From Pirellulales bacterium (GTDB taxonomy: Bacteria; Planctomycetota; Planctomycetia; Pirellulales; S012-138), in NCBI GenBank assembly GCA_028066245.1, contig JALCBR010000013.1:1-64000 (forward strand): a stretch of 64,000 nucleotides of DNA, read 5' to 3'. Position 1 is the first letter of the stretch. Every line of letters starts with the position of its first letter. Position numbers and translations under genes: made by a program. A model generated the notes under the pieces. The model was not told the DNA's origin and did not search any database. It was given only the letters and a program-made list of their open reading frames with translations. Shown here piece after piece: positions 1 through 64,000 of this stretch.

Positions 1-2
1 CT

Positions 3-290
3 GAGACTGTCGATCGCGAAGGATTATGGGAAGCTCAAACACCGCAAGTGTTTGCCCGGCAATTGCTGCTGGATGCCTTCGCCAAACGAGACGGATTTGC
101 GGCCACGGACGAAGCCCAACTGCTGGAACGGATTGGCGTGGACGTTCATGTGCTGCCAGGATCGCCAGTCAATCTCAAAATCACTACGCAAGAAGACCTC
201 CGCTTGGCGGAACATGCACTCAAAGCAGTGCCCAAGCCGAAAGCCTTCGGTCCGGCCCATCCGTTTAAGGATGACGACATGTGGCGGTAG
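3..290 (+). CDS. ispD: 2-C-methyl-D-erythritol 4-phosphate cytidylyltransferase, C-terminal part (5' truncated by window)
   Basis: Frame open from base 3: EGLWEAQTPQVF...TDEAQLLERIG...GSPVNLKITTQEDL, typical IspD C-terminal motifs. Confidence 0.88.
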   Translation, partial: ETVDREGLWEAQTPQVFARQLLLDAFAKRDGFAATDEAQLLERIGVDVHVLPGSPVNLKITTQEDLRLAEHALKAVPKPKAFGPAHPFKDDDMWR

Positions 291-344
291 GTGCTTACGA
301 CGCAATGCCGCTGCAGCTCTCAAGCACTCTCTTATCAACTCATC

Positions 345-1628
345 ATGCAAGACATCTTTGCCGAACTCTCCTGGCGAGGGTTGATCCACCAGACGACTGA
401 CGACGCCAACTTACAAGCATGGCTGATGGCGCAGAGCCGGACAGTCTATGCCGGATTTGATCCCACCGCGGACAGCCTGCACGTTGGGCACTTGCTGCCG
501 CTTTCCATGCTGCGCCGCTTTCAACGTGCAGGGCATAAGCCCATTGCCATTGTCGGCGGGGCCACCGGCATGATTGGCGATCCTTCCGGCAAGAGCAAAG
601 AACGCAACCTGCTCACGCGCGAGCAGTTGATCGCCAACGTGGAATCCATCGAAGTGCAAATGCGCGGCGTGCTTGATTTCGAGTGCGGTCAAACTTCGGC
701 CGTCCTCGTCAACAACTTTGACTGGATGCAAAACTTTTCTTACTTGGACTTCCTGCGTGATGTCGGCAAGAACTTCCCCGTCAACGTTATGTTGGCCAAA
801 GATTCCGTGAAAGGCCGACTAGAGAAGACCGACGCCGGCATGAGCTACACCGAGTTCAGCTACATGCTGCTCCAAGCGTATGACTTCGTCCATCTCAGCA
901 AACATCACGGCTGCGAATTGCAGATCGGCGGCAGCGATCAGTGGGGCAACATCACCGCCGGAATCGATCTCGCCCGGCGCATGCTGAGCGTGCAACTCTA
1001 CGGGTTGACCTGTCCGTTACTGACCAAGAGTGACGGCACCAAGATGGGCAAGACAGAAGCCGGCGCCATCTGGCTCTCGCCAGAGCGGACCAGCCCTTAC
1101 CGCTTCTACCAATATTGGATCAACGTTGGCGATGACGACGTGAGCAATTGCCTGCGCGTGTTCACAGACTTGAATCAAGACGACGTTGAGTCGCTCGACA
1201 AATCTCGCGCGGAGGAACCGCATAAGCGAGAAAGTCAGCGCCGCCTGGCGGAAGAACTCACAAAGCTCGTACATGGCGATTCAGGGCTGCAACGTGCGCA
1301 AAGGGCGACTCAAATCTTTTTCGGCCAGGAGATCGATCAACTCAGCGATGCAGAGCTGGGCGAGATTTTCGAAGATGTCCCCAGCAAGGAACTGCCGCGA
1401 GACCGTCTTTCCGGCGACGGACTAGGCATCTTGGACGCTTTCCATGAATCTGGCCTGGCTAGCAGCAAAGGAGACGCCCGTCGCGCTGTGCAGGAAAAGG
1501 GCACCTACCTGAACAACGCTCGAGTGGAAGACATCGGCCGAAATTTGACGGTGGATGATCTGATCAGCGAGACATCGCTTGTGCTGCGGCGAGGGAAGAA
1601 GAAATACGCGATACTGCGGTTTGTTTGA
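345..1628 (+). CDS. tyrS: tyrosine--tRNA ligase
   Basis: YAGFDPTADSLHVGHLLPL, QIGGSDQWGNI, KMGKTEAGAIWL class I signature motifs; likely start is the internal ATG at 345 (MQDIFAEL). Confidence 0.95.
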   Translation: MQDIFAELSWRGLIHQTTDDANLQAWLMAQSRTVYAGFDPTADSLHVGHLLPLSMLRRFQRAGHKPIAIVGGATGMIGDPSGKSKERNLLTREQLIANVESIEVQMRGVLDFECGQTSAVLVNNFDWMQNFSYLDFLRDVGKNFPVNVMLAKDSVKGRLEKTDAGMSYTEFSYMLLQAYDFVHLSKHHGCELQIGGSDQWGNITAGIDLARRMLSVQLYGLTCPLLTKSDGTKMGKTEAGAIWLSPERTSPYRFYQYWINVGDDDVSNCLRVFTDLNQDDVESLDKSRAEEPHKRESQRRLAEELTKLVHGDSGLQRAQRATQIFFGQEIDQLSDAELGEIFEDVPSKELPRDRLSGDGLGILDAFHESGLASSKGDARRAVQEKGTYLNNARVEDIGRNLTVDDLISETSLVLRRGKKKYAILRFV

Positions 1629-2131
1629 TACGTGCGTTCTCATGGCGAAATGCGTCGCCACTTGGCAATGTGCAGGAGGGAGATGTGAGCAGAGACTTTC
1701 CAGTCCCATCATACGAAGACATCAACGTGTTCGATTCACTTGACGAACGCGCAGCTGCAAAGAACTTCTTGGGCAAAGACTTGAAGCAAGCTGAGGAGAT
1801 GTTCCAGGAAGGACTTGAGTTTTTTACTGAAGACCTGATGTTCATGGGGCCGCAGGCATTTTGCTACTATGTGCAAGCTGCGATTGCCTACCTGACAAGT
1901 CCTGCGTCAAAAGGGGATGAGACAGGTGTTTTTTCCTTTTGCAGCACACTTGAGTTTTGGCTCAGTGAAGATTGGGAGAAAATCTCGCCTGTTCACAATC
2001 TCATTCAAAACGGTGTGGCGACAATCACTGAGTTGTTTCGCCAGCGTCATTTTGATCCGAATGAATACGAAGACGTGCCGGACCGCTATAAAGCGATGCT
2101 TGACCGAATGCGCAGCATTAGGCATGAATGA
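1625..2131 (+). CDS. hypothetical protein
   Basis: Open frame between tyrS and tsaD, normal globular composition; start uncertain (GTG near 1685 possible). Confidence 0.55.
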   Translation: MIRAFSWRNASPLGNVQEGDVSRDFPVPSYEDINVFDSLDERAAAKNFLGKDLKQAEEMFQEGLEFFTEDLMFMGPQAFCYYVQAAIAYLTSPASKGDETGVFSFCSTLEFWLSEDWEKISPVHNLIQNGVATITELFRQRHFDPNEYEDVPDRYKAMLDRMRSIRHE

Positions 2132-2178
2132 AGCGGGCGTTGTCCCGGTGATTTGTGGCGTATTAATCCAGCTGTCCC

Positions 2179-3204
2179 ATGAAAATCCTCACCTTAGAAA
2201 CCACGTGCGATGAGACTGCGGCGGCCGTGATTACGGACCGGCTGGATGTGCTAGGGTCGGTCGTGGCATCACAGGACAAGTTGCATCAGGTTTTTGGCGG
2301 CGTGGTGCCGGAGATTGCGGCCCGGGCGCACGTCGAGCGGATTCTGCCCGTCATCCATCAAGCGTTGGAGCGCGCGAACACCAAGCTGGACGAATTGGAC
2401 GCTGTGGCGGTCGCCAACACGCCGGGGCTGGCCGGATCGTTGCTCGTTGGGCTGGCGGCGGCCAAGAGCTTATGTGTGGCGCTCGATGTTCCGCTCGTGG
2501 CTGTCAATCATCTACAGGCGCATGTGTACGCCTGCAAGTTGGCCTCCGGGGAAGATGTCTTTCCGTGCATCGCGATGGTGGTCTCGGGAGGGCACACCTG
2601 CCTGTTCCGTTGCACAACGCCGTTGGAGTTTGAACTTTTGGGTGCGACGATTGACGATGCCGCCGGTGAGGCATTTGACAAGGTCGCTAGCTTGCTGGGG
2701 CTTCCCTATCCCGGCGGACCCGCCATTCAGCAAGCGGCCGAGTCCGGTGATGCGAAATCATTTCAATTGCCGCGGCCGAAGTTGCGTGACGCGGGATTGG
2801 ATTTTTCTTTCAGTGGTTTGAAAACGGCCGTGCGTTACAAGATCATTCCGCCCGGGGTAGCGGAGGATGCCACTCCGCAACTTGACACGCAGACGGTTGC
2901 CAACCTCGCGGCCAGCTTCCAAGCGGCTGTGGTTGATGTCCTGGTCGGCAAATGCCGTCAAGCGCTCAAGCAAACAGGGATGTCCACGCTGTGCGTCGGT
3001 GGCGGCGTGGCGGCCAACGGCCCCTTTCGTCAACGACTGGAAGCAGCCGCCGCAGAAGATGGATTCCGGCTGTTCATCCCCCCACTTTCTCTCTGCACGG
3101 ACAACGCGGTGATGGGGGCAATTGCCATTGAGCGGCTCAACGCAGGTTTGGTCGAAGATCTTTCGTTGGACATCGCTCCGGGAGTTGTGCGGAAAAAGTC
3201 ATAG
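2179..3204 (+). CDS. tsaD: tRNA N6-adenosine threonylcarbamoyltransferase
   Basis: MKILTLETTCDETAAAV, NHLQAHVYA, VSGGHTCL, DDAAGEAFDKVASLLGLPYPGGP. Confidence 0.95.
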   Translation: MKILTLETTCDETAAAVITDRLDVLGSVVASQDKLHQVFGGVVPEIAARAHVERILPVIHQALERANTKLDELDAVAVANTPGLAGSLLVGLAAAKSLCVALDVPLVAVNHLQAHVYACKLASGEDVFPCIAMVVSGGHTCLFRCTTPLEFELLGATIDDAAGEAFDKVASLLGLPYPGGPAIQQAAESGDAKSFQLPRPKLRDAGLDFSFSGLKTAVRYKIIPPGVAEDATPQLDTQTVANLAASFQAAVVDVLVGKCRQALKQTGMSTLCVGGGVAANGPFRQRLEAAAAEDGFRLFIPPLSLCTDNAVMGAIAIERLNAGLVEDLSLDIAPGVVRKKS

Positions 3205-3407
3205 GTAGCGTTTGCATCCGCACCGTTGGCAATTGGTAGCGCACTTCGTGCACGATTGAAATCCCCTTCCCGAAGATCCCCGCAGCCGGGTAATAGGTCA
3301 ACAGGTTGCCAAATTGGGTTTCTGGCTGGATTCGATCGCATCAGTGTATACTGAGCGAAACTTCAATGTCGCTGTGCGATGCGACATGCTCCTGGAGGGA
3401 CAAGAAC

Positions 3408-5066
3408 ATGCGGCGCTTGAGCTTCATTTATCTGCTGAGTTTACTCTCGTTGTTACTGAGCGCACCGTCCGCATTTGGCCAACCTGTGAGGTCAGTGCGG
3501 GAGAGTTTGCAGTCGATGCTTGCGCAGGCCGATATCATCGTCCTTGGTGAGGTGCAAGGCATCGAGGCGATTGCGCGAAGAGGTTTTTGGCAGGTCGAGC
3601 TAAAAGTTCACGAGACCCTCCAGGGTGAATGTCCTGAAGTGGTTACGTATATCTGCAATGACGAAGGGCAACTGCCGGAGCGAACCGGAGAATCACTCTT
3701 CATGCTCAAGCGCAGTCCTGGCAGGTATTTTCAAGGAGGAAATCGTCATCGCTACTTGACGCGTCACCCCTGGAGTTGCCACCGGGTGATCAGTTTCGAG
3801 AAGAACGAGACACTTCTGTCTTTTGATGAGCGCGGACTGGTCGATGTCGCCGGGCGTGCAGCAGTGCTCGATGTAGCCCGTCATTACGTCAAACACAGGC
3901 AGCAAGACCCGCCCGCCCAGGTGGTTGAAGTTCTGGAGCAAACCGCAGCCGCAGTTCCCGGTTGGGGGCCATCGGTTGCGATTCCGCTTGACGCTCGTTT
4001 ATGGTCGACGGCGGAGATTTGGGAGCTCCAGGGTGGGAAAGCTGCTGCGGCTGCGGCAAGCGTGAAGGAGAACGTGACGAAGATCATCGGCTATGAAGCA
4101 GCGAAGGAACAATATGCTCTGCCGCAGCAAGTGCCAACACAACGCCGCTGGGCAAATATTCTCTCCTTGGATTCTCTGGAAACCATGGCCGCGGATTGCG
4201 ACTTGATCGTCCGCGGAGAAATCGACGATCTCACGCTCGTTCAGCTTGGCCGCGAGACCAAGGACAATTGGGAAGAGGCTCTGGACATGCATTTTGTTCG
4301 GCTGCGTGTTGAGGAGTCCCTCAAGGGAACCGCAGGCGAGACAATCAGTTTCTATGTGGAAAATGGCGGTCCACTCAGCGCATGGCAGGAACAGGGAACG
4401 CAAATTGTTGTTTTTCTGCGAGACCGCTTCTTTTTGAAGACCGTTGATGGGACACACCTGGGAACAAAACCTCCGTTCGGCTCGCTCAACGTGCTGAGAT
4501 ATTCGGCACGTGCTCCCGGAGTCCACGGTTTGATTGCACTCGGTGAATCGCACCCCAAGATGTATTCCTCAAGCCTGGAATGGCTTGAGGATCCCATTGA
4601 GATGACAGGCGTTGTCCGTCAGTATTTGAACGAAGTTCCAGCAGCAGGTCAGTCGGGAGTGCTCGCGACAGGAAGATTTCGCGACTCGCTCGTGAGGAAA
4701 GTCCCTGGGCTTGACTTCTCGCCAAAGGCTTTCCTGGCTGACACGCGGTGGGAGGACGTACCCAATCATCGTCACCTGCGGGTGAACTTTCCTATCGACT
4801 CCAACTTGGAGAAGCGGGCAAAGCAGTGGGTGACGTCACCGGACAAAACCCACAGATGGCTAGGTGCGTATGCCTTGCTCTACTTCAAATCGCAAGAGAA
4901 TGTGGAGATCCTCAAGAGTCTGCTTGATGGTGAAGGCCAATGGGATCAACCGGTTAAAGTGGAGGGGCTGGGCTTTGACCCCAAGCGATACCTCGTCCGC
5001 GCCGAGGCTTGGCTTACGCTGACCGCCTGGGGCTATCACGTGGAACAGCCGGAGTTTAACGATTGA
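3408..5066 (+). CDS. secreted hypothetical protein with internally duplicated domain
   Basis: Signal peptide MRRLSFIYLLSLLSLLLSAPSAFG from ATG 3408; long ORF. Confidence 0.75.
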   Translation: MRRLSFIYLLSLLSLLLSAPSAFGQPVRSVRESLQSMLAQADIIVLGEVQGIEAIARRGFWQVELKVHETLQGECPEVVTYICNDEGQLPERTGESLFMLKRSPGRYFQGGNRHRYLTRHPWSCHRVISFEKNETLLSFDERGLVDVAGRAAVLDVARHYVKHRQQDPPAQVVEVLEQTAAAVPGWGPSVAIPLDARLWSTAEIWELQGGKAAAAAASVKENVTKIIGYEAAKEQYALPQQVPTQRRWANILSLDSLETMAADCDLIVRGEIDDLTLVQLGRETKDNWEEALDMHFVRLRVEESLKGTAGETISFYVENGGPLSAWQEQGTQIVVFLRDRFFLKTVDGTHLGTKPPFGSLNVLRYSARAPGVHGLIALGESHPKMYSSSLEWLEDPIEMTGVVRQYLNEVPAAGQSGVLATGRFRDSLVRKVPGLDFSPKAFLADTRWEDVPNHRHLRVNFPIDSNLEKRAKQWVTSPDKTHRWLGAYALLYFKSQENVEILKSLLDGEGQWDQPVKVEGLGFDPKRYLVRAEAWLTLTAWGYHVEQPEFND

Positions 5067-5207
5067 GCAGCCACACGACGTCAGCTCGCCTCAGGTTCAT
5101 GCCATACCGTAAAACGGGGTAATACGCTATTTTGATCGGACGCTATCGTGCTACCGCAGTGGTCTGCATCTGGCGGTGGAATCTGAATTTGGCGCACTCA
5201 AGAAGCG

Positions 5208-6134
5208 ATGTTGAAGTTCATTGATCGGCTTGCGAAACTCGTGCAAACCAAGGGAAACGGCGTCTGCGTGGGATTAGATCCACGATTCGAAAGCCTGCCA
5301 AAGGAGATGCAAACGGGACGCGATCATGGACATGGCCAACGCGCCGCCGCGTACGCGGAATTCTGCAAAGCGATCATTGATGTCGTCTGCCCTTTGGTTC
5401 CGGTAGTCAAGCCCCAGTCTGCGTTCTTTGAAGCGCTGGGCCCTGATGGCATGTCAGCCCTTGCGGGTGTGATTTCGCATGCCACATCAAAGACTGGCGC
5501 CGAAGAATTGCTTGTCATTCTGGATGGCAAACGGAACGACATCGGTTCCACGGCCCAGGCCTACGCCGAGGCGTACTTGGGACGCAACTCCCCCTGGGGC
5601 GCGGACGCGTTAACGGTCAGTCCATACCTAGGTGACGACAGCCTTGAGCCTTTCGCTGCGGCATGCGACGCCAATGGAGCAGGCATTTTCGTGCTCGTGA
5701 AGACCAGCAACCCAGGCGGCGGAGATTTCCAAGATCAACTGATCCAGCAGTCTGCGGGAACGCTGTATCAAAGGGTGGCCGATGTTGTGGAAGCCCGGGC
5801 GAAGTCAACCAGCGGCGAATGCGAATACGGAGATATCGGTGCCGTGGTAGGCGCCACATATCCAGAGCAGCTTGCGGAGTTGCGGCAAGCGATGCCGCAT
5901 ACTTGGTTCCTGGTGCCTGGCTACGGCGCACAAGGCGGGGGAGCTGCGGACGTGGCCGCTGCTTTTGACAAGCGTGGTTTGGGCGCCGTCGTGAATAGCT
6001 CGCGGGGAATCATCTTTGCCCATAACAAGGAGCCGTATAAGACCTCGTACGGCGAGTCCCGCTGGCAGGATGCTGTCCGTGCCGCCACGGAAGACATGAT
6101 CCGGGATCTGCGGAGCGCGCTTCCGCATGCCTGA
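5208..6134 (+). CDS. pyrF: orotidine 5'-phosphate decarboxylase (type 2)
   Basis: VCVGLDPRFESLP, VVKPQSAFFEALGPDGM, VILDGKRNDIGSTAQAYAEAYLG. Confidence 0.92.
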   Translation: MLKFIDRLAKLVQTKGNGVCVGLDPRFESLPKEMQTGRDHGHGQRAAAYAEFCKAIIDVVCPLVPVVKPQSAFFEALGPDGMSALAGVISHATSKTGAEELLVILDGKRNDIGSTAQAYAEAYLGRNSPWGADALTVSPYLGDDSLEPFAAACDANGAGIFVLVKTSNPGGGDFQDQLIQQSAGTLYQRVADVVEARAKSTSGECEYGDIGAVVGATYPEQLAELRQAMPHTWFLVPGYGAQGGGAADVAAAFDKRGLGAVVNSSRGIIFAHNKEPYKTSYGESRWQDAVRAATEDMIRDLRSALPHA

Positions 6135-6900
6135 CGACGCTCTGGTGCAGAACTCCGGTAGACTCGCGACCATGTCCGAGCGGCCTCTGGTCGGTCGCGT
6201 GTATCTTAAGCTGGCGATTCTCCTGCTGATGGGTTCCGGGTTTGTGGTTGGATGGATCTTGTTGCGGGACCGGCTGGCGCTCAATCAACTTGTCGAATGC
6301 CAGCGGATGCTCTCGGAGTATGCCTGTAATGCGCCGTTTATGGTCTGGGGAGGCGCGTTTCTGCTTTATGTCGTGGCGACAGGCGTTTCGTTGCCGATTG
6401 GACCGCCGTTGAAAGTGCTCTACGGCGCCGTGTTTGGATTCGTGCCGGCGGTGATCCTGGTCAGCTTCGCCGCAACGTTGGGAGCCCTGATGGCGTTCAC
6501 TTCAAGCCGCTACTTGATAAAGACTTGGGTGCAAAACCGCTTGACAGGTCGGCTTGCCCGCGTCAATTCCGCGTTGGAACGCGAAGGATCATTCTACCTG
6601 TGCTCGCTACGACTGTTCCCCATTACACCGTTCTTCGTCATCAATCTGGTAATGGGCGTAACTCCCATGAGAGTTTGGACGTTCTGTTGGGTGAGTTGGC
6701 TTGGCATGTTGCCAATCACGTGCGCGTATGTGTTTGCCGGAGCCAGCGTCGATTTCAGCAAGATTGCTGAAAGCGGTATGACCGGACTGTTGAGCTGGCC
6801 GTTTGTCATGGCCTTGGCGCTACTGGCGGTTGCTCCGCTGGTGCTGCGGTTCTTGTGGCTGCGTTTTCGAGCCAGATTCCCTCAAGCCGCACGTCTGTAA
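6127..6900 (+). CDS. TVP38/TMEM64 family (VTT domain) membrane protein
   Basis: Multiple hydrophobic helices, SLPIGPPLKVLYGAVFGFVPAVILVSFAATLGALMAFTSSRYL; overlaps pyrF stop. Confidence 0.8.
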   Translation: MPDDALVQNSGRLATMSERPLVGRVYLKLAILLLMGSGFVVGWILLRDRLALNQLVECQRMLSEYACNAPFMVWGGAFLLYVVATGVSLPIGPPLKVLYGAVFGFVPAVILVSFAATLGALMAFTSSRYLIKTWVQNRLTGRLARVNSALEREGSFYLCSLRLFPITPFFVINLVMGVTPMRVWTFCWVSWLGMLPITCAYVFAGASVDFSKIAESGMTGLLSWPFVMALALLAVAPLVLRFLWLRFRARFPQAARL

Positions 6901-6926
6901 GCTATGGTTTCCGTTGGGAGGAAACT

Positions 6927-7040
6927 ATGGAGCCTGTGTCAATGTTGGTCCCGGTGTATCTGTATGCGGTGGCGATTGCGGCGACAGCCGTGTATTACGC
7001 TCACAAGTACGCGCGTAAAGCACGAGAGAACCACACATAA
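6927..7040 (+). CDS. putative 37-aa single-TM small protein
   Basis: GGGAGGAAACTATG gives a strong SD; product MEPVSMLVPVYLYAVAIAATAVYYAHKYARKARENHT. Confidence 0.45.
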   Translation: MEPVSMLVPVYLYAVAIAATAVYYAHKYARKARENHT

Positions 7041-7179
7041 CAGTCGGCTGAGATATCAAGCCGGCGCGCTTGGTTATCATGAAACATTGTTCGACAGCAC
7101 TCCAAGAGCTGATCGATCTAAGTTCATTTGATGCACGATCTCTGAGGTCGGTGGTTCCGCTCGGCCACAGGAAGAGGCA

Positions 7180-7467
7180 TCAACTCTCTCGCTCCATCTT
7201 GGCCCTGTGCTCGACGACTTCTCGGTGCAGCTCTTTGTATTTGTTGTGCGAGGCTTCCAGCAAGCCACGGATCTCCTTGACGTTTTGCGTTGTCGCCCGA
7301 GACGCTTCACTGGTTTGATGTACCAGTTCCAGATGGGCTTTGAGTGCTTTATCAAACCGCGGCGCCAGCCATCGCATGATTCGCCAGATGCCCAAACCTA
7401 GGGCACAGATAATGGCGAACGGGATTCCGATCTGCTGCGTGACGTTGATCCAGTTGATATCGCTCAT
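7180..7467 (-). CDS. small membrane protein with C-terminal coiled-coil-like tail
   Basis: MSDINWINVTQQIGIPFAIICALGLGIWRIMRWLAPRFDKALKAHLELV...; TM followed by charged helix. Confidence 0.6.
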   Translation of the reverse strand: MSDINWINVTQQIGIPFAIICALGLGIWRIMRWLAPRFDKALKAHLELVHQTSEASRATTQNVKEIRGLLEASHNKYKELHREVVEHRAKMERES

Positions 7468-7614
7468 TGGGTTGTGCCTGCTTGAGAAACGTTGTGTCGT
7501 CGCTAGATTCGCAGGATCATTGTCATTGAAGAAGGCGTATATTGAGATTTCGCACTCTTTCCTTCCTGCTCTCAAGCAACGCGCCCGGATTTCAGCAATC
7601 ACCCGCTGATCATT

Positions 7615-8433
7615 TCAATCGAGGACAACGATTCCGCCTGGGGAACAGCCACCGGACGGTGGTTTCTGAGCGTCTCCCACATAGCGGGAACGCACACGGA
7701 CATACGGCGCCACGTAAGAGCTGCGATGGGCGAACGTTCCCGGCGGTTGTCGGGCGTTGTTGTGTGACGGCTCTACGAGATCTTCAATCACGAAGCCAGC
7801 GCGACACATGCCGCCCAGCAATTGATCCCAGCGGTGCAAGTACTCCAAAGTGCCTTCTTCGCGATGCCGGCTGTCGCTGACCGGTGGCAATGGCCCTTCA
7901 CGATAGTACCGTTCTTGCAATTCATAGCCGGACGGCGATGGTTGAACGCCTGCTTGCAGGCTGGCAGGTTGTTTGTGCTGGCTGACATAGACACCACCGC
8001 GGCGGATCACGCGGGCAACTTCTCGATAGACCTTTGACACGTCAGATACATAGCACGTGCTGACTGGCTGAATCACGTAGTCAAAACTGTCCGCCGAGAT
8101 TGACGACAAGTCGTCCATCGAGGCTTCCACGGTAACGACAGCAAGTTGACGTTCAGCAGCCACTTGGCGGTCAATCGCCAACATCTCTGGACTGATGTCA
8201 ATGACGGTCACTTTGGCGCCACGTGCCGCGTACAAGATGCTCTGCCGCCCACCGCCGGCCGCCAAGCACAGGACATCTTTGCCGCGGAACTCCGCGTTGA
8301 GCCAGGTTTCCGTCTCGACCGCGTCTTCAGCAGCATTGAAATCGCGATCGCTTACCGGCCGCGCAAAGCGCTGGCCCTTACGTGCCCGCGCGTCCCAGGC
8401 ACGGCGGTTGTGGTCATGTCCTGGTATCATCAT
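7615..8433 (-). CDS. class I SAM-dependent methyltransferase
   Basis: DVLCLAAGGGRQSILYAARGAKVTVIDISPEML; VIRRGGVYV. Confidence 0.85.
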   Translation of the reverse strand: MMIPGHDHNRRAWDARARKGQRFARPVSDRDFNAAEDAVETETWLNAEFRGKDVLCLAAGGGRQSILYAARGAKVTVIDISPEMLAIDRQVAAERQLAVVTVEASMDDLSSISADSFDYVIQPVSTCYVSDVSKVYREVARVIRRGGVYVSQHKQPASLQAGVQPSPSGYELQERYYREGPLPPVSDSRHREEGTLEYLHRWDQLLGGMCRAGFVIEDLVEPSHNNARQPPGTFAHRSSYVAPYVRVRSRYVGDAQKPPSGGCSPGGIVVLD

Positions 8434-8435
8434 TG

Positions 8436-8672
8436 CTATGGTGGATCATAGCCGCCCGATCGAAAAGGGTGACACCGGAGAATGCGGCGAAAACCTCTCC
8501 ACGCGCCCCCAAACGCGCCATACTTTTTTACTGCCTGGATGAAATACTGGCTGCAACTGGGCGTGTAACGACAGTTGCTTCCCAACAGAGGGCTAAGCGT
8601 CATCTGATACACTCGCACCACAACAATCAGCAACTGACCAGGCAGGCGAAGAACCCAGGCAAGGACTTTCAT
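8436..8672 (-). CDS. yidD: membrane protein insertion efficiency factor YidD
   Basis: YQMTLSPLLGSNCRYTPSCSQYFIQAVKKYGAFGGAWRGFRRILRCHPF. Confidence 0.95.
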   Translation of the reverse strand: MKVLAWVLRLPGQLLIVVVRVYQMTLSPLLGSNCRYTPSCSQYFIQAVKKYGAFGGAWRGFRRILRCHPFRSGGYDPP

Positions 8673-9121
8673 CGCTGTGTTCCCTTTTTGCGAGATGTGG
8701 CGCCTGGTTGCTCGCGTGATTGGTATCTGCGGACTAAACGCTGGCTCAACGCAATCAGCGACTTTCGCACAGCAGCATACTCCGGCTCGATGCCTCGCCG
8801 AGGAATCACGATCAGGTCCAGCTTCCTGGGGATCTCATCGCGATTGCGACGGAAGGCCTCGCGGATCAACCGTTTCCAGCGGACGCGCTTAACCGCGTTG
8901 CCCACTTTGCGAGACACCGACAGGCCCAGCCGGGAGTGGGGTAACTCATTGGGGAGTCCGTAAACCAACAACACGTCATCTCCGGCTCGGCGCCTTCCGT
9001 CATAGACGCGTTGAAAATCCGTTGAAGTTCGCAACCGGTCACGACGGCGAAATCGCTCTCCTGCACTGCATGCGGCGGAGTCGCAATCAGGCTGTTCTTG
9101 AGGGGTAGGAGATTGCGTCAC
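8669..9121 (-). CDS. rnpA: ribonuclease P protein component
   Basis: RDRLRTSTDFQRVYDGRRRAGDDVLLVY...RLGLSVSRKVGNAVKRVRWKRLIREAFR; ATGA overlap with yidD. Confidence 0.93.
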   Translation of the reverse strand: MTQSPTPQEQPDCDSAACSAGERFRRRDRLRTSTDFQRVYDGRRRAGDDVLLVYGLPNELPHSRLGLSVSRKVGNAVKRVRWKRLIREAFRRNRDEIPRKLDLIVIPRRGIEPEYAAVRKSLIALSQRLVRRYQSREQPGATSRKKGTQR

Positions 9122-9205
9122 GAATCAAACCAAGAGCACAGGCTCAGAATCTGCTGAGTTGAGAAAGCATCGAAATCCTAGCGGACCGAACCGCTACTCC
9201 CCATT

Positions 9206-9553
9206 CTACTCGTCCGATTCATTGGAATCACTCTCCCGCGACGCGTCGTCAGCGCCATTTGCTTTATGTAGCGGGGAATCAATCGCTCTTTCATTGGAGT
9301 CCACTGAATAGGAATTCGGGAGCGGCACGGCAAGCCGTGCTTCTTCATCGTTCAATGGTTTGAGAAATGGCCGCGGTTGGTGCGAGATCGAATGCCCGGA
9401 TGACGACGTGGAACTCGCACGATCTTTTTGTTCGTGCGCCCCTGTTCGACGCGCCCAACGCCCGCCCAGGCGAATCATGATGTAAAGCCCCGCCATCAAG
9501 ATCAGAAATCCCACCAGCGCCATCAGCAGTTGCGCGCGAGTCGTCGGTGCCAT
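9206..9553 (-). CDS. small membrane protein, hydrophilic Ser-rich tail
   Basis: MAPTTRAQLLMALVGFLILMAGLYIMIRLGGRW... single TM; start could be upstream at 9640. Confidence 0.5.
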   Translation of the reverse strand: MAPTTRAQLLMALVGFLILMAGLYIMIRLGGRWARRTGAHEQKDRASSTSSSGHSISHQPRPFLKPLNDEEARLAVPLPNSYSVDSNERAIDSPLHKANGADDASRESDSNESDE

Positions 9554-9669
9554 CTTGTCCCACAGCCGTGTCGGCTGTTTTTGAGCAAACGGCAGGAGTT
9601 CAATAAGGATCGCAAGCACAGTGATGTTGGTCCGCATCAAGCGGGGGATACGTTGGAAGCCTTGGCAGC

Positions 9670-10626
9670 TTACCAGGTCAAGTCTGCCCGGGGTTGCAAC
9701 GAGTGGCGTTCGCTGAGCTCTCGGAGAGTTACTCGTTCATCTTCGCTCAGATCCTTGGGCATGACGATCTTGATTTCAGCGAGGAGATCACCGGCCGGTT
9801 TCCCTTTGGGCTGGATGCCGTGGCCGCGGACGCGGAGCTTGGCTCCGGATGATGTTCCAGGGGGTACGGTCAGGCTGACAGTCCCCCACGGAGAGGGGAC
9901 ATCAACTTTCGCTCCGGCGGCCGCTTCCCCTAAAGTCACAGGCAGTGTGACAATCAAGTTGTTGCCGGCGCGGCGAAAGTTGGGGTGCGGCGATACACGC
10001 ACACGCAAGTACAAATCGCCAGGTCCGGCGGGGCCAGCTTGGCCTTTGCCACGGAGGCGAATGCGCTTGCCGTCTTCAATGCCAGCGGGAATCTTGACGG
10101 AAATCACTTCACTCTTTCCGCTGGTGTCTTGCACAGACAATTGAACTTCGCCACCCAACACGGCTGTGGCAAAGGAGATGCCCGTTTCATGTTCCATATC
10201 GCCGCCGGTTTGCGGCCGGGGTTGCTGCTGCTGTCCGCCGCCACGGGCGAACTGGGCGAAGATATCGGCGAAGCCACCGGGGCCGGGCCCGCGCCCGCCT
10301 CCGCCGCCAAACCGTTCCCCAAAGAGTTCGCCAAAGTCGATATCCACCGGCTGCCCGCCGGCGCCACCCCATTGCCCCCCAGGGCGCGGTCCGCCTTGTC
10401 CCATCTGTTCAAACGAGGCCCCGTAGCGATCGTACATTTCTCGCTTTTTGGGGTCATTCAGTACGTCAAACGCCGTTTGCACCTCCTGGAACTTTTGCTT
10501 GGCGGACTTGTCATCCGGATGCAAGTCCGGGTGATGCTTGCGAGCCAAATCACGGTACGCCTTGGCGATGTCCGCCTGCGATGCGTCGCGGTTCACTCCG
10601 AGCACGGAATAATAGTCTTTGGCCAT
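9670..10626 (-). CDS. DnaJ C-terminal / J-domain co-chaperone (CbpA-like)
   Basis: MAKDYYSVLGVNRDASQADIAKAYRDLARKHHPDLHPDDKSAKQKFQEVQTAFDVL, G-rich linker, DLYLRVRVSPHPNFRRAGNNLIVTLPVTLGEAAAGAKVDVPS. Confidence 0.92.
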   Translation of the reverse strand: MAKDYYSVLGVNRDASQADIAKAYRDLARKHHPDLHPDDKSAKQKFQEVQTAFDVLNDPKKREMYDRYGASFEQMGQGGPRPGGQWGGAGGQPVDIDFGELFGERFGGGGGRGPGPGGFADIFAQFARGGGQQQQPRPQTGGDMEHETGISFATAVLGGEVQLSVQDTSGKSEVISVKIPAGIEDGKRIRLRGKGQAGPAGPGDLYLRVRVSPHPNFRRAGNNLIVTLPVTLGEAAAGAKVDVPSPWGTVSLTVPPGTSSGAKLRVRGHGIQPKGKPAGDLLAEIKIVMPKDLSEDERVTLRELSERHSLQPRADLTW

Positions 10627-10813
10627 GAAACGGGCGTTCGAGGTGTAGAATCCGTGTTGAGGCGATTTGCCTACTAGTTGCAGCGAAGGGAGAACTCTCG
10701 ACAATTCTAGGGCGTTGTCCGTAGCGACTTCAAGGTGTGAAGAATCGTCCTCACATACACCCAAAATCAGTCGCCCTAGATGCCAGCCACTCCTGTCCTC
10801 TTCTGTGACGCCC

Positions 10814-11743
10814 ATGACCCAGCAACGAATCGTTTCGCTCCTCGCCAGTGGCACGGAGATGGTTTGTGGGCTGGGTCTGGCGGACCGGCTGGTGGCCATC
10901 AGCCATGAGTGTGACTATCCCGAACCGATCTTACATCTGCCGCGCGTGACCGGGACGCAGATCGACGTCAACTCGTCCAGCCGGGCGATCGACGACATCG
11001 TCCGTGAGATGTCCATCAATCAATCGGCCTTATATGAGATCGACGAACGGCAGCTGGCCGAGTTGTCGCCGGACTTGATCATCACTCAGGCCCAATGCGA
11101 CGTCTGTGCGGTACGCTATGAAGATGTCGTTTCAGCGGTTGAGCGTTTCCCGTCCCTCTCACATACAAAGATTGTGGCACTCAACCCGTTGACGTTTGCG
11201 GACATCTTTCGCGATATCGGCGTTGTGGCAGAAGCCTGTGGTGCAACGACCGCCGGCGAACGATATCTCAACGATTTACAGCGTCGGGTTAAGCAAGTTT
11301 GCCAGCTCGGCGAGAAGCTTGGTTCATTGCGGCCGCGCGTGGTTGGCATTGAATGGCTCGACCCAATCATGGTATCCGGAAATTGGATCCCGGAAATGAT
11401 TGAACTCTGCGGTGGAGAAGTGGTCTTGGCGAAAGCGGGCGAACACAGCCCATACACTTCCTGGGAACAGGTTCGCGCGGTACAGCCGGACGTAGTGTTG
11501 ATCATGCCCTGCGGTTTTGATCTGACGCGCACGATGAGCGAGCTTGATGTGTTGACGTCTTTGCCCGGTTGGAATGAGACGCCCGCCGCGAAAGCCAACC
11601 GCATCTTTGCGGTTGATGGAAACGCGTACTTCAATCGTTCCGGACCGAGAATGGTTGACAGCCTGGAAGTCTTGGCTGCGTTTGTGCAGGATCGCCCGAT
11701 GGATGTTCACATTCCTGCTGATGTTTGGCGACGATTGAACTAA
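10814..11743 (+). CDS. cobalamin-binding/BtuF-like periplasmic-binding-fold protein without obvious signal peptide
   Basis: QRIVSLLASGTEMVCGLGLADRLVAISHECDYP...DLIITQAQCDVCAV...VGIEWLDPIMVSGNWIPEMIELCGG. Confidence 0.8.
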   Translation: MTQQRIVSLLASGTEMVCGLGLADRLVAISHECDYPEPILHLPRVTGTQIDVNSSSRAIDDIVREMSINQSALYEIDERQLAELSPDLIITQAQCDVCAVRYEDVVSAVERFPSLSHTKIVALNPLTFADIFRDIGVVAEACGATTAGERYLNDLQRRVKQVCQLGEKLGSLRPRVVGIEWLDPIMVSGNWIPEMIELCGGEVVLAKAGEHSPYTSWEQVRAVQPDVVLIMPCGFDLTRTMSELDVLTSLPGWNETPAAKANRIFAVDGNAYFNRSGPRMVDSLEVLAAFVQDRPMDVHIPADVWRRLN

Positions 11744-11761
11744 GCGAAACACCAAGAACAC

Positions 11762-12091
11762 GTGACAGAATTCGCCACAACCAGACAGATCATTGCCGTT
11801 GTGCAGCCGTTCCAAGCGGAGTGCGTGTTGGAAGCGTTGCGGCTGGCACCGCTGGAAGCCTGTACCGTTCGAGAAGTAAAAGGTTTTGGGCGGCAGAAGA
11901 GCTATCTCGATCAATACGGCGATAGCGAGTACTCATACTCATTTTTGCCAAAGGTGGAAATCACGGTCTGGGTCGATTCATCACGGGTGGAAGACACGTC
12001 CCGCAAGATCATTGACGCCGCACGCACCGGGCGCATGGGGGACGGCAAGATCATGGTTGTGCCGATTTACGCGGATCGCTCCGTTGGTTGA
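11762..12091 (+). CDS. PII-family nitrogen regulatory-like protein
   Basis: IIAVVQPFQAECVLEALRLAPLEACTVREVKGFGRQKSYLDQYGDSEYSYSFLPKVEITVWVD...GRMGDGKIMVVPI; GTG start. Confidence 0.85.
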   Translation: MTEFATTRQIIAVVQPFQAECVLEALRLAPLEACTVREVKGFGRQKSYLDQYGDSEYSYSFLPKVEITVWVDSSRVEDTSRKIIDAARTGRMGDGKIMVVPIYADRSVG

Positions 12092-12146
12092 ATTGGCAAC
12101 GTTCCGCATGTTCTCCATCTGCTGGTTTGATCTTTCCCAACGCACA

Positions 12147-13364
12147 ATGACTGAGACCCCATCACTACCGGAATCGACGCAATGCCTGATCGTTGGTGGC
12201 GGACCGGCAGGCGCGATTCTTGGATTGCTGATGGCCAAGGCAGGAGTGTCCACCGTCCTGCTGGAAAAACACCACGATTTTGATCGTGAGTTCCGCGGCG
12301 ATACACTTCATCCTTCCACGCTGGAAGTGATGGACCAGCTCGGACTCGCGGAGCGGTTATTGGAAATTCCGCATGCGAAGTTGGAGCATGCGCGGCTGTT
12401 CACCGCGAACGATCAAATCGAAGTTGCTGATTTCACCCGGCTACGGACACGGTTTCCGTACATCGCGATCATGCCGCAGGAGAAGTTCCTGGAGTTTGTT
12501 ACCGCGGAAGCCGCAAAGCAGGAGAACTTTCGACTTCTGCTGGGAGCCGATGCACGTAGGTTATTGTGGGAGGGAGATACCGTCACTGGTGTGCGCTTTC
12601 GCTACGGAGGTGCCGAGTACAGTCTGAATGCCAGCCTGACTGTTGCCGCCGATGGTCGACACTCGCGAATGCGTAAAGAGAGTGGATTGACGCTGGATGC
12701 TACCGGTCCTCCCATGGATGTGCTGTGGCTGGGTCTACCGCGCGAACCCCAAGACGCTGATCTGGATGTTTCACTGCGAATTCGACCGGGCAAGATGTTG
12801 GTCTTGCTGGAACGGGATGAATGGTGGCAACTTGGATATGTGATCCTCAAGGGGAGTTTCCGTGAGTTGAAACAGCATGGTGTTGAAGTTTTACAGTCGA
12901 GCATTGCTGAAATGGCGCCCGAACTTGCCGACCGCGCAAAGCTGCTGACCGATTGGAAGCAAGTCATGCCACTTTCCGTGGAGTCCAGCCGGCTGCGGCA
13001 ATGGCACAAGCCGGGGTTACTCCTCATTGGCGATGCCGCGCACGTCATGTCGCCAGTTGGTGGTGTCGGCATCAACTATGCCATTCAAGACGCAGTCGCC
13101 ACGGCAAATCTGCTGAGCGGCAAACTCAAGCGTGGAATGCTCACTGAAGCAGATCTAAAGTTCGTGCAGAAAAGACGCGAGTTTCCCACGAAAGTCATCC
13201 AACGTTTTCAGAGGATAGTGCAAGACCGCATCATTCGTCAGGCACTCAATCCGGAGAAACCGTTTAAGCTCCCGTGGTTTCTCAAGCTGCCGTTGATCCG
13301 TCGGATTCCGGCGTGGCTGATCGGTTTTGGCGTGCGGCGAGAGCGCGTCAAGCAATCGCCCTGA
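12147..13364 (+). CDS. FAD-dependent monooxygenase/oxidoreductase
   Basis: CLIVGGGPAGAILGLLMAKAGVSTVLLEKH (Rossmann), LLIGDAAHVMSPVGGVGINYAIQDA. Confidence 0.92.
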   Translation: MTETPSLPESTQCLIVGGGPAGAILGLLMAKAGVSTVLLEKHHDFDREFRGDTLHPSTLEVMDQLGLAERLLEIPHAKLEHARLFTANDQIEVADFTRLRTRFPYIAIMPQEKFLEFVTAEAAKQENFRLLLGADARRLLWEGDTVTGVRFRYGGAEYSLNASLTVAADGRHSRMRKESGLTLDATGPPMDVLWLGLPREPQDADLDVSLRIRPGKMLVLLERDEWWQLGYVILKGSFRELKQHGVEVLQSSIAEMAPELADRAKLLTDWKQVMPLSVESSRLRQWHKPGLLLIGDAAHVMSPVGGVGINYAIQDAVATANLLSGKLKRGMLTEADLKFVQKRREFPTKVIQRFQRIVQDRIIRQALNPEKPFKLPWFLKLPLIRRIPAWLIGFGVRRERVKQSP

Positions 13365-13369
13365 ACTGT

Positions 13370-13783
13370 TCACTGGCTGTGTGGGCCGTCTGGCGTTACC
13401 GCTAGATAGAGCGATGTGCCCAGGATGGCGATGACAACCACATGAAAGATCACCATCCCGCGCAGTGCCTTCCGCTGCGTTTCATTCAAAGCAAACAGGG
13501 TTGGGAAAAATCCATAGATCACAATCTGGCTCACTGCGGCGATCAGAATTGCCAGTAGGCCCATGTGCGCGCGGAGTATCACCAGGATCACCGCTGCAAT
13601 ATCGAGGATTCCCCACATTACATCGCCCACCTTCCACGCAAGCGGGGCATCCCTCCACTTTACTTCACCCAGGCCGACCATGTTGGCGACATGGACCAGG
13701 CCTCCCAGGCCGTAGATAGCAGCGACCACAATAGCCAAGACGTAGAACCAAGTCGTCTCAAAGGCAATTGCGATCCAGTTCAT
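13370..13783 (-). CDS. integral membrane protein, unknown
   Basis: Four hydrophobic helices over 137 aa. Confidence 0.65.
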   Translation of the reverse strand: MNWIAIAFETTWFYVLAIVVAAIYGLGGLVHVANMVGLGEVKWRDAPLAWKVGDVMWGILDIAAVILVILRAHMGLLAILIAAVSQIVIYGFFPTLFALNETQRKALRGMVIFHVVVIAILGTSLYLAVTPDGPHSQ

Positions 13784-13995
13784 TGATTGCCTGGCGAATG
13801 AGTGTTCGCAAATGTATGCGGCTCACGTTGTCTGTCGCTATTTCAACCACACGGAGAGATGTCGATCAAGCTGGCCGTTGATTTTTCAACAAGCTGGGTA
13901 AGTCCCGAGATGAGATCTCAATCGCTGTACGGAAGACGCTGCGATCGGTGAGCCGTGCGAATCACTCTCGTACTCGGTGTTTTTCTAACAACCGA

Positions 13996-16575
13996 CTAGG
14001 AGAGCCACTTACCGGTCACAGACTGTGGCACGTTGCGGATCCCAGCAGGCTGCCCAGCATAAATCAGTTTGCCGCCTTCTTTCCCGCCGCCTGGTCCCAG
14101 ATCAATGATCCAATCGGCCGTGCGGATCACATCAGGGTGGTGCTCAATAACAATGACCGTATTGCCGACATCGACCAAGCGATTGAGTACCGTGAGCAGG
14201 CGGCGGATGTCTTCAAAATGCAGGCCGGTCGTTGGTTCATCCAGCACGTAAAGGGTATGGCCTTCCCCACGGCGGGCGAGTTCGGCTGCCAGTTTCACTC
14301 GCTGAGCTTCACCTCCGGAAAGCGAGAGTGAGGATTGGCCCAGGGTCAGATAGCCAAGCCCCACACTTTGCAGCGTTTCCAGGACACGATGGATTTTGGT
14401 GAAGTTTTGGAAGAACTCCGTTGCCTCATCGACCGTCATTTCCAGCACAGCCGCAATCGACTTTCCGCGATACAAGACTTCTAGTGTTTGTTGGTTGAAG
14501 CGATGGCCTCCGCAAGTAGCGCAGCGGACATACAGATCTGGCAAGAACTTCATCTCGATCTTGGTTTGGCCTCCGCCGCTGCATGACTCACATCGTCCTG
14601 ACTTGTTGTTGAAGCTGAAACGCGATGACTTGAACCCGCGCAGCTTAGCTTCCTTGGTCGTGGCGAAGACCTTGCGAATCTCATCGAACACGCCGGTGTA
14701 TGTCGCCGCATTGCTCCGCGGTGACCGGCCAATCGGCGTTTGGTCAATCTCGATAGCGCGCTGGAGACGCTCAGTCCCAATGAGTTCACGAAATGCCGCC
14801 GGGCTGGCGCTTTCGCTGCCCAGCGCTTGGCCGACCGCTGGGATGAGCGTCTGCATGACCAGCGTGCTCTTTCCAGATCCTGAGACGCCAGTCACGCACG
14901 TGAGCGCGCCCAACGGGAATTCAACGTCCAGTTCATTCAAGTTGTGGCCGGAAGCTCCTGCCAACTTGATCGTACATTGCGAATCAACGGCTTGTGCTTG
15001 CGAGAACAAGCTCGATGATTTAGTCGCATCAACAGACGCTCGCCCAGCCAGATAATCTCCGGTGAGCGAACCCGGCTGGTCGGCCAATTCTTCCGGAGTG
15101 CCAGCGGCGACGATCTCCCCGCCCAGTTTGCCAGCTCCGGGTCCAAGATCAAACACAATGTCGGCTTCCCGAATCATGGCCTCGTCGTGCTCGACAACAA
15201 CCAACGTGTTGCCCTGGCCTTGCAATTCACGTAAGGCATCAATTAGCCGCTGACTATCGGCCGGATGTAGCCCAATGGATGGTTCGTCGAGCACGTAGCA
15301 GACACCCACCAGCCCGACACCAATGGCGGTCGTTAATCGCACACGCTGAACCTCGCCGCCGGAGAGCGTTTGGGCGGAGCGGGCGAGCGTCAAATAGCCA
15401 ATGCCCAGACGCTCAAGCAGTTCCAATCGACGGGCAATGCTTGGAATGACCTTGTTGGCGATCTGCTTGTCCCGCTCATCAACAACCAGCGCCGCAAAGA
15501 ACTCTCGACAATCCTTCAAGGAAAGCCGGCAAAGCTCATCAATGTTCTTGCCGCCCAGACGCACGGCCAACGCCTCGGGACGCAACCGCGCTCCATGGCA
15601 TTCCGGGCAAACGCGCGCTGGATCTTCGACAGTTCCCAAGCCGGTACATGTGGGACAAGCGCCATAGGGACTATTGAAGCTGAACGACCGCGGTTCAATC
15701 TCGGCAATGCTGACATCTGTACAGCGGGGACAGGCAAATTTCGTGCTGAAGACTGTATCACGCCATTGAGTGCCCTCCTCAGGCAGCAAGTAGTTCAAGG
15801 CGAGCGCTCCATCACCATGCTTCAAAGCCAGGTTGATCGACTCGGCAATGCGTGGCTGCGGCTGATCACGAATAATGACGCGATCGACAATCGCATCGAT
15901 ATCATGGTTCTTGCGTGGCGAAATCTCTGGCAGTTGATCCAAGTCATAGACCTGCCCGTCAATCCGTGCCCGCACAAATCCGGCTTTGCGAATTGCTTCG
16001 ATGACATCCGCGTGTTGGCCACGGCGCCCACGCACCATCGGCGCCAGGATCATGGCTTTCGTGCCTGATGGAAACTGCGTAACCCGATCAATAATCTGCT
16101 CGCGGGATTGCTGGCGGATTTCTTCGCCGCACTCCGGGCAGTGCGGCGTGCCCAACCGAGCCATCAAGATGCGTAGATAGTCATAGATCTCCGTGACAGT
16201 GCCCACCGTGCTCCGCGGCTGGAGATGGCCGGGGCGTTGATCGATGGCGATGGTCGGTTCCAACCCCTCGATCAAATCGATATCTGGCCGTTCAAGTTGT
16301 CGCAAGAACTGCCGGGCGTAGGGAGAGAGCGTTTCGATGAACTGCCGTTGGCCTTCAGCAAAGATTGTATCGAACGCCAGCGAACTCTTTCCCGACCCGC
16401 TGACACCAGTAATGACCACAAACTGGTTACGAGGAATGTCCAGATTGAGGTTCTTCAGATTGTGAACGCGAACACCGCGCAGCCGCAGCACGTCACTGGA
16501 AGGGAGATCTCCAGTCGTATCTGGTTCACGTTCGTGCACCTGTGATGGCTCAAACTCGGGTTTGACGGACTTCGA
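13996..16575 (-). CDS. uvrA: excinuclease ABC subunit A (short form)
   Basis: [58 protein letters not shown], two LSGGE signatures, CxxC zinc motifs. Confidence 0.93.
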
Positions 16576-16671
16576 CATCGAAGAATAGACTACCGTGGCC
16601 TTTGAGCGTTCAGTAGCAGGCAACTGCGCGGTCGCGCTCGTCGTCCTCCACATGCATGTAGCAACTCACTA

Positions 16672-16830
16672 ATGTCCAAGGAAGAGCAAGAGCCGCAAGA
16701 GAGACCACGGCGAACGAACTTCACAGCCCAACCGCCAGTCAAACGGAAAGGCTTGCTACTGGCTTCCGCCATCATGTTGGGCGTCTGGCTGATCGTGCTC
16801 GTCAGCCTGGCCGTGTATTCGGTTTCTTAG
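16672..16830 (+). CDS. putative 52-aa single-TM small protein
   Basis: Not in ORF track (<60 aa). ATG 16672 to TAG 16830: MSKEEQEPQERPRRTNFTAQPPVKRKGLLLASAIMLGVWLIVLVSLAVYSVS. Confidence 0.5.
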   Translation: MSKEEQEPQERPRRTNFTAQPPVKRKGLLLASAIMLGVWLIVLVSLAVYSVS

Positions 16831-16871
16831 AATATGGTGAGCGGATCCGCGAAATGACGCCCTCACCGCGC

Positions 16872-18176
<1,305 letters not shown>

Positions 18177-18328
18177 GCGGGGCTCCGTGACTCACGAGCA
18201 AACGATCTCGCGGCAGCAGTTCGGCGAGACGGCCGAGTATCGAATTCCGAAGTTGGAAAGTCAACGCAGTGCGACAACCGCGCTGCCATCGATTCGACAA
18301 ACCTAACGCGAGGGTTTACCCAACTGCT

Positions 18329-18820
18329 TCACCTGTCTTTGTATGCCTTGTCAAGTTCCTGAAGCATCGAGCCTGCTTGCGAATCGTCACCAGATGCCTG
18401 CCAAGCAGTCAGGGTCGCTTTGGCGATTTCGGGTTGTTGTTGCGGCGGAAACAACTCCAGCATATGCGACTGGTGCAGAGCGCCATGAAAACGATAATGG
18501 GGTGAATGGCTCACACCAGGTGAAGTTGTGCTCACGCGATGCCACGCCTCGATATCGGCAACGTCAACGGTCTCGCCCTGCAGAGCGAGCGACAACCGAG
18601 TATCGGTAAGTCGTTGGGAAATCGTTACAAACCAGAGGCTGCGTGAATATCTGGCTTGGCCTATCTTGATATTGATTTCCGAGCGCCGGCAGTTGACGCC
18701 AGACCAAGGAACGAAAAAGGGCACGATCCACGGCGCGAGAAGGAAACTCGCAACGGCTAAGCCGGTGATAATCTTGAGCTTCTTCACGACGTAGTACTTG
18801 CCAGAGTTCAGTAAACGCAC
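18329..18820 (-). CDS. hypothetical membrane-anchored protein
   Basis: N-terminal hydrophobic segment LKIITGLAVASFLLAPWIVPFFVPW; start uncertain. Confidence 0.5.
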   Translation of the reverse strand: MRLLNSGKYYVVKKLKIITGLAVASFLLAPWIVPFFVPWSGVNCRRSEINIKIGQARYSRSLWFVTISQRLTDTRLSLALQGETVDVADIEAWHRVSTTSPGVSHSPHYRFHGALHQSHMLELFPPQQQPEIAKATLTAWQASGDDSQAGSMLQELDKAYKDR

Positions 18821-18897
18821 CTACGATCTCGTGACATCGCCACGCATGTTGGCCGGGCAAGCTGCGCTCGCCACAGCCGCCCAACTCCTCGCCTCCC

Positions 18898-20010
18898 TCA
18901 TCGTGACATCAAGAAAAACACCAACAGCAGAATCAAGATTAACGCCACGCCGCCGATGATCGCGGCGCTGATCCTTCGCCAGGAAACAGGCTTGTCGCCA
19001 GCTGCTTTTCCCGTTTGACCGTTGAGCAGAAACTGAAACACTTCGTCCTGGTATCGATACGTCAACAGATACACTGGTAGCAGAATCAAGTCTTCGTTGA
19101 TGTCACTGAAGCCGGTGGTAACCTGCAAACTGCGATGAGTATCGCCGGGCAAGAAGTTCTTGATGTTGTTTTGCTCCCACTGCATGAACTCCGCCCGGCA
19201 CAGAGCTTCCGCAGATTCACGATCAACCGAGTATTCCTCGCACAGCCAACCAGCGATCATGTACGGCTGGTACCGTTTGAGCGCTGCCAGGTGAAATGGC
19301 TTGATGCGGTCCGCCTGATGTTGCGGCAAACCGCGGCTGCCGGAGACCAAGTACCCGCTGTAATAGCGATGATGATTGCCTGAGAGCGGCCACCATTCCG
19401 TCTCGCGGATGCGGCGTGTCTTGGTAACCGGTTTGCCGTTTTGAATCGTCGTGTACGTTTCCGTGCGATACCAATACTCGCCAATTGATGCTGACCAACG
19501 GCTCTGCGCCAACATGGAGAACGACCAGAACGGCAAGTAGACCCCTTTGAGCTTCTGGTCGATCTCGGCCATCGAGAGATCGCCAGGTCGAAACCAAGAG
19601 TTGTCTTTGATCCAAGTGTGAAACCGCTCCAACGCCTGTTCTGGCGTAACGGCGAAACCGATAGCGAATTCCGTCCGTTGCCGACCGGTCAGCTCTGGCG
19701 AATACTCGACAACATATGTGGAGTCACAAAACGGGCATACATAACTGCGATAATCTGGGTCCGTTTGCACCTCCGCGCCGCAGTTGGAACAGCGAAAGAA
19801 CTTGGCCGGCTCACTTTTGACTGGTGGAGGCTCCGCTTGCCCTTTGACGGGTTGGCCGACCTTCTCCTTCAAACGTACATTGATCGCTCCGCAGGCGGGA
19901 CAGAACTTGTCCAAGGCGTCAACCGGTGCGCCACACCTGTCGCATGGCTCTGCGTGCACCGCGGGAGGAGCATCTGCGGCGGTTACCGTGTTGCTGGTCA
20001 GCTGGGACAT
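18898..20010 (-). CDS. zinc-ribbon membrane protein
   Basis: CDRCGAPVDALDKFCPACGA and FRCSNCGAEVQTDPDYRSYVCPFCDS ribbons, C-terminal TM. Confidence 0.75.
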   Translation of the reverse strand: MSQLTSNTVTAADAPPAVHAEPCDRCGAPVDALDKFCPACGAINVRLKEKVGQPVKGQAEPPPVKSEPAKFFRCSNCGAEVQTDPDYRSYVCPFCDSTYVVEYSPELTGRQRTEFAIGFAVTPEQALERFHTWIKDNSWFRPGDLSMAEIDQKLKGVYLPFWSFSMLAQSRWSASIGEYWYRTETYTTIQNGKPVTKTRRIRETEWWPLSGNHHRYYSGYLVSGSRGLPQHQADRIKPFHLAALKRYQPYMIAGWLCEEYSVDRESAEALCRAEFMQWEQNNIKNFLPGDTHRSLQVTTGFSDINEDLILLPVYLLTYRYQDEVFQFLLNGQTGKAAGDKPVSWRRISAAIIGGVALILILLLVFFLMSR

Positions 20011-20083
20011 TGAGAAGGTCAAGGAAATCGACAAGAAAGAACACAGGGGTAGGATGAAGCATTATTGTTGGTTGCACGGAAAG

Positions 20084-20545
20084 TCAACACTGGGGTTTAT
20101 ATTGCAACAGCTTTGCGATTGCCTCACCAAATGTCGATGCATGAAGCTCTTCCGCAGTAATGGTTCCAGATGGCAATTCCAAGAATCTCTCTACTTCGCC
20201 ACACAGCTCAAGACATTCGCCATCATCACCATAGAACAATAGCGACAAAGGGTCATCGCACACAAAGTGATTGTGAGGCCATCCAAAGTGATCTTTGATG
20301 GAATCTGCAAAAAACTGCTCCAGTGTTACGTTGCGTTCGGTCGTGGTAAATGGCACCGAGTCGTTAGCTCCACGTTCTTCCAATTGAGCTATCAACGAAT
20401 CAAGAACCAACTGAATTCGCCGTGACTCAAGGCTCGTAGCAACGATCCATCCAAACAATGGGACGTATCGACAGAACCTTTCAACAACACCTGGACGAGT
20501 TGCAAGCGAATCAGGCACAAACAACGGCTTTGCCTGCGCATTCAT
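20084..20545 (-). CDS. hypothetical protein
   Basis: 153-aa ORF with normal globular composition. Confidence 0.55.
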   Translation of the reverse strand: MNAQAKPLFVPDSLATRPGVVERFCRYVPLFGWIVATSLESRRIQLVLDSLIAQLEERGANDSVPFTTTERNVTLEQFFADSIKDHFGWPHNHFVCDDPLSLLFYGDDGECLELCGEVERFLELPSGTITAEELHASTFGEAIAKLLQYKPQC

Positions 20546-20767
20546 CTGCGTGTCACACTACTGGTTACAAGTGTCCGCATTAATACAACTTGATCGGCGA
20601 TTCCAATGCCGCCACAACGGCTACTCCACTCTTTGCGCGCGGGTGACAACTTGAGACAAAAGAAACAAGCATCGATGTTCACTCACCGGAATGCGGAGCA
20701 GACGGCACAGGAACCGTTTGGAACGCATGCCGTAGCCATGCTCAAAACGAGTATGAGAGCTCCCCGG

Positions 20768-21085
20768 CTAGGTGTTAAGCATAGCACTGAATGCCATCCC
20801 AATCCCAATATGGACAACGACGAAGATCCCGGCGATCAGAAATGAGCGCTTAATCTCAACGCCATATACCGCCGAGATACACACGCTGAGCAGAACCCCC
20901 GTTGCTACTCCCGCAACAAGAATCGCGCCGATTCCGATTACCGACACCAAAGTGAGTGCAAGAACGTACGCGACTACCGATGCGCCAAGCGCGAGAAGCA
21001 ACGTTACCCAAAAGCTGCCTTCGTCATCGTTGAAGACTTTGAGAAGCACCATAAGCACGAGCGCGTCGAGTATGAGTCCGATCAT
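20768..21085 (-). CDS. small integral membrane protein
   Basis: 105 aa, several hydrophobic helices. Confidence 0.55.
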   Translation of the reverse strand: MIGLILDALVLMVLLKVFNDDEGSFWVTLLLALGASVVAYVLALTLVSVIGIGAILVAGVATGVLLSVCISAVYGVEIKRSFLIAGIFVVVHIGIGMAFSAMLNT

Positions 21086-21422
21086 TGCGGTCCCCTGTCA
21101 GCTGTCGCATTGATTCTACGAGATTCGTGCATCGTACGTGTGCATTCGCGTTGCAGCAAGAATTCAGTTCTCAGCCGAGGAATACTTGAATCATCAACGT
21201 CGAGCGGTCTACTTAGCGTGCCGCTGCCAATCACCGTCCACAAACTCCTCTATCCAATGGTGATTATCCAGAAGTTTGCATACCGCGACTTTTTCGATGC
21301 GGAGACGTGAAATATCACATCATTTTGTGGCGAAATTGGTGTCGCCAACCCTCAACGTCGCTAGAATGCCTTCCGTAAATCTTCACGCGGTCCAGGATTT
21401 CCAACTCAACAAGGACATTCGA

Positions 21423-22049
21423 ATGATTGCTTACAGGTTAGCAAAGTTGTTCTCGATAGTAGCACTCTGCTGCTTGGCTGCAGGTCTTGCCAACGATGCG
21501 CTTGCGCAAGTTCAATCGGCCGATGAAAAGCAAGTTGCCGATGACATCAAGCGCGAGTGGTCGCGTAACGATGACAATGAGCGATCAAAGAAACTCATGT
21601 CACTTGAAGGAGCATCCCCGCCGTCGCTCGAAAAGATTGTATCCTGGGCGAACACGGACGGCGCTCAGAGTTGGGATGATTTCAAAGGCAAGGTCGTCCT
21701 CATCGATTTCTGGGGACAATGGTGCGGTCCGTGCCGTGCGGCGATTCCACATCTCAAAGAGCTGCACGAAAAACATGGCAAAGACGGACTCGTCGTTCTC
21801 GGCATTCACACAAAGAGCGCCGCCGAGGCAGGCAAAACGTACATCGTCGAAGAGGAAATCAAGTACCCAATTGCATTCGATGAGAACGACGAAGTGATCA
21901 AACAGTTTGCGGTGAACTCCTACCCTGACTATTACTTCGTCGATCACAAAGGCATTCTGCGTTTCGCGGACGTTGCCAATTCCGAAGCAGACAAAGTTGT
22001 CGCCATGCTGCTGGAAGAACGCAAAGCGGACTTGGGCGAGCAGCGTTAA
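21423..22049 (+). CDS. TlpA-like thioredoxin-fold protein, secreted
   Basis: Signal peptide MIAYRLAKLFSIVALCCLAAGLANDALA; FKGKVVLIDFWGQWCGPCRAAIPHLKELHEKH. Confidence 0.9.
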   Translation: MIAYRLAKLFSIVALCCLAAGLANDALAQVQSADEKQVADDIKREWSRNDDNERSKKLMSLEGASPPSLEKIVSWANTDGAQSWDDFKGKVVLIDFWGQWCGPCRAAIPHLKELHEKHGKDGLVVLGIHTKSAAEAGKTYIVEEEIKYPIAFDENDEVIKQFAVNSYPDYYFVDHKGILRFADVANSEADKVVAMLLEERKADLGEQR

Positions 22050-22079
22050 TGGGATAGTTTAATGCCCGTCAAAGATCCA

Positions 22080-22114
22080 CTGGCGGCCGGTTGACGTGTT
22101 CGACCGGCTGCCAG
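22080..22114. terminator. bidirectional hairpin between convergent genes
   Basis: CTGGCGGCCGGT / ACCGGCTGCCAG inverted repeat (one G-T wobble) between tlpA-like and ruvA stops. Confidence 0.5.
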
Positions 22115-22194
22115 CCTTAGCAATTCGGCAAGCGGAGGTGAGATACTTCCGCGCGGGTGTCAGTGCCGTAGGCCGAGGAGGCCCCTGCTCGCCT

Positions 22195-22827
22195 TTAGGC
22201 TCCCACTTCTAACCTCTTCTTATAGACCACCTGCAGCAGGCTCTGGACATCCTTGAACGATTTCTTTTCGCTGGTAGCTAGGTCGACCAGCTTGCGCGAC
22301 TCAGCGTCGCTGTGGCCGAGTTGTTTCAGCACGGCAAATGCTTCGTCCAAAACCGGCAGCGCCACATCCGCCTCGCGGGGACTGCTCTTATCCACAATCA
22401 AGGCGAACTTGGGCATTTTGCGACGGAGCTTGGCAATGATCCGATCGGCGACCGCTGGTCCAACGCCGGGAAGCGCTGTCAGGCCCTTGTCGTCTTGCTC
22501 TTCAATCGCGATGGCCACTTCCCGCACAGGCCGAACCATCGCCCTGAGCGCTTTCTTGACACCTACGCCATCGACAGAGCAGAACAGTTCAAAGAACTCG
22601 CGCTCCGCTTCATTGGTGAAGCCCACCAGGCGGGGGATCAGTTTCCCGCCGGCGGGGTTGCCTTCCAGATAGTGCAGCGTGAAGAGCGAAACCGTTTCGC
22701 CCAGTTTTCCCTGGACGTGCCGGCGGGTGAAGTCCGGGATCAAGATTTCGTACTCGAGTTCGCCAACCCGTAAGGAGAGCGCGTCATCGCGGACCGTGGC
22801 AAGAATGCCGGTGATCTTCGTGATCAT
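22195..22827 (-). CDS. ruvA: Holliday junction branch migration protein RuvA
   Basis: [12 protein letters not shown]...LFSLHYLEGN-type N-terminus, [42 protein letters not shown] (HhH). Confidence 0.9.
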
Positions 22828-22976
22828 AGATTATCTTCACGAAAAGCAGAGAAAGGAACTAAAGCAGAGTCGCATTCTTTCGCTTGAGGGGGCATGTTGT
22901 CCAGCCGGCGGTCGGTTAGCTCTGGCCTGAAACCAGCCAACTCAGTTGCGCCTAAGAACGCCAGCGCGCGGCTGAA

Positions 22977-24053
22977 CTACGCGGCGTTTGTCAAGGTTTT
23001 TCCCTTGAGTTCATAAACATAGCGGAGGATTTCGGCCACGGACGCGTAGTGATCCGCGGGAATCGGCTGATTGACTTCCACGTTGTGGTACAGCGCTTGG
23101 GCCAGTGGTTTCCGCTCGAGCACGGGAATTTGGTGCTCAAGCGCAATCCGGCGGATGCGTTCAGCCATGCTGCCTTGCCCCTTGGCGACGATGATTGGTG
23201 CGTTCATCGTCATGGGCTCATATTGAATGGCTACAGCCAAGTGCGTGGGGTTGGTGACCACCACGTCCGCCTTGGGAACGTCTTGCCCGAGCCGATTGAG
23301 CACGAGTTGTCGTTGAACCTGCTTACGGCGTGCCGCAACCTGCGGGTCACCTTGCAGGTTCTTCATTTCGTCGCGAACTTCCTGGGTGGTCATTTTCAAG
23401 TCGCGGTCGTGTTTCCAGCGTTGGTACCAATAATCGAGGATGGCCAACAGCATCAAAGCCGCCGCGATCTTGACGGCCGTCCAGAACAAGATATCCAGTA
23501 GGAAAATGCCGACTTCCACTGGAGACCATTCCGGAACTAGCAACATCTCGCCGCGACGGGCATAAATACTCAAAAAGGCTACTCCGGCCACGATTAAGAT
23601 CTTGAAAATACCGAAGCCGAGCCTCATGACTCCGGAGAGCGAGAATACTCGCGTGAAGCCCTTGATGGGGTTAATTCGCGAGAGGTCTGGCGCAATCCGG
23701 CTGGGTGTAAACAACAATCCTGTCTGGCCCACGTTGAGCAGAATCGCTGCGCCCAACATCAAACTCAGCAGCGGCAACAAATCCCTGGTCAGCCTGTCCA
23801 GGATTGACTGAGACTGCTGGGCAAACTCTTCTTGACCATAGATTGGCGAAGGAAGTTCGCTCAACTGTGTCGTCATGAACTGAGCGAGTGAATCGAACAA
23901 CCCTGCGGAAAGGCCATAGATGATGAGCAGCCCACCGAGCAAGACGCCGGCTGAGCTGAGATCCATGCTCTTGACGACCTGCCCTTTCTCACGGGCTTGT
24001 TGCCGGCGATGCGGAGTCGCTTCGTGCGTTTTGTCGCCGAACTGCTCTGGCAT
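22977..24053 (-). CDS. flhB: flagellar biosynthesis protein FlhB
   Basis: DKTHEATPHRRQQAREKGQVVKSMDLSSA, ADVVVTNPTHLAVAIQYEP (NPTH autocleavage site). Confidence 0.95.
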   Translation of the reverse strand: MPEQFGDKTHEATPHRRQQAREKGQVVKSMDLSSAGVLLGGLLIIYGLSAGLFDSLAQFMTTQLSELPSPIYGQEEFAQQSQSILDRLTRDLLPLLSLMLGAAILLNVGQTGLLFTPSRIAPDLSRINPIKGFTRVFSLSGVMRLGFGIFKILIVAGVAFLSIYARRGEMLLVPEWSPVEVGIFLLDILFWTAVKIAAALMLLAILDYWYQRWKHDRDLKMTTQEVRDEMKNLQGDPQVAARRKQVQRQLVLNRLGQDVPKADVVVTNPTHLAVAIQYEPMTMNAPIIVAKGQGSMAERIRRIALEHQIPVLERKPLAQALYHNVEVNQPIPADHYASVAEILRYVYELKGKTLTNAA

Positions 24054-24084
24054 GGGTTAGTAGCACACGGGTTGCGGCGTTTCA

Positions 24085-24930
24085 CTAAGCGGAACCGGCT
24101 GCGCCCGTCGCAGGCAAGACCGCCGCAGAGACACTTTGCACGATGTCGATCACGACAGGTTCGATGTCGTCTTGAAAAACGTAGCCGACCACGCCCAGTG
24201 TTAGCGAAATCATCGCCAACGCAGCCATGGAGTTGAGACTGAAACCGACGGCGATGATGTTCAATTGTGGAAGCGTGCGGCTGATCAAACCCATCACCAA
24301 CGTTGACAATAACAGTGCCGCCACGACCGGCCCCGCGATGCGGATTCCCAATTCTAAGCTGTGAGACACCAGCGCAGATAGCGTCTCTTGAATGATTGCG
24401 AAATCCAGCATGCTCCCCGGCGGCACGGCCGAGAATGTCGCTAGAAAACCCTCCATAGCAATGCGATGCCCTCCCGCGAGCAACCAAATTGCCAGCCCGA
24501 ACAAGTAGAGGAACTGTGCTGCCAGTGGAATGCTGTCACCCAATTGCGGATTGAAGACGTTGGCCAACGCCATACCGCTTGACTGACCGATGATCTGCCC
24601 CGCGATTTGCAACGCGGAGAACATGATCCAGATCCCCAGGCTGAGCACGTAGCCCACGGCGATTTCTGTCCCCGCATAGGTCAGGAAGTCAAGCAGCGTG
24701 TTTGGGACGGGCGCGTTGACGGAGAGTTGTATCGGCAAGATCAAGATCGTTAGAGCGACCGCAAACAGGGCTCGTAGCCGCATTGGCACGTCGCGAGATC
24801 CGTACATCGGTCCGATCATCACCAGCCCGGATGTTCGTGCCAGTAGCATGCCAAAGAGCAAGAGCTTGGCCGGATCAAACAGCTCCAGAACGGATTGCAG
24901 GAATTCAGGCACAATGAAGCCTAGGCACAA
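24085..24930 (-). CDS. fliR: flagellar biosynthesis protein FliR
   Basis: Polytopic protein in position between flhB and fliQ; ARTSGLVMIGPMYGSRDVPMRLRALFAVALTILI. Confidence 0.9.
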   Translation of the reverse strand: MCLGFIVPEFLQSVLELFDPAKLLLFGMLLARTSGLVMIGPMYGSRDVPMRLRALFAVALTILILPIQLSVNAPVPNTLLDFLTYAGTEIAVGYVLSLGIWIMFSALQIAGQIIGQSSGMALANVFNPQLGDSIPLAAQFLYLFGLAIWLLAGGHRIAMEGFLATFSAVPPGSMLDFAIIQETLSALVSHSLELGIRIAGPVVAALLLSTLVMGLISRTLPQLNIIAVGFSLNSMAALAMISLTLGVVGYVFQDDIEPVVIDIVQSVSAAVLPATGAAGSA

Positions 24931-24970
24931 TGAACTCAGGCAGATTGATATCGCGCTCTGTCGGCACTCA

Positions 24971-25237
24971 TCACAAGCTGGATGGGATGCCAGAGATCAG
25001 ATCCGAGGTATAGGTGACCATCATTTCGATCAACCATGGGAGTGTCAAAGAAGCCACGACGACCATCAAGACGATCTTGGGAACGAAACTGACTGTCTGT
25101 TCCTGAACTTGCGTCAACGCTTGCACCAAACCAACGAGCAATCCGACAACGAGCCCAGTGATCAGAATCGGGGCCGCCACCATCAAAGCCAGGTTGACAG
25201 CTTCGCGGCCGATATCCACTGCGTGTTGCGGTTCCAT
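24971..25237 (-). CDS. fliQ: flagellar biosynthesis protein FliQ
   Basis: 88 aa: AVNLALMVAAPILITGLVVGLLVGLVQALTQVQEQTVSFVPKIV. Confidence 0.95.
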   Translation of the reverse strand: MEPQHAVDIGREAVNLALMVAAPILITGLVVGLLVGLVQALTQVQEQTVSFVPKIVLMVVVASLTLPWLIEMMVTYTSDLISGIPSSL

Positions 25238-25310
25238 CCGAAGGCCTCAATGAATCGACAAATTAGAGGTTGCGCGTCGAACGCGCATGCGCGCAGAGTC
25301 AGAGTCTACG

Positions 25311-26330
25311 TCATCCAAAGGGCTCAAAACTCAAGAGCAGCATCTCCACCACCAACCGCCAACCATCAACGAGCACGAACAACAACAACTTGAATGGCAG
25401 CGAGATCAACACCGGCGGCAACATGAGCATGCCCATCGAAATCATCACGCTGGCAACGACCATGTCCAAAATCAAAAACGGCAGGTAGATCTGAAAGCCA
25501 ATCAGGAAGGCCGTCTTGAGTTCACTCAGCATGAAAGCCGGGAGCAGCGCGGACAACGGAACATCCGTTTCGCCTGCTTCTTTGTCCGCGCCGAAGTAAA
25601 CGTAGTTGAGCTCTGTGGATTCGGATTCTCCCTGCGTCTCGTTGAGGTAGTCGAGAAACAAGTGAACATCGGCGGTGTTGCCTGTTCGTTCGATTTGCGC
25701 GGCCATGAAATGCCGGATAGGAATCTGGCCGACTTGCCAGGCTTGGTCTGGGCCCAACGTCCCTTCTGAGTAGGGCGCCACGGCAGAATCATAAACTTGC
25801 GTCCAGACCGGCGCCATGATCGCCAGTGTCACAAACAAAGCTAGCGACGTGATCACCTGCGATGGCGGCAACTGTTGTGTCCCCATTGCCTGACGCAATA
25901 GCCCCAACACAACCAGCACGCGAATGAAGCTGGTGGTCATCATCAACACTGCCGGCGCAAGGCTAACCACAGTCAACAGCAGCATGATCTGCAATGTCGA
26001 ACTCAAGCCTTCCTGACCGAAAGCATCGGTAAGAATCTGTTGCGACTGAACTGCCTCTTCGACCGACTTGCCATCCGCGTCTGAAGTCTCGTTCGCTGAT
26101 TCCAGCGAGAGCGGTTGCTGCTGTCCAAAAGCACTCGGCAATGCCAGGATGATTGCGCCCAGCATCGTCAATGCTGCAAACGCTCTGCGAACGGGACTCC
26201 GCCGCCATCGTTCTTGGATCAATTGCCGCTTCAGCGTATCGCCAGCCCGACCCGACCTGCGGGCTGAGCGGCTTGCTGAACTTGGCTTTGACGTACTCAC
26301 GGAAATCTCTATCACTGCAACGTGTGGCAC
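25311..26330 (-). CDS. fliP: flagellar type III export protein FliP
   Basis: [88 protein letters not shown]. Confidence 0.96.
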
Positions 26331-26357
26331 CTGGTGGCAAAAAAGGCAGCGGAGAAG

Positions 26358-27452
26358 CTAACTCACTGTGCCGCGTTTCGATCGGCCCGACCTGGACCAA
26401 CCGCGAGAGGATTCATTATTGAGTTCTGAAAGAACGTCGCGAAAATTGGCCGACGCACTCCCAGATTTGAGTTCGTGACACATGCCGGTGATTCGTGTGA
26501 CGTCATCGGGATTGTCGATCTCCAGCACCGTTTCGATGCCGCCAGCGGCGACCGAAATCAGCGCCAGCTTGCCACCGCAACGTACTAGGTGCAGTCGGTG
26601 TTTTTTGTCTAACGGCGTTTTGCCTAAGATCTCGAATACATCCGCCGGCAGTCCCCCCACCATGCGCGGTAGTTTCTTACGAACAACCCAAGTGCAAAGC
26701 AGGAACAACCCGATCACAATGGCCAAGCCACTGGCGGTTGGCAGCAAGGAGTCAACCAAGGACGATGCTCCACGATCAGAGATTCCTGTCTCGGTTGCCA
26801 ATTCTGAACGCCCACGGAGAGAACGGTTGGGAGCGTCACTCCAATCGCGAGTTAGCAGCTCCGGGAGCTCTTGTGAGGGTGCTCCTGATGGAAGGTTTGT
26901 TTTGGTCCAGGGCGGATGGGCTCCCGGCTCCGTGGCGTTCGGCGATGCCTGTGCCCGAGACGAAGTGCTTCCCATCAACGACGTTTCGCTCGCAACATCT
27001 TGGCCGTTGATGGCCTGTGGCGATTGGGTTTGGTCAGTATGCGCCGTCTGGGCACTCGTTTCGGACCGGCTAACTTGGGTTGCATGGTTTGCCGAATGTG
27101 GGGCCGCCGTTCGGCTCAGGGCATCGCGCAAATCATTCGCGGGCGAAAGATCGACAGCCACGTTCGTCACCGGCACATCACTGTCAACTTTCGATACGGC
27201 TTGGCTGTCTTGAGAGTCCTGGCGTTGGCGCTGTTCGCTGCTGGAGTTTAGTGTCTGTTGCCATCCCAGTGGTTGGCGAAGCAGCGGGGTTTGGTGTTCT
27301 GTTGTTTCGGCTGCATTGTCAGCTTCAACGGAGTTTGAAGACAGGTTACCTGCGTCATCCGCTCCGGCGCGAGGGATGGTCAAAGCGCCGATCGCCGCCA
27401 GGACAATGGCCAGCGCAAAGCTCGTTCCGAGTGAGGGGGCTCGAATTGGCAT
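26358..27452 (-). CDS. fliO: flagellar biosynthetic protein FliO with long N-terminal extension
   Basis: Signal peptide from M at 27452, long low-complexity region, TM IVIGLFLLCTWVVRKK and HLVRCGGKLALISVAAGGIETVLEI. Confidence 0.75.
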   Translation of the reverse strand: MPIRAPSLGTSFALAIVLAAIGALTIPRAGADDAGNLSSNSVEADNAAETTEHQTPLLRQPLGWQQTLNSSSEQRQRQDSQDSQAVSKVDSDVPVTNVAVDLSPANDLRDALSRTAAPHSANHATQVSRSETSAQTAHTDQTQSPQAINGQDVASETSLMGSTSSRAQASPNATEPGAHPPWTKTNLPSGAPSQELPELLTRDWSDAPNRSLRGRSELATETGISDRGASSLVDSLLPTASGLAIVIGLFLLCTWVVRKKLPRMVGGLPADVFEILGKTPLDKKHRLHLVRCGGKLALISVAAGGIETVLEIDNPDDVTRITGMCHELKSGSASANFRDVLSELNNESSRGWSRSGRSKRGTVS

Positions 27453-27490
27453 CCTTGCCAGTTCCGTCGTAGGAAATCGCAGTGAAGAGA

Positions 27491-27952
27491 CTAGCCGGGC
27501 TTTGAACCATCGCCGGCGACCAGCTCCGCGACACGAACACAAAAGTTTTCGTTCAAAACAAGTACTTCACCGCGAGCAATGAGTCGACCGTTGACGAAGA
27601 TCTCAACGGGATCACCCGCAAGTTTGTCCAACGTGACCACTGCGCCCTTGCGAAGCTTGAGGACGTCTTCCAGGTACATGTGCGTGCGGCCCAATTCAAT
27701 CCGCAAGTCCAACTCAACATCGTGGATCAGCTCGAGCGATGCAACTTCCGTGCTGGCGGTTGAAGCCGCCAAGTTGGGCAATTCAAACGCACTGGTAGCA
27801 TCCGCAGCAGGGCTCGTGCCAGGATCTTCCGCCGTGGCCAGTGCGTCTTCCGCCTGCTTCAGCAAATCTTCAATGTCTGAAGCGCTTAGCTCATCCGGAT
27901 TCGCCTTGGGCTGAGTCCCGGCATCATCGGGGGCTTGGGCATCATCCGCCAT
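27491..27952 (-). CDS. fliN: flagellar motor switch protein FliN
   Basis: [70 protein letters not shown]. Confidence 0.93.
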
Positions 27953-28030
27953 GAGGGTCCTTCCGTCGACGTGAGGAACACCAGCGCGCGTCCATGCTGC
28001 GCCTGATTCCTGACCCAACGCCAGCGGTTT

Positions 28031-28609
28031 CTACTGTTCGTAGAAATCAAACTCGCTCACGATGATCCCCCGCACCAGCGGTTCGCCAAGAATCTCATTG
28101 ACTTTCTCGGATATGCTCCGTTTGATCAAGCCCAACCCAGAGTCCGCAAAGTCGATCGATTCCGCACTGCGAAAGATACGCAAGATGCCATCACGCACTC
28201 GGTTCTCGTACTTTCCGTACAAATCACCAAACTCACTCTCATCGTCCTTGTGAACGGTCGCGTACAGCTGGCATTGAATGCGCAGAGTTGTATTAGATTC
28301 TGGTTGAAAGCTCGTGACACTAAAATTGCTCAGATCGACTTCAACGAGATCAGTAGCATCGACATCAATCATGGCATCGGTCGGCGTCTCCTCGACATCA
28401 CCCAGTTGTTGTTTGGCAAGCGTGATATCATCGACGGGCGCGACATCGCTTGCTGACGGCAGATACATCGCCGCTAGCAGGCATTCACACGTGACAACCG
28501 CCGCCAGAAAGCCAATCACCATCAGCTTGCGTCGGCGGGGACGAGGCGACGCACCTTCCACCGCAACATCTTCTTCGGTTGACTCTGGTTGTTGTTCCTG
28601 ATCCGCCAT
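28031..28609 (-). CDS. FliL-like flagellar basal body-associated protein
   Basis: N-terminal TM and C-terminal IKRSISEKVNEILGEPLVRGIIVSEFDFYEQ, position upstream of fliN. Confidence 0.7.
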   Translation of the reverse strand: MADQEQQPESTEEDVAVEGASPRPRRRKLMVIGFLAAVVTCECLLAAMYLPSASDVAPVDDITLAKQQLGDVEETPTDAMIDVDATDLVEVDLSNFSVTSFQPESNTTLRIQCQLYATVHKDDESEFGDLYGKYENRVRDGILRIFRSAESIDFADSGLGLIKRSISEKVNEILGEPLVRGIIVSEFDFYEQ

Positions 28610-28974
28610 AACGCTTTCTTCATCGCAACGATGAACAATCGAATTCGCCGGAACCCCGACAGGAAACGTACGTCCGCCTTTGATGAATCGCTTCTGTAAG
28701 GCTCACACGCAACGGTAGCATATTCGCAGCGGACAAAATGGCTCTCAGTACGCCAGAAATGCCGAATTGGTGATGTCACTTAGGCGAGAACACCCAATGG
28801 CGCTAAGTTCCTCGTCAATGAAGCTGCCGTCTTCTATACTAAGCGGGTAATGCTGATTCTCTGAGCCCCGACGGCGCGGAGTTTGTCGGCTGGAGTGCTT
28901 GTTTTGATTTTGCGGGAAAGTTCTTCACCCCGCGTTCTAGCCAGGTCGTCGGTCACTTTTTGGAATTAAGCCTT

Positions 28975-31143
28975 ATGAACTGCCGCGCTCAGAAAACGAC
29001 CCTGCATCTGCTGGTCACTGCCTTGGTGGTCACATTCGTCGGTTGCTCATCCGGAGAAGCCAGCAGCCAAGAGAAGCAAGCGGCCACGGCAGACACCCAG
29101 CAAGGCAAGGAATCTGGCCAACACAAGCAATATCCAGCGAACCGCTTGGCTCAAGAAACAAGTCCCTATCTGCTGATGCATGCCCACAATCCCGTCGATT
29201 GGTATCCTTGGGGTGATGAAGCATTCGCCAAAGCCAAGAAAGAGAACAAGCTGATCTTTCTCTCCATCGGCTATTCCAGTTGTCACTGGTGCCACGTGAT
29301 GGAGAAGGAATCGTTCATGGATGAAGAGATCGCCAAGTATCTCAATGAACACTTCGTCTGTGTCAAAGTTGACCGCGAAGAGCGACCGGACGTCGACGAG
29401 ATCTACATGACTTCGCTTCAGGTTTACATGCAGCTGACTACGGGGCGATCAGGAGGGGGATGGCCGCTATCCATGTTCCTCACTCCAGACGGATTACCAT
29501 TGGCTGGCGGGACGTATTTTCCGCCGCGTGCCCAACCGGGAATGAGAGCCCCGGGCTTCTTGAGTGTCATTGAGCAGATGAACAAAGCTTGGAGTGACGA
29601 CAATGAAACCGCGTTGAGCAACGGAAAGATCATTGCTGATATCGTCAAAAAACAATTGGACGGCAGCGGCGCGGACGCTGTGAATTCACTTTCCCCCCAA
29701 GCCACCGCAGCCGTCTACGATTCGCTCACGTTCAACTTTGATCCTGACCATGGCGGCTTCAACTACAACCCTGTCAATCCACGTGTGCCCAAGTTCCCTT
29801 CGCCTTCCAATCTGCTGTTCCTGGTGGATGAAATCCGCAGTCTGTCTGACGGCGAAGCGACGGATGAATCAAATGAGCGTTTGAGCAAAGCGCAGACCAT
29901 GTTGCTCTCCACGTTGGACCACATGGCTGCCGGCGGCATCTACGATCATCTCGGTGGTGGGTTCCACCGTTACAGCGTCGATCGTTATTGGGACGTGCCG
30001 CACTTTGAGAAAATGCTCTATGACAACGGTCAATTGGCCACTGTTTATGCTGAAACATTCGCCTTGACCGACGAATCCCGCTACCGCCGCATTGTCGAGG
30101 AGTCACTCAATTTCGTGCTCCGCGAGATGACCGATGAACAGGGCGGATTCTATTCCGCGCTAGACGCTGACAGTGAAGGTGAAGAAGGAACGTTCTACAT
30201 CTGGTCCAAGAATGACGTAGAAGAGATCCTCGCCGGCATGGACCAGGAACTGTTCTCGCAGATCTACAGCCTGGACGCCGAGCCGAATTTTGAAGGCAAA
30301 CACTATGTGCTCCGGCTCTCGTCGCCATTGAAAGAGATTTCCGAGAGTAAGGAACTGACAGTTCCGGAACTTTGGGAACGGATTCGTCCCATGCAAGCCA
30401 AGCTCATGGCATCGAGGGATTTGCGGGAACGTCCGCTGACGGACACCAAAATCCTGACCGCTTGGAACGGGTTGATGATTCGTGGGTTCGCGGATGCGGG
30501 GCGGATCTTAGAAAAACAAGAGTACGTGAACGCCGCCGCGCGCGCTGCCAACTTTCTGCTGACCCATGTGAAGACCTCGGAAGGACGCTTGCTGCGAACC
30601 TACTCAGCCGGCGAAGCCAAGCTCAATGCTTATCTGGATGACTACGCGTACTTCGTCGAAGGCTTGATTGCCCTGCACCGCGCAACCGGTGAACAGCGTT
30701 GGCTGGACGAAGCGGATGCGCTTACGAACAAGCAGATCGAGCTGTTTGGCGACGACAATCGTGGCGGGTTCTTCTATACGTCGGAAGATCATGAAGCTTT
30801 GATCGCTCGGAGCAAAGGGCGCGCGGACAATGTCCGCCCCGGAGGAAACTCCGTCGCCGCCAGCAACCTCGTCTATCTGGCGGACCAACTCAACAAGCCC
30901 AAGTACTTGGATCGCGCCTTGGCGACACTGCAATCTTATAGTGCGACGTTTTCTGGAGCTCCCGCCGCGCTCCCGCGAATGGCTATCGTGCTCCGCGAAC
31001 TTGCAAAACGTGGAATGATTGTTGAGCCACCCGTCGAGAAGCAACAAGATGTTGCGGATCAAGGAACGGGAGACGGGATAGCTCCACCGACTGGTAGCGG
31101 CGATGGCGACAAAGGCAAAGAGCTAGCAGGCATCACTCCGTAG
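28975..31143 (+). CDS. thioredoxin domain-containing DUF255 (YyaL/SSP411-type) protein, lipoprotein-like signal
   Basis: [65 protein letters not shown]...[10 protein letters not shown] lipobox-like. Confidence 0.93.
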
Positions 31144-31278
31144 CATGCAAACCTTTAAACTGCGAACGACCACGCCGGGAATCGTTGCTGCGGCCATTTT
31201 GTGCGGGTAGATTGATGATGTTGCCCGCGTGGGGCGGGCAGAACGAAAAGTTGGCGCCACGGACACGCACCTTCCGGA

Positions 31279-32169
31279 ATGGCAACCGTTTCTGAATCTC
31301 TGTTGAGCCCGCAGCTCTTGGCTCAGTTGGAACGCTTGGAATTGGTTACCCGGAAGATCTTTCGGGGACGAATGAAAGGCGAGCGCCGCAGCAAGCGCAA
31401 AGGGCAGAGTGTGGAGTTTGCGGATTTTCGCAACTACGTGCCGGGAGATGACCTTCGTTTCATCGACTGGAACACATACGCCCGGCTGGACCGCATGTTC
31501 CTCAAACTGTTCATGGAGGAGGAGGATCTTCACTTCTACGCACTGCTGGACGCCAGCATGTCGATGGACTTCGGCACGCCGTCTAAGTTGCTGTACGCCA
31601 AGCAACTGGCCGCAGCGCTGGGATTCATCGGGCTGATTCGCGCGGACCGTGTGAAGGTGGAGTCCGTTGGCCAACCGTTAGCCAAGCGCTTGCCGGCGTT
31701 GCGGGGAAGGGCCAACGTCTGGCGATTGCTCAAACAGCTAGAGGAGATCGAACCCGGAGAAACGACAGGACTCGCGCAAGGAATCAAGAACTTCTGTTTG
31801 CGAAACTCCGGCAAAGGAATTGTCGTCCTGTTGACAGACTTGATGGACAAGGGCGGGTACCAGGAAGCCATTCGTTACCTGCTAGCTCAACAAATGGACG
31901 TCTACGTCGTACAAATTCTCTCACAGGAAGAGCTTGAACCGGACGTTTCTGGCGATCTGCGCTTGATCGATTGTGAAGACGGAGATGTGGCCGAAGTTAC
32001 TGTCAACGGTCCTTTGATGAAGCGCTACAAAGAAACGTTGAACTCGTTTGTCGGTGGCGCCAAAGAGTTCTGTAGTCGACGCGGGATGACGTACCTACTG
32101 GCCAACAATCAGACACCGGTTGAAGAGCTTGTTACGAGTTACCTGCGGACGAGGGGGCTAGTGCGATAA
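31279..32169 (+). CDS. DUF58 domain-containing protein
   Basis: GRMKGERRSKRKGQSVEFADFRNYVPGDDLRFIDWNTYARLDRMFLKLFMEEEDL. Confidence 0.92.
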   Translation: MATVSESLLSPQLLAQLERLELVTRKIFRGRMKGERRSKRKGQSVEFADFRNYVPGDDLRFIDWNTYARLDRMFLKLFMEEEDLHFYALLDASMSMDFGTPSKLLYAKQLAAALGFIGLIRADRVKVESVGQPLAKRLPALRGRANVWRLLKQLEEIEPGETTGLAQGIKNFCLRNSGKGIVVLLTDLMDKGGYQEAIRYLLAQQMDVYVVQILSQEELEPDVSGDLRLIDCEDGDVAEVTVNGPLMKRYKETLNSFVGGAKEFCSRRGMTYLLANNQTPVEELVTSYLRTRGLVR

Positions 32170-34248
32170 GTGTTCTCTAGCCTGCTAACCTGGTGGCAGT
32201 GGATCATTGTCGGCGCGATCCCGCTTGGCGTACTGTCCTTGTATTTCCTCAAGCTGAAGCGCACGCCGATTGAAGTGCCCAGTACGTACCTGTGGCACAA
32301 ATCCATTGAAGACCTGCACGTCAATTCCATTTGGCAGCGGCTGCGCAACAACATTCTGCTATGGCTGCAATTGCTATTGTTGCTGCTGGCGATCATTGCC
32401 TTGCTTAATCCAACTTTCCAAGGCACAAAGCTCGTGGGCTCGCGGTTCATCTTTGTCTTGGACAACTCGGCAAGTATGCAATCGCGCGATGTGACGCTCG
32501 ATGGTGAAACCGTTTCTCGTTTGGAAGCCGGCAAACAGCAAGTGAGAGCTTTGATTGAAAGCATGCCTGAAGGCGCCGTGGCCATGCTCATCTCTTTTGC
32601 TGATGGCGCGCAAGTTATGCAGCCGTTCACGGACAATCCCACTGACTTGCTGCGAGCTATGGAACAAATCCAGCCGACCGACAAACCAACTTCGCTGACC
32701 GAAGCGCTGCGGGTCAGCTCGGGCCTTTCCAATCCCACGCGTACCGGCTCAGAAGAACAGGACCGCATCAAGGCCAGCGTGATGCCGGCCAAGTTGTACG
32801 TACTCTCGGATGGCAACTTCGACGTTGTCGATTTCGCCTTGGGCGCTTTAGAGCCGGAGTATCGCAAGATTGGCAAGGGAGCCGCCCGGAACATCGCCAT
32901 CACGGCCTTCAGCGTTGATAAGAACGTAAACGATTCGACCAAGATTGAAGCATTCGCCAGCGTCGACAACTTTGGGCCAGATGAACAATCCGTGGTTGCT
33001 GAATTGTACCTCGTGGGTCTTCCCCGGCCGCTGGACGCCGTCCGCGTCGACATTCAGCCGAGCCGCTCACAGGGAATATCGTTTCCCCTGGCGCGCGATT
33101 TTGAATCCGGAGTGTTGGAGTTGCAAGTCCGCCCAGAAAGCGCAGCGGGCGATGATTTGAGGATTGACGACAAAGCCTGGGTCGTGGTCGATAACCCTCA
33201 TCGTGCCCGGGTGTTGCAGGTTAGCGCGACGCAGAACAACGAACTCCGTTTCGCGCTGAGCACCAGGCGCTTTCAAGATTTGATCAGTTTGAAGACTGTC
33301 GTCTTGGAAGAGGATCCCACTTATTTGGAATCGGAAACGTATCAGCTCGAATCTCGTTCCGGCGTTTACGATTTGATCGTCTTTGACCGTTGCGTTCCGC
33401 CGGACCGCCCATCGCCTGATGGCAGCACGGATGAACAAGAGACTGAGATGCCATTGTGTAACACGATGTTTATTGGCACCGCGCCCAAGTTGGCCAGTTG
33501 GGGTTGGGTCGCCGGCGAAGAATGGCCGCCGCCGCTCTACCTCTCACAACCAAAGATCATTGATACAGATCGGTCACATCCCATCATGCAATCTGTCAGC
33601 TTGGGCAACCTGTTGATTGTGGAGGGCTTTGGCATGGCCCCACCTTCTGGTGGGAGAAAATTGATCGATTCCAACGTCAGCCGCGAGGCGGACAGTGCAT
33701 TGCTGACAATTGGGCCACGCGAAGCGTTTGAAGACTTGATCCTCAGTTTCGATTTGGTGAACGAAGATGGATACAACACGGAATGGATGCTGCGGCAGAG
33801 TTTTCCCGTCTTTGTCTGGAACATGGTCAAATACATGGGCAGCCCCAGAGATGCGCTCTCCTTGGCGAGCGTGAGTCCTGGAGATCCCATCGAGTTGAAA
33901 ATTGACAGCGTCGAGTCCAACGAAGTCACCATTTCCACCCCAGGAGGAGAGACGCATACCGTCGCACGCACGCCGCAGCAGACCTTCCTATTCACGCGTA
34001 CGGATGAAGTTGGCATCTATGATATGCGATCCGACGGAAAGTCAGTCGCCAAGTTCGCGGTCAACCTGTTCAATCCCCAGGAGAGCAACATTCCGCCTAA
34101 TGACAACCTTGAGTTCCTCTACGAGCCTGTGCCGGCGACAGAAGTCACGGAAACCGTCAAGCAGGAGTGGTGGAAATGGCTGGCCGGATTGGCGTTGGTG
34201 GTACTGCTGGTTGAGTGGTTTGTCTACAATCGCCGAGTTTCGTTGTAG
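32170..34248 (+). CDS. BatA-like / VWA domain membrane protein
   Basis: N-terminal BatA-type segment, FIFVLDNSASMQSRD MIDAS-like motif, C-terminal TM; GTG start directly after DUF58 stop. Confidence 0.88.
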   Translation: MFSSLLTWWQWIIVGAIPLGVLSLYFLKLKRTPIEVPSTYLWHKSIEDLHVNSIWQRLRNNILLWLQLLLLLLAIIALLNPTFQGTKLVGSRFIFVLDNSASMQSRDVTLDGETVSRLEAGKQQVRALIESMPEGAVAMLISFADGAQVMQPFTDNPTDLLRAMEQIQPTDKPTSLTEALRVSSGLSNPTRTGSEEQDRIKASVMPAKLYVLSDGNFDVVDFALGALEPEYRKIGKGAARNIAITAFSVDKNVNDSTKIEAFASVDNFGPDEQSVVAELYLVGLPRPLDAVRVDIQPSRSQGISFPLARDFESGVLELQVRPESAAGDDLRIDDKAWVVVDNPHRARVLQVSATQNNELRFALSTRRFQDLISLKTVVLEEDPTYLESETYQLESRSGVYDLIVFDRCVPPDRPSPDGSTDEQETEMPLCNTMFIGTAPKLASWGWVAGEEWPPPLYLSQPKIIDTDRSHPIMQSVSLGNLLIVEGFGMAPPSGGRKLIDSNVSREADSALLTIGPREAFEDLILSFDLVNEDGYNTEWMLRQSFPVFVWNMVKYMGSPRDALSLASVSPGDPIELKIDSVESNEVTISTPGGETHTVARTPQQTFLFTRTDEVGIYDMRSDGKSVAKFAVNLFNPQESNIPPNDNLEFLYEPVPATEVTETVKQEWWKWLAGLALVVLLVEWFVYNRRVSL

Positions 34249-34491
34249 CGGCGTGTTTTCCAGTTGCCAGAAGGCTGTATGATAGCAGATCGCTGATTTA
34301 TCAACGGCTGCGTGAATCTAGAGACGAGATTTGAGGTCGCGGCGCAATCGTTCCGCGATTTGGCTCAAGTTGAATCACCACGAGGCCGTTTCAACAGCTG
34401 ACCAGATTGGGGCTTCTCGCCAGGCGGCAACGCCAAGTGTTTCCAATCATTGCGAGTGCTCGTCGTCCAGAGTCACGCCACGACCAACATC

Positions 34492-35265
34492 ATGGCTTCC
34501 AAACAATCAATCAAGAAACCACGAACACCGCGAGGGCCAGCACGACGGCGGAACGTTCTCATCAAAAATGCGAAGGGGCCGCAGAGGAAGAAAGTTTTCA
34601 ACCGGCTGGTTGAGAATCGCCTGATTGAGAAGGTTGACTACGAAGAATACCGCGATGCAGTCCGTGATGTTTACGATGGAAAGCAGGGCGCGTTTCTGCT
34701 CGCCTGTAGCATGCTCTCGCTGCACGCGCCTTTGGGCGAACGCATCTTCAGCACGCGCAGGTTTGATCTTTCGCGCCGCAAGCGGATACTCGATGTCGGC
34801 TCTGGCGCAGGGCAAATCGCCAAGCATCTAACCAGGCACGCCGATGCTAACGCCAGCATTACGTGCTTTGACATTTCACCGGGAATGGTTCGTCGTGCCG
34901 TCCGCCGTATCAAGTCCAACCGGCCGAACTATCTCGTTGCTGATCTCACGCAACTTCCATTCGCGGATAACACGTTTGATTGCGTCACGTGCGGATATGT
35001 TCTGGAACATCTCCCCGATCCAGAGGTAGGGCTTCGCGAACTGCACCGAGTGATGCAACCGGGCGGTTCCATGCTGTTGTTGACCACTGAGGACAATTTT
35101 GGCGGTGCGTGGACCAGTCGGCTTTGGCGATGCCGAACCTATAACCGTCGTGAAATCCGTGACCTCTGCAAGTCACTTGGATTTGAGTGGGCACAGGAAA
35201 TCTGGTTCACCCGTGTCCACAAGATATTTCGCGCCGGTGGCATCTGCGTCGAACTCCGCAAGTAA
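34492..35265 (+). CDS. class I SAM-dependent methyltransferase with basic N-terminus
   Basis: ILDVGSGAGQIAKHLTRHADANASITCFDISPGMVRRAVRRI...DCVTCGYVLEHLPDPEVGLRELHRVMQPGG. Confidence 0.88.
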   Translation: MASKQSIKKPRTPRGPARRRNVLIKNAKGPQRKKVFNRLVENRLIEKVDYEEYRDAVRDVYDGKQGAFLLACSMLSLHAPLGERIFSTRRFDLSRRKRILDVGSGAGQIAKHLTRHADANASITCFDISPGMVRRAVRRIKSNRPNYLVADLTQLPFADNTFDCVTCGYVLEHLPDPEVGLRELHRVMQPGGSMLLLTTEDNFGGAWTSRLWRCRTYNRREIRDLCKSLGFEWAQEIWFTRVHKIFRAGGICVELRK

Positions 35266-35330
35266 CGCTGGCTCACTTGTGCATCAAGTGAAGGTCACAG
35301 TAGTGTGCCTGCCGCGGATAGAATGACAAA

Positions 35331-35367
35331 CAGGGCAACCACAAAAACAAGCTTTGTGGCTGCCCTG
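35331..35367. terminator. bidirectional hairpin between convergent genes
   Basis: CAGGGCA-a-CCACAAA ... TTTGTGG-c-TGCCCTG inverted repeat. Confidence 0.6.
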
Positions 35368-35473
35368 TGCAATCGCACGTTATTGACGCGTGCAGGGAGC
35401 GTGATCTCTATTGTGCTGGCAGGCTCCGCGCAATGGTGTCAATCTGCTGTCAAGCCCAACGGCAACGGAGTCG

Positions 35474-37264
35474 TTAGTCGTTGATCTCGTCAGCCAGTTT
35501 TTCGATGGCTTTCCGTAAGGCTTTGATCTCCTTGTTCAAAGCATCAATCTTATCGGCAAGGTCGCCATCACCATCGCTGGCTCTGCTCGCAGATCGCGGA
35601 GAGAGCAAGTAGCGGCTCCCCGGTGCCAGTCGCAAGCGGTTGAACTGACCGTCCTCCAGTTTGAACCTGCCGTCAAATTCCTTGTCGATCTCAATTCGTT
35701 TACTGCCAGACTTCGGGAGCTCGAACCTAAATTCGCCCTTGGGTTTAAATTTGAAATCGCCATCGCCAGTACCACCAAAGACACGGAAGACGCCCTTGTC
35801 TCCCTGCCTGAATTGGAAGCCATTCTTGCCCTCACCATCAAGGCTGAGATTGCCGTCTTTCGACTTCCAAATCCTGATCTTACCACGAACGTCCTTAGGC
35901 AAATCATGTAGACTATTTTCATCGACGATCCAGGTTTGATCGCCCTTCTTCACCACGATCTTGGCCGGCTTTTCGTTCTGCTTTTCAATTCGCAGTTCGA
36001 TGCGCTCCTCGTCATCGCCATCATCCTGACCCGCAACACGATAGCTAAATGCACGGCGAATCACGTGTTTGTCACGCTTGTCGCCATCGTCATGCGCGTC
36101 ATCGTCATCATCACGGCGGAATTGGAATCTGTGTAACAAGTCGCCCTTGGCATCATCTACTCCAAACATCATTTTGCCGTCTTTGAAGAACTTCACGTGC
36201 TCACGAACTGCTTCAGGCACTTGGTCAAAGTTATCGCCTTTGATTTCATACTTTTTGCCATCAATCACGATCACGTAGCGGGGGTCTTCCCCATCTTTGT
36301 GCGTGAGTTCAATCCGCGTGGCGTATCGCGAAGCGTCACTGGCGTTGTCTTGACCATCCGCAGCATGCGAGTGGATCTTGCGAATGATGCGTTCATGCAG
36401 TTGACCGTCATCCGTGTGAAGCAAAATCTTACGGTCACCATCACCTTGAATGGCGGCTTTAATCTTGCCTTCCAGCTTGATGACTTCGATTTCTTGAGGG
36501 CTGACAATCTTCAACAAGTCGTCAGTCACAACATCACTTGCGATCACACCGGGACGCACAACCTGGAACGAGAGAGATTGGCCAGGCTTCTCCTTGACCT
36601 TATGTAAGATCAAGTCTTCATCGTCATGGAATTGCAGCGCGTGATGGAGGAGTAGGTTGTCACCAACGTGTAAAACTTGTCGCTTGGCTGGCTGAACTTC
36701 CAATTTGACGTCTTCGCCATCACGCACGACATAGGCGTAAACCTGCTTGTCTTTGGTTTCAGTGATCGCCTTGGACAGGGCTTCCGCGTCCGTGACATCT
36801 TTGTCGTCGAATGACACCAATACATCGTGAACTTCAAACCCGGCTTTCGCCGCAGGGGATTCTTCCACAACCTGCTTGACAACAAGTCCGGAACGCTTGA
36901 GCCCCAATTCTTGCTGCTGACTCTCATCGAATTTTTCACAGACCACACCAATCCAGTAGTCATCTCCTGAGAGCGCAACCGCTTGAGCCTTTTCGTCGCT
37001 GATCTCTTCGGTCAGCAAGTCAACTTCCACCTCCATGTCCGCCAATGAGTCTTTCAATATCTTGATGAGTTGTTTTCGCTCAACAGTCTGCTCAACCCTC
37101 TTCTCTTGCTGTGCAACTTCCACGTCCTGCTGAACAGACGTGCTCTCTGATTGCTCGTCAACTTGCGGCGGAGCCGGCGGGCCGTCAAGCTCTTGAGCAC
37201 TTCCCGGAACGGCGAACACCGATAAGGCAATCAATGCCAGCGTGAGTGCGAAGTAACGTTGCAT
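35474..37264 (-). CDS. secreted PDZ-domain protein with duplicated C-terminal module
   Basis: Signal peptide MQRYFALTLALIALSVFAVPGSAQ; PDZ-like LGLKRSGLVVKQVVEESPAAKAGFEVHDVLVSFDDKDVTDAEAL; Asp/Lys-rich repeats. Confidence 0.82.
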   Translation of the reverse strand: MQRYFALTLALIALSVFAVPGSAQELDGPPAPPQVDEQSESTSVQQDVEVAQQEKRVEQTVERKQLIKILKDSLADMEVEVDLLTEEISDEKAQAVALSGDDYWIGVVCEKFDESQQQELGLKRSGLVVKQVVEESPAAKAGFEVHDVLVSFDDKDVTDAEALSKAITETKDKQVYAYVVRDGEDVKLEVQPAKRQVLHVGDNLLLHHALQFHDDEDLILHKVKEKPGQSLSFQVVRPGVIASDVVTDDLLKIVSPQEIEVIKLEGKIKAAIQGDGDRKILLHTDDGQLHERIIRKIHSHAADGQDNASDASRYATRIELTHKDGEDPRYVIVIDGKKYEIKGDNFDQVPEAVREHVKFFKDGKMMFGVDDAKGDLLHRFQFRRDDDDDAHDDGDKRDKHVIRRAFSYRVAGQDDGDDEERIELRIEKQNEKPAKIVVKKGDQTWIVDENSLHDLPKDVRGKIRIWKSKDGNLSLDGEGKNGFQFRQGDKGVFRVFGGTGDGDFKFKPKGEFRFELPKSGSKRIEIDKEFDGRFKLEDGQFNRLRLAPGSRYLLSPRSASRASDGDGDLADKIDALNKEIKALRKAIEKLADEIND

Positions 37265-37481
37265 AGTTCCGTGTCCTTCATTGATGTTGAACCTGAAGGC
37301 GATGTGAGCTGGATTCACACTGTGAGTGAGCTGGATTGGCACTGCTGCCATCGCAGCTAGCAATTGCTCCACATCGCGAAATTACTGAAACACGCGGGCT
37401 TCACTTTCGATCCGGCAATGAACGCCCAAAACATCCCTTGCTGCGGAAAATTGCCGAAACTCATCAACCCCTGCGCCCGTG

Positions 37482-38627
37482 TTATTGAACATTGTTGCCG
37501 CCAACGTAGCGAACTTGCACCTCATCTACGGGAACGACCGCAAATCTTCCATCTTCCAATCGAACGGTCATCCATTGCGTTTGGGTAGTCACTTCGTGTC
37601 CCGTGCGCCGCAGCTCAGCCAGCGTCTTGGGGTGAACCGGCGGAGGCATTGTTGAGAACCAGTCCTTCATGCTCGGTCCGTCCACAACTGGGAGTTCCAG
37701 TGGGGAAGCCTCCGGATTGGCACCATTACTCGCCAATGAGACAGTCCCCCAGGTGCCACTCCCGCTGACATTGTTGGTATTGGCTGCCAGGCTTTGCATG
37801 GAAGCGTCGTTTTGCTGCGCATTGTCAATATCACTGTTCGTCAAGTTTGTGTTTGCAGGATTCGCAGCCGAATTCGTGCTGTTGGATGTTTGGTGTCCCG
37901 CGTCAACTCTCGAATCGTCCCCTGTTTCTCGAACCGCCAACCCCAACATGAACGCCAGCAGGAAACAGGCTCCCATCGCCGCGACAACACCCACAGGGGA
38001 TTGCCAAACCGGAGCCATGCGGGAAAACGGTTTCGCGGTCGCCGCCGTTTCGTTATCGCCGGGTGCTTTGGAGGCAGCGGTTTTGCTCTCCGCCACTTGC
38101 TGATCCGTTGAGGGATGTACAGGAGTTGGCTTGGCGTCTTCGCGCCGGTTAGGTGAAATCACAAAGTGCTTGATTCGCGCGCGACCATTCAAGCTACTGG
38201 GGTGCCGGCTCTTATCAGCTAAACTGGCAACACGGAATCGGGAAACCGGCGCCGCGCGGTACACGTCCGCCTTGGGCGATAAGTCCGAGGCATGAATGGA
38301 AGCAAAGTCGCTGCCGCCAGCAAGTTCGGCACCAAAGATCCCACCGAAGAGTTGATCTTCCGGTGTGCAGGTCCCACCGGTTGACGTTACATCTGACTGC
38401 CAAGCTTGTGCTTCCAGGAAGGCCAAAGCACAGCGTCGCCAGCCTTGTGGGCGCCGATCCAACTCGACAAGCAGCGATCTGCGCAACGGTTGCGGGACTT
38501 CGTTGTCCACCAGACGATCAATCAAACGCTCCAATTCCGCATCGTCCACATACTGCAGATTGACAGGGATTGCTTGACCATTGCCTGCCTGTCCTTCTGT
38601 CGTCTTGGGTGAGAAGTTTTTGGTCAT
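37482..38627 (-). CDS. single-TM protein, candidate anti-sigma factor
   Basis: N-terminal helical region, central TM VGVVAAMGACFLLAFMLGLAV, located directly after ECF sigma gene. Confidence 0.6.
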   Translation of the reverse strand: MTKNFSPKTTEGQAGNGQAIPVNLQYVDDAELERLIDRLVDNEVPQPLRRSLLVELDRRPQGWRRCALAFLEAQAWQSDVTSTGGTCTPEDQLFGGIFGAELAGGSDFASIHASDLSPKADVYRAAPVSRFRVASLADKSRHPSSLNGRARIKHFVISPNRREDAKPTPVHPSTDQQVAESKTAASKAPGDNETAATAKPFSRMAPVWQSPVGVVAAMGACFLLAFMLGLAVRETGDDSRVDAGHQTSNSTNSAANPANTNLTNSDIDNAQQNDASMQSLAANTNNVSGSGTWGTVSLASNGANPEASPLELPVVDGPSMKDWFSTMPPPVHPKTLAELRRTGHEVTTQTQWMTVRLEDGRFAVVPVDEVQVRYVGGNNVQ

Positions 38628-38743
38628 GGTACGATCTCGTCCGTTCGGAAATGGATTGTTGCCCAACCGCGGTTTGTTCACTTGGTTTGATCCGGGTCAG
38701 GACTTTGTCATCGTTATCTCTAATGAATTAAATTCATTGGTGA

Positions 38744-39313
38744 TCAAGCCTCCGTGGACGCCACGTCGAGCGCGGCCAATTCCTTCCTTAGACGCCCTCG
38801 CGCGCGATGCAAGCGAGCCTCGACTGCGCTGCAACTCACGTCCAGCGTTTCGGCAATCTTGGCGTAACTCCACCCTTCAGAGTATTTGAACATCAAGATT
38901 TCCGCGTCACGGCGGGGAAGACGATGCAACGCCATGCGAACCATGGCGCGACGCTCGTCCCGCAACAACCAACCAAGTGGATCACCCTCAGTTTGTGATG
39001 CAGAATCTTGACGTTCCGCGTATCGATGAGTCAACTTCCGTGCTCGCCCCATCTTCCTGCGGTAGAGCAAAGCTTGGCGGACGGCAAGTTGGTACAGCCA
39101 GGGAGCCACCTTTGCCGCGTCCTGCAACGGGGCGCTTTGCCGAACGGCGGCTAGCGCGATTTCTTGCATTACCTCATCGACCGCCTGGGCTTCGCCCACG
39201 CGCGCACCCACGATCATCCGCAGCCAGCGCTCGTGGCTGACGAGAACCGCCTGCCAGTCAATCGCTGCTGCGGCATGTCCGTTTGCGGATGCCTCGACCG
39301 TCGGAATTGCCAT
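38744..39313 (-). CDS. ECF-type RNA polymerase sigma factor
   Basis: AVDEVMQEIALAAVRQ (sigma2) and ALHRLPRRDAEILMFKYSEGWSYAKIAETLDVSCSAVEARLHRARGRLRKEL (sigma4). Confidence 0.93.
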   Translation of the reverse strand: MAIPTVEASANGHAAAAIDWQAVLVSHERWLRMIVGARVGEAQAVDEVMQEIALAAVRQSAPLQDAAKVAPWLYQLAVRQALLYRRKMGRARKLTHRYAERQDSASQTEGDPLGWLLRDERRAMVRMALHRLPRRDAEILMFKYSEGWSYAKIAETLDVSCSAVEARLHRARGRLRKELAALDVASTEA

Positions 39314-39761
39314 AGCTGTATGATAGTTGCCGCCGTGGGCCAGTCTCTTGCCGGCTCGCGCGAAAATACCCTGAATTTACGGGCAATAACACCCCATCCA
39401 CAAATGATCTGCGGCAAAAACTGCACCGTTCGCGAATGGCGGCATCTTGTGCCATGACTTGGAATCCCATCCTTGGAATTCACGCATTCTCTTGCCAAAA
39501 TCAACAGCCTGGTGGCTTGAACCCGGAGCTTCGCAAAATAACCGCAGGAGATTGATTCCGCTGCCCCGGGAAGATTGACGCCTGGAAACGCCCAAGGGTT
39601 CGTTTTCAAGACGAGCTGTGCACACGCCTGCAAGTAACCCACAAGCTTGAGTGGGCCTCGCATGCGGCTTTGCACATTTGCCAGGCGCGGTGTTCTGGCA
39701 GCCTTGTGGCGGAGCTTCCACTTTGCTCTCAATTCATTCGTTTATTCAAAGCAATCTTTTG

Positions 39762-41090
39762 ATGGATCAGCTGTCAGCATTTTCTTCACTCTCTGAAGCG
39801 AGCGATGCCGTTCGCCGCAGAGAACTGAAATACGGGGAACTCGTCTCAGGTTTGTTGCATCGAATTCAGCAACTTGATCCCGGCATCAACGCCTGGGTAG
39901 CGGTTGATCGTGAATCAGCATTGCGTCAGGCAGACGCCATTGACGCAGACTTGCAGGACAGCTCTGTAGATTTGCACGGTCTGACAATTGGCGTCAAAGA
40001 CATCATCGACGTCACTGGCTACGCCACGTTGGCGGCGTCACCTCTTCGTTCGATGGACATCTGCGAGCAAGATGCGCCCATCGTGGCACGGCTGCGCGCT
40101 GCCGGCGCCGTCATCGTCGGCAAGACAGCGACCACCCAATGGGCTTTCCTGGATCCCCCCGCCACGCGTAATCCTTGGAGAGCAGACCGGACGCCTGGCG
40201 GATCATCTAGTGGCTCTGCCGCGGCGGTGGCCGCACAGATGTGCCATGTGACGCTTGGGACACAAACGGGTGGGTCCGTCATTCGCCCTGCCGCCTATTG
40301 CGGAGTGTTCGGGTTCATGTTTGCGCCTGATGTCGTTCCGGCAAAGGGTATTCTGCCGCTAGCGCCAAGTCTGGATCGGCCGGGTTTGATCGCTGGCAGC
40401 CTGAATGATCTGCAGCGCACGTATTGTGCACTGGCGAGCGCAACAGCGACGGAACTCTCTCTGGAACGAAGTCATCGGCTGCGAATCAAAGTTATTCGCA
40501 ACCCGTGGATGCCATCCGCTGCAGTTGATGTTCGTGAGGTTTTTGAGCGAGCGATTGCCGAATTGCCGGCGCGGTTGCACGTCCCGGAGATGCAAGCGGA
40601 CTTGCAGGATTGTGATCTTGCGGAAGAGTTCGATGGTGTCGCGGCGGCTCACTTGTGCGTGATGGCGTTTGAAGCGGCGGATGTTCATCGCGCAGCATAT
40701 GCGAGAGAGCCCGATCGGTTCGCGCCTCGAATCTCAGAACTAATAGAGACTGGTCTGAAGACGACCCGCGGGTCCTATGAACAAGCGCTCGACAGACTGA
40801 ATCAATGGCAAGCGGACATTGCAGAACACACGGCTAGCGGAACCGTGCTGGTGATGCCCTCGGCAAGCACTGCGGCGCCTTCACGGGAAACTACAGGCGA
40901 TCCAAGCTTCAACTCGCCCTGGACGGCCGCCGGAACACCTGTTTTGACCGCGCCGGTTGGTTTATCCCAGGAGGGATTGCCACTGGGAATTCAGTTGATC
41001 GCCGCGCCAGGCGCAGAAGCGCACCTTTTCGAGCTTGCGCGTTGCTGGGAAAACGGATTAGGGTTCCCCTTATTGGATCAGCAAAAGTGA
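39762..41090 (+). CDS. amidase
   Basis: GVKDIIDVTGYATLA, TPGGSSSGSAAAVAAQMCHVTLGTQTGGSVIRPAAYCGVFGF amidase signature. Confidence 0.95.
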   Translation: MDQLSAFSSLSEASDAVRRRELKYGELVSGLLHRIQQLDPGINAWVAVDRESALRQADAIDADLQDSSVDLHGLTIGVKDIIDVTGYATLAASPLRSMDICEQDAPIVARLRAAGAVIVGKTATTQWAFLDPPATRNPWRADRTPGGSSSGSAAAVAAQMCHVTLGTQTGGSVIRPAAYCGVFGFMFAPDVVPAKGILPLAPSLDRPGLIAGSLNDLQRTYCALASATATELSLERSHRLRIKVIRNPWMPSAAVDVREVFERAIAELPARLHVPEMQADLQDCDLAEEFDGVAAAHLCVMAFEAADVHRAAYAREPDRFAPRISELIETGLKTTRGSYEQALDRLNQWQADIAEHTASGTVLVMPSASTAAPSRETTGDPSFNSPWTAAGTPVLTAPVGLSQEGLPLGIQLIAAPGAEAHLFELARCWENGLGFPLLDQQK

Positions 41091-41097
41091 CGTCCGA

Positions 41098-42642
41098 TTA
41101 CTCGTCGCGTGCCGCCACCTCTGCTTGACCGGCCACCCAGAGCAAACGTCCAGAAAGCCGTGCCCAGATAAAACTTCCTGCGGCCAACAGAGGACACATC
41201 ACAAACAAGGTTGTAATTGGATAGATTTCATAACCAAGTCGAAAGACGATGACTCCCGCGGCCAGCATCAGCGCAACATGCAAATAATAGGCTATCCACA
41301 CATGGGGAATGCGCACAAAGCTCTTCAGGATGAAGACAGAAAACATCTGCAACCAATGACCTTCGTAAATGCTCGCTAGATAGAACACGGGAAAGAAAAG
41401 CGCGCCAACCGTGAACCCGACGATGCGATACGAGAGCCCAGCGTTTTCCAGAAACGCGGCCGGGAAATGCGCAATGCCCATCGCCAGCAATATGGGTGCC
41501 ATGAACTGCCCAAAGGCAAACACCCATTCGCGCCAATCTAGATCTGGCCAACCTGTGATCTCTTTCGCGCCGTTGGCCGTGTCAAGCACGATCCCGCGAA
41601 CGCAAATGACGGCAAAACCACCAGCGATCGCCGTGATTAACATAGCGCCGAAAGCGATGATATAGCCGTAGAGTCCAATGATTGACATGACAAAAAACAT
41701 GTACGCGATGGCGGCTGCGTCGACGGCAAGTAGAACTGTTAGCGTGACCAGCCGATAGATCGCTTCTGGGTGGAACGGGGTTGTATAAATTCCGCTCAGC
41801 ATTGGGAGCGCTGGAGCATCCGGGATTGGATTGTGGCGCAGGTCATCGTAGCCTTCTCCACGGGCTCGCCGTTCCGCGACGCGCCGGGAGTTCTTTTCGA
41901 CGCGGCCGAGTTTCTCCTCCCGTGGTTTCTGTACCTTGGGTTTGTGGGCGCGCGGATAAGCGTCTGGTGAAACCTCGTGTTTCCAGCGGCCACTGGTTGG
42001 AGGACTCTCTCCACCCGTGGATGATCTCGATGCGGCCCAAGCTTCCAATCCCGGCTCTGCACCAGACTGCGCCGGCGGCGTTTTTTGCGGTCGAGCGCGA
42101 GGTGGGTTTCCGACACTGGGAGGTTGCGGCTCTTGCTCCGCGTATCCTTCAACTTCATCGTCAGAAAACAATGGACCACCAGTGCCTGGCCGTGGAATGA
42201 ATGCGTATCCCAGATCGCCTTTTAGCTCAGTCGGGGGTTGGGCCTCTTCGGCGGCAACCCCGTATGACCCGATTGTCGTTTCGTTCTTCTTGGCTCTCGG
42301 CGGCGGCTTGGGAATCGTCAATTCGGTGTAGCAGTCGGGACATCGAGCCCGACGGCCTTCGTGCTCCTCACGAAACGTCATCCGCGTGCCGCACAGTTCG
42401 CAGTCCACAGAAAACAGGCGTGGTTGCTCTGTCGAACCTTTTTTTGCGACGCCATATCCGGACCGCCTTTGCGGGGTGCGTTGCGCTTCGGGGGTTTTCC
42501 GTTGTGGGAGCTGTGGCGCGGTGAATCGGACGTGGCACATCTCGCAACGCACTTCTTTTCCGGCGTCACTGGTTCGGTAGGCATTCCGCGTATCGCAGCG
42601 CGGGCAGGTCACGACATAGGCTGTGTTTTTCTCAACGTTCAT
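41098..42642 (-). CDS. membrane protein with two N-terminal zinc fingers
   Basis: VTCPRCDTRNAYRTSDAGKEVRCEMCHVRF and VDCELCGTRMTFREEHEGRRARCPDCYTELTIP, polytopic C-terminal half. Confidence 0.75.
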   Translation of the reverse strand: MNVEKNTAYVVTCPRCDTRNAYRTSDAGKEVRCEMCHVRFTAPQLPQRKTPEAQRTPQRRSGYGVAKKGSTEQPRLFSVDCELCGTRMTFREEHEGRRARCPDCYTELTIPKPPPRAKKNETTIGSYGVAAEEAQPPTELKGDLGYAFIPRPGTGGPLFSDDEVEGYAEQEPQPPSVGNPPRARPQKTPPAQSGAEPGLEAWAASRSSTGGESPPTSGRWKHEVSPDAYPRAHKPKVQKPREEKLGRVEKNSRRVAERRARGEGYDDLRHNPIPDAPALPMLSGIYTTPFHPEAIYRLVTLTVLLAVDAAAIAYMFFVMSIIGLYGYIIAFGAMLITAIAGGFAVICVRGIVLDTANGAKEITGWPDLDWREWVFAFGQFMAPILLAMGIAHFPAAFLENAGLSYRIVGFTVGALFFPVFYLASIYEGHWLQMFSVFILKSFVRIPHVWIAYYLHVALMLAAGVIVFRLGYEIYPITTLFVMCPLLAAGSFIWARLSGRLLWVAGQAEVAARDE

Positions 42643-43047
42643 CGTCTGTCTCGTGCTCTTGGCTTTCTCCTTCCGAGGGGCCAAGTGCGAGAGTCATTCT
42701 CGCCGGATCGTGATTCACGGCACCCGTTGATAATTCAGCAAGCTGCTGCGTTTAGGATAGACCGTCGTTCGATTTGACACCAGCGATTGGCTAGAGCGCT
42801 TTTCTTGTTGACGTTCTCCGCGGGCCATGCTCTCACGTGTACGGGCGAGCGAAACAGCAATCGGACAGGTGGACAGGTACTCTAGGTCTTCGCCTGCTCC
42901 CACGGTATGAGCCCACCCCCGGCATACCGTTTCCCGTCGGCTCTCAGCGGCGGGCATCTTTCCAAACACACTCGGAGCTGGCATGATCGGGTCTCCATCG
43001 GCCCGTTGCCGATGGATGACACCTACGGTCTTGGCTCGTTCTCGCTG

Positions 43048-43992
43048 ATGCCATCTCTTCGACACCGCTTGACTCCGCTATGGTTCATCAGTCCCTGGCT
43101 GCTGGGATTTGGCTTGCTGGTGGTTTACCCGTTCGTGGCGTCATTGGTGTGGAGCTTTTGCCGGTACGATATGCTTTCGCCGCCGGAGTATGTCTGGCTG
43201 GAAAACTATGCACGCCTGGCTGACGAGTTGGTCTCTGGCGGGCGTTTCGGACAAGCGATGTGGAATACGGGATATTTTGTGCTGATCTCCGTTCCACTTT
43301 CGATTGGCTTTGGCGTCGGACTGGCTGTGATGCTTTCTTGGCGCATTCGCGGACAAGCGATCTACCGCACACTGTTCTTCTTGCCTTCGGTTGTGCCGGT
43401 GGCGGCGGCGAGCGTGCTGTGGATGTGGTTGCTTGACCCTCAAGCCGGGATTGTGAACGCGGTGTTAGGTGTTGCAGGTGTGGACGGGCCCGGCTGGTTC
43501 AACAGCGTGTCAGAGGCCGCCTGGCTGCCGGCGTGGTTTCGCGGAATAGGCGGTTTTGGTTCTAAGGACGCGCTGACGCTGATGAGCGTTTGGGGTGTGG
43601 GCAACTTCATGATCATCTATCTGGCCGCGTTGGGCGAAGTTCCCCGGAGCCTTTACGAAGCTGCCGAGTTGGACGGCGCTGGTCCGTGGCGGCGATTTCG
43701 CCATGTCACCTTACCGATGCTCTCACCGGTGATCTTTTTCAACCTCGTGATGGGAGTCATTGGTGGCGTGCAAGCATTCACGCAGGTCTACATCGTCAGT
43801 GAAGGGCAAGGCGCGCCGGCGGGATCCAGTATGATGCTCTCACTGTATCTCTTTCTTTCCGCCTTCAAAGATTTGGAGATGGGCTACGCGTCAGCCATTG
43901 CTTGGGTGTTATTCTTGATTGTGCTGGCAAGCACTGCGGCTTTGTTCCGTTCCGCGAAGCACTGGGTGCATTACGGAGGCGCTTCGCCATGA
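43048..43992 (+). CDS. sugar ABC transporter permease (MalF-like)
   Basis: FLPSVVPVAAASVLWMWLLDPQAGIVN; EAAELDGAGPWRRFRHVTLPMLSPVIFFNLVMGVIGGVQAF (EAA motif). Confidence 0.93.
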   Translation: MPSLRHRLTPLWFISPWLLGFGLLVVYPFVASLVWSFCRYDMLSPPEYVWLENYARLADELVSGGRFGQAMWNTGYFVLISVPLSIGFGVGLAVMLSWRIRGQAIYRTLFFLPSVVPVAAASVLWMWLLDPQAGIVNAVLGVAGVDGPGWFNSVSEAAWLPAWFRGIGGFGSKDALTLMSVWGVGNFMIIYLAALGEVPRSLYEAAELDGAGPWRRFRHVTLPMLSPVIFFNLVMGVIGGVQAFTQVYIVSEGQGAPAGSSMMLSLYLFLSAFKDLEMGYASAIAWVLFLIVLASTAALFRSAKHWVHYGGASP

Positions 43993-45416
43993 GTAGCATG
44001 GCATTGGGAAACTCGGTCGAAGTCGGTGATCATCCTGTAACCACCACCCGTGCGTTCCGTATGTTGCGAGTGTGCGCGCTGCTGCTGTTGATGGCCGGGC
44101 TGACGTTTTTGGGCTTTGCTGGCGAAAGCGAGGATCAAGCGCCGTCAACTCCAGAAGGCCGCCGTGAAGTGGTCTTTTGGCACTTCTGGGGCGGTAGACA
44201 TCGGGAAATCGTTGATGACATCGTCAGGAGGTTCAATGCCAGCCAGGATGAGCATTTTGTCCGCGCGATTGCCATGCCGGGACAGAACCTGGACCTCAAG
44301 TTCTTTCTTTCGGTCGCTGGCGGAGATCCACCAGATCTGCTCAATCAAGATGACCCCGTGATTGGTGATTGGGCCGCCCGTGGCGCAATTCTGCCTCTTG
44401 AGGATTTCGTTCCGGCGGAAGAGATCGCCGAGTTAGAAGCTTGGCTGTATCCGGCGGCGGAAAAACTTGGGACGTACAAAGGGCGATTGTTTGGCCTGTG
44501 CAACGGTCTCGATATTCGCGCGCTGTACTACAACCAAGACATGCTAACTAACTCCGGATTTGACGGGCCACCGCAGACTCTGGAAGAGCTTGACGAGATG
44601 GCACGTGCCATTGCGCCGCCGAAATCTCAATCAGGGCGAAACTATGTTGGATATCTCCCTGACCCGCGGCGACTTTGGGCTTGGGGGATTGTTTTTGGCG
44701 GACAGTTTTATGATGAGACTTCAAGCCAAGTGTTAGTCGATAGTCCGGAGGTTGTCCGCGCACTGGAGTGGATGGCTGGCTACGCAGAAGACTACGGCGC
44801 TGAGGAAGTCGCTGCGTTTCGTAAGGGAGATCAAGCGCTGGCCGGCGCTGCCTTCCCACTCTTGCAAGGCCGGTACGCCATGTTGATGGATGGGCAGTGG
44901 CGCGTGGAAGAGATGAGAGAGGCAGCCGTCACAGCTCGCGAGCGTGGCGAAGAGCCGATCAGTTGGGGTGTGGTTCCGCTGCCGCCGCCGGAGGGAGGAC
45001 TCCAAAATGCAGGCTGGGTCAACGGTAATTTCTTTGTCGTGCCTCGCGGGGGGAAGAACCCCCAAGGCGCTTGGCGGTTCATGAAGTTCTGGAGTGGCTA
45101 CGGTGGGTTCACAAAAGAAGCGGCGGTTACAGCAGCCGCAGGGGGCTGGATTCCCGCTTCGGAATCTGTTGTGAAGCATGCAGAATTTCAAGCCTACCTC
45201 CAGCGATACCCGGAGTTTCGTACGTTCGTGCAGTTGGCAGGGAGTCCCCATCAGGTCCCCAAGCCAGTCATCCCAGGCGCAGCGTATTTTGATTCGGAGG
45301 TTACGCAGGCAGCCGAGGCGGCTTTGTATCGCCCAGAATCACCTCCGCCGCTTGAACTCTTGCGGCAAGCAGCACGCAGAATTCGATCTCGCTTGGCTGT
45401 CAAGCGCGATAGGTAG
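43989..45416 (+). CDS. ABC transporter extracellular sugar-binding protein
   Basis: Signal peptide, VVFWHFWGGRHREIVDDIVRRFNAS...DLKFFLSVAGGDPPDLLNQDD; ATGA overlap with permease. Confidence 0.92.
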   Translation: MSSMALGNSVEVGDHPVTTTRAFRMLRVCALLLLMAGLTFLGFAGESEDQAPSTPEGRREVVFWHFWGGRHREIVDDIVRRFNASQDEHFVRAIAMPGQNLDLKFFLSVAGGDPPDLLNQDDPVIGDWAARGAILPLEDFVPAEEIAELEAWLYPAAEKLGTYKGRLFGLCNGLDIRALYYNQDMLTNSGFDGPPQTLEELDEMARAIAPPKSQSGRNYVGYLPDPRRLWAWGIVFGGQFYDETSSQVLVDSPEVVRALEWMAGYAEDYGAEEVAAFRKGDQALAGAAFPLLQGRYAMLMDGQWRVEEMREAAVTARERGEEPISWGVVPLPPPEGGLQNAGWVNGNFFVVPRGGKNPQGAWRFMKFWSGYGGFTKEAAVTAAAGGWIPASESVVKHAEFQAYLQRYPEFRTFVQLAGSPHQVPKPVIPGAAYFDSEVTQAAEAALYRPESPPPLELLRQAARRIRSRLAVKRDR

Positions 45417-45533
45417 GCAATTGCGTATTCGCACGCCATCAAGCAAACTGTCTAGCCCCAGCCGCGCAGCCATCCACGCTACGACCAATCCGCACGCATC
45501 CCTTGCTAGTTGCCCCTCCTCACCGTGTTTGAC

Positions 45534-46808
45534 ATGAAAAATCATCTTCCAAAGTCAATTCTTCTGTTGGCGGCCGCTAAGTTCGTTTTTATCGCCTGCT
45601 ACCCCGTTGTCGTGCATGGCCAAGACGCATGGCCGCAATTCCGCGGTCCCGGAGGCCAAGGTCATGCCGAGGTAGATCTTGCCCCTCTGACTTGGAGCGA
45701 AACGCAGAACGTCGCCTGGAAAACGAAGATTCCAGGTCAGGGCTATTCATCGCCCGTGATTGGAGGAAACCGTGTCTGGCTGACAACAGCCACCAACCAA
45801 GGTCATTCTCTCCGTGCTGTGTGCGTTGATCGGACGAGTGGGGACATCATTAAGGACCTTGAAGTTTTTGCGCCGGCAGAACCCCCCAGGGTCAATGCAA
45901 CGAATAGCTACGCATCCCCAACTCCCGTCCTGCAAGGGAATCGGCTTTGGGTTTGCTATGGCACGATGGGCACAGCCTGTCTGAATATAGAAACGGGTGA
46001 GGTGCTCTGGCGAAACAACCAACTCACTCTCGATCACAAAGAAGGGCCCGGCAGTTCGCCCATGATTGTGGATGATCTATTGGTAATCAATTGTGACGGT
46101 CAAGATGTGCGCTACGTCGCAGCGCTCAACAAAGAAACGGGTGAGCTGGTTTGGAAAACCGATCGTAGTGTGCCGCCTTCACGAAATCCGGACATGAACA
46201 AGGCCTATTCCACGCCGCTTGTCATCAGTGCGAATGGCCGTCGCGAGTTGATCAGTCCCGGTGCCATGCATGTGGCTGCTTACAACCCGGAGACAGGAGA
46301 CGAACTGTGGAAAGTGCTGTACCCACAAGGTTTCTCCAACGTGCCAAGGCCAGTCTTCGGCGATGGTTTGCTGTTTATTAGCACCGGTTACACTCGCGCA
46401 ACGCTGTTGGCCATTCGTCCGAGCGGAGATTCAGACGTGACCGATACTCACGTCGCTTGGTCTTCCAACAAGCAGGCGCCCACGCGACCGTCTCCTCTCT
46501 ATCTGGATGGCCGGTTGTATGTTGTTTCAGACCGGGGTGTGCTAACGTGTTTTCAGGCGGCCACCGGAGAGACAATCTACACAGAGCGCCTGGGCGGTAG
46601 TTTTGCGGCCTCTCCGATCTTCGCAGGAGGCCACATTTATTTTTGTGACGAAGATGGCGTGACGTCCGTCGTCAAGCCAGGAGATGAGTTCAAGCGAGTC
46701 GCGCAAAATAAACTCTCCGCTCCGTTCAAGGCATCTCCCGCAGCAACAGGTAAGGAAATTTATCTCCGCACGACTGAAGCTCTGTATCGCATTGAAGAGC
46801 AGGAGTAG
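45534..46808 (+). CDS. PQQ-binding-like beta-propeller repeat protein, secreted
   Basis: DAWPQFRGPGGQGHAE, repeated W/G propeller blades (NVAWKTKIPGQGYSSPVIGGNRVWLTT). Confidence 0.9.
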   Translation: MKNHLPKSILLLAAAKFVFIACYPVVVHGQDAWPQFRGPGGQGHAEVDLAPLTWSETQNVAWKTKIPGQGYSSPVIGGNRVWLTTATNQGHSLRAVCVDRTSGDIIKDLEVFAPAEPPRVNATNSYASPTPVLQGNRLWVCYGTMGTACLNIETGEVLWRNNQLTLDHKEGPGSSPMIVDDLLVINCDGQDVRYVAALNKETGELVWKTDRSVPPSRNPDMNKAYSTPLVISANGRRELISPGAMHVAAYNPETGDELWKVLYPQGFSNVPRPVFGDGLLFISTGYTRATLLAIRPSGDSDVTDTHVAWSSNKQAPTRPSPLYLDGRLYVVSDRGVLTCFQAATGETIYTERLGGSFAASPIFAGGHIYFCDEDGVTSVVKPGDEFKRVAQNKLSAPFKASPAATGKEIYLRTTEALYRIEEQE

Positions 46809-46917
46809 AGAACGCTCACCCTTGGCCCACAAGACTGGAGTCATTGAGTAACGGGACGAGGGCATTTCCACCTGCTTGCTACCTTATCGTCCATCGCCGC
46901 AAGAGAGGAGTGCCACG

Positions 46918-48114
46918 ATGTCAACAAATGGATCACTGAACCGCAAGCTTCGGATGGCGTTGGTCGGTGGAGGTCAGGGGGCATTTATTGGACGCGTGCA
47001 TGCCACGGCGGCCATTCTTGACAATCGGGCGGAGCTTGTCGCCGGAGCTCTCTCTTCTGACCCGGCACGCGCCAAGGCCAGCGCGCCCGATTACGACATC
47101 CCGCCGGAACGCGCGTATGGCTCGTACCAAGAGTTGATCGAAGCGGAATCTCAGCGACCTCCTGGAGATCGTGTCGATTTCGTTTCCGTCGCCACTCCCA
47201 ATCATACGCATTTTGAAATCGCCAAGGCGGCGTTGGACGCCGGGTTCAACGTCGTGTGTGATAAACCACTGACGTTTGATCTACCGCAGGCGGAAGAACT
47301 AGCCAAAGCCGTCAATGCGTCCGGCGCTGTGTTCGCAGTCACCCACAACTACACCGGATATCCTCTGGTTCGCCAGGTGCGACAAATGGTGCAAGCCGGC
47401 GAGTTGGGCGAGATACAAGCCGTCCGAGTTAGCTATATCCAAGGATGGCTACGAACGCGATTGGAAGCGGATGATCACAAGCAAGCCTCGTGGCGAACGG
47501 ACCCCGCACGCAGTGGCGCTGCCGGGGCTTTCGGTGATATCGCAACGCACGCGTTCAATCTCGCTCGCTACATGACCGGCCTGATGCCGGTAGACATCAG
47601 TTGCCATTTGAAGACGTTCGTACCGGAACGGGCGCTCGACGATTACGGAACGGCCATCATTCGGTTTGAAAACGGCGGGCTGGGGACCATTACTGCTTCC
47701 CAAATCAGCCACGGTCGCGAGAATGATCTGTCGATTGAGATCGACGGAACGGAAGCGTCTGTCGCTTGGCGGCAGGAAGAGCCCAACAAGATGCTTCTCC
47801 GCCGCAACGGCCAGCCGCACGCTATGTACACGCGCGATCCCAACGCTCCGTTCATGAATGAGCAAGGCGCGGCCGCCTGCCGCACTCCTGCTGGCCACCC
47901 TGAAGCGTTCTTTGAAGCTTTCGCGAACATCTATCGCAGTGCCTATGACGACATGATTCTCCGCGCCGAAGGCAAACCGTTCGACACCAATAACACAATC
48001 TACCCGAACGTGAACGATGGCGTCGAAGGGATGTACTTCATCCAACAATGTGTGGAGAGCAGTCGAAAAGACGGCGCCTGGCTGCCGCTACGGCATGAAC
48101 TCGCTCGGCCATAA
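46918..48114 (+). CDS. Gfo/Idh/MocA family oxidoreductase
   Basis: KLRMALVGGGQGAFIGRVHATAAI, DFVSVATPNHTHFEIAKAALDAGFNVVCDKPLTFDLPQAEEL. Confidence 0.95.
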   Translation: MSTNGSLNRKLRMALVGGGQGAFIGRVHATAAILDNRAELVAGALSSDPARAKASAPDYDIPPERAYGSYQELIEAESQRPPGDRVDFVSVATPNHTHFEIAKAALDAGFNVVCDKPLTFDLPQAEELAKAVNASGAVFAVTHNYTGYPLVRQVRQMVQAGELGEIQAVRVSYIQGWLRTRLEADDHKQASWRTDPARSGAAGAFGDIATHAFNLARYMTGLMPVDISCHLKTFVPERALDDYGTAIIRFENGGLGTITASQISHGRENDLSIEIDGTEASVAWRQEEPNKMLLRRNGQPHAMYTRDPNAPFMNEQGAAACRTPAGHPEAFFEAFANIYRSAYDDMILRAEGKPFDTNNTIYPNVNDGVEGMYFIQQCVESSRKDGAWLPLRHELARP

Positions 48115-48141
48115 CGCCTGATGGATCAGCAGCCGATACGG

Positions 48142-48894
48142 CTAACATTGCTCCGGCTTGTTGCCCACATACAGCGTGGCAATTCCTAGCGTCAGTGGGC
48201 GAACTTCCACATCGCACAATCCCGCCAAGCGCATGCGTTCCGCCAAGGCTTCTCCCTCGGGAAATTCGCCTACGCTTTTGGGAAGATAGACATAAGCCTC
48301 TGAACGGTTGCGGGAGAGCAACTGACCAATCCTTGGCAACACGCGGCGGAAGTACCAGCCGTAAACCGCCTTGAACGGTTGCCAGCGAGGGTGGGAAAAT
48401 TCCAACACAGCCACATGTCCGCCGGGCCGACAGACGCGGGTCATCTCGCGAAGTCCGCGGTCCGTGTCCGCCACGTTTCGCAGCCCGAAAGCGACCGAAA
48501 CGACCTGAAACATGTCATCCGGGAAGGGGAGGTGCTGGGCGTCTGCCTGCACAAATTGAACTTGCCCGAGCTGCCGCTTGTCTCGCTTCTGCTCGCCGAT
48601 GACGAGCATCTCAGAGCAGAAATCCGCAGCGACCACCGGTGTCTTGACTCCCGCCCGTTTGGCGAAAGCAAAAGCCAGGTCTCCAGTTCCGGCGCACAGG
48701 TCGAGAATCGGCGACTCTCCGCCAGGCTTAACCCGGCGAGACGTTCGCCAGCGCCAATATTGATCGACGCCTAGAGAGAGCAGACGATTGAGGAAGTCAT
48801 ATCGTCCGGCAATCTCGCCGAACATCTCCTGCACGCGTTTTGAAGATTTATCGACCGGCACGGAAAACGAAAAAACAAATGGACACAGGAGCAA
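48142..48894 (-). CDS. ubiE: UbiE/COQ5 demethylmenaquinone methyltransferase
   Basis: VQEMFGEIAGRYDFLNRLLSLGVDQYWRWR, VSVAFGLRNVADTDRGLREMTRVCRPGGHVAVLEFSHP. Confidence 0.93.
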   Translation of the reverse strand: MLLCPFVFSFSVPVDKSSKRVQEMFGEIAGRYDFLNRLLSLGVDQYWRWRTSRRVKPGGESPILDLCAGTGDLAFAFAKRAGVKTPVVAADFCSEMLVIGEQKRDKRQLGQVQFVQADAQHLPFPDDMFQVVSVAFGLRNVADTDRGLREMTRVCRPGGHVAVLEFSHPRWQPFKAVYGWYFRRVLPRIGQLLSRNRSEAYVYLPKSVGEFPEGEALAERMRLAGLCDVEVRPLTLGIATLYVGNKPEQC

Positions 48895-48982
48895 CTTTCA
48901 AACTTCCAGGATAACCGCGGGACCCGCTGGAACGTAACGGGCAAAATGCGTCACTGACAGGGAAGCTCAATTCTGCAGATGC

Positions 48983-50440
48983 TCACAGCGCCGCTTTTCT
49001 TCCCGGCGCGGTCTGTTCAATGGCCGGCATGTGCTCCATGCCGCAAGCGCCCGCAGTGGGGAGCAATTTGTGGGGGCTCAGTCGGTTGTCCGGATTGAAC
49101 GCCGTCCGGAACCGCTCCATCACCTCCAGCGTTTCCGGTGTGAACATCTTGGCCATGAAGGGCAGCTTCTCCACGCCGATGCCGTGTTCGCCAGTCACGC
49201 TGCCGCCGCAGGCCAGGCATTCCTCCAGGATTTCACCGCTGGCTTTGAGCACGCGTTTGACTTGTTCGCGATCACGTTCGTCAAACAGCACGATCGGATG
49301 CAGGTTGCCATCGCCAGCGTGAAACACGTTGACAATCCGCAGTCCGTACTTCTCGCCAATTGCGTAAATCTTCCGCAGCATGTGCGGCAGTTTGGTCCGT
49401 GGCACAACGCCATCTTGCGTGCAGAAGCTATTGGCCAATCGGCCCACCGCGCCAAACGCCTGCTTGCGAGCTTTCCAAAGTTGTCGCCGTTCCTTTTCAT
49501 CCGCCGCTTGGCGAACTTCACGAGCGCCGTTGGCGATGCAGATTTCAGAGATGCGATCACGTTGCGCGTCCAAGCCGGCTTCCAGCCCATCAACTTCCAT
49601 CAACAAAACGGCTTGCGCGTCAGCAGGAAACCCGAAGGCGAAGGCCTGTTCCAGCGAGAGGACGATATCGTGATCCATCATCTCTAGTGCCGCCGGCACA
49701 ATCCCGGCAGCGATGATCCCACTGATCGAGTTCGTCGCGTCATCGACCGAATCAAAAATACCCAGTAGCGTGCGATAGCCTTGCGGGTCTTTGGTGAGCC
49801 GGACCCATAGCTTGGTGGCAATGACCAGCGTCCCTTCACTGCCGACCAGCGCTCCGGTGAGGTCAAAGCCAGGCGTGTCTTCCGCCGGTCCGCCGATGCG
49901 AACAATTGAGCCGTCAGCCATTACCGCTTCCACGCCCAGGACGTGATTGACGGTCACGCCGTACTTGAGCGTGTGCGGCCCGCCGGAATTGGTGGCAAAG
50001 TTACCGCCGATGGTGCACGCGCCCTGGCTGGACGGATCGGGCGCGTAATGAAAGCCGGTCCCTCGCAACGCCTGGGTGAGCCAAACATTGACCACGCCCG
50101 GCTGCACCACGGCGTACCGATCGCGCAGGTTGATCTCCTCGATCTCTTTCATTCGCGTGAGCACAATCATCACGCCGCCGCCCACAGGCAGGCACCCGCC
50201 GGCCAAACTGGTGCCGGCGCCACGGGGCAGAAACGGAACGTCATGCTGATTGCACAGCCGCACAATCGCAGCCACGTCCTCCGTCGTCCGCGGAAAGACG
50301 GCAACATCCGGCGAGTTCTTCTCGATCGTAAACCCGTCACACTCATAGACGAGCAACTCCGAGTGCGCCGTGAGGACGCCATCTGCGCCCACAACATCAC
50401 GCAGGGCTCTGATGAGTTCCGTTCGTTGGGCAAGTGGCAT
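48983..50440 (-). CDS. glcD: FAD-linked oxidase, glycolate oxidase subunit GlcD-like
   Basis: VPFLPRGAGTSLAGGCLPVGGGVMIVLTRM, TIGGNFATNSGGPHTLKYGVTVNHVLGVEAV, GSVTGEHGIGVEKLPFM. Confidence 0.92.
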   Translation of the reverse strand: MPLAQRTELIRALRDVVGADGVLTAHSELLVYECDGFTIEKNSPDVAVFPRTTEDVAAIVRLCNQHDVPFLPRGAGTSLAGGCLPVGGGVMIVLTRMKEIEEINLRDRYAVVQPGVVNVWLTQALRGTGFHYAPDPSSQGACTIGGNFATNSGGPHTLKYGVTVNHVLGVEAVMADGSIVRIGGPAEDTPGFDLTGALVGSEGTLVIATKLWVRLTKDPQGYRTLLGIFDSVDDATNSISGIIAAGIVPAALEMMDHDIVLSLEQAFAFGFPADAQAVLLMEVDGLEAGLDAQRDRISEICIANGAREVRQAADEKERRQLWKARKQAFGAVGRLANSFCTQDGVVPRTKLPHMLRKIYAIGEKYGLRIVNVFHAGDGNLHPIVLFDERDREQVKRVLKASGEILEECLACGGSVTGEHGIGVEKLPFMAKMFTPETLEVMERFRTAFNPDNRLSPHKLLPTAGACGMEHMPAIEQTAPGRKAAL

Positions 50441-50509
50441 TGTTAGTCTCTACCAAGCGACCGAATATGTGTTACTGTCTACACCTTTTTCTACTCGTCT
50501 CACGACATC

Positions 50510-51223
50510 CTAGCTCCAGTCCCGCGCAACGGTCTTTGTCTTCTTGTGGCGACCGAAGTCACGAAGCAGCCATTCGACTGGGCGGCAGTTGGCGTCGATG
50601 AGTTGTTGCAGCACGGGGAACTCGCCGTGGGAATGAAACGTTACTTCATCTTCCGGGCTGGGGGCATAGACGGCGGCCGTTCCGGTCAAAGTTGCAAAGA
50701 ACAGTGTACCATGCTGTTGAGGATCGCGACCTGGTTTGGTGGGCAGGTAGACCTGGCAGTCGAGATGTTCCTCTCCTTGCCGCAACGGTTTGCGGTCAAC
50801 GGAGTCCATTCTCATTCGCACGAGCGGCGTTCCCTGCTTGTCCACGTTGGCGAAAGCCGACGGCGCGCTGGACATCGCAATCCGCGCGTGCGCGTAGGGA
50901 GTGCTAAAAACCCTGCGTTCCACCCAGGCGAAGAATCGCACCGTGTTGATTGCTTGAATCAGGAACACACTCGTCAGGCCATTCGCGTCTGCCGCATCGT
51001 TCTCAACAACCACACTCACAGAGAACTCGCGGAAGCGGACGCCATAGAACTTGGTGTCTGTCGTACTGATCAGCAGCCGGGCGCGGCGAGAAAACTCAGC
51101 CGGGCGCAGCCCTTCGCTTGCCAGCAGCTTGGCAAACGGTTCTAGATCGGCCTCGCCCACCAGCAGGACTTCCCGCACGGGATGGACTTCTGCGGCCGTC
51201 TTGGGGAGGCGGTCAACGGGCAT
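50510..51223 (-). CDS. hypothetical protein (possibly DUF2071/YqjF-like)
   Basis: MPVDRLPKTAAEVHPVREVLLVG...YGVRFREFSVSVVVEN; family call tentative. Confidence 0.55.
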   Translation of the reverse strand: MPVDRLPKTAAEVHPVREVLLVGEADLEPFAKLLASEGLRPAEFSRRARLLISTTDTKFYGVRFREFSVSVVVENDAADANGLTSVFLIQAINTVRFFAWVERRVFSTPYAHARIAMSSAPSAFANVDKQGTPLVRMRMDSVDRKPLRQGEEHLDCQVYLPTKPGRDPQQHGTLFFATLTGTAAVYAPSPEDEVTFHSHGEFPVLQQLIDANCRPVEWLLRDFGRHKKTKTVARDWS

Positions 51224-51378
51224 CGTCTTACAACTTTTCAACAGTCCAGGATGGAAATGGAGCCTGACTTGCGTCCGTGTTTGACTTTCCGCCAGTTCAT
51301 GCAACGATGACGCGAACAGGCGAATCCTGACGTCGTTTCATCGCCTTTCAACTTTCGCTGTTCACCAGGGACGCCACG

Positions 51379-51765
51379 ATGAACTCTTCCAAGCCAACGG
51401 TGGCCGTGATCGGAGCCAGCGCGGACCGCGCCAAGTTTGGCAACAAGTCGGTCAGGGCTCATCTCAGTCAGGGATACGAAGTCTATCCCATCAATCTCAA
51501 TCAAAGCCAGATCGAAGGTCTGGCCACATACTCCAGCATTCGTGAAATTCCCACACAGCCGGTCGACCGCGTGACTGTCTATCTTCCGCCTGTTGCTGCG
51601 GCTGGGGTGATGACTGACATTGCCGCGGTGGGCTGCCGGGAGTTGTTTCTCAACCCCGGCAGTGACGGTCCGGAAGCGGTCGCCGCTGCGGAAGCCGCCG
51701 GTCTGGAGCCGATTCGCGCCTGCAGCATCGTGGACATCGGCGAAAGCCCGGCAAAGTTCGCATGA
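51379..51765 (+). CDS. CoA-binding domain protein (YccU-type)
   Basis: VAVIGASADRAKFGNKSVRAHLSQGYEVYPINLNQSQIEG. Confidence 0.88.
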   Translation: MNSSKPTVAVIGASADRAKFGNKSVRAHLSQGYEVYPINLNQSQIEGLATYSSIREIPTQPVDRVTVYLPPVAAAGVMTDIAAVGCRELFLNPGSDGPEAVAAAEAAGLEPIRACSIVDIGESPAKFA

Positions 51766-51839
51766 GTACGCGAAAGGAGCAGGCATGCACCAACGGCCAG
51801 ACTGCCCTGATTGGCCAAACAAGGGATGTCGTGGCCGAT

Positions 51840-53210
51840 TTAGCAGATGGCATTCAGTCCATCGCTGACAATTTGAATCATTTGCTGGAGCTGACAAGCT
51901 TCGATGGTCAGGCACGGCGCTAGGTGCAACAAATTGCCGCGCGCGCGCGCGAACAGCCCACGGCGTCGCACTTCAGCCAGGAGGTCGAAACCCAAGCTCG
52001 GTCGCAAGGCGTTGTCTAGCTCAACCGCCCAGAGCATTCCAATTCCGCGAACATCTTTAACGAGCGGATGCGCACGCAAAGGTTCAAAGGCCTCGCTCAT
52101 CACGCCTGCGAGTTCGAGGGATCGCGCCAGCAGTTGATCCCGTTCGATGAGCGCGAGATTCTCCAAGGCAACACGACAACACACGGGATGCCCGGAGTAG
52201 GTGGCTGCATGCAGCCACGATTGATCGTCGGTCGCGTTGGTGATGCACTCGCCAATTGCGTCACTGACACCCATCCCTCCCAGCGGTAAATAGCCGCTGG
52301 TTATGCCTTTGGCGAATGTCACGATGTCAGGTTGAACGTCGTAGGATTCCAGGGCGAACCAATCGCCCGTCCGACCGAACCCAGTCAGCACTTCATCAGT
52401 GATTAACAGCACATCGTGTCGATCGCAGATCTGCCGAACCTCAGGCCAGTATTCCGGAGGAGGGACAAACACGCCACCGACACCAACGATCGGTTCAGCC
52501 AGAAACGCCGCCACGTTCGCGGAGCCGATGCGCAAGATTTCCTCTTCCAAAGCTTTGGCAGCGAGTATGCCAGTCGAGGAATGGGTTCCGGTTGGATTTT
52601 TCGTATCTGCTGCCCAGTGGCTCGGAGCCGGAACCCAGGAGAATCCAGGCATCCGCGGCTCAAAGTTCTTCAGGTATTTCTCCATGCCAGTGGCGGACAG
52701 TGCGGCAAAGGTTGTCCCGTGATAGTCGCCTCGCCGGGCAATGGTATGCGTTTTGTTGGGCTGGCCCTGCAACTTCCAAAAATAGCGGGCTGTCTTGATC
52801 GCGGCTTCGTTGGCTTCCGCACCTGAGGTTGTGAAGTAAAAGCGGTTGATGTGTGGGTAACACAGTTGGGCGAGTCGGTGAGCCAACTCAACGGCAGGCT
52901 GATTGCTGCTGCCAACGTACGTGCTGGTATAGGCGAGTTGTGCCATCTGCTCAGCAGCGACGTCCGCCAATTCACGGCAGCCATGTCCGACCAAGACATT
53001 CCACAACCCGGAGAGACCGTCGAGGTATTCTCGCCCGTTGACGTCCGTGAGGATGGCTCCCTGTCCGCTTTGCCAGACGATGCCCTGGTTCTGCAATGCC
53101 GCATCATGGCAACTGTGCAACAGGTGCCGGTTATCGAGTATGGTCCAGGCGTCTGGCTGGACTTGCTGATTTGCGCTCAACAATTGCTTGCTGGCGGCTG
53201 TTGATGGCAT
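51840..53210 (-). CDS. class III PLP-dependent aminotransferase
   Basis: YLDGLSGLWNVLVGHG, FTTSGAEANEAAIKTARYF, LLITDEVLTGFGRTGDWFALE, DIVTFAKGITSGYLPLGGMGVSD. Confidence 0.95.
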   Translation of the reverse strand: MPSTAASKQLLSANQQVQPDAWTILDNRHLLHSCHDAALQNQGIVWQSGQGAILTDVNGREYLDGLSGLWNVLVGHGCRELADVAAEQMAQLAYTSTYVGSSNQPAVELAHRLAQLCYPHINRFYFTTSGAEANEAAIKTARYFWKLQGQPNKTHTIARRGDYHGTTFAALSATGMEKYLKNFEPRMPGFSWVPAPSHWAADTKNPTGTHSSTGILAAKALEEEILRIGSANVAAFLAEPIVGVGGVFVPPPEYWPEVRQICDRHDVLLITDEVLTGFGRTGDWFALESYDVQPDIVTFAKGITSGYLPLGGMGVSDAIGECITNATDDQSWLHAATYSGHPVCCRVALENLALIERDQLLARSLELAGVMSEAFEPLRAHPLVKDVRGIGMLWAVELDNALRPSLGFDLLAEVRRRGLFARARGNLLHLAPCLTIEACQLQQMIQIVSDGLNAIC

Positions 53211-53501
53211 GGGTTCCTCTTGGTGATGGAGCTTCGAATCGGTGAGGCTCGAACAAAGAGACACAACCAAAACGGCTTGGTGCCCTGCAATCTGGGCGAA
53301 AGGGCGATGCCAAATCCGCACACTGGCGATTCTGCCCTGCTGGCCGTCTGACGAATAGGCGCACCGCCAGAGAAACCTGCAAATTGACGAGAGAAACTGG
53401 CATTCCGAGCCGAGACCAATTGTTCTCTCGATGACTATAATGAGCCAGCGCTCGTGCCAGACACTTCGTCAGTTTGATCTCGTTCGTTTCTGCAATTCAC
53501 A

Positions 53502-54635
53502 ATGAACAATTACAAACATTCGTTGGCCAGTTGGGCAGTGCTACCTGTTAGCTTGGTGTTGACGTTGGGGATGGTAGGGACAGGCGGTCACCTGATTCAA
53601 GATGGCAAGCAAACTGGGAGCAACGCGGCGCAAGCCACCGGCGACCAGTCCTCGTTGGAATCAAAGTACCTGCACAACGTTCGCCAAGTCACCTCTGGGT
53701 TCACCAAAGCTGGCGAAGGCTACTTTTCGCCGGATGGGAAGACGATCGTCTATCAAGCGATCTCCGACACGTATCCGTTCTATCAGATCTACAAGCAACC
53801 CTTGGTTGGCGGGACGCCGCAGTTGTTGTCTCGCGGGCGCGGCCGTACGACATGCGCCTACTTTTCACCGGACGGCAAGAAGATCCTGTTTGCGTCCAGC
53901 CACACGGACCCACAGTTGGACAAGACCGAAGCCGATGCTATTCGGCAAGCGGAAGAAGATGCGCGGAACAATGTCCGTCGTCGCTATCAATGGGATTTCG
54001 ATCCGCACATGGAAATCTATGAGGCGAACCTGGACGGCAAGAATCTCACGCCGCTGACCAACGCGCCAGGCTATGACGCGGAGGGCGCTTACTCAGTTGA
54101 TGGCAAATCGATTGCGTTTTGTAGCATGCGCGACGGCGATCCGGACATCTTCTTGATGAATTCTGATGGCTCCAACCTGCGACAAATCACCAACGCACCA
54201 GGCTATGATGGCGGCCCGTTTGTCTCGCCGGACGGCAACTGGATCGTGTTTCGCAGCGACCGTGAGAAGAAGGACTACCTGCAGATTCACGTGATTGGAG
54301 TTGACGGACAGAATGAAACGGCTCTGACCGACAACAATGGCGTGAACTGGGGACCTTACTGGCACCCAACGCAGCCCTACCTGATTTGGTCTGGCGCGGA
54401 TCACAGCGATCCCACAAAGCGTCCCAATTACGATCTATGGGTGATGAAATACAAGATCGAAGATGGGAAGTTCATCGGCGGTGAGAAAACGCGCATCACG
54501 GACAACATCGCGGCTGATGTGTTGCCTGTGTTCTCGCCTGATGGACGGAAGCTGATGTGGACAAGCACTCGAACGGAGAACCGTACCAGTCAACTCTTCA
54601 TCGCGGACGTAACGTTGCCTGGCGAGGAAAGGTAG
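53502..54635 (+). CDS. TolB-like beta-propeller secreted protein
   Basis: Repeats GYFSPDGKTIVYQA, AYFSPDGKKILFASS, GPFVSPDGNWIVFRSDRE, LPVFSPDGRKLMWTSTR. Confidence 0.92.
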   Translation: MNNYKHSLASWAVLPVSLVLTLGMVGTGGHLIQDGKQTGSNAAQATGDQSSLESKYLHNVRQVTSGFTKAGEGYFSPDGKTIVYQAISDTYPFYQIYKQPLVGGTPQLLSRGRGRTTCAYFSPDGKKILFASSHTDPQLDKTEADAIRQAEEDARNNVRRRYQWDFDPHMEIYEANLDGKNLTPLTNAPGYDAEGAYSVDGKSIAFCSMRDGDPDIFLMNSDGSNLRQITNAPGYDGGPFVSPDGNWIVFRSDREKKDYLQIHVIGVDGQNETALTDNNGVNWGPYWHPTQPYLIWSGADHSDPTKRPNYDLWVMKYKIEDGKFIGGEKTRITDNIAADVLPVFSPDGRKLMWTSTRTENRTSQLFIADVTLPGEER

Positions 54636-54682
54636 CGGTGGCATTTGGCCACTTGCGCGCGAATGAACGATGTGACCGGCCG

Positions 54683-55207
54683 CTAGTCGTGGACGAGTGC
54701 GAGGATGTTCTTGGCGACGGTCGCGATGTCACTTCGAGGCCAAACCGTCGGTCCATGATCGCAGGTGTCGTCCGTGATGACTGCTTGAACGTTGGAGTCC
54801 TTACCCGATCTTGGGGGCGTTCCGATTGCTGCCCGCCAGACTTCAACCTTGGCCGCTGTCGCGAGGGTGTCGCCTTCGACCAGGACAAGATCACAGTCAG
54901 CAAACAGTGGTTCAAACGACTGGTAGCGATCTTCACCCGGCAAAGAGTTGTCCGTAGCCTGCTCGCCCTTTTCCTCCTCTACAGGCACAAAGACGGCTGA
55001 CATCTTTCGCGAAAGCACGCCGACCAGGCAGGCTCCAGCTTCACGATGCCGATGCGAATCCTTACCTGGAGCGTCCAGTTCGTGGTGGTGGTGCGTGTGC
55101 TTGATCGTTGCCACGCGCAACCCATTGGCGCGATAGTGCCGCAGTAACTCTTCGATCAATAGCGTCTTGCCGTGATTCTTTCCGCCAATGATGTGGACGC
55201 GTTTCAT
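54683..55207 (-). CDS. mobB: molybdopterin-guanine dinucleotide biosynthesis protein MobB
   Basis: MKRVHIIGGKNHGKTLLIEELLRHYRANGLRVATIKHTHHHHELDAPGKDSHRHREAGA. Confidence 0.9.
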   Translation of the reverse strand: MKRVHIIGGKNHGKTLLIEELLRHYRANGLRVATIKHTHHHHELDAPGKDSHRHREAGACLVGVLSRKMSAVFVPVEEEKGEQATDNSLPGEDRYQSFEPLFADCDLVLVEGDTLATAAKVEVWRAAIGTPPRSGKDSNVQAVITDDTCDHGPTVWPRSDIATVAKNILALVHD

Positions 55208-55416
55208 CTCGAATGATTGCTGGGCCTCGGGCGGCGCAGTGTTCAAGTTCTGATCGCTCGGGGAAAGAGAGCATTATTCTCTTTGTAAGCGTGAACGTGA
55301 AGGGCCCTTCCAACTGTTCGAGCGCGCCGTCGGAATCCCAGGCCACGTCTGGCGGCGAGTGCCTGACACCGAATGCCGAAGGATAAGCAAGTCTCTCTTG
55401 CCGCGCCCAGCCAACG

Positions 55417-56118
55417 CTAGATCATCGATTCGTCGAAGATACCGTCCATTCCCAAGCGGGATTTCAGCACGTCAAACTCGGAACGATACTCATCGCTTGA
55501 GCTGTGGACATGCTCGGCTTCGGTGATGAACTTCATCTGCTCATCACAAGGGATGTTGTGCTCTGCAAAGACGCGTTCAAATTGCGTCAGGTCATCGCCG
55601 TAAACGATCAGCAGCTTGTGCTCGTCAAACTGCACCTCCAGCGGACGCCCTGCATTGAGCACGGCGATACCAGTGCAACCATCGTTGAGGAGCTGATCCT
55701 CGAAATCACAAAGGATGCTTTTGAGCACCGGAACGTCGATGTGCTCACGATACAGGTCGATGTGGTCCTGTCCGCGATGATCGTGGCTGGTTTCCAGCAC
55801 AACGTCCACGACAGGGCCGAGCGGATCAATCAAGTCCAGGAAGACATCAAACAGCACTTCGCGGCTGGCGCTGGCCATGACCACGGGAACGGACGTCTGC
55901 GATTCTTCATCGTTGTAGCGATCATGGCGGTACCCTTGCTTGGGGACCACTTGGAGATCGTAGGATGGGCGCACAGCTTCGGTCAGCAAGAATTCACCGT
56001 AGCGATCGATCTGCAAATGCGCTTCCAGGTCATCTTCACTCAAATTGAGGAAGCTGCTCGCGTTCGGGCCCGGCGCGCCGTCGCGAAACACATTGCGAAT
56101 TTTTTGCAAGAAGCCCAT
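55417..56118 (-). CDS. hypothetical protein
   Basis: Acidic 233-aa ORF from MGFLQKIRNVFRDG; no family recognised. Confidence 0.65.
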   Translation of the reverse strand: MGFLQKIRNVFRDGAPGPNASSFLNLSEDDLEAHLQIDRYGEFLLTEAVRPSYDLQVVPKQGYRHDRYNDEESQTSVPVVMASASREVLFDVFLDLIDPLGPVVDVVLETSHDHRGQDHIDLYREHIDVPVLKSILCDFEDQLLNDGCTGIAVLNAGRPLEVQFDEHKLLIVYGDDLTQFERVFAEHNIPCDEQMKFITEAEHVHSSSDEYRSEFDVLKSRLGMDGIFDESMI

Positions 56119-56689
56119 ACCCGATTCCTCACCCTTGGGCCGGTAATTTGACCAGCTCATTCGCTCTCCGCTCCTGGTTATCAATTGAGGGGGAGTTCAT
56201 CTCCACCCGCCGCAGTTCAAGACATTCAACTCGCCCCTTAGGTCCTCATGGCATGCTGGCACACCCCTCTACCCTGGGTCTCAGGCTTGGGTGCACGTTT
56301 TGCAAACCACGCTGAAGTCTAGCACCGGACCTGACAGTGCGCTCCACGACAGATCGCGAATCTGGTGGGAAAACACGCCAAATTTGTGAGACTTTGACGG
56401 GTGCGTTCCGCTTGCGGATGCTTTGCTGCCAAATCACCACAGCTGGCAGTGCCTGGGACTGGTCTCGCTCTCTTTTCGCTGCGATTGATATATTGGCTTG
56501 ACCTAGCGAACCTTGACAAAGCGAGCTGCGCATCCGGCACACCGTGCCGTCGGGATCGCGCCAGCCGCTACCACTTACGGACACAGCAACCCGGACAACA
56601 GATATTGGGACCACACTCCCGTGGCGATCGCGGAATGGGGTGTTGTTCTTTGTCCTCAATTTGAAGATTCGCGGCAGGGAGGCCCGAGC

Positions 56690-58240
56690 ATGACCAGAAA
56701 TATTTCTGTGCCAACGGCCCTGAGCACGTTGCTCTTGGCCGTCTGTAGCGGATTGTGGGGCTGTGGCGATTCAACGCCGGTCACCGCGACTGAGCCCGAG
56801 AACGTGCTCCAGGCAAGCGACACAAATTCCGAGGCGGAAAATCGCTGGATGGTCAGCATGCTCAACGGGAGCAAAATCGCCCATGTGCGGACGTCGCTAG
56901 TCCACCACGATGATGCCCCAGAAGGCAATTCACCAGGTTGGACGGAAGAGGCCGAGATTCAGATGTCCGTAGACCGCTTTGGGCAGCAAGCCGCCCCCAG
57001 CGCCAGTTATCGAGGACAGCTTACAGCCAACGGCCAATTGCTGAGTTTTGAATGCACAACTCGGTTTGGGAAGAAACCTCAACGCATTCATGGCAAGTGG
57101 CAGGCGGGGCAATTGGAAATCAAGCATGAGTCCGGAGAAACGACGACCATAAAATGCCCTGAGGGTTGCGGGGGCTTTTTGGCCGTTGATCTCTCTTTGC
57201 GGCAACAACCTCTCAAGGCCGGCGAGAAACGCACGGTCACACACTACGATGCTGTGACCGGTTCCCTGGCTCGGGAAGAACTGCATGCCAAAACTGAAGA
57301 AGAGACACAATTGCTCGATGGAAAGGCCAGCTTGCTAAGAATTGAACAGACGACGCACTTGGACGCCGAGAACGCGATCACCCAGGTCATTTGGTCAGAT
57401 ATCGAAGGGAACATCCTTAAATCGCAAGCGTTGAATACTGGAAGCGAACAATACGTTGTTAGTAAGGAGCAGGCCCTAGCGAAGCCAGAGACCTCGCTTG
57501 ATCTGGCCTGGGCCACATCCGTGCCGGTGAGCTATTCAATTGCCGATGCTCACCAGACCCTACGGGTCCGCTATCGAGTGCATCTGGAAGCTGCAAATCC
57601 GAGCGCTATCTTTCCTGAAGGAGCGGGGCAGACCGTGACGCCGATTGACGAACACTCTGCCGATCTCATCGTTAAAGCTGTTCGACCGATGCCGTTTGTG
57701 AATAACCTGCGACGCGCTGGTGACACTCCGCCGACAGCGGCGGATGTGCAACCCAACGCTTGGATTCAATCAGACGATGCGCGGGTGATCAACTTGGCAG
57801 AGTCGGTCGCTCTTGACGAGGTTGATTCCTGGAAAGTCGCCCAAGCTTTGGAGCGGCTCGTTCACGACAGCATGCACTCGCGCAATTTCAATACGGCCAT
57901 GGCGTCCGCAGCCGAAGTCGTGCAAACCCGTGAAGGCGACTGCACTGAACATGCGGTCTTGCTGGCTGCGGTCTTGCGTGCCCGTCAAATCCCGGCGCGG
58001 GTTGCCGTAGGGTTGGTGCATACCGAGTCGTTGGGCGGATTTGGCTTTCACATGTGGAATGAAGCCTTCATCCATGGGGCATGGGTTCCGTTGGACGCGA
58101 CGCTGGGACGCGGCGGAACGGGCGCTGGCCACATCCGACTCAACAGCGTCAGTCTGGCGGGCTCCGGCGGACTGGCGAGCCTACTCCCCGTGGCACAAGT
58201 CATGGGACAACTCAAGATCGACGTTCTGGAAGTCGAATAA
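56690..58240 (+). CDS. transglutaminase-like domain lipoprotein
   Basis: Lipobox-like LAVCSGLWGCGD; VVQTREGDCTEHAVLLAAVLRARQIPARVAVGL...GFHMWNEAFIHGAWVPLDAT (Cys-His-Asp triad). Confidence 0.92.
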   Translation: MTRNISVPTALSTLLLAVCSGLWGCGDSTPVTATEPENVLQASDTNSEAENRWMVSMLNGSKIAHVRTSLVHHDDAPEGNSPGWTEEAEIQMSVDRFGQQAAPSASYRGQLTANGQLLSFECTTRFGKKPQRIHGKWQAGQLEIKHESGETTTIKCPEGCGGFLAVDLSLRQQPLKAGEKRTVTHYDAVTGSLAREELHAKTEEETQLLDGKASLLRIEQTTHLDAENAITQVIWSDIEGNILKSQALNTGSEQYVVSKEQALAKPETSLDLAWATSVPVSYSIADAHQTLRVRYRVHLEAANPSAIFPEGAGQTVTPIDEHSADLIVKAVRPMPFVNNLRRAGDTPPTAADVQPNAWIQSDDARVINLAESVALDEVDSWKVAQALERLVHDSMHSRNFNTAMASAAEVVQTREGDCTEHAVLLAAVLRARQIPARVAVGLVHTESLGGFGFHMWNEAFIHGAWVPLDATLGRGGTGAGHIRLNSVSLAGSGGLASLLPVAQVMGQLKIDVLEVE

Positions 58241-58279
58241 CGTTTTTGCGATGTGCCACTCGCGCGGTAGCAAGAAAGA

Positions 58280-58315
58280 AAGCGGCGTTCCAGCCCGAAA
58301 GCTGAAACGCCGCTT
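58280..58315. terminator. bidirectional hairpin between convergent genes
   Basis: AAGCGGCGTT c CAGC - CCGAAA - GCTG a AACGCCGCTT. Confidence 0.7.
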
Positions 58316-58340
58316 ATGATTTGCCATCCGTCGAAGTCGA

Positions 58341-59834
58341 CTATTTCTCTTCGACGTCAACGCGATCATACTTGCCGTGCTCAGCGGCCATGTGCAAAGC
58401 CACGTAGAAGAACCTCGCTGTCGACGCGATCTTGTTGTAGTTGATCTTGGCTGGCTTGTCCGTCGGTTGATGGTAATCCGGGTGGAATCCACCAAAGACA
58501 AAGGCCACCGAGAGACCCTTGCGGTAGAAGCTGGCTTGATCACTGCGGCCGAAGACGCTTTCTTGATCGTACTCGAACTCGAAGTTCACAAACTTGTTGG
58601 CGTCCATCAGCGTCTCGTGCAAATCGGGGTCGCCTCGCTTGCTACCGATGAGATGCAACGTCTTGCGATTTTCCTCGGCCGTTTCGTTTTCAGTCTCTTC
58701 GTCGCGGCCAATCATGTCCATGTTGAACATGCAAACAGCATTTTCCAAAGGTAGCGTAGGATTGTTGGCAAAGTGAGCCGAGCCAAGCAAGCCGATTTCT
58801 TCGCCCGTGAACCACATGAACAGGATGCTCCGTTTGGGTTTGACGGGGTTCTCCGTCATGGCCCGTGCGATGCTCAAGATTGCGGTTGAGCCTGAGCCAT
58901 TATCATCAGCACCGGGGTACACCGTATCTCCGCGCATGCCCAGATGATCGAGGTGCGCACCGATGATAATGAACTCGTCGCGAAGCTCAGGGTCAGAGCC
59001 GGGCAGCCAGGCAAGCACATTCGGCGCTCCGGCTGATTCCTCGCGTACGCGAAGCTGCAAACTGACCTCCGCGTCGACCGCATGTGACTCGGTACCTTCA
59101 GCCTTTTCCACGTCAAGCCAATCGGTATCTCCGCTGACGGCCTCAATCAACTTCACCGCAGCGTCGCGGGAGATCGTCCCGCCAATGCTGGAGCCACCCC
59201 TGCCACGGCGACCGCCTCGAACTAACTGCGAGGCGTACACAGGCTCACCTTCGGTAACTTGCAGCGCCGCGACTGGACCTGCTCGCCCGATGACAAACGA
59301 AGCGCGCCGCTGGGCAGTTCGGTCCGCCGTGTAGATCACGAACTTGTCGCGGAGATCAATGCCTTCTGGCATTTGGCGAACGTTACCTTTCATCGTCAGA
59401 AAAACAACCTTGCCAGCGACTTGGGGCACGTCCGTCGTGCGATCAAAACCGAGGTTGCCTTTGGCCTCAATCACAAGACCATTGGGACCAGTGAGCGTTG
59501 TTTGCGTCGGATCGACCGATCGCTTGGTCATGGGAAGATACTGGAAGTATGTGTTGCCTTCGCCTTTCGGTTCCAAACCGAACTCGGCCGCTTTTCCTGC
59601 AACCCAAAAGGCGGCTTTCGTATAGCCTGTTTGGCCTGTGCCGCGTCCTTGAAACTTGGGACCGGCAAGCAACGAGAGCCAATCTTCAGCTTGCTCTTCG
59701 GTGATTGTTTCGAACCCGGTCTTGAGGTCTGCAGTGATAGGGCTTGCGCCCTCAAACTGAGCAAACGCAGGGCTTGCGCACAGCACACAAGCGGCTAACA
59801 CCAGCAGGCCCGCTGAGATTCGTGTTTGCATCAT
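58341..59834 (-). CDS. M28 family metallopeptidase, secreted
   Basis: FIIIGAHLDHLGMRGDTVYPGADDNGSGSTAILSIARA, ILFMWFTGEEIGLLGSAHFA. Confidence 0.95.
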   Translation of the reverse strand: MMQTRISAGLLVLAACVLCASPAFAQFEGASPITADLKTGFETITEEQAEDWLSLLAGPKFQGRGTGQTGYTKAAFWVAGKAAEFGLEPKGEGNTYFQYLPMTKRSVDPTQTTLTGPNGLVIEAKGNLGFDRTTDVPQVAGKVVFLTMKGNVRQMPEGIDLRDKFVIYTADRTAQRRASFVIGRAGPVAALQVTEGEPVYASQLVRGGRRGRGGSSIGGTISRDAAVKLIEAVSGDTDWLDVEKAEGTESHAVDAEVSLQLRVREESAGAPNVLAWLPGSDPELRDEFIIIGAHLDHLGMRGDTVYPGADDNGSGSTAILSIARAMTENPVKPKRSILFMWFTGEEIGLLGSAHFANNPTLPLENAVCMFNMDMIGRDEETENETAEENRKTLHLIGSKRGDPDLHETLMDANKFVNFEFEYDQESVFGRSDQASFYRKGLSVAFVFGGFHPDYHQPTDKPAKINYNKIASTARFFYVALHMAAEHGKYDRVDVEEK

Positions 59835-60238
59835 TGGTTCCGTGGAGAGGGAGTGGAGGACAGGAAGCATGATTGGCGGGATCAAGTTGGCAGTTTAATT
59901 GGCATGCTTCTCCCAAGCAACGAAATGCAGCCATCTTGGCCTTTGACCACTAAAAGTGGCCTGCTTTTGTGGGTTTTCGCCGTACGTTGGCTAACAGACC
60001 TGCAAGGCATTCCTCAAACAGGCTCGCTCTTGGCCGATGATTCATCAGAGTTCTTTTCTATTTCATGCGCCGCTCTTGCCCTCTCTAGCCCAAAGGCGAG
60101 GTTGCTCTTTGTCAATTTGGAAAACACAGCAGCCAAGAAAACAGAGAATGCAGAGACCTCTTGACCGTAAACTGATCAGCGCTACGGTCTGACGAGGCGG
60201 TTGACACCCCTCTAGGACACACTGGTGGATTGACTCCT

Positions 60239-60274
60239 GGCGCGCCTGTTGGAACCCCTGTTGGCGCGCCTGTT
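60239..60274. repeat. three 12-bp tandem units
   Basis: GGCGCGCCTGTT GGAACCCCTGTT GGCGCGCCTGTT. Confidence 0.8.
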
Positions 60275-60974
60275 AGAACTTTCGCCAAAACCACCCGTGG
60301 GAGGGAGGGGAATACCGCTTGTCTTGGGGCAGTGGACAAGCAAAAAGCGATCGCAGAAGTTCTCTCGCGCCGCGACGGTTTGGACACCGTGTCGTTCTCA
60401 TTTTCATCCTCGCAGGTTTTGCCAGGCCGGTATTCGTCTGCGCTCCTTTTGGGTACCGGTATTCCGGTCCGGCACAATCAACCACGCATTCTGACTTCGC
60501 GATCTGCGTGCTCACTCATGGAGGCGAAGCGACAAAGCTTCGGCAACGCTGATCGACTCATCGCCAATGCAAAGTTGTGCCGACAACAATCAAGTTTCGC
60601 ACACGCTCAATGAAGCTGCCACTGAAGCGAGAATTGATCGAAGCAAGAACTCACCAAAGGCACGAAACGTTCAGCCGCGCGCAGTCCTGCCAATAGAGAT
60701 CCGTGATTCCCTACTTCCGGAGTTAGTCGAAACGTGCAACAGATGAGGTAACAATTGCGAACTTTCCGTCACCGATATGGGTCGTCCAAAGAGGAAAGCC
60801 CTCCAATTGCCTGTTGATGCCGTGTTGTTCCTGTTCCCCTAACAAGGTCGGTCGTTATATTGGGATCGGTAGGTGCAGCGACGTCAAATTCTGTGGGGCT
60901 CGGCAGGTGATAGCTCAGCCATCCTTAGCGTGCCTGCGCGATTGCAGTGACGCAAAGACTCGCCGGCCAATCCA

Positions 60975-61048
60975 GCGCCCGTAGCTCAACTGGATAGAGC
61001 AGCGGACTTCTAATCCGCAGGTTGCAGGTTCGATTCCTGCCGGGCGTA
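60975..61048 (+). tRNA. tRNA-Arg (anticodon TCT)
   Basis: Cloverleaf: acceptor GCGCCCG/CGGGCGT, D-loop TAGCTCAACTGGATAGAGCA, anticodon arm GCGGA-CTTCTAA-TCCGC, T arm GCAGG-TTCGATT-CCTGC. Confidence 0.96.
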
Positions 61049-61053
61049 CTGAT

Positions 61054-62226
61054 CTAGCAATGGGTTACGTCGATTGCCTGTTGGCGAATTTGCTTAGTGG
61101 GACCTGAAATGGGACTTTTGTGCGCATCCTGAGACGCTTTGTACGCATCCCACAGCTGCCCGGCCATCTCATCGGCATCATGCCAGACGTAGAATCGCAA
61201 GCTTGTCTGAATGCTCTTGTGTCGCATCAGACGTTGTAAGACGGCCGGCATCACGCGCTTGCTCCAACGAGTGCCAAAGCTTCGCCGCAGATCGTGCGCT
61301 GATGCTGTCTTGCCGGGTCCCACGAGAACGCCTGCCTTCGAGCCGATCGCTGAGACCTTTCGTCCCGCAGCTTCCGCCGTCTCTACAGGCAACTCAAAAA
61401 CGGCGCCCGTTCGCTCCGCTTCGGGAGTCTCCGCCAAGAACAGAGCAAACTCTGGCGCACAGGGCCATAGCTCGGCTCTTTTGGCCTTCTGACTGCCAGC
61501 GCCGAACTTGAGAAAGGCGCGACCGTCAGGGCGTAAGACAGCTTGCAGCTCCACGTCCGGGTCCCACGAAAGCCGAAACGCTTCCGAGAGCCTGAGACCA
61601 GACCACCACAGTCCAGTGATGAATCGCTGCCAGGTCGCGGCGTCTTTACGGCCACTCTGGACAGACAGCATCCGCTCATACTCTTCGGCGGTGATCGCGC
61701 GCCCTTTCATCGTGTCATTGGACAACTTCGGCGGCGTGACCTTGGGCGTGAAAGTCAACAAACCGAGCGAATACGCCCACCGGAGCGCCGCTTTGATGTG
61801 ACGGCAGTTCATGGCGACCGTCTGATGGGATCTTGTTTTCTTGGTCCGCTCCGACTTCTCGGCTGCCAGCTCGGTAACGAACTTGCTGAGGTTTGCTGGT
61901 GTCAGGTCACGCAAGAACCTGGGCTTGAGGACGCGCTCAAGGTGGTCGAATGCCACGTCGTACGCATCGCACGTCCTCTTTGCTAGTCCGCGCCTGGCTT
62001 CCGCCTCGTGCCGCTGACGGAATTCATCCCACTTGATCGCATCTGGTGCGCAGCCGGCCCGGAGTTCCTTTTCCAGCTTGGCCGCGGCTCGCTCGGCTTC
62101 ACGACGGTTGACCGTCTTGGCTGATCGTTTGCGCACCTGACCTATGGAAGGATCAGTCCACCGCAGTTGCAGGAACTTACGCCCCTTCTCTGCGAGGACA
62201 TGGACATTGAGTTGGGTTGGAATCAT
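61054..62226 (-). CDS. tyrosine recombinase / integrase adjacent to tRNA-Arg
   Basis: ITGLWWSGLRLSEAFRLSW, SAHDLRRSFGTRWSKRVMPAVLQRLMRHKSIQTSLRFYV (R..HxxR..H..Y). Confidence 0.93.
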   Translation of the reverse strand: MIPTQLNVHVLAEKGRKFLQLRWTDPSIGQVRKRSAKTVNRREAERAAAKLEKELRAGCAPDAIKWDEFRQRHEAEARRGLAKRTCDAYDVAFDHLERVLKPRFLRDLTPANLSKFVTELAAEKSERTKKTRSHQTVAMNCRHIKAALRWAYSLGLLTFTPKVTPPKLSNDTMKGRAITAEEYERMLSVQSGRKDAATWQRFITGLWWSGLRLSEAFRLSWDPDVELQAVLRPDGRAFLKFGAGSQKAKRAELWPCAPEFALFLAETPEAERTGAVFELPVETAEAAGRKVSAIGSKAGVLVGPGKTASAHDLRRSFGTRWSKRVMPAVLQRLMRHKSIQTSLRFYVWHDADEMAGQLWDAYKASQDAHKSPISGPTKQIRQQAIDVTHC

Positions 62227-62234
62227 TTGCGTTC

Positions 62235-62777
62235 CTATTCTGAAGATGTGCTGACAACCGGCGGAAACGCATCAACATCCGTCGGCTTCGGCTCCGCGAG
62301 AACCTGGGGAGTTGGTGGTACGGTGCGGCGCGACAACCGGGCCACAAGCGCGCAAGTGACGTACAGAAGACGTTCAAGCGGCAACTTAAGTTCATCGTGC
62401 ATACGCAGCGAGTCTGCGTATATCTTCCACGTGTGAAGACCGTCAATAGCTTGTTGGTCATCGTCATCAAACCCGTCTGCTCTGAAGTCGTGAGCGCACC
62501 GATTTCGAATCTTGCGAATTGCGTGAAGGTCATCCTTCTCGTTTGCGGTAACCAAGCCAACGTCGTATGCCCTGTTGATCCGACCGAAGAAATCCTTGTT
62601 CTCCCCGGTGAGTTTGCCCAGCCGTTCGTCGAAGTACGCGGCTGCAACTATCGCTGCAACGCGTTCACCATGTCCTTCGAGAAACTTGGAAATCTCCACT
62701 AGATTTTCGTCTCCGGTAAATTTCATTGCTTCTCTCCAGGCTGGTGTCATGTGTCGCGTTTTCATCTTGCAAAGCAT
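62235..62777 (-). CDS. MltR-like / HEPN-fold-like helical protein
   Basis: DFFGRINRAYDVGLVTANEKDDLHAIRKIRNRCAHDFRADGFDD; start may be at a later ATG. Confidence 0.7.
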   Translation of the reverse strand: MLCKMKTRHMTPAWREAMKFTGDENLVEISKFLEGHGERVAAIVAAAYFDERLGKLTGENKDFFGRINRAYDVGLVTANEKDDLHAIRKIRNRCAHDFRADGFDDDDQQAIDGLHTWKIYADSLRMHDELKLPLERLLYVTCALVARLSRRTVPPTPQVLAEPKPTDVDAFPPVVSTSSE

Positions 62778-62884
62778 GCCCGCGGAGTTGCAACCCCGCA
62801 GGCAGTTTTCGTGGTCGTGGCATGGTTACCTCCCAGGGTTAAAGGTGTGTCCCATCTGAGTCAGCACTTGGTGAACGGTGACGG

Positions 62885-63433
62885 CTACGGTCGTTGTGAT
62901 GATGGCTTTCCTTGTTGCGCTCGTTCGACGCTTCGCGTGACGTACTGGGCCAGCCTCTTCGCTAGCCGTTCTGGATCGGCGGCGTCCAGCGTGATGGGTT
63001 TCACCGGGACAACGACCGGCTTCCATTGGGCGAACGCAAGGATTTGTTCAACCACCAAGACCACTTCCGGCCAGGTCTCATCGACCAGCACAACCAGCGG
63101 CGGAAACTGTCGTAGCGTCACGCCAGCTTCAAAGTCCGTCGCGGCTCTGTGCAGAGAAATTCCATCAGGCAGATGAACCTGAATCGCCTCGGCGAAGCCT
63201 GACTGCTGCGTCAGCATCAGGACGTCGGGGCTTTCTACTTCCACAGCGCCGGCAAACGGAATGCCCCGCTCACGTAGGAACGCGTGCACGTCACACCGGC
63301 GGAAGCGGTAGGGGTGGCCGGTCTTTGGTTTCCATGCGCGAAGCTTTCCCGACTTGGCCCAACTCTGGACGGTTCCCCAAGCAACGCACGCCATGCGTTG
63401 CACGTCGGCAGGCATCAGAACGTCTTCGTTCAT
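62885..63433 (-). CDS. HTH (MerR/BldC/excisionase-like) DNA-binding protein with C-terminal receiver-like domain
   Basis: ADVQRMACVAWGTVQSWAKSGKLRAWKPKTGHPYRFRRCDVHAFLRERGIPF then DVLMLTQQSGF...LRQFPPLVVLVDETWPEVV...KPVVVPVKP. Confidence 0.75.
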   Translation of the reverse strand: MNEDVLMPADVQRMACVAWGTVQSWAKSGKLRAWKPKTGHPYRFRRCDVHAFLRERGIPFAGAVEVESPDVLMLTQQSGFAEAIQVHLPDGISLHRAATDFEAGVTLRQFPPLVVLVDETWPEVVLVVEQILAFAQWKPVVVPVKPITLDAADPERLAKRLAQYVTRSVERAQQGKPSSQRP

Positions 63434-64000
63434 ACCACACCTCCCGAGATGACCGCCGGCAGGGGGACGTGGTAGACCTTACGGACCGCGGCCAGCTGGC
63501 TTTCGTCAAGATAGCTGTTCTCGGTCGTCCTTCGGGACGTGTGCATGAGCGCCGCTGTCGCATCCATGCCAGCCAGTTCAATCAACGTGGCGTAAGTCCG
63601 GCGGCATTTGTGAAACTTGTTCTGGCGAATGATCGGCAATCCAGATCGCATCAGGACCCTGTCGTAGCGATTGTACAGCGTTGATGCGGTCCAACCCTGA
63701 CCGAACATCAGCTCAGCATCAGGGTCAATCGTCCGCATCCATTTGAGCGGAATGCGAACATGATCCCGCAGCGTGTAAGTCGCTCGTTTGAATCCGCCCT
63801 TACGAATTTCTGCCGGGACGTTAAGGACGCCTGATTCTTCGTGGTAGTGATCCCAGCGAACGGCCAACGTCTCACCAATCCGGGCGCCGGTCTCCAGCAG
63901 AAACAGATGCAGCGTGCGCCACCACAGCGGGCCGGGATACTTGCCAACCGGGAGATCTTCCTTGGCAATAGCGTCAAACAGCTGCTTGAGTTCGTCGGCT
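63430..64000 (-). CDS. second tyrosine recombinase, C-terminal part (truncated by window edge)
   Basis: Frame open to window end: LHLFLLETGARIGETLAVRWDHYH...FHKCRRTYATLIELAGMDATAALMHTSRRTTENSYLD; ATGA overlap with HTH gene. Confidence 0.88.
   Translation of the reverse strand, partial: ADELKQLFDAIAKEDLPVGKYPGPLWWRTLHLFLLETGARIGETLAVRWDHYHEESGVLNVPAEIRKGGFKRATYTLRDHVRIPLKWMRTIDPDAELMFGQGWTASTLYNRYDRVLMRSGLPIIRQNKFHKCRRTYATLIELAGMDATAALMHTSRRTTENSYLDESQLAAVRKVYHVPLPAVISGGVV

Follow-up and report, generated by a model that had tools for sequence, protein, structure and literature searches.

The window analysed here, a stretch of 64,000 nucleotides, carries at its right end an integration module in which a HEPN gene lies between recombinase genes. 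The order on the minus strand is int2, an HTH_17/excisionase-like gene, the HEPN gene and int1, followed by a tRNA-Arg(TCT) gene. The features are as follows.

60975-61049, plus strand: tRNA-Arg (TCT), the integration target (ARAGORN)
61005-61052, plus strand: attL core, 48 bp, repeated exactly on contig C120 (10082-10129, minus strand)
61054-62226, minus strand: tyrosine integrase int1 (Pfam Phage_integrase, PHROG 1)
61096-61117, plus strand: putative arm-type integrase site, AGTGGGACCTGAAATGGGACTT, repeated on C120 at 21 of 22 positions
62235-62777, minus strand: HEPN gene of DUF4145/MtlR type (ORF, Pfam, AlphaFold2, Foldseek)
62665-62823, minus strand: small ORF of 52 aa, MPRPRKLPAGLQLRG..., with a strong Shine-Dalgarno sequence, GGGAGGTAACC-ATG
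62849-62908, no strand assigned: 60-bp segment, 97% identical to a second element of the same genome (repeat comparison)
62885-63433, minus strand: HTH_17/excisionase-like regulator, 182 aa (Pfam, PHROG 66, NCBIfam BldC-like)
63430-64000 within the window, minus strand: int2, the second tyrosine recombinase; the contig holds the whole gene, up to 64374

The integration module and its attachment sites

The contig ends at 64433, past int2. The int1 stop codon lies 4 bp from the 3′ end of the tRNA, and most of 29 further loci that encode an int1-like integrase have a tRNA near it, which marks int1 as a tRNA-targeting type. Another int1-like integrase of the same genome, on contig C139 (14131-15246), lies beside tRNA-Ile and tRNA-Pro. 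The start of the HTH gene overlaps the int2 stop codon, and the gene lies 107 bp upstream of the HEPN ORF; its HTH_17 score of 26.9 bits is just under the cut-off of 27.0. The encoded protein joins an excisionase/BldC-type HTH to an unassigned C-terminal half, and proteins similar to its residues 9-120 were present in 144 of the 147 genomes searched.

The attL core consists of the 3′ part of the tRNA-Arg gene plus 3 bp, and its copy on contig C120 is not accompanied by a complete tRNA. The C120 copy of the arm-like 22-bp sequence lies approximately 100 bp from the attR core. One flank of the C120 att site holds type II secretion genes that are conserved in relatives; encoded on the other are a DnaB-like helicase, a head maturation protease of ClpP type and a tape-measure protein. 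Given the att repeats and the phage genes on C120, the right end of the window most probably holds one terminus of an integrated phage. The window contig and C120 appear to carry a single element, a join made through the att and arm repeats only, and too little gene order is conserved there for an empty-site comparison with relatives. Judged from the sequence, the HEPN gene is part of a prophage whose integration site is tRNA-Arg(TCT).

Counted from its first ATG (62777), the HEPN ORF encodes 180 aa. At codon 18 (62726) stands the earliest in-frame start preceded by a Shine-Dalgarno-like sequence (CCTGGAGAGAAGCA-ATG); no other early ATG has such a sequence (GGAGAG), and for this reason the true protein is probably a 163 aa form starting at ATG 62726. 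This is approximately the size of the nearest relative (167 aa). The 52-aa small ORF overlaps the HEPN start in a different frame; it could be vestigial, or serve as a leader or antitoxin. The HEPN stop codon lies 8 bp ahead of the int1 ATG, just as the sequence-only reading had reported, and from this spacing only we infer that the HEPN gene and the integrase may be co-transcribed. No promoter or terminator scored above shuffled sequence.

Family, fold and motif of the HEPN protein

The Pfam family DUF4145 (PF13643) matches the HEPN protein at 26.2 bits, against a gathering cut-off of 23.1, and the matches that follow are mostly to other HEPN-type families, each below its own cut-off. Both DUF4145 and MtlR are counted as HEPN families in a published survey (PMC3710099). 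The MtlR family, PF05068, gave no match to the window protein at E<=1; 38 of 48 aligned relatives match it at E<=0.01, and 26 of the 48 match DUF4145. The window protein was unmatched by PADLOC. The gene is a new example of an already known protein family.

Relatives were sparse in single-sequence searches: a set of 197 related genomes gave one, and a phylum sample of 392 genomes gave one; phage and plasmid records contained no direct relative, and single-sequence scans of viral and genome contigs yielded no HEPN relative. A profile built from three sequences went further, to 58 loci in bacterial genomes and nine in viral contigs. The nearest relative, from the Planctomycetales MAG HKST-UBA47, shares 33% identity with the window protein, and in both the stretch joining helices 2 and 3 is shorter by approximately 19 residues than in the rest of the family.

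The AlphaFold2 model of the HEPN protein, computed for the monomer, is an all-helical bundle with a mean pLDDT of 82.9 and a core that is mostly above 90. R91-H96 lies at the end of helix 78-96, a placement that agrees with the published description of HEPN proteins, in which Rx4-6H, its R followed by a polar residue, closes helix 3 (PMC3710099). The leading Foldseek matches in the PDB were MtlR (6kcr, 3brj, 3c8g), HepS (9oij) and HepT toxins, with weak E-values (best 0.017), TM scores of approximately 0.5 and probabilities up to 1.00. When a profile of 48 relatives was compared with structures, the matches were MtlR 6kcr (5.5e-7), MtlR 3brj (1.4e-5) and HepS 9oij (0.046). The predicted structure, in matching MtlR, HepS and HepT, agrees with the HEPN fold that had been suggested for this protein.

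The motif-bearing peptide of the ORF, LHAIRKIRNRCAHDF, includes IRKIRNRCAH, and the R-N-x3-H motif to which the sequence-only reading had drawn attention is present as R91-N92-x3-H96 (numbered from ATG 62777). When the protein was shuffled, 55% of the copies contained the loose pattern R-polar-x(2-5)-H, 7% contained R[NDH]x3H and 0.2% contained RNxxAH. Because chance occurrence is so frequent, the motif by itself is weak evidence for HEPN, and its use as proof was dropped; the HEPN call is carried by the fold and by conservation among relatives, not by the motif alone. R91, N92 and H96 are invariant across the 48 aligned relatives, a count biased by a search pattern that contained the motif, so that the perfect conservation is partly built in. 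For an unbiased test, the motif was replaced by X in 18 members and the resulting profile was run on the 392 phylum genomes. Matches were found in nine genomes, and eight of the nine, the window protein included, retain RNxxAH or a close form (RNKVAH, RNSYAH, RNCYAH); the motif is lost in the remaining one. R and H are thus conserved among homologues, and the earlier assignment to an MltR/HEPN-like family, with a possible role as toxin or defence effector, was sound, the family being supported by Pfam, fold and motif conservation.

Variable cargo and the neighbourhoods of relatives

At 29 sister loci with an int1-type integrase the HEPN gene was found in none, and integrase-like matches near the 67 HEPN relatives numbered at most two, weak and inconsistent, one of them borderline. 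A conserved integrase-HEPN operon is ruled out by these results. The gene had been described as embedded in the integrase operon; its absence from the sister loci identifies it instead as prophage cargo, not a constant component of that operon, and implies that the integrases do not need it. Relatives are patchily distributed in the phylum (9/392 genomes), and those in IMG/VR contigs adjoin terminase, major head/capsid, tail, lysis (spanin) or primase genes. Among the loci of the 67 relatives, no neighbour recurs between unrelated loci beyond a few isolated pairs, which argues against an obligate partner or an MNT antitoxin.

The 60-bp segment at 62849-62908 recurs at the 3′ end of the recombinase operon of a second element in the same genome, and marks one edge of the variable cargo position. 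The second element, of approximately 10 kb, spans contigs C110 (20782-24222) and C7 (1-6791), running from tRNA-Gln, on C110, to the corresponding att copy, on C7; on account of this copy, C7 is probably part of the C110 element. Its recombinases differ, its int1-type integrase is damaged, and the HEPN position is taken by a different kind of ORF on the opposite strand. An exact 55-bp segment upstream of its recombinase operon is common to the window element. As the 55-bp and 60-bp segments flank unrelated recombinase genes, they suggest that recombinase modules have been exchanged between the two elements. The 55-bp repeat is common to C175, C110 and C7, which makes the assembly ambiguous, and a join of C175 to the next contig was dropped.

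Proposed function and alternative explanations

Known systems offer several points of comparison. The Tha-1 and Tha-2 proteins of prophages 80alpha and phiNM2 are likewise HEPN proteins with R-N-x3-H encoded in a prophage integration/lysogeny region, and close to the Tha gene there is a small gene that was annotated as xis for a long time (PMC11087260). Tha, encoded in the lysogeny region of staphylococcal prophages, is a HEPN RNase whose motif includes R265 and H270; protection is lost in the H270A mutant, and Tha is held in check while its own phage is induced (PMC11087260). Defence of the Tha type also involves activation by a phage tail protein, protection from phage and a dedicated inhibitor. 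Tha is, however, approximately 301 aa long, with some 180 residues before the HEPN domain, whereas the window protein is a single domain of 163-180 aa, and no sequence relation between the two was detected. HepS of Salmonella Gifsy-1 (9oij), also a prophage HEPN protein, was the second-best Foldseek match (probability 1.00), but its profile match is weak and it shares only 17-19% identity with the window protein, at a TM score of approximately 0.45; our literature search found no paper naming Gifsy-1 HepS with which to make a functional comparison. The HepT-MntA system (5yep, 7ae6) has the HEPN fold and Rx4H in common with the window protein, but the MNT gene is missing beside the window gene. 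DUF4145 is a HEPN family tied to defence loci (PMC3710099), though the window gene has no restriction or helicase fusion.

The reading we prefer, and to which we give an even chance of being correct, is that the gene product is a HEPN endoribonuclease of DUF4145/MtlR type that stands alone and is competent for catalysis, and that the gene is cargo of a prophage integration module and acts in abortive infection or superinfection exclusion. The protein would dimerise with itself, and R91 and H96 of both subunits would together build an active site that needs no metal. The protein would be produced at a low level with the integrase operon and be inactive at first, until a competing phage or other stress served as the trigger. 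The activated protein would cleave host and/or phage RNA to leave 2′,3′-cyclic phosphate ends, and the ensuing growth stop would protect the lysogenic population by abortive infection or superinfection exclusion, a mode of action that Tha has and HepS presumably shares. An inhibitor is something we infer in the same way as the RNase activity, the dimer, the target, the trigger and the exclusion of phages. A caveat to the catalytic reading is that some members of the MtlR family, regulators included, keep R and H.

The main rival is a regulator of the MtlR kind, a non-catalytic protein that would bind RNA or a partner protein and so tune the integrase operon or the lysogeny decision, an explanation that we regard as unlikely but deserving of attention. 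MtlR structures are the best fold and profile matches of the HEPN protein, most relatives match PF05068, and the gene is placed between the recombinase/HTH operon and int1; MtlR itself represses the mannitol operon, and is a repressor for which DNA binding in vitro was not found (PMC3710099, PMC6763467). In the profile alignment, E. coli MtlR keeps R and H within R-E-E-L-N-H, with E in place of N92. The motif is, however, missing from Vibrio MtlR and 3brj, unlike the masked-profile matches, eight of nine of which keep R, N and H. Nor does the window protein itself match PF05068, and no mannitol genes accompany it, its neighbours being recombinases and the HTH gene; the sister integrases, moreover, manage without it.

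The next rival, which seems to us improbable, is a toxin-antitoxin (addiction) module of the prophage in which the HEPN protein is the toxin and either the HTH protein or the 52-aa ORF neutralises it. Both candidates are close at hand, the HTH gene 107 bp upstream and the small ORF, with its strong Shine-Dalgarno sequence at 62823, overlapping the HEPN start, and HEPN toxins are paired with antitoxins in HepT-MntA. A HEPN-MNT pair was nevertheless dropped, as the adjacent genes scanned gave no nucleotidyltransferase (MNT) match; no conserved partner lies beside the 67 relatives, and the HTH protein resembles widespread BldC/excisionase-type regulators. Less probable still is a decaying or neutral passenger without present function. 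The great divergence of the protein, the lack of close copies in the databases searched and the missing loop of approximately 19 residues would fit such a passenger, but the frame and motif are intact, a Shine-Dalgarno sequence is likely, the fold is confidently predicted, and the loop deletion is common to the RtcB-linked relative. If the gene were only an ordinary DUF4145 passenger, the finding would be routine. Prophage HEPN RNases have recently been shown to guard Staphylococcus lysogens, and the structure of a Salmonella prophage HEPN protein has been solved; under the endoribonuclease reading, a divergent planctomycete case would extend prophage HEPN RNases to a phylum with little-known phage biology.

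The gene for the nearest relative has the same orientation as rtcB and begins 39 bp downstream of it (Planctomycetales MAG HKST-UBA47, 4205-6208), a linkage seen at this single locus. RtcB seals RNA ends of the kind left by metal-independent RNases (see PMC7790460). It is possible, from gene order, that rtcB and the HEPN gene of this relative form an RNA damage-repair pair. A broader proposal, which we consider very unlikely, is that the loop-lacking branch formed by the window protein and this relative makes RNA breaks that RtcB can repair, that prophages borrow the enzyme, and that the host RNA ligase decides recovery. In Salmonella, the one Gifsy-1 HEPN gene tested was dispensable for activation of an RNA-repair operon (PMC9879122). 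The position of rtcB beside the nearest relative provides a testable clue to the cleavage chemistry.
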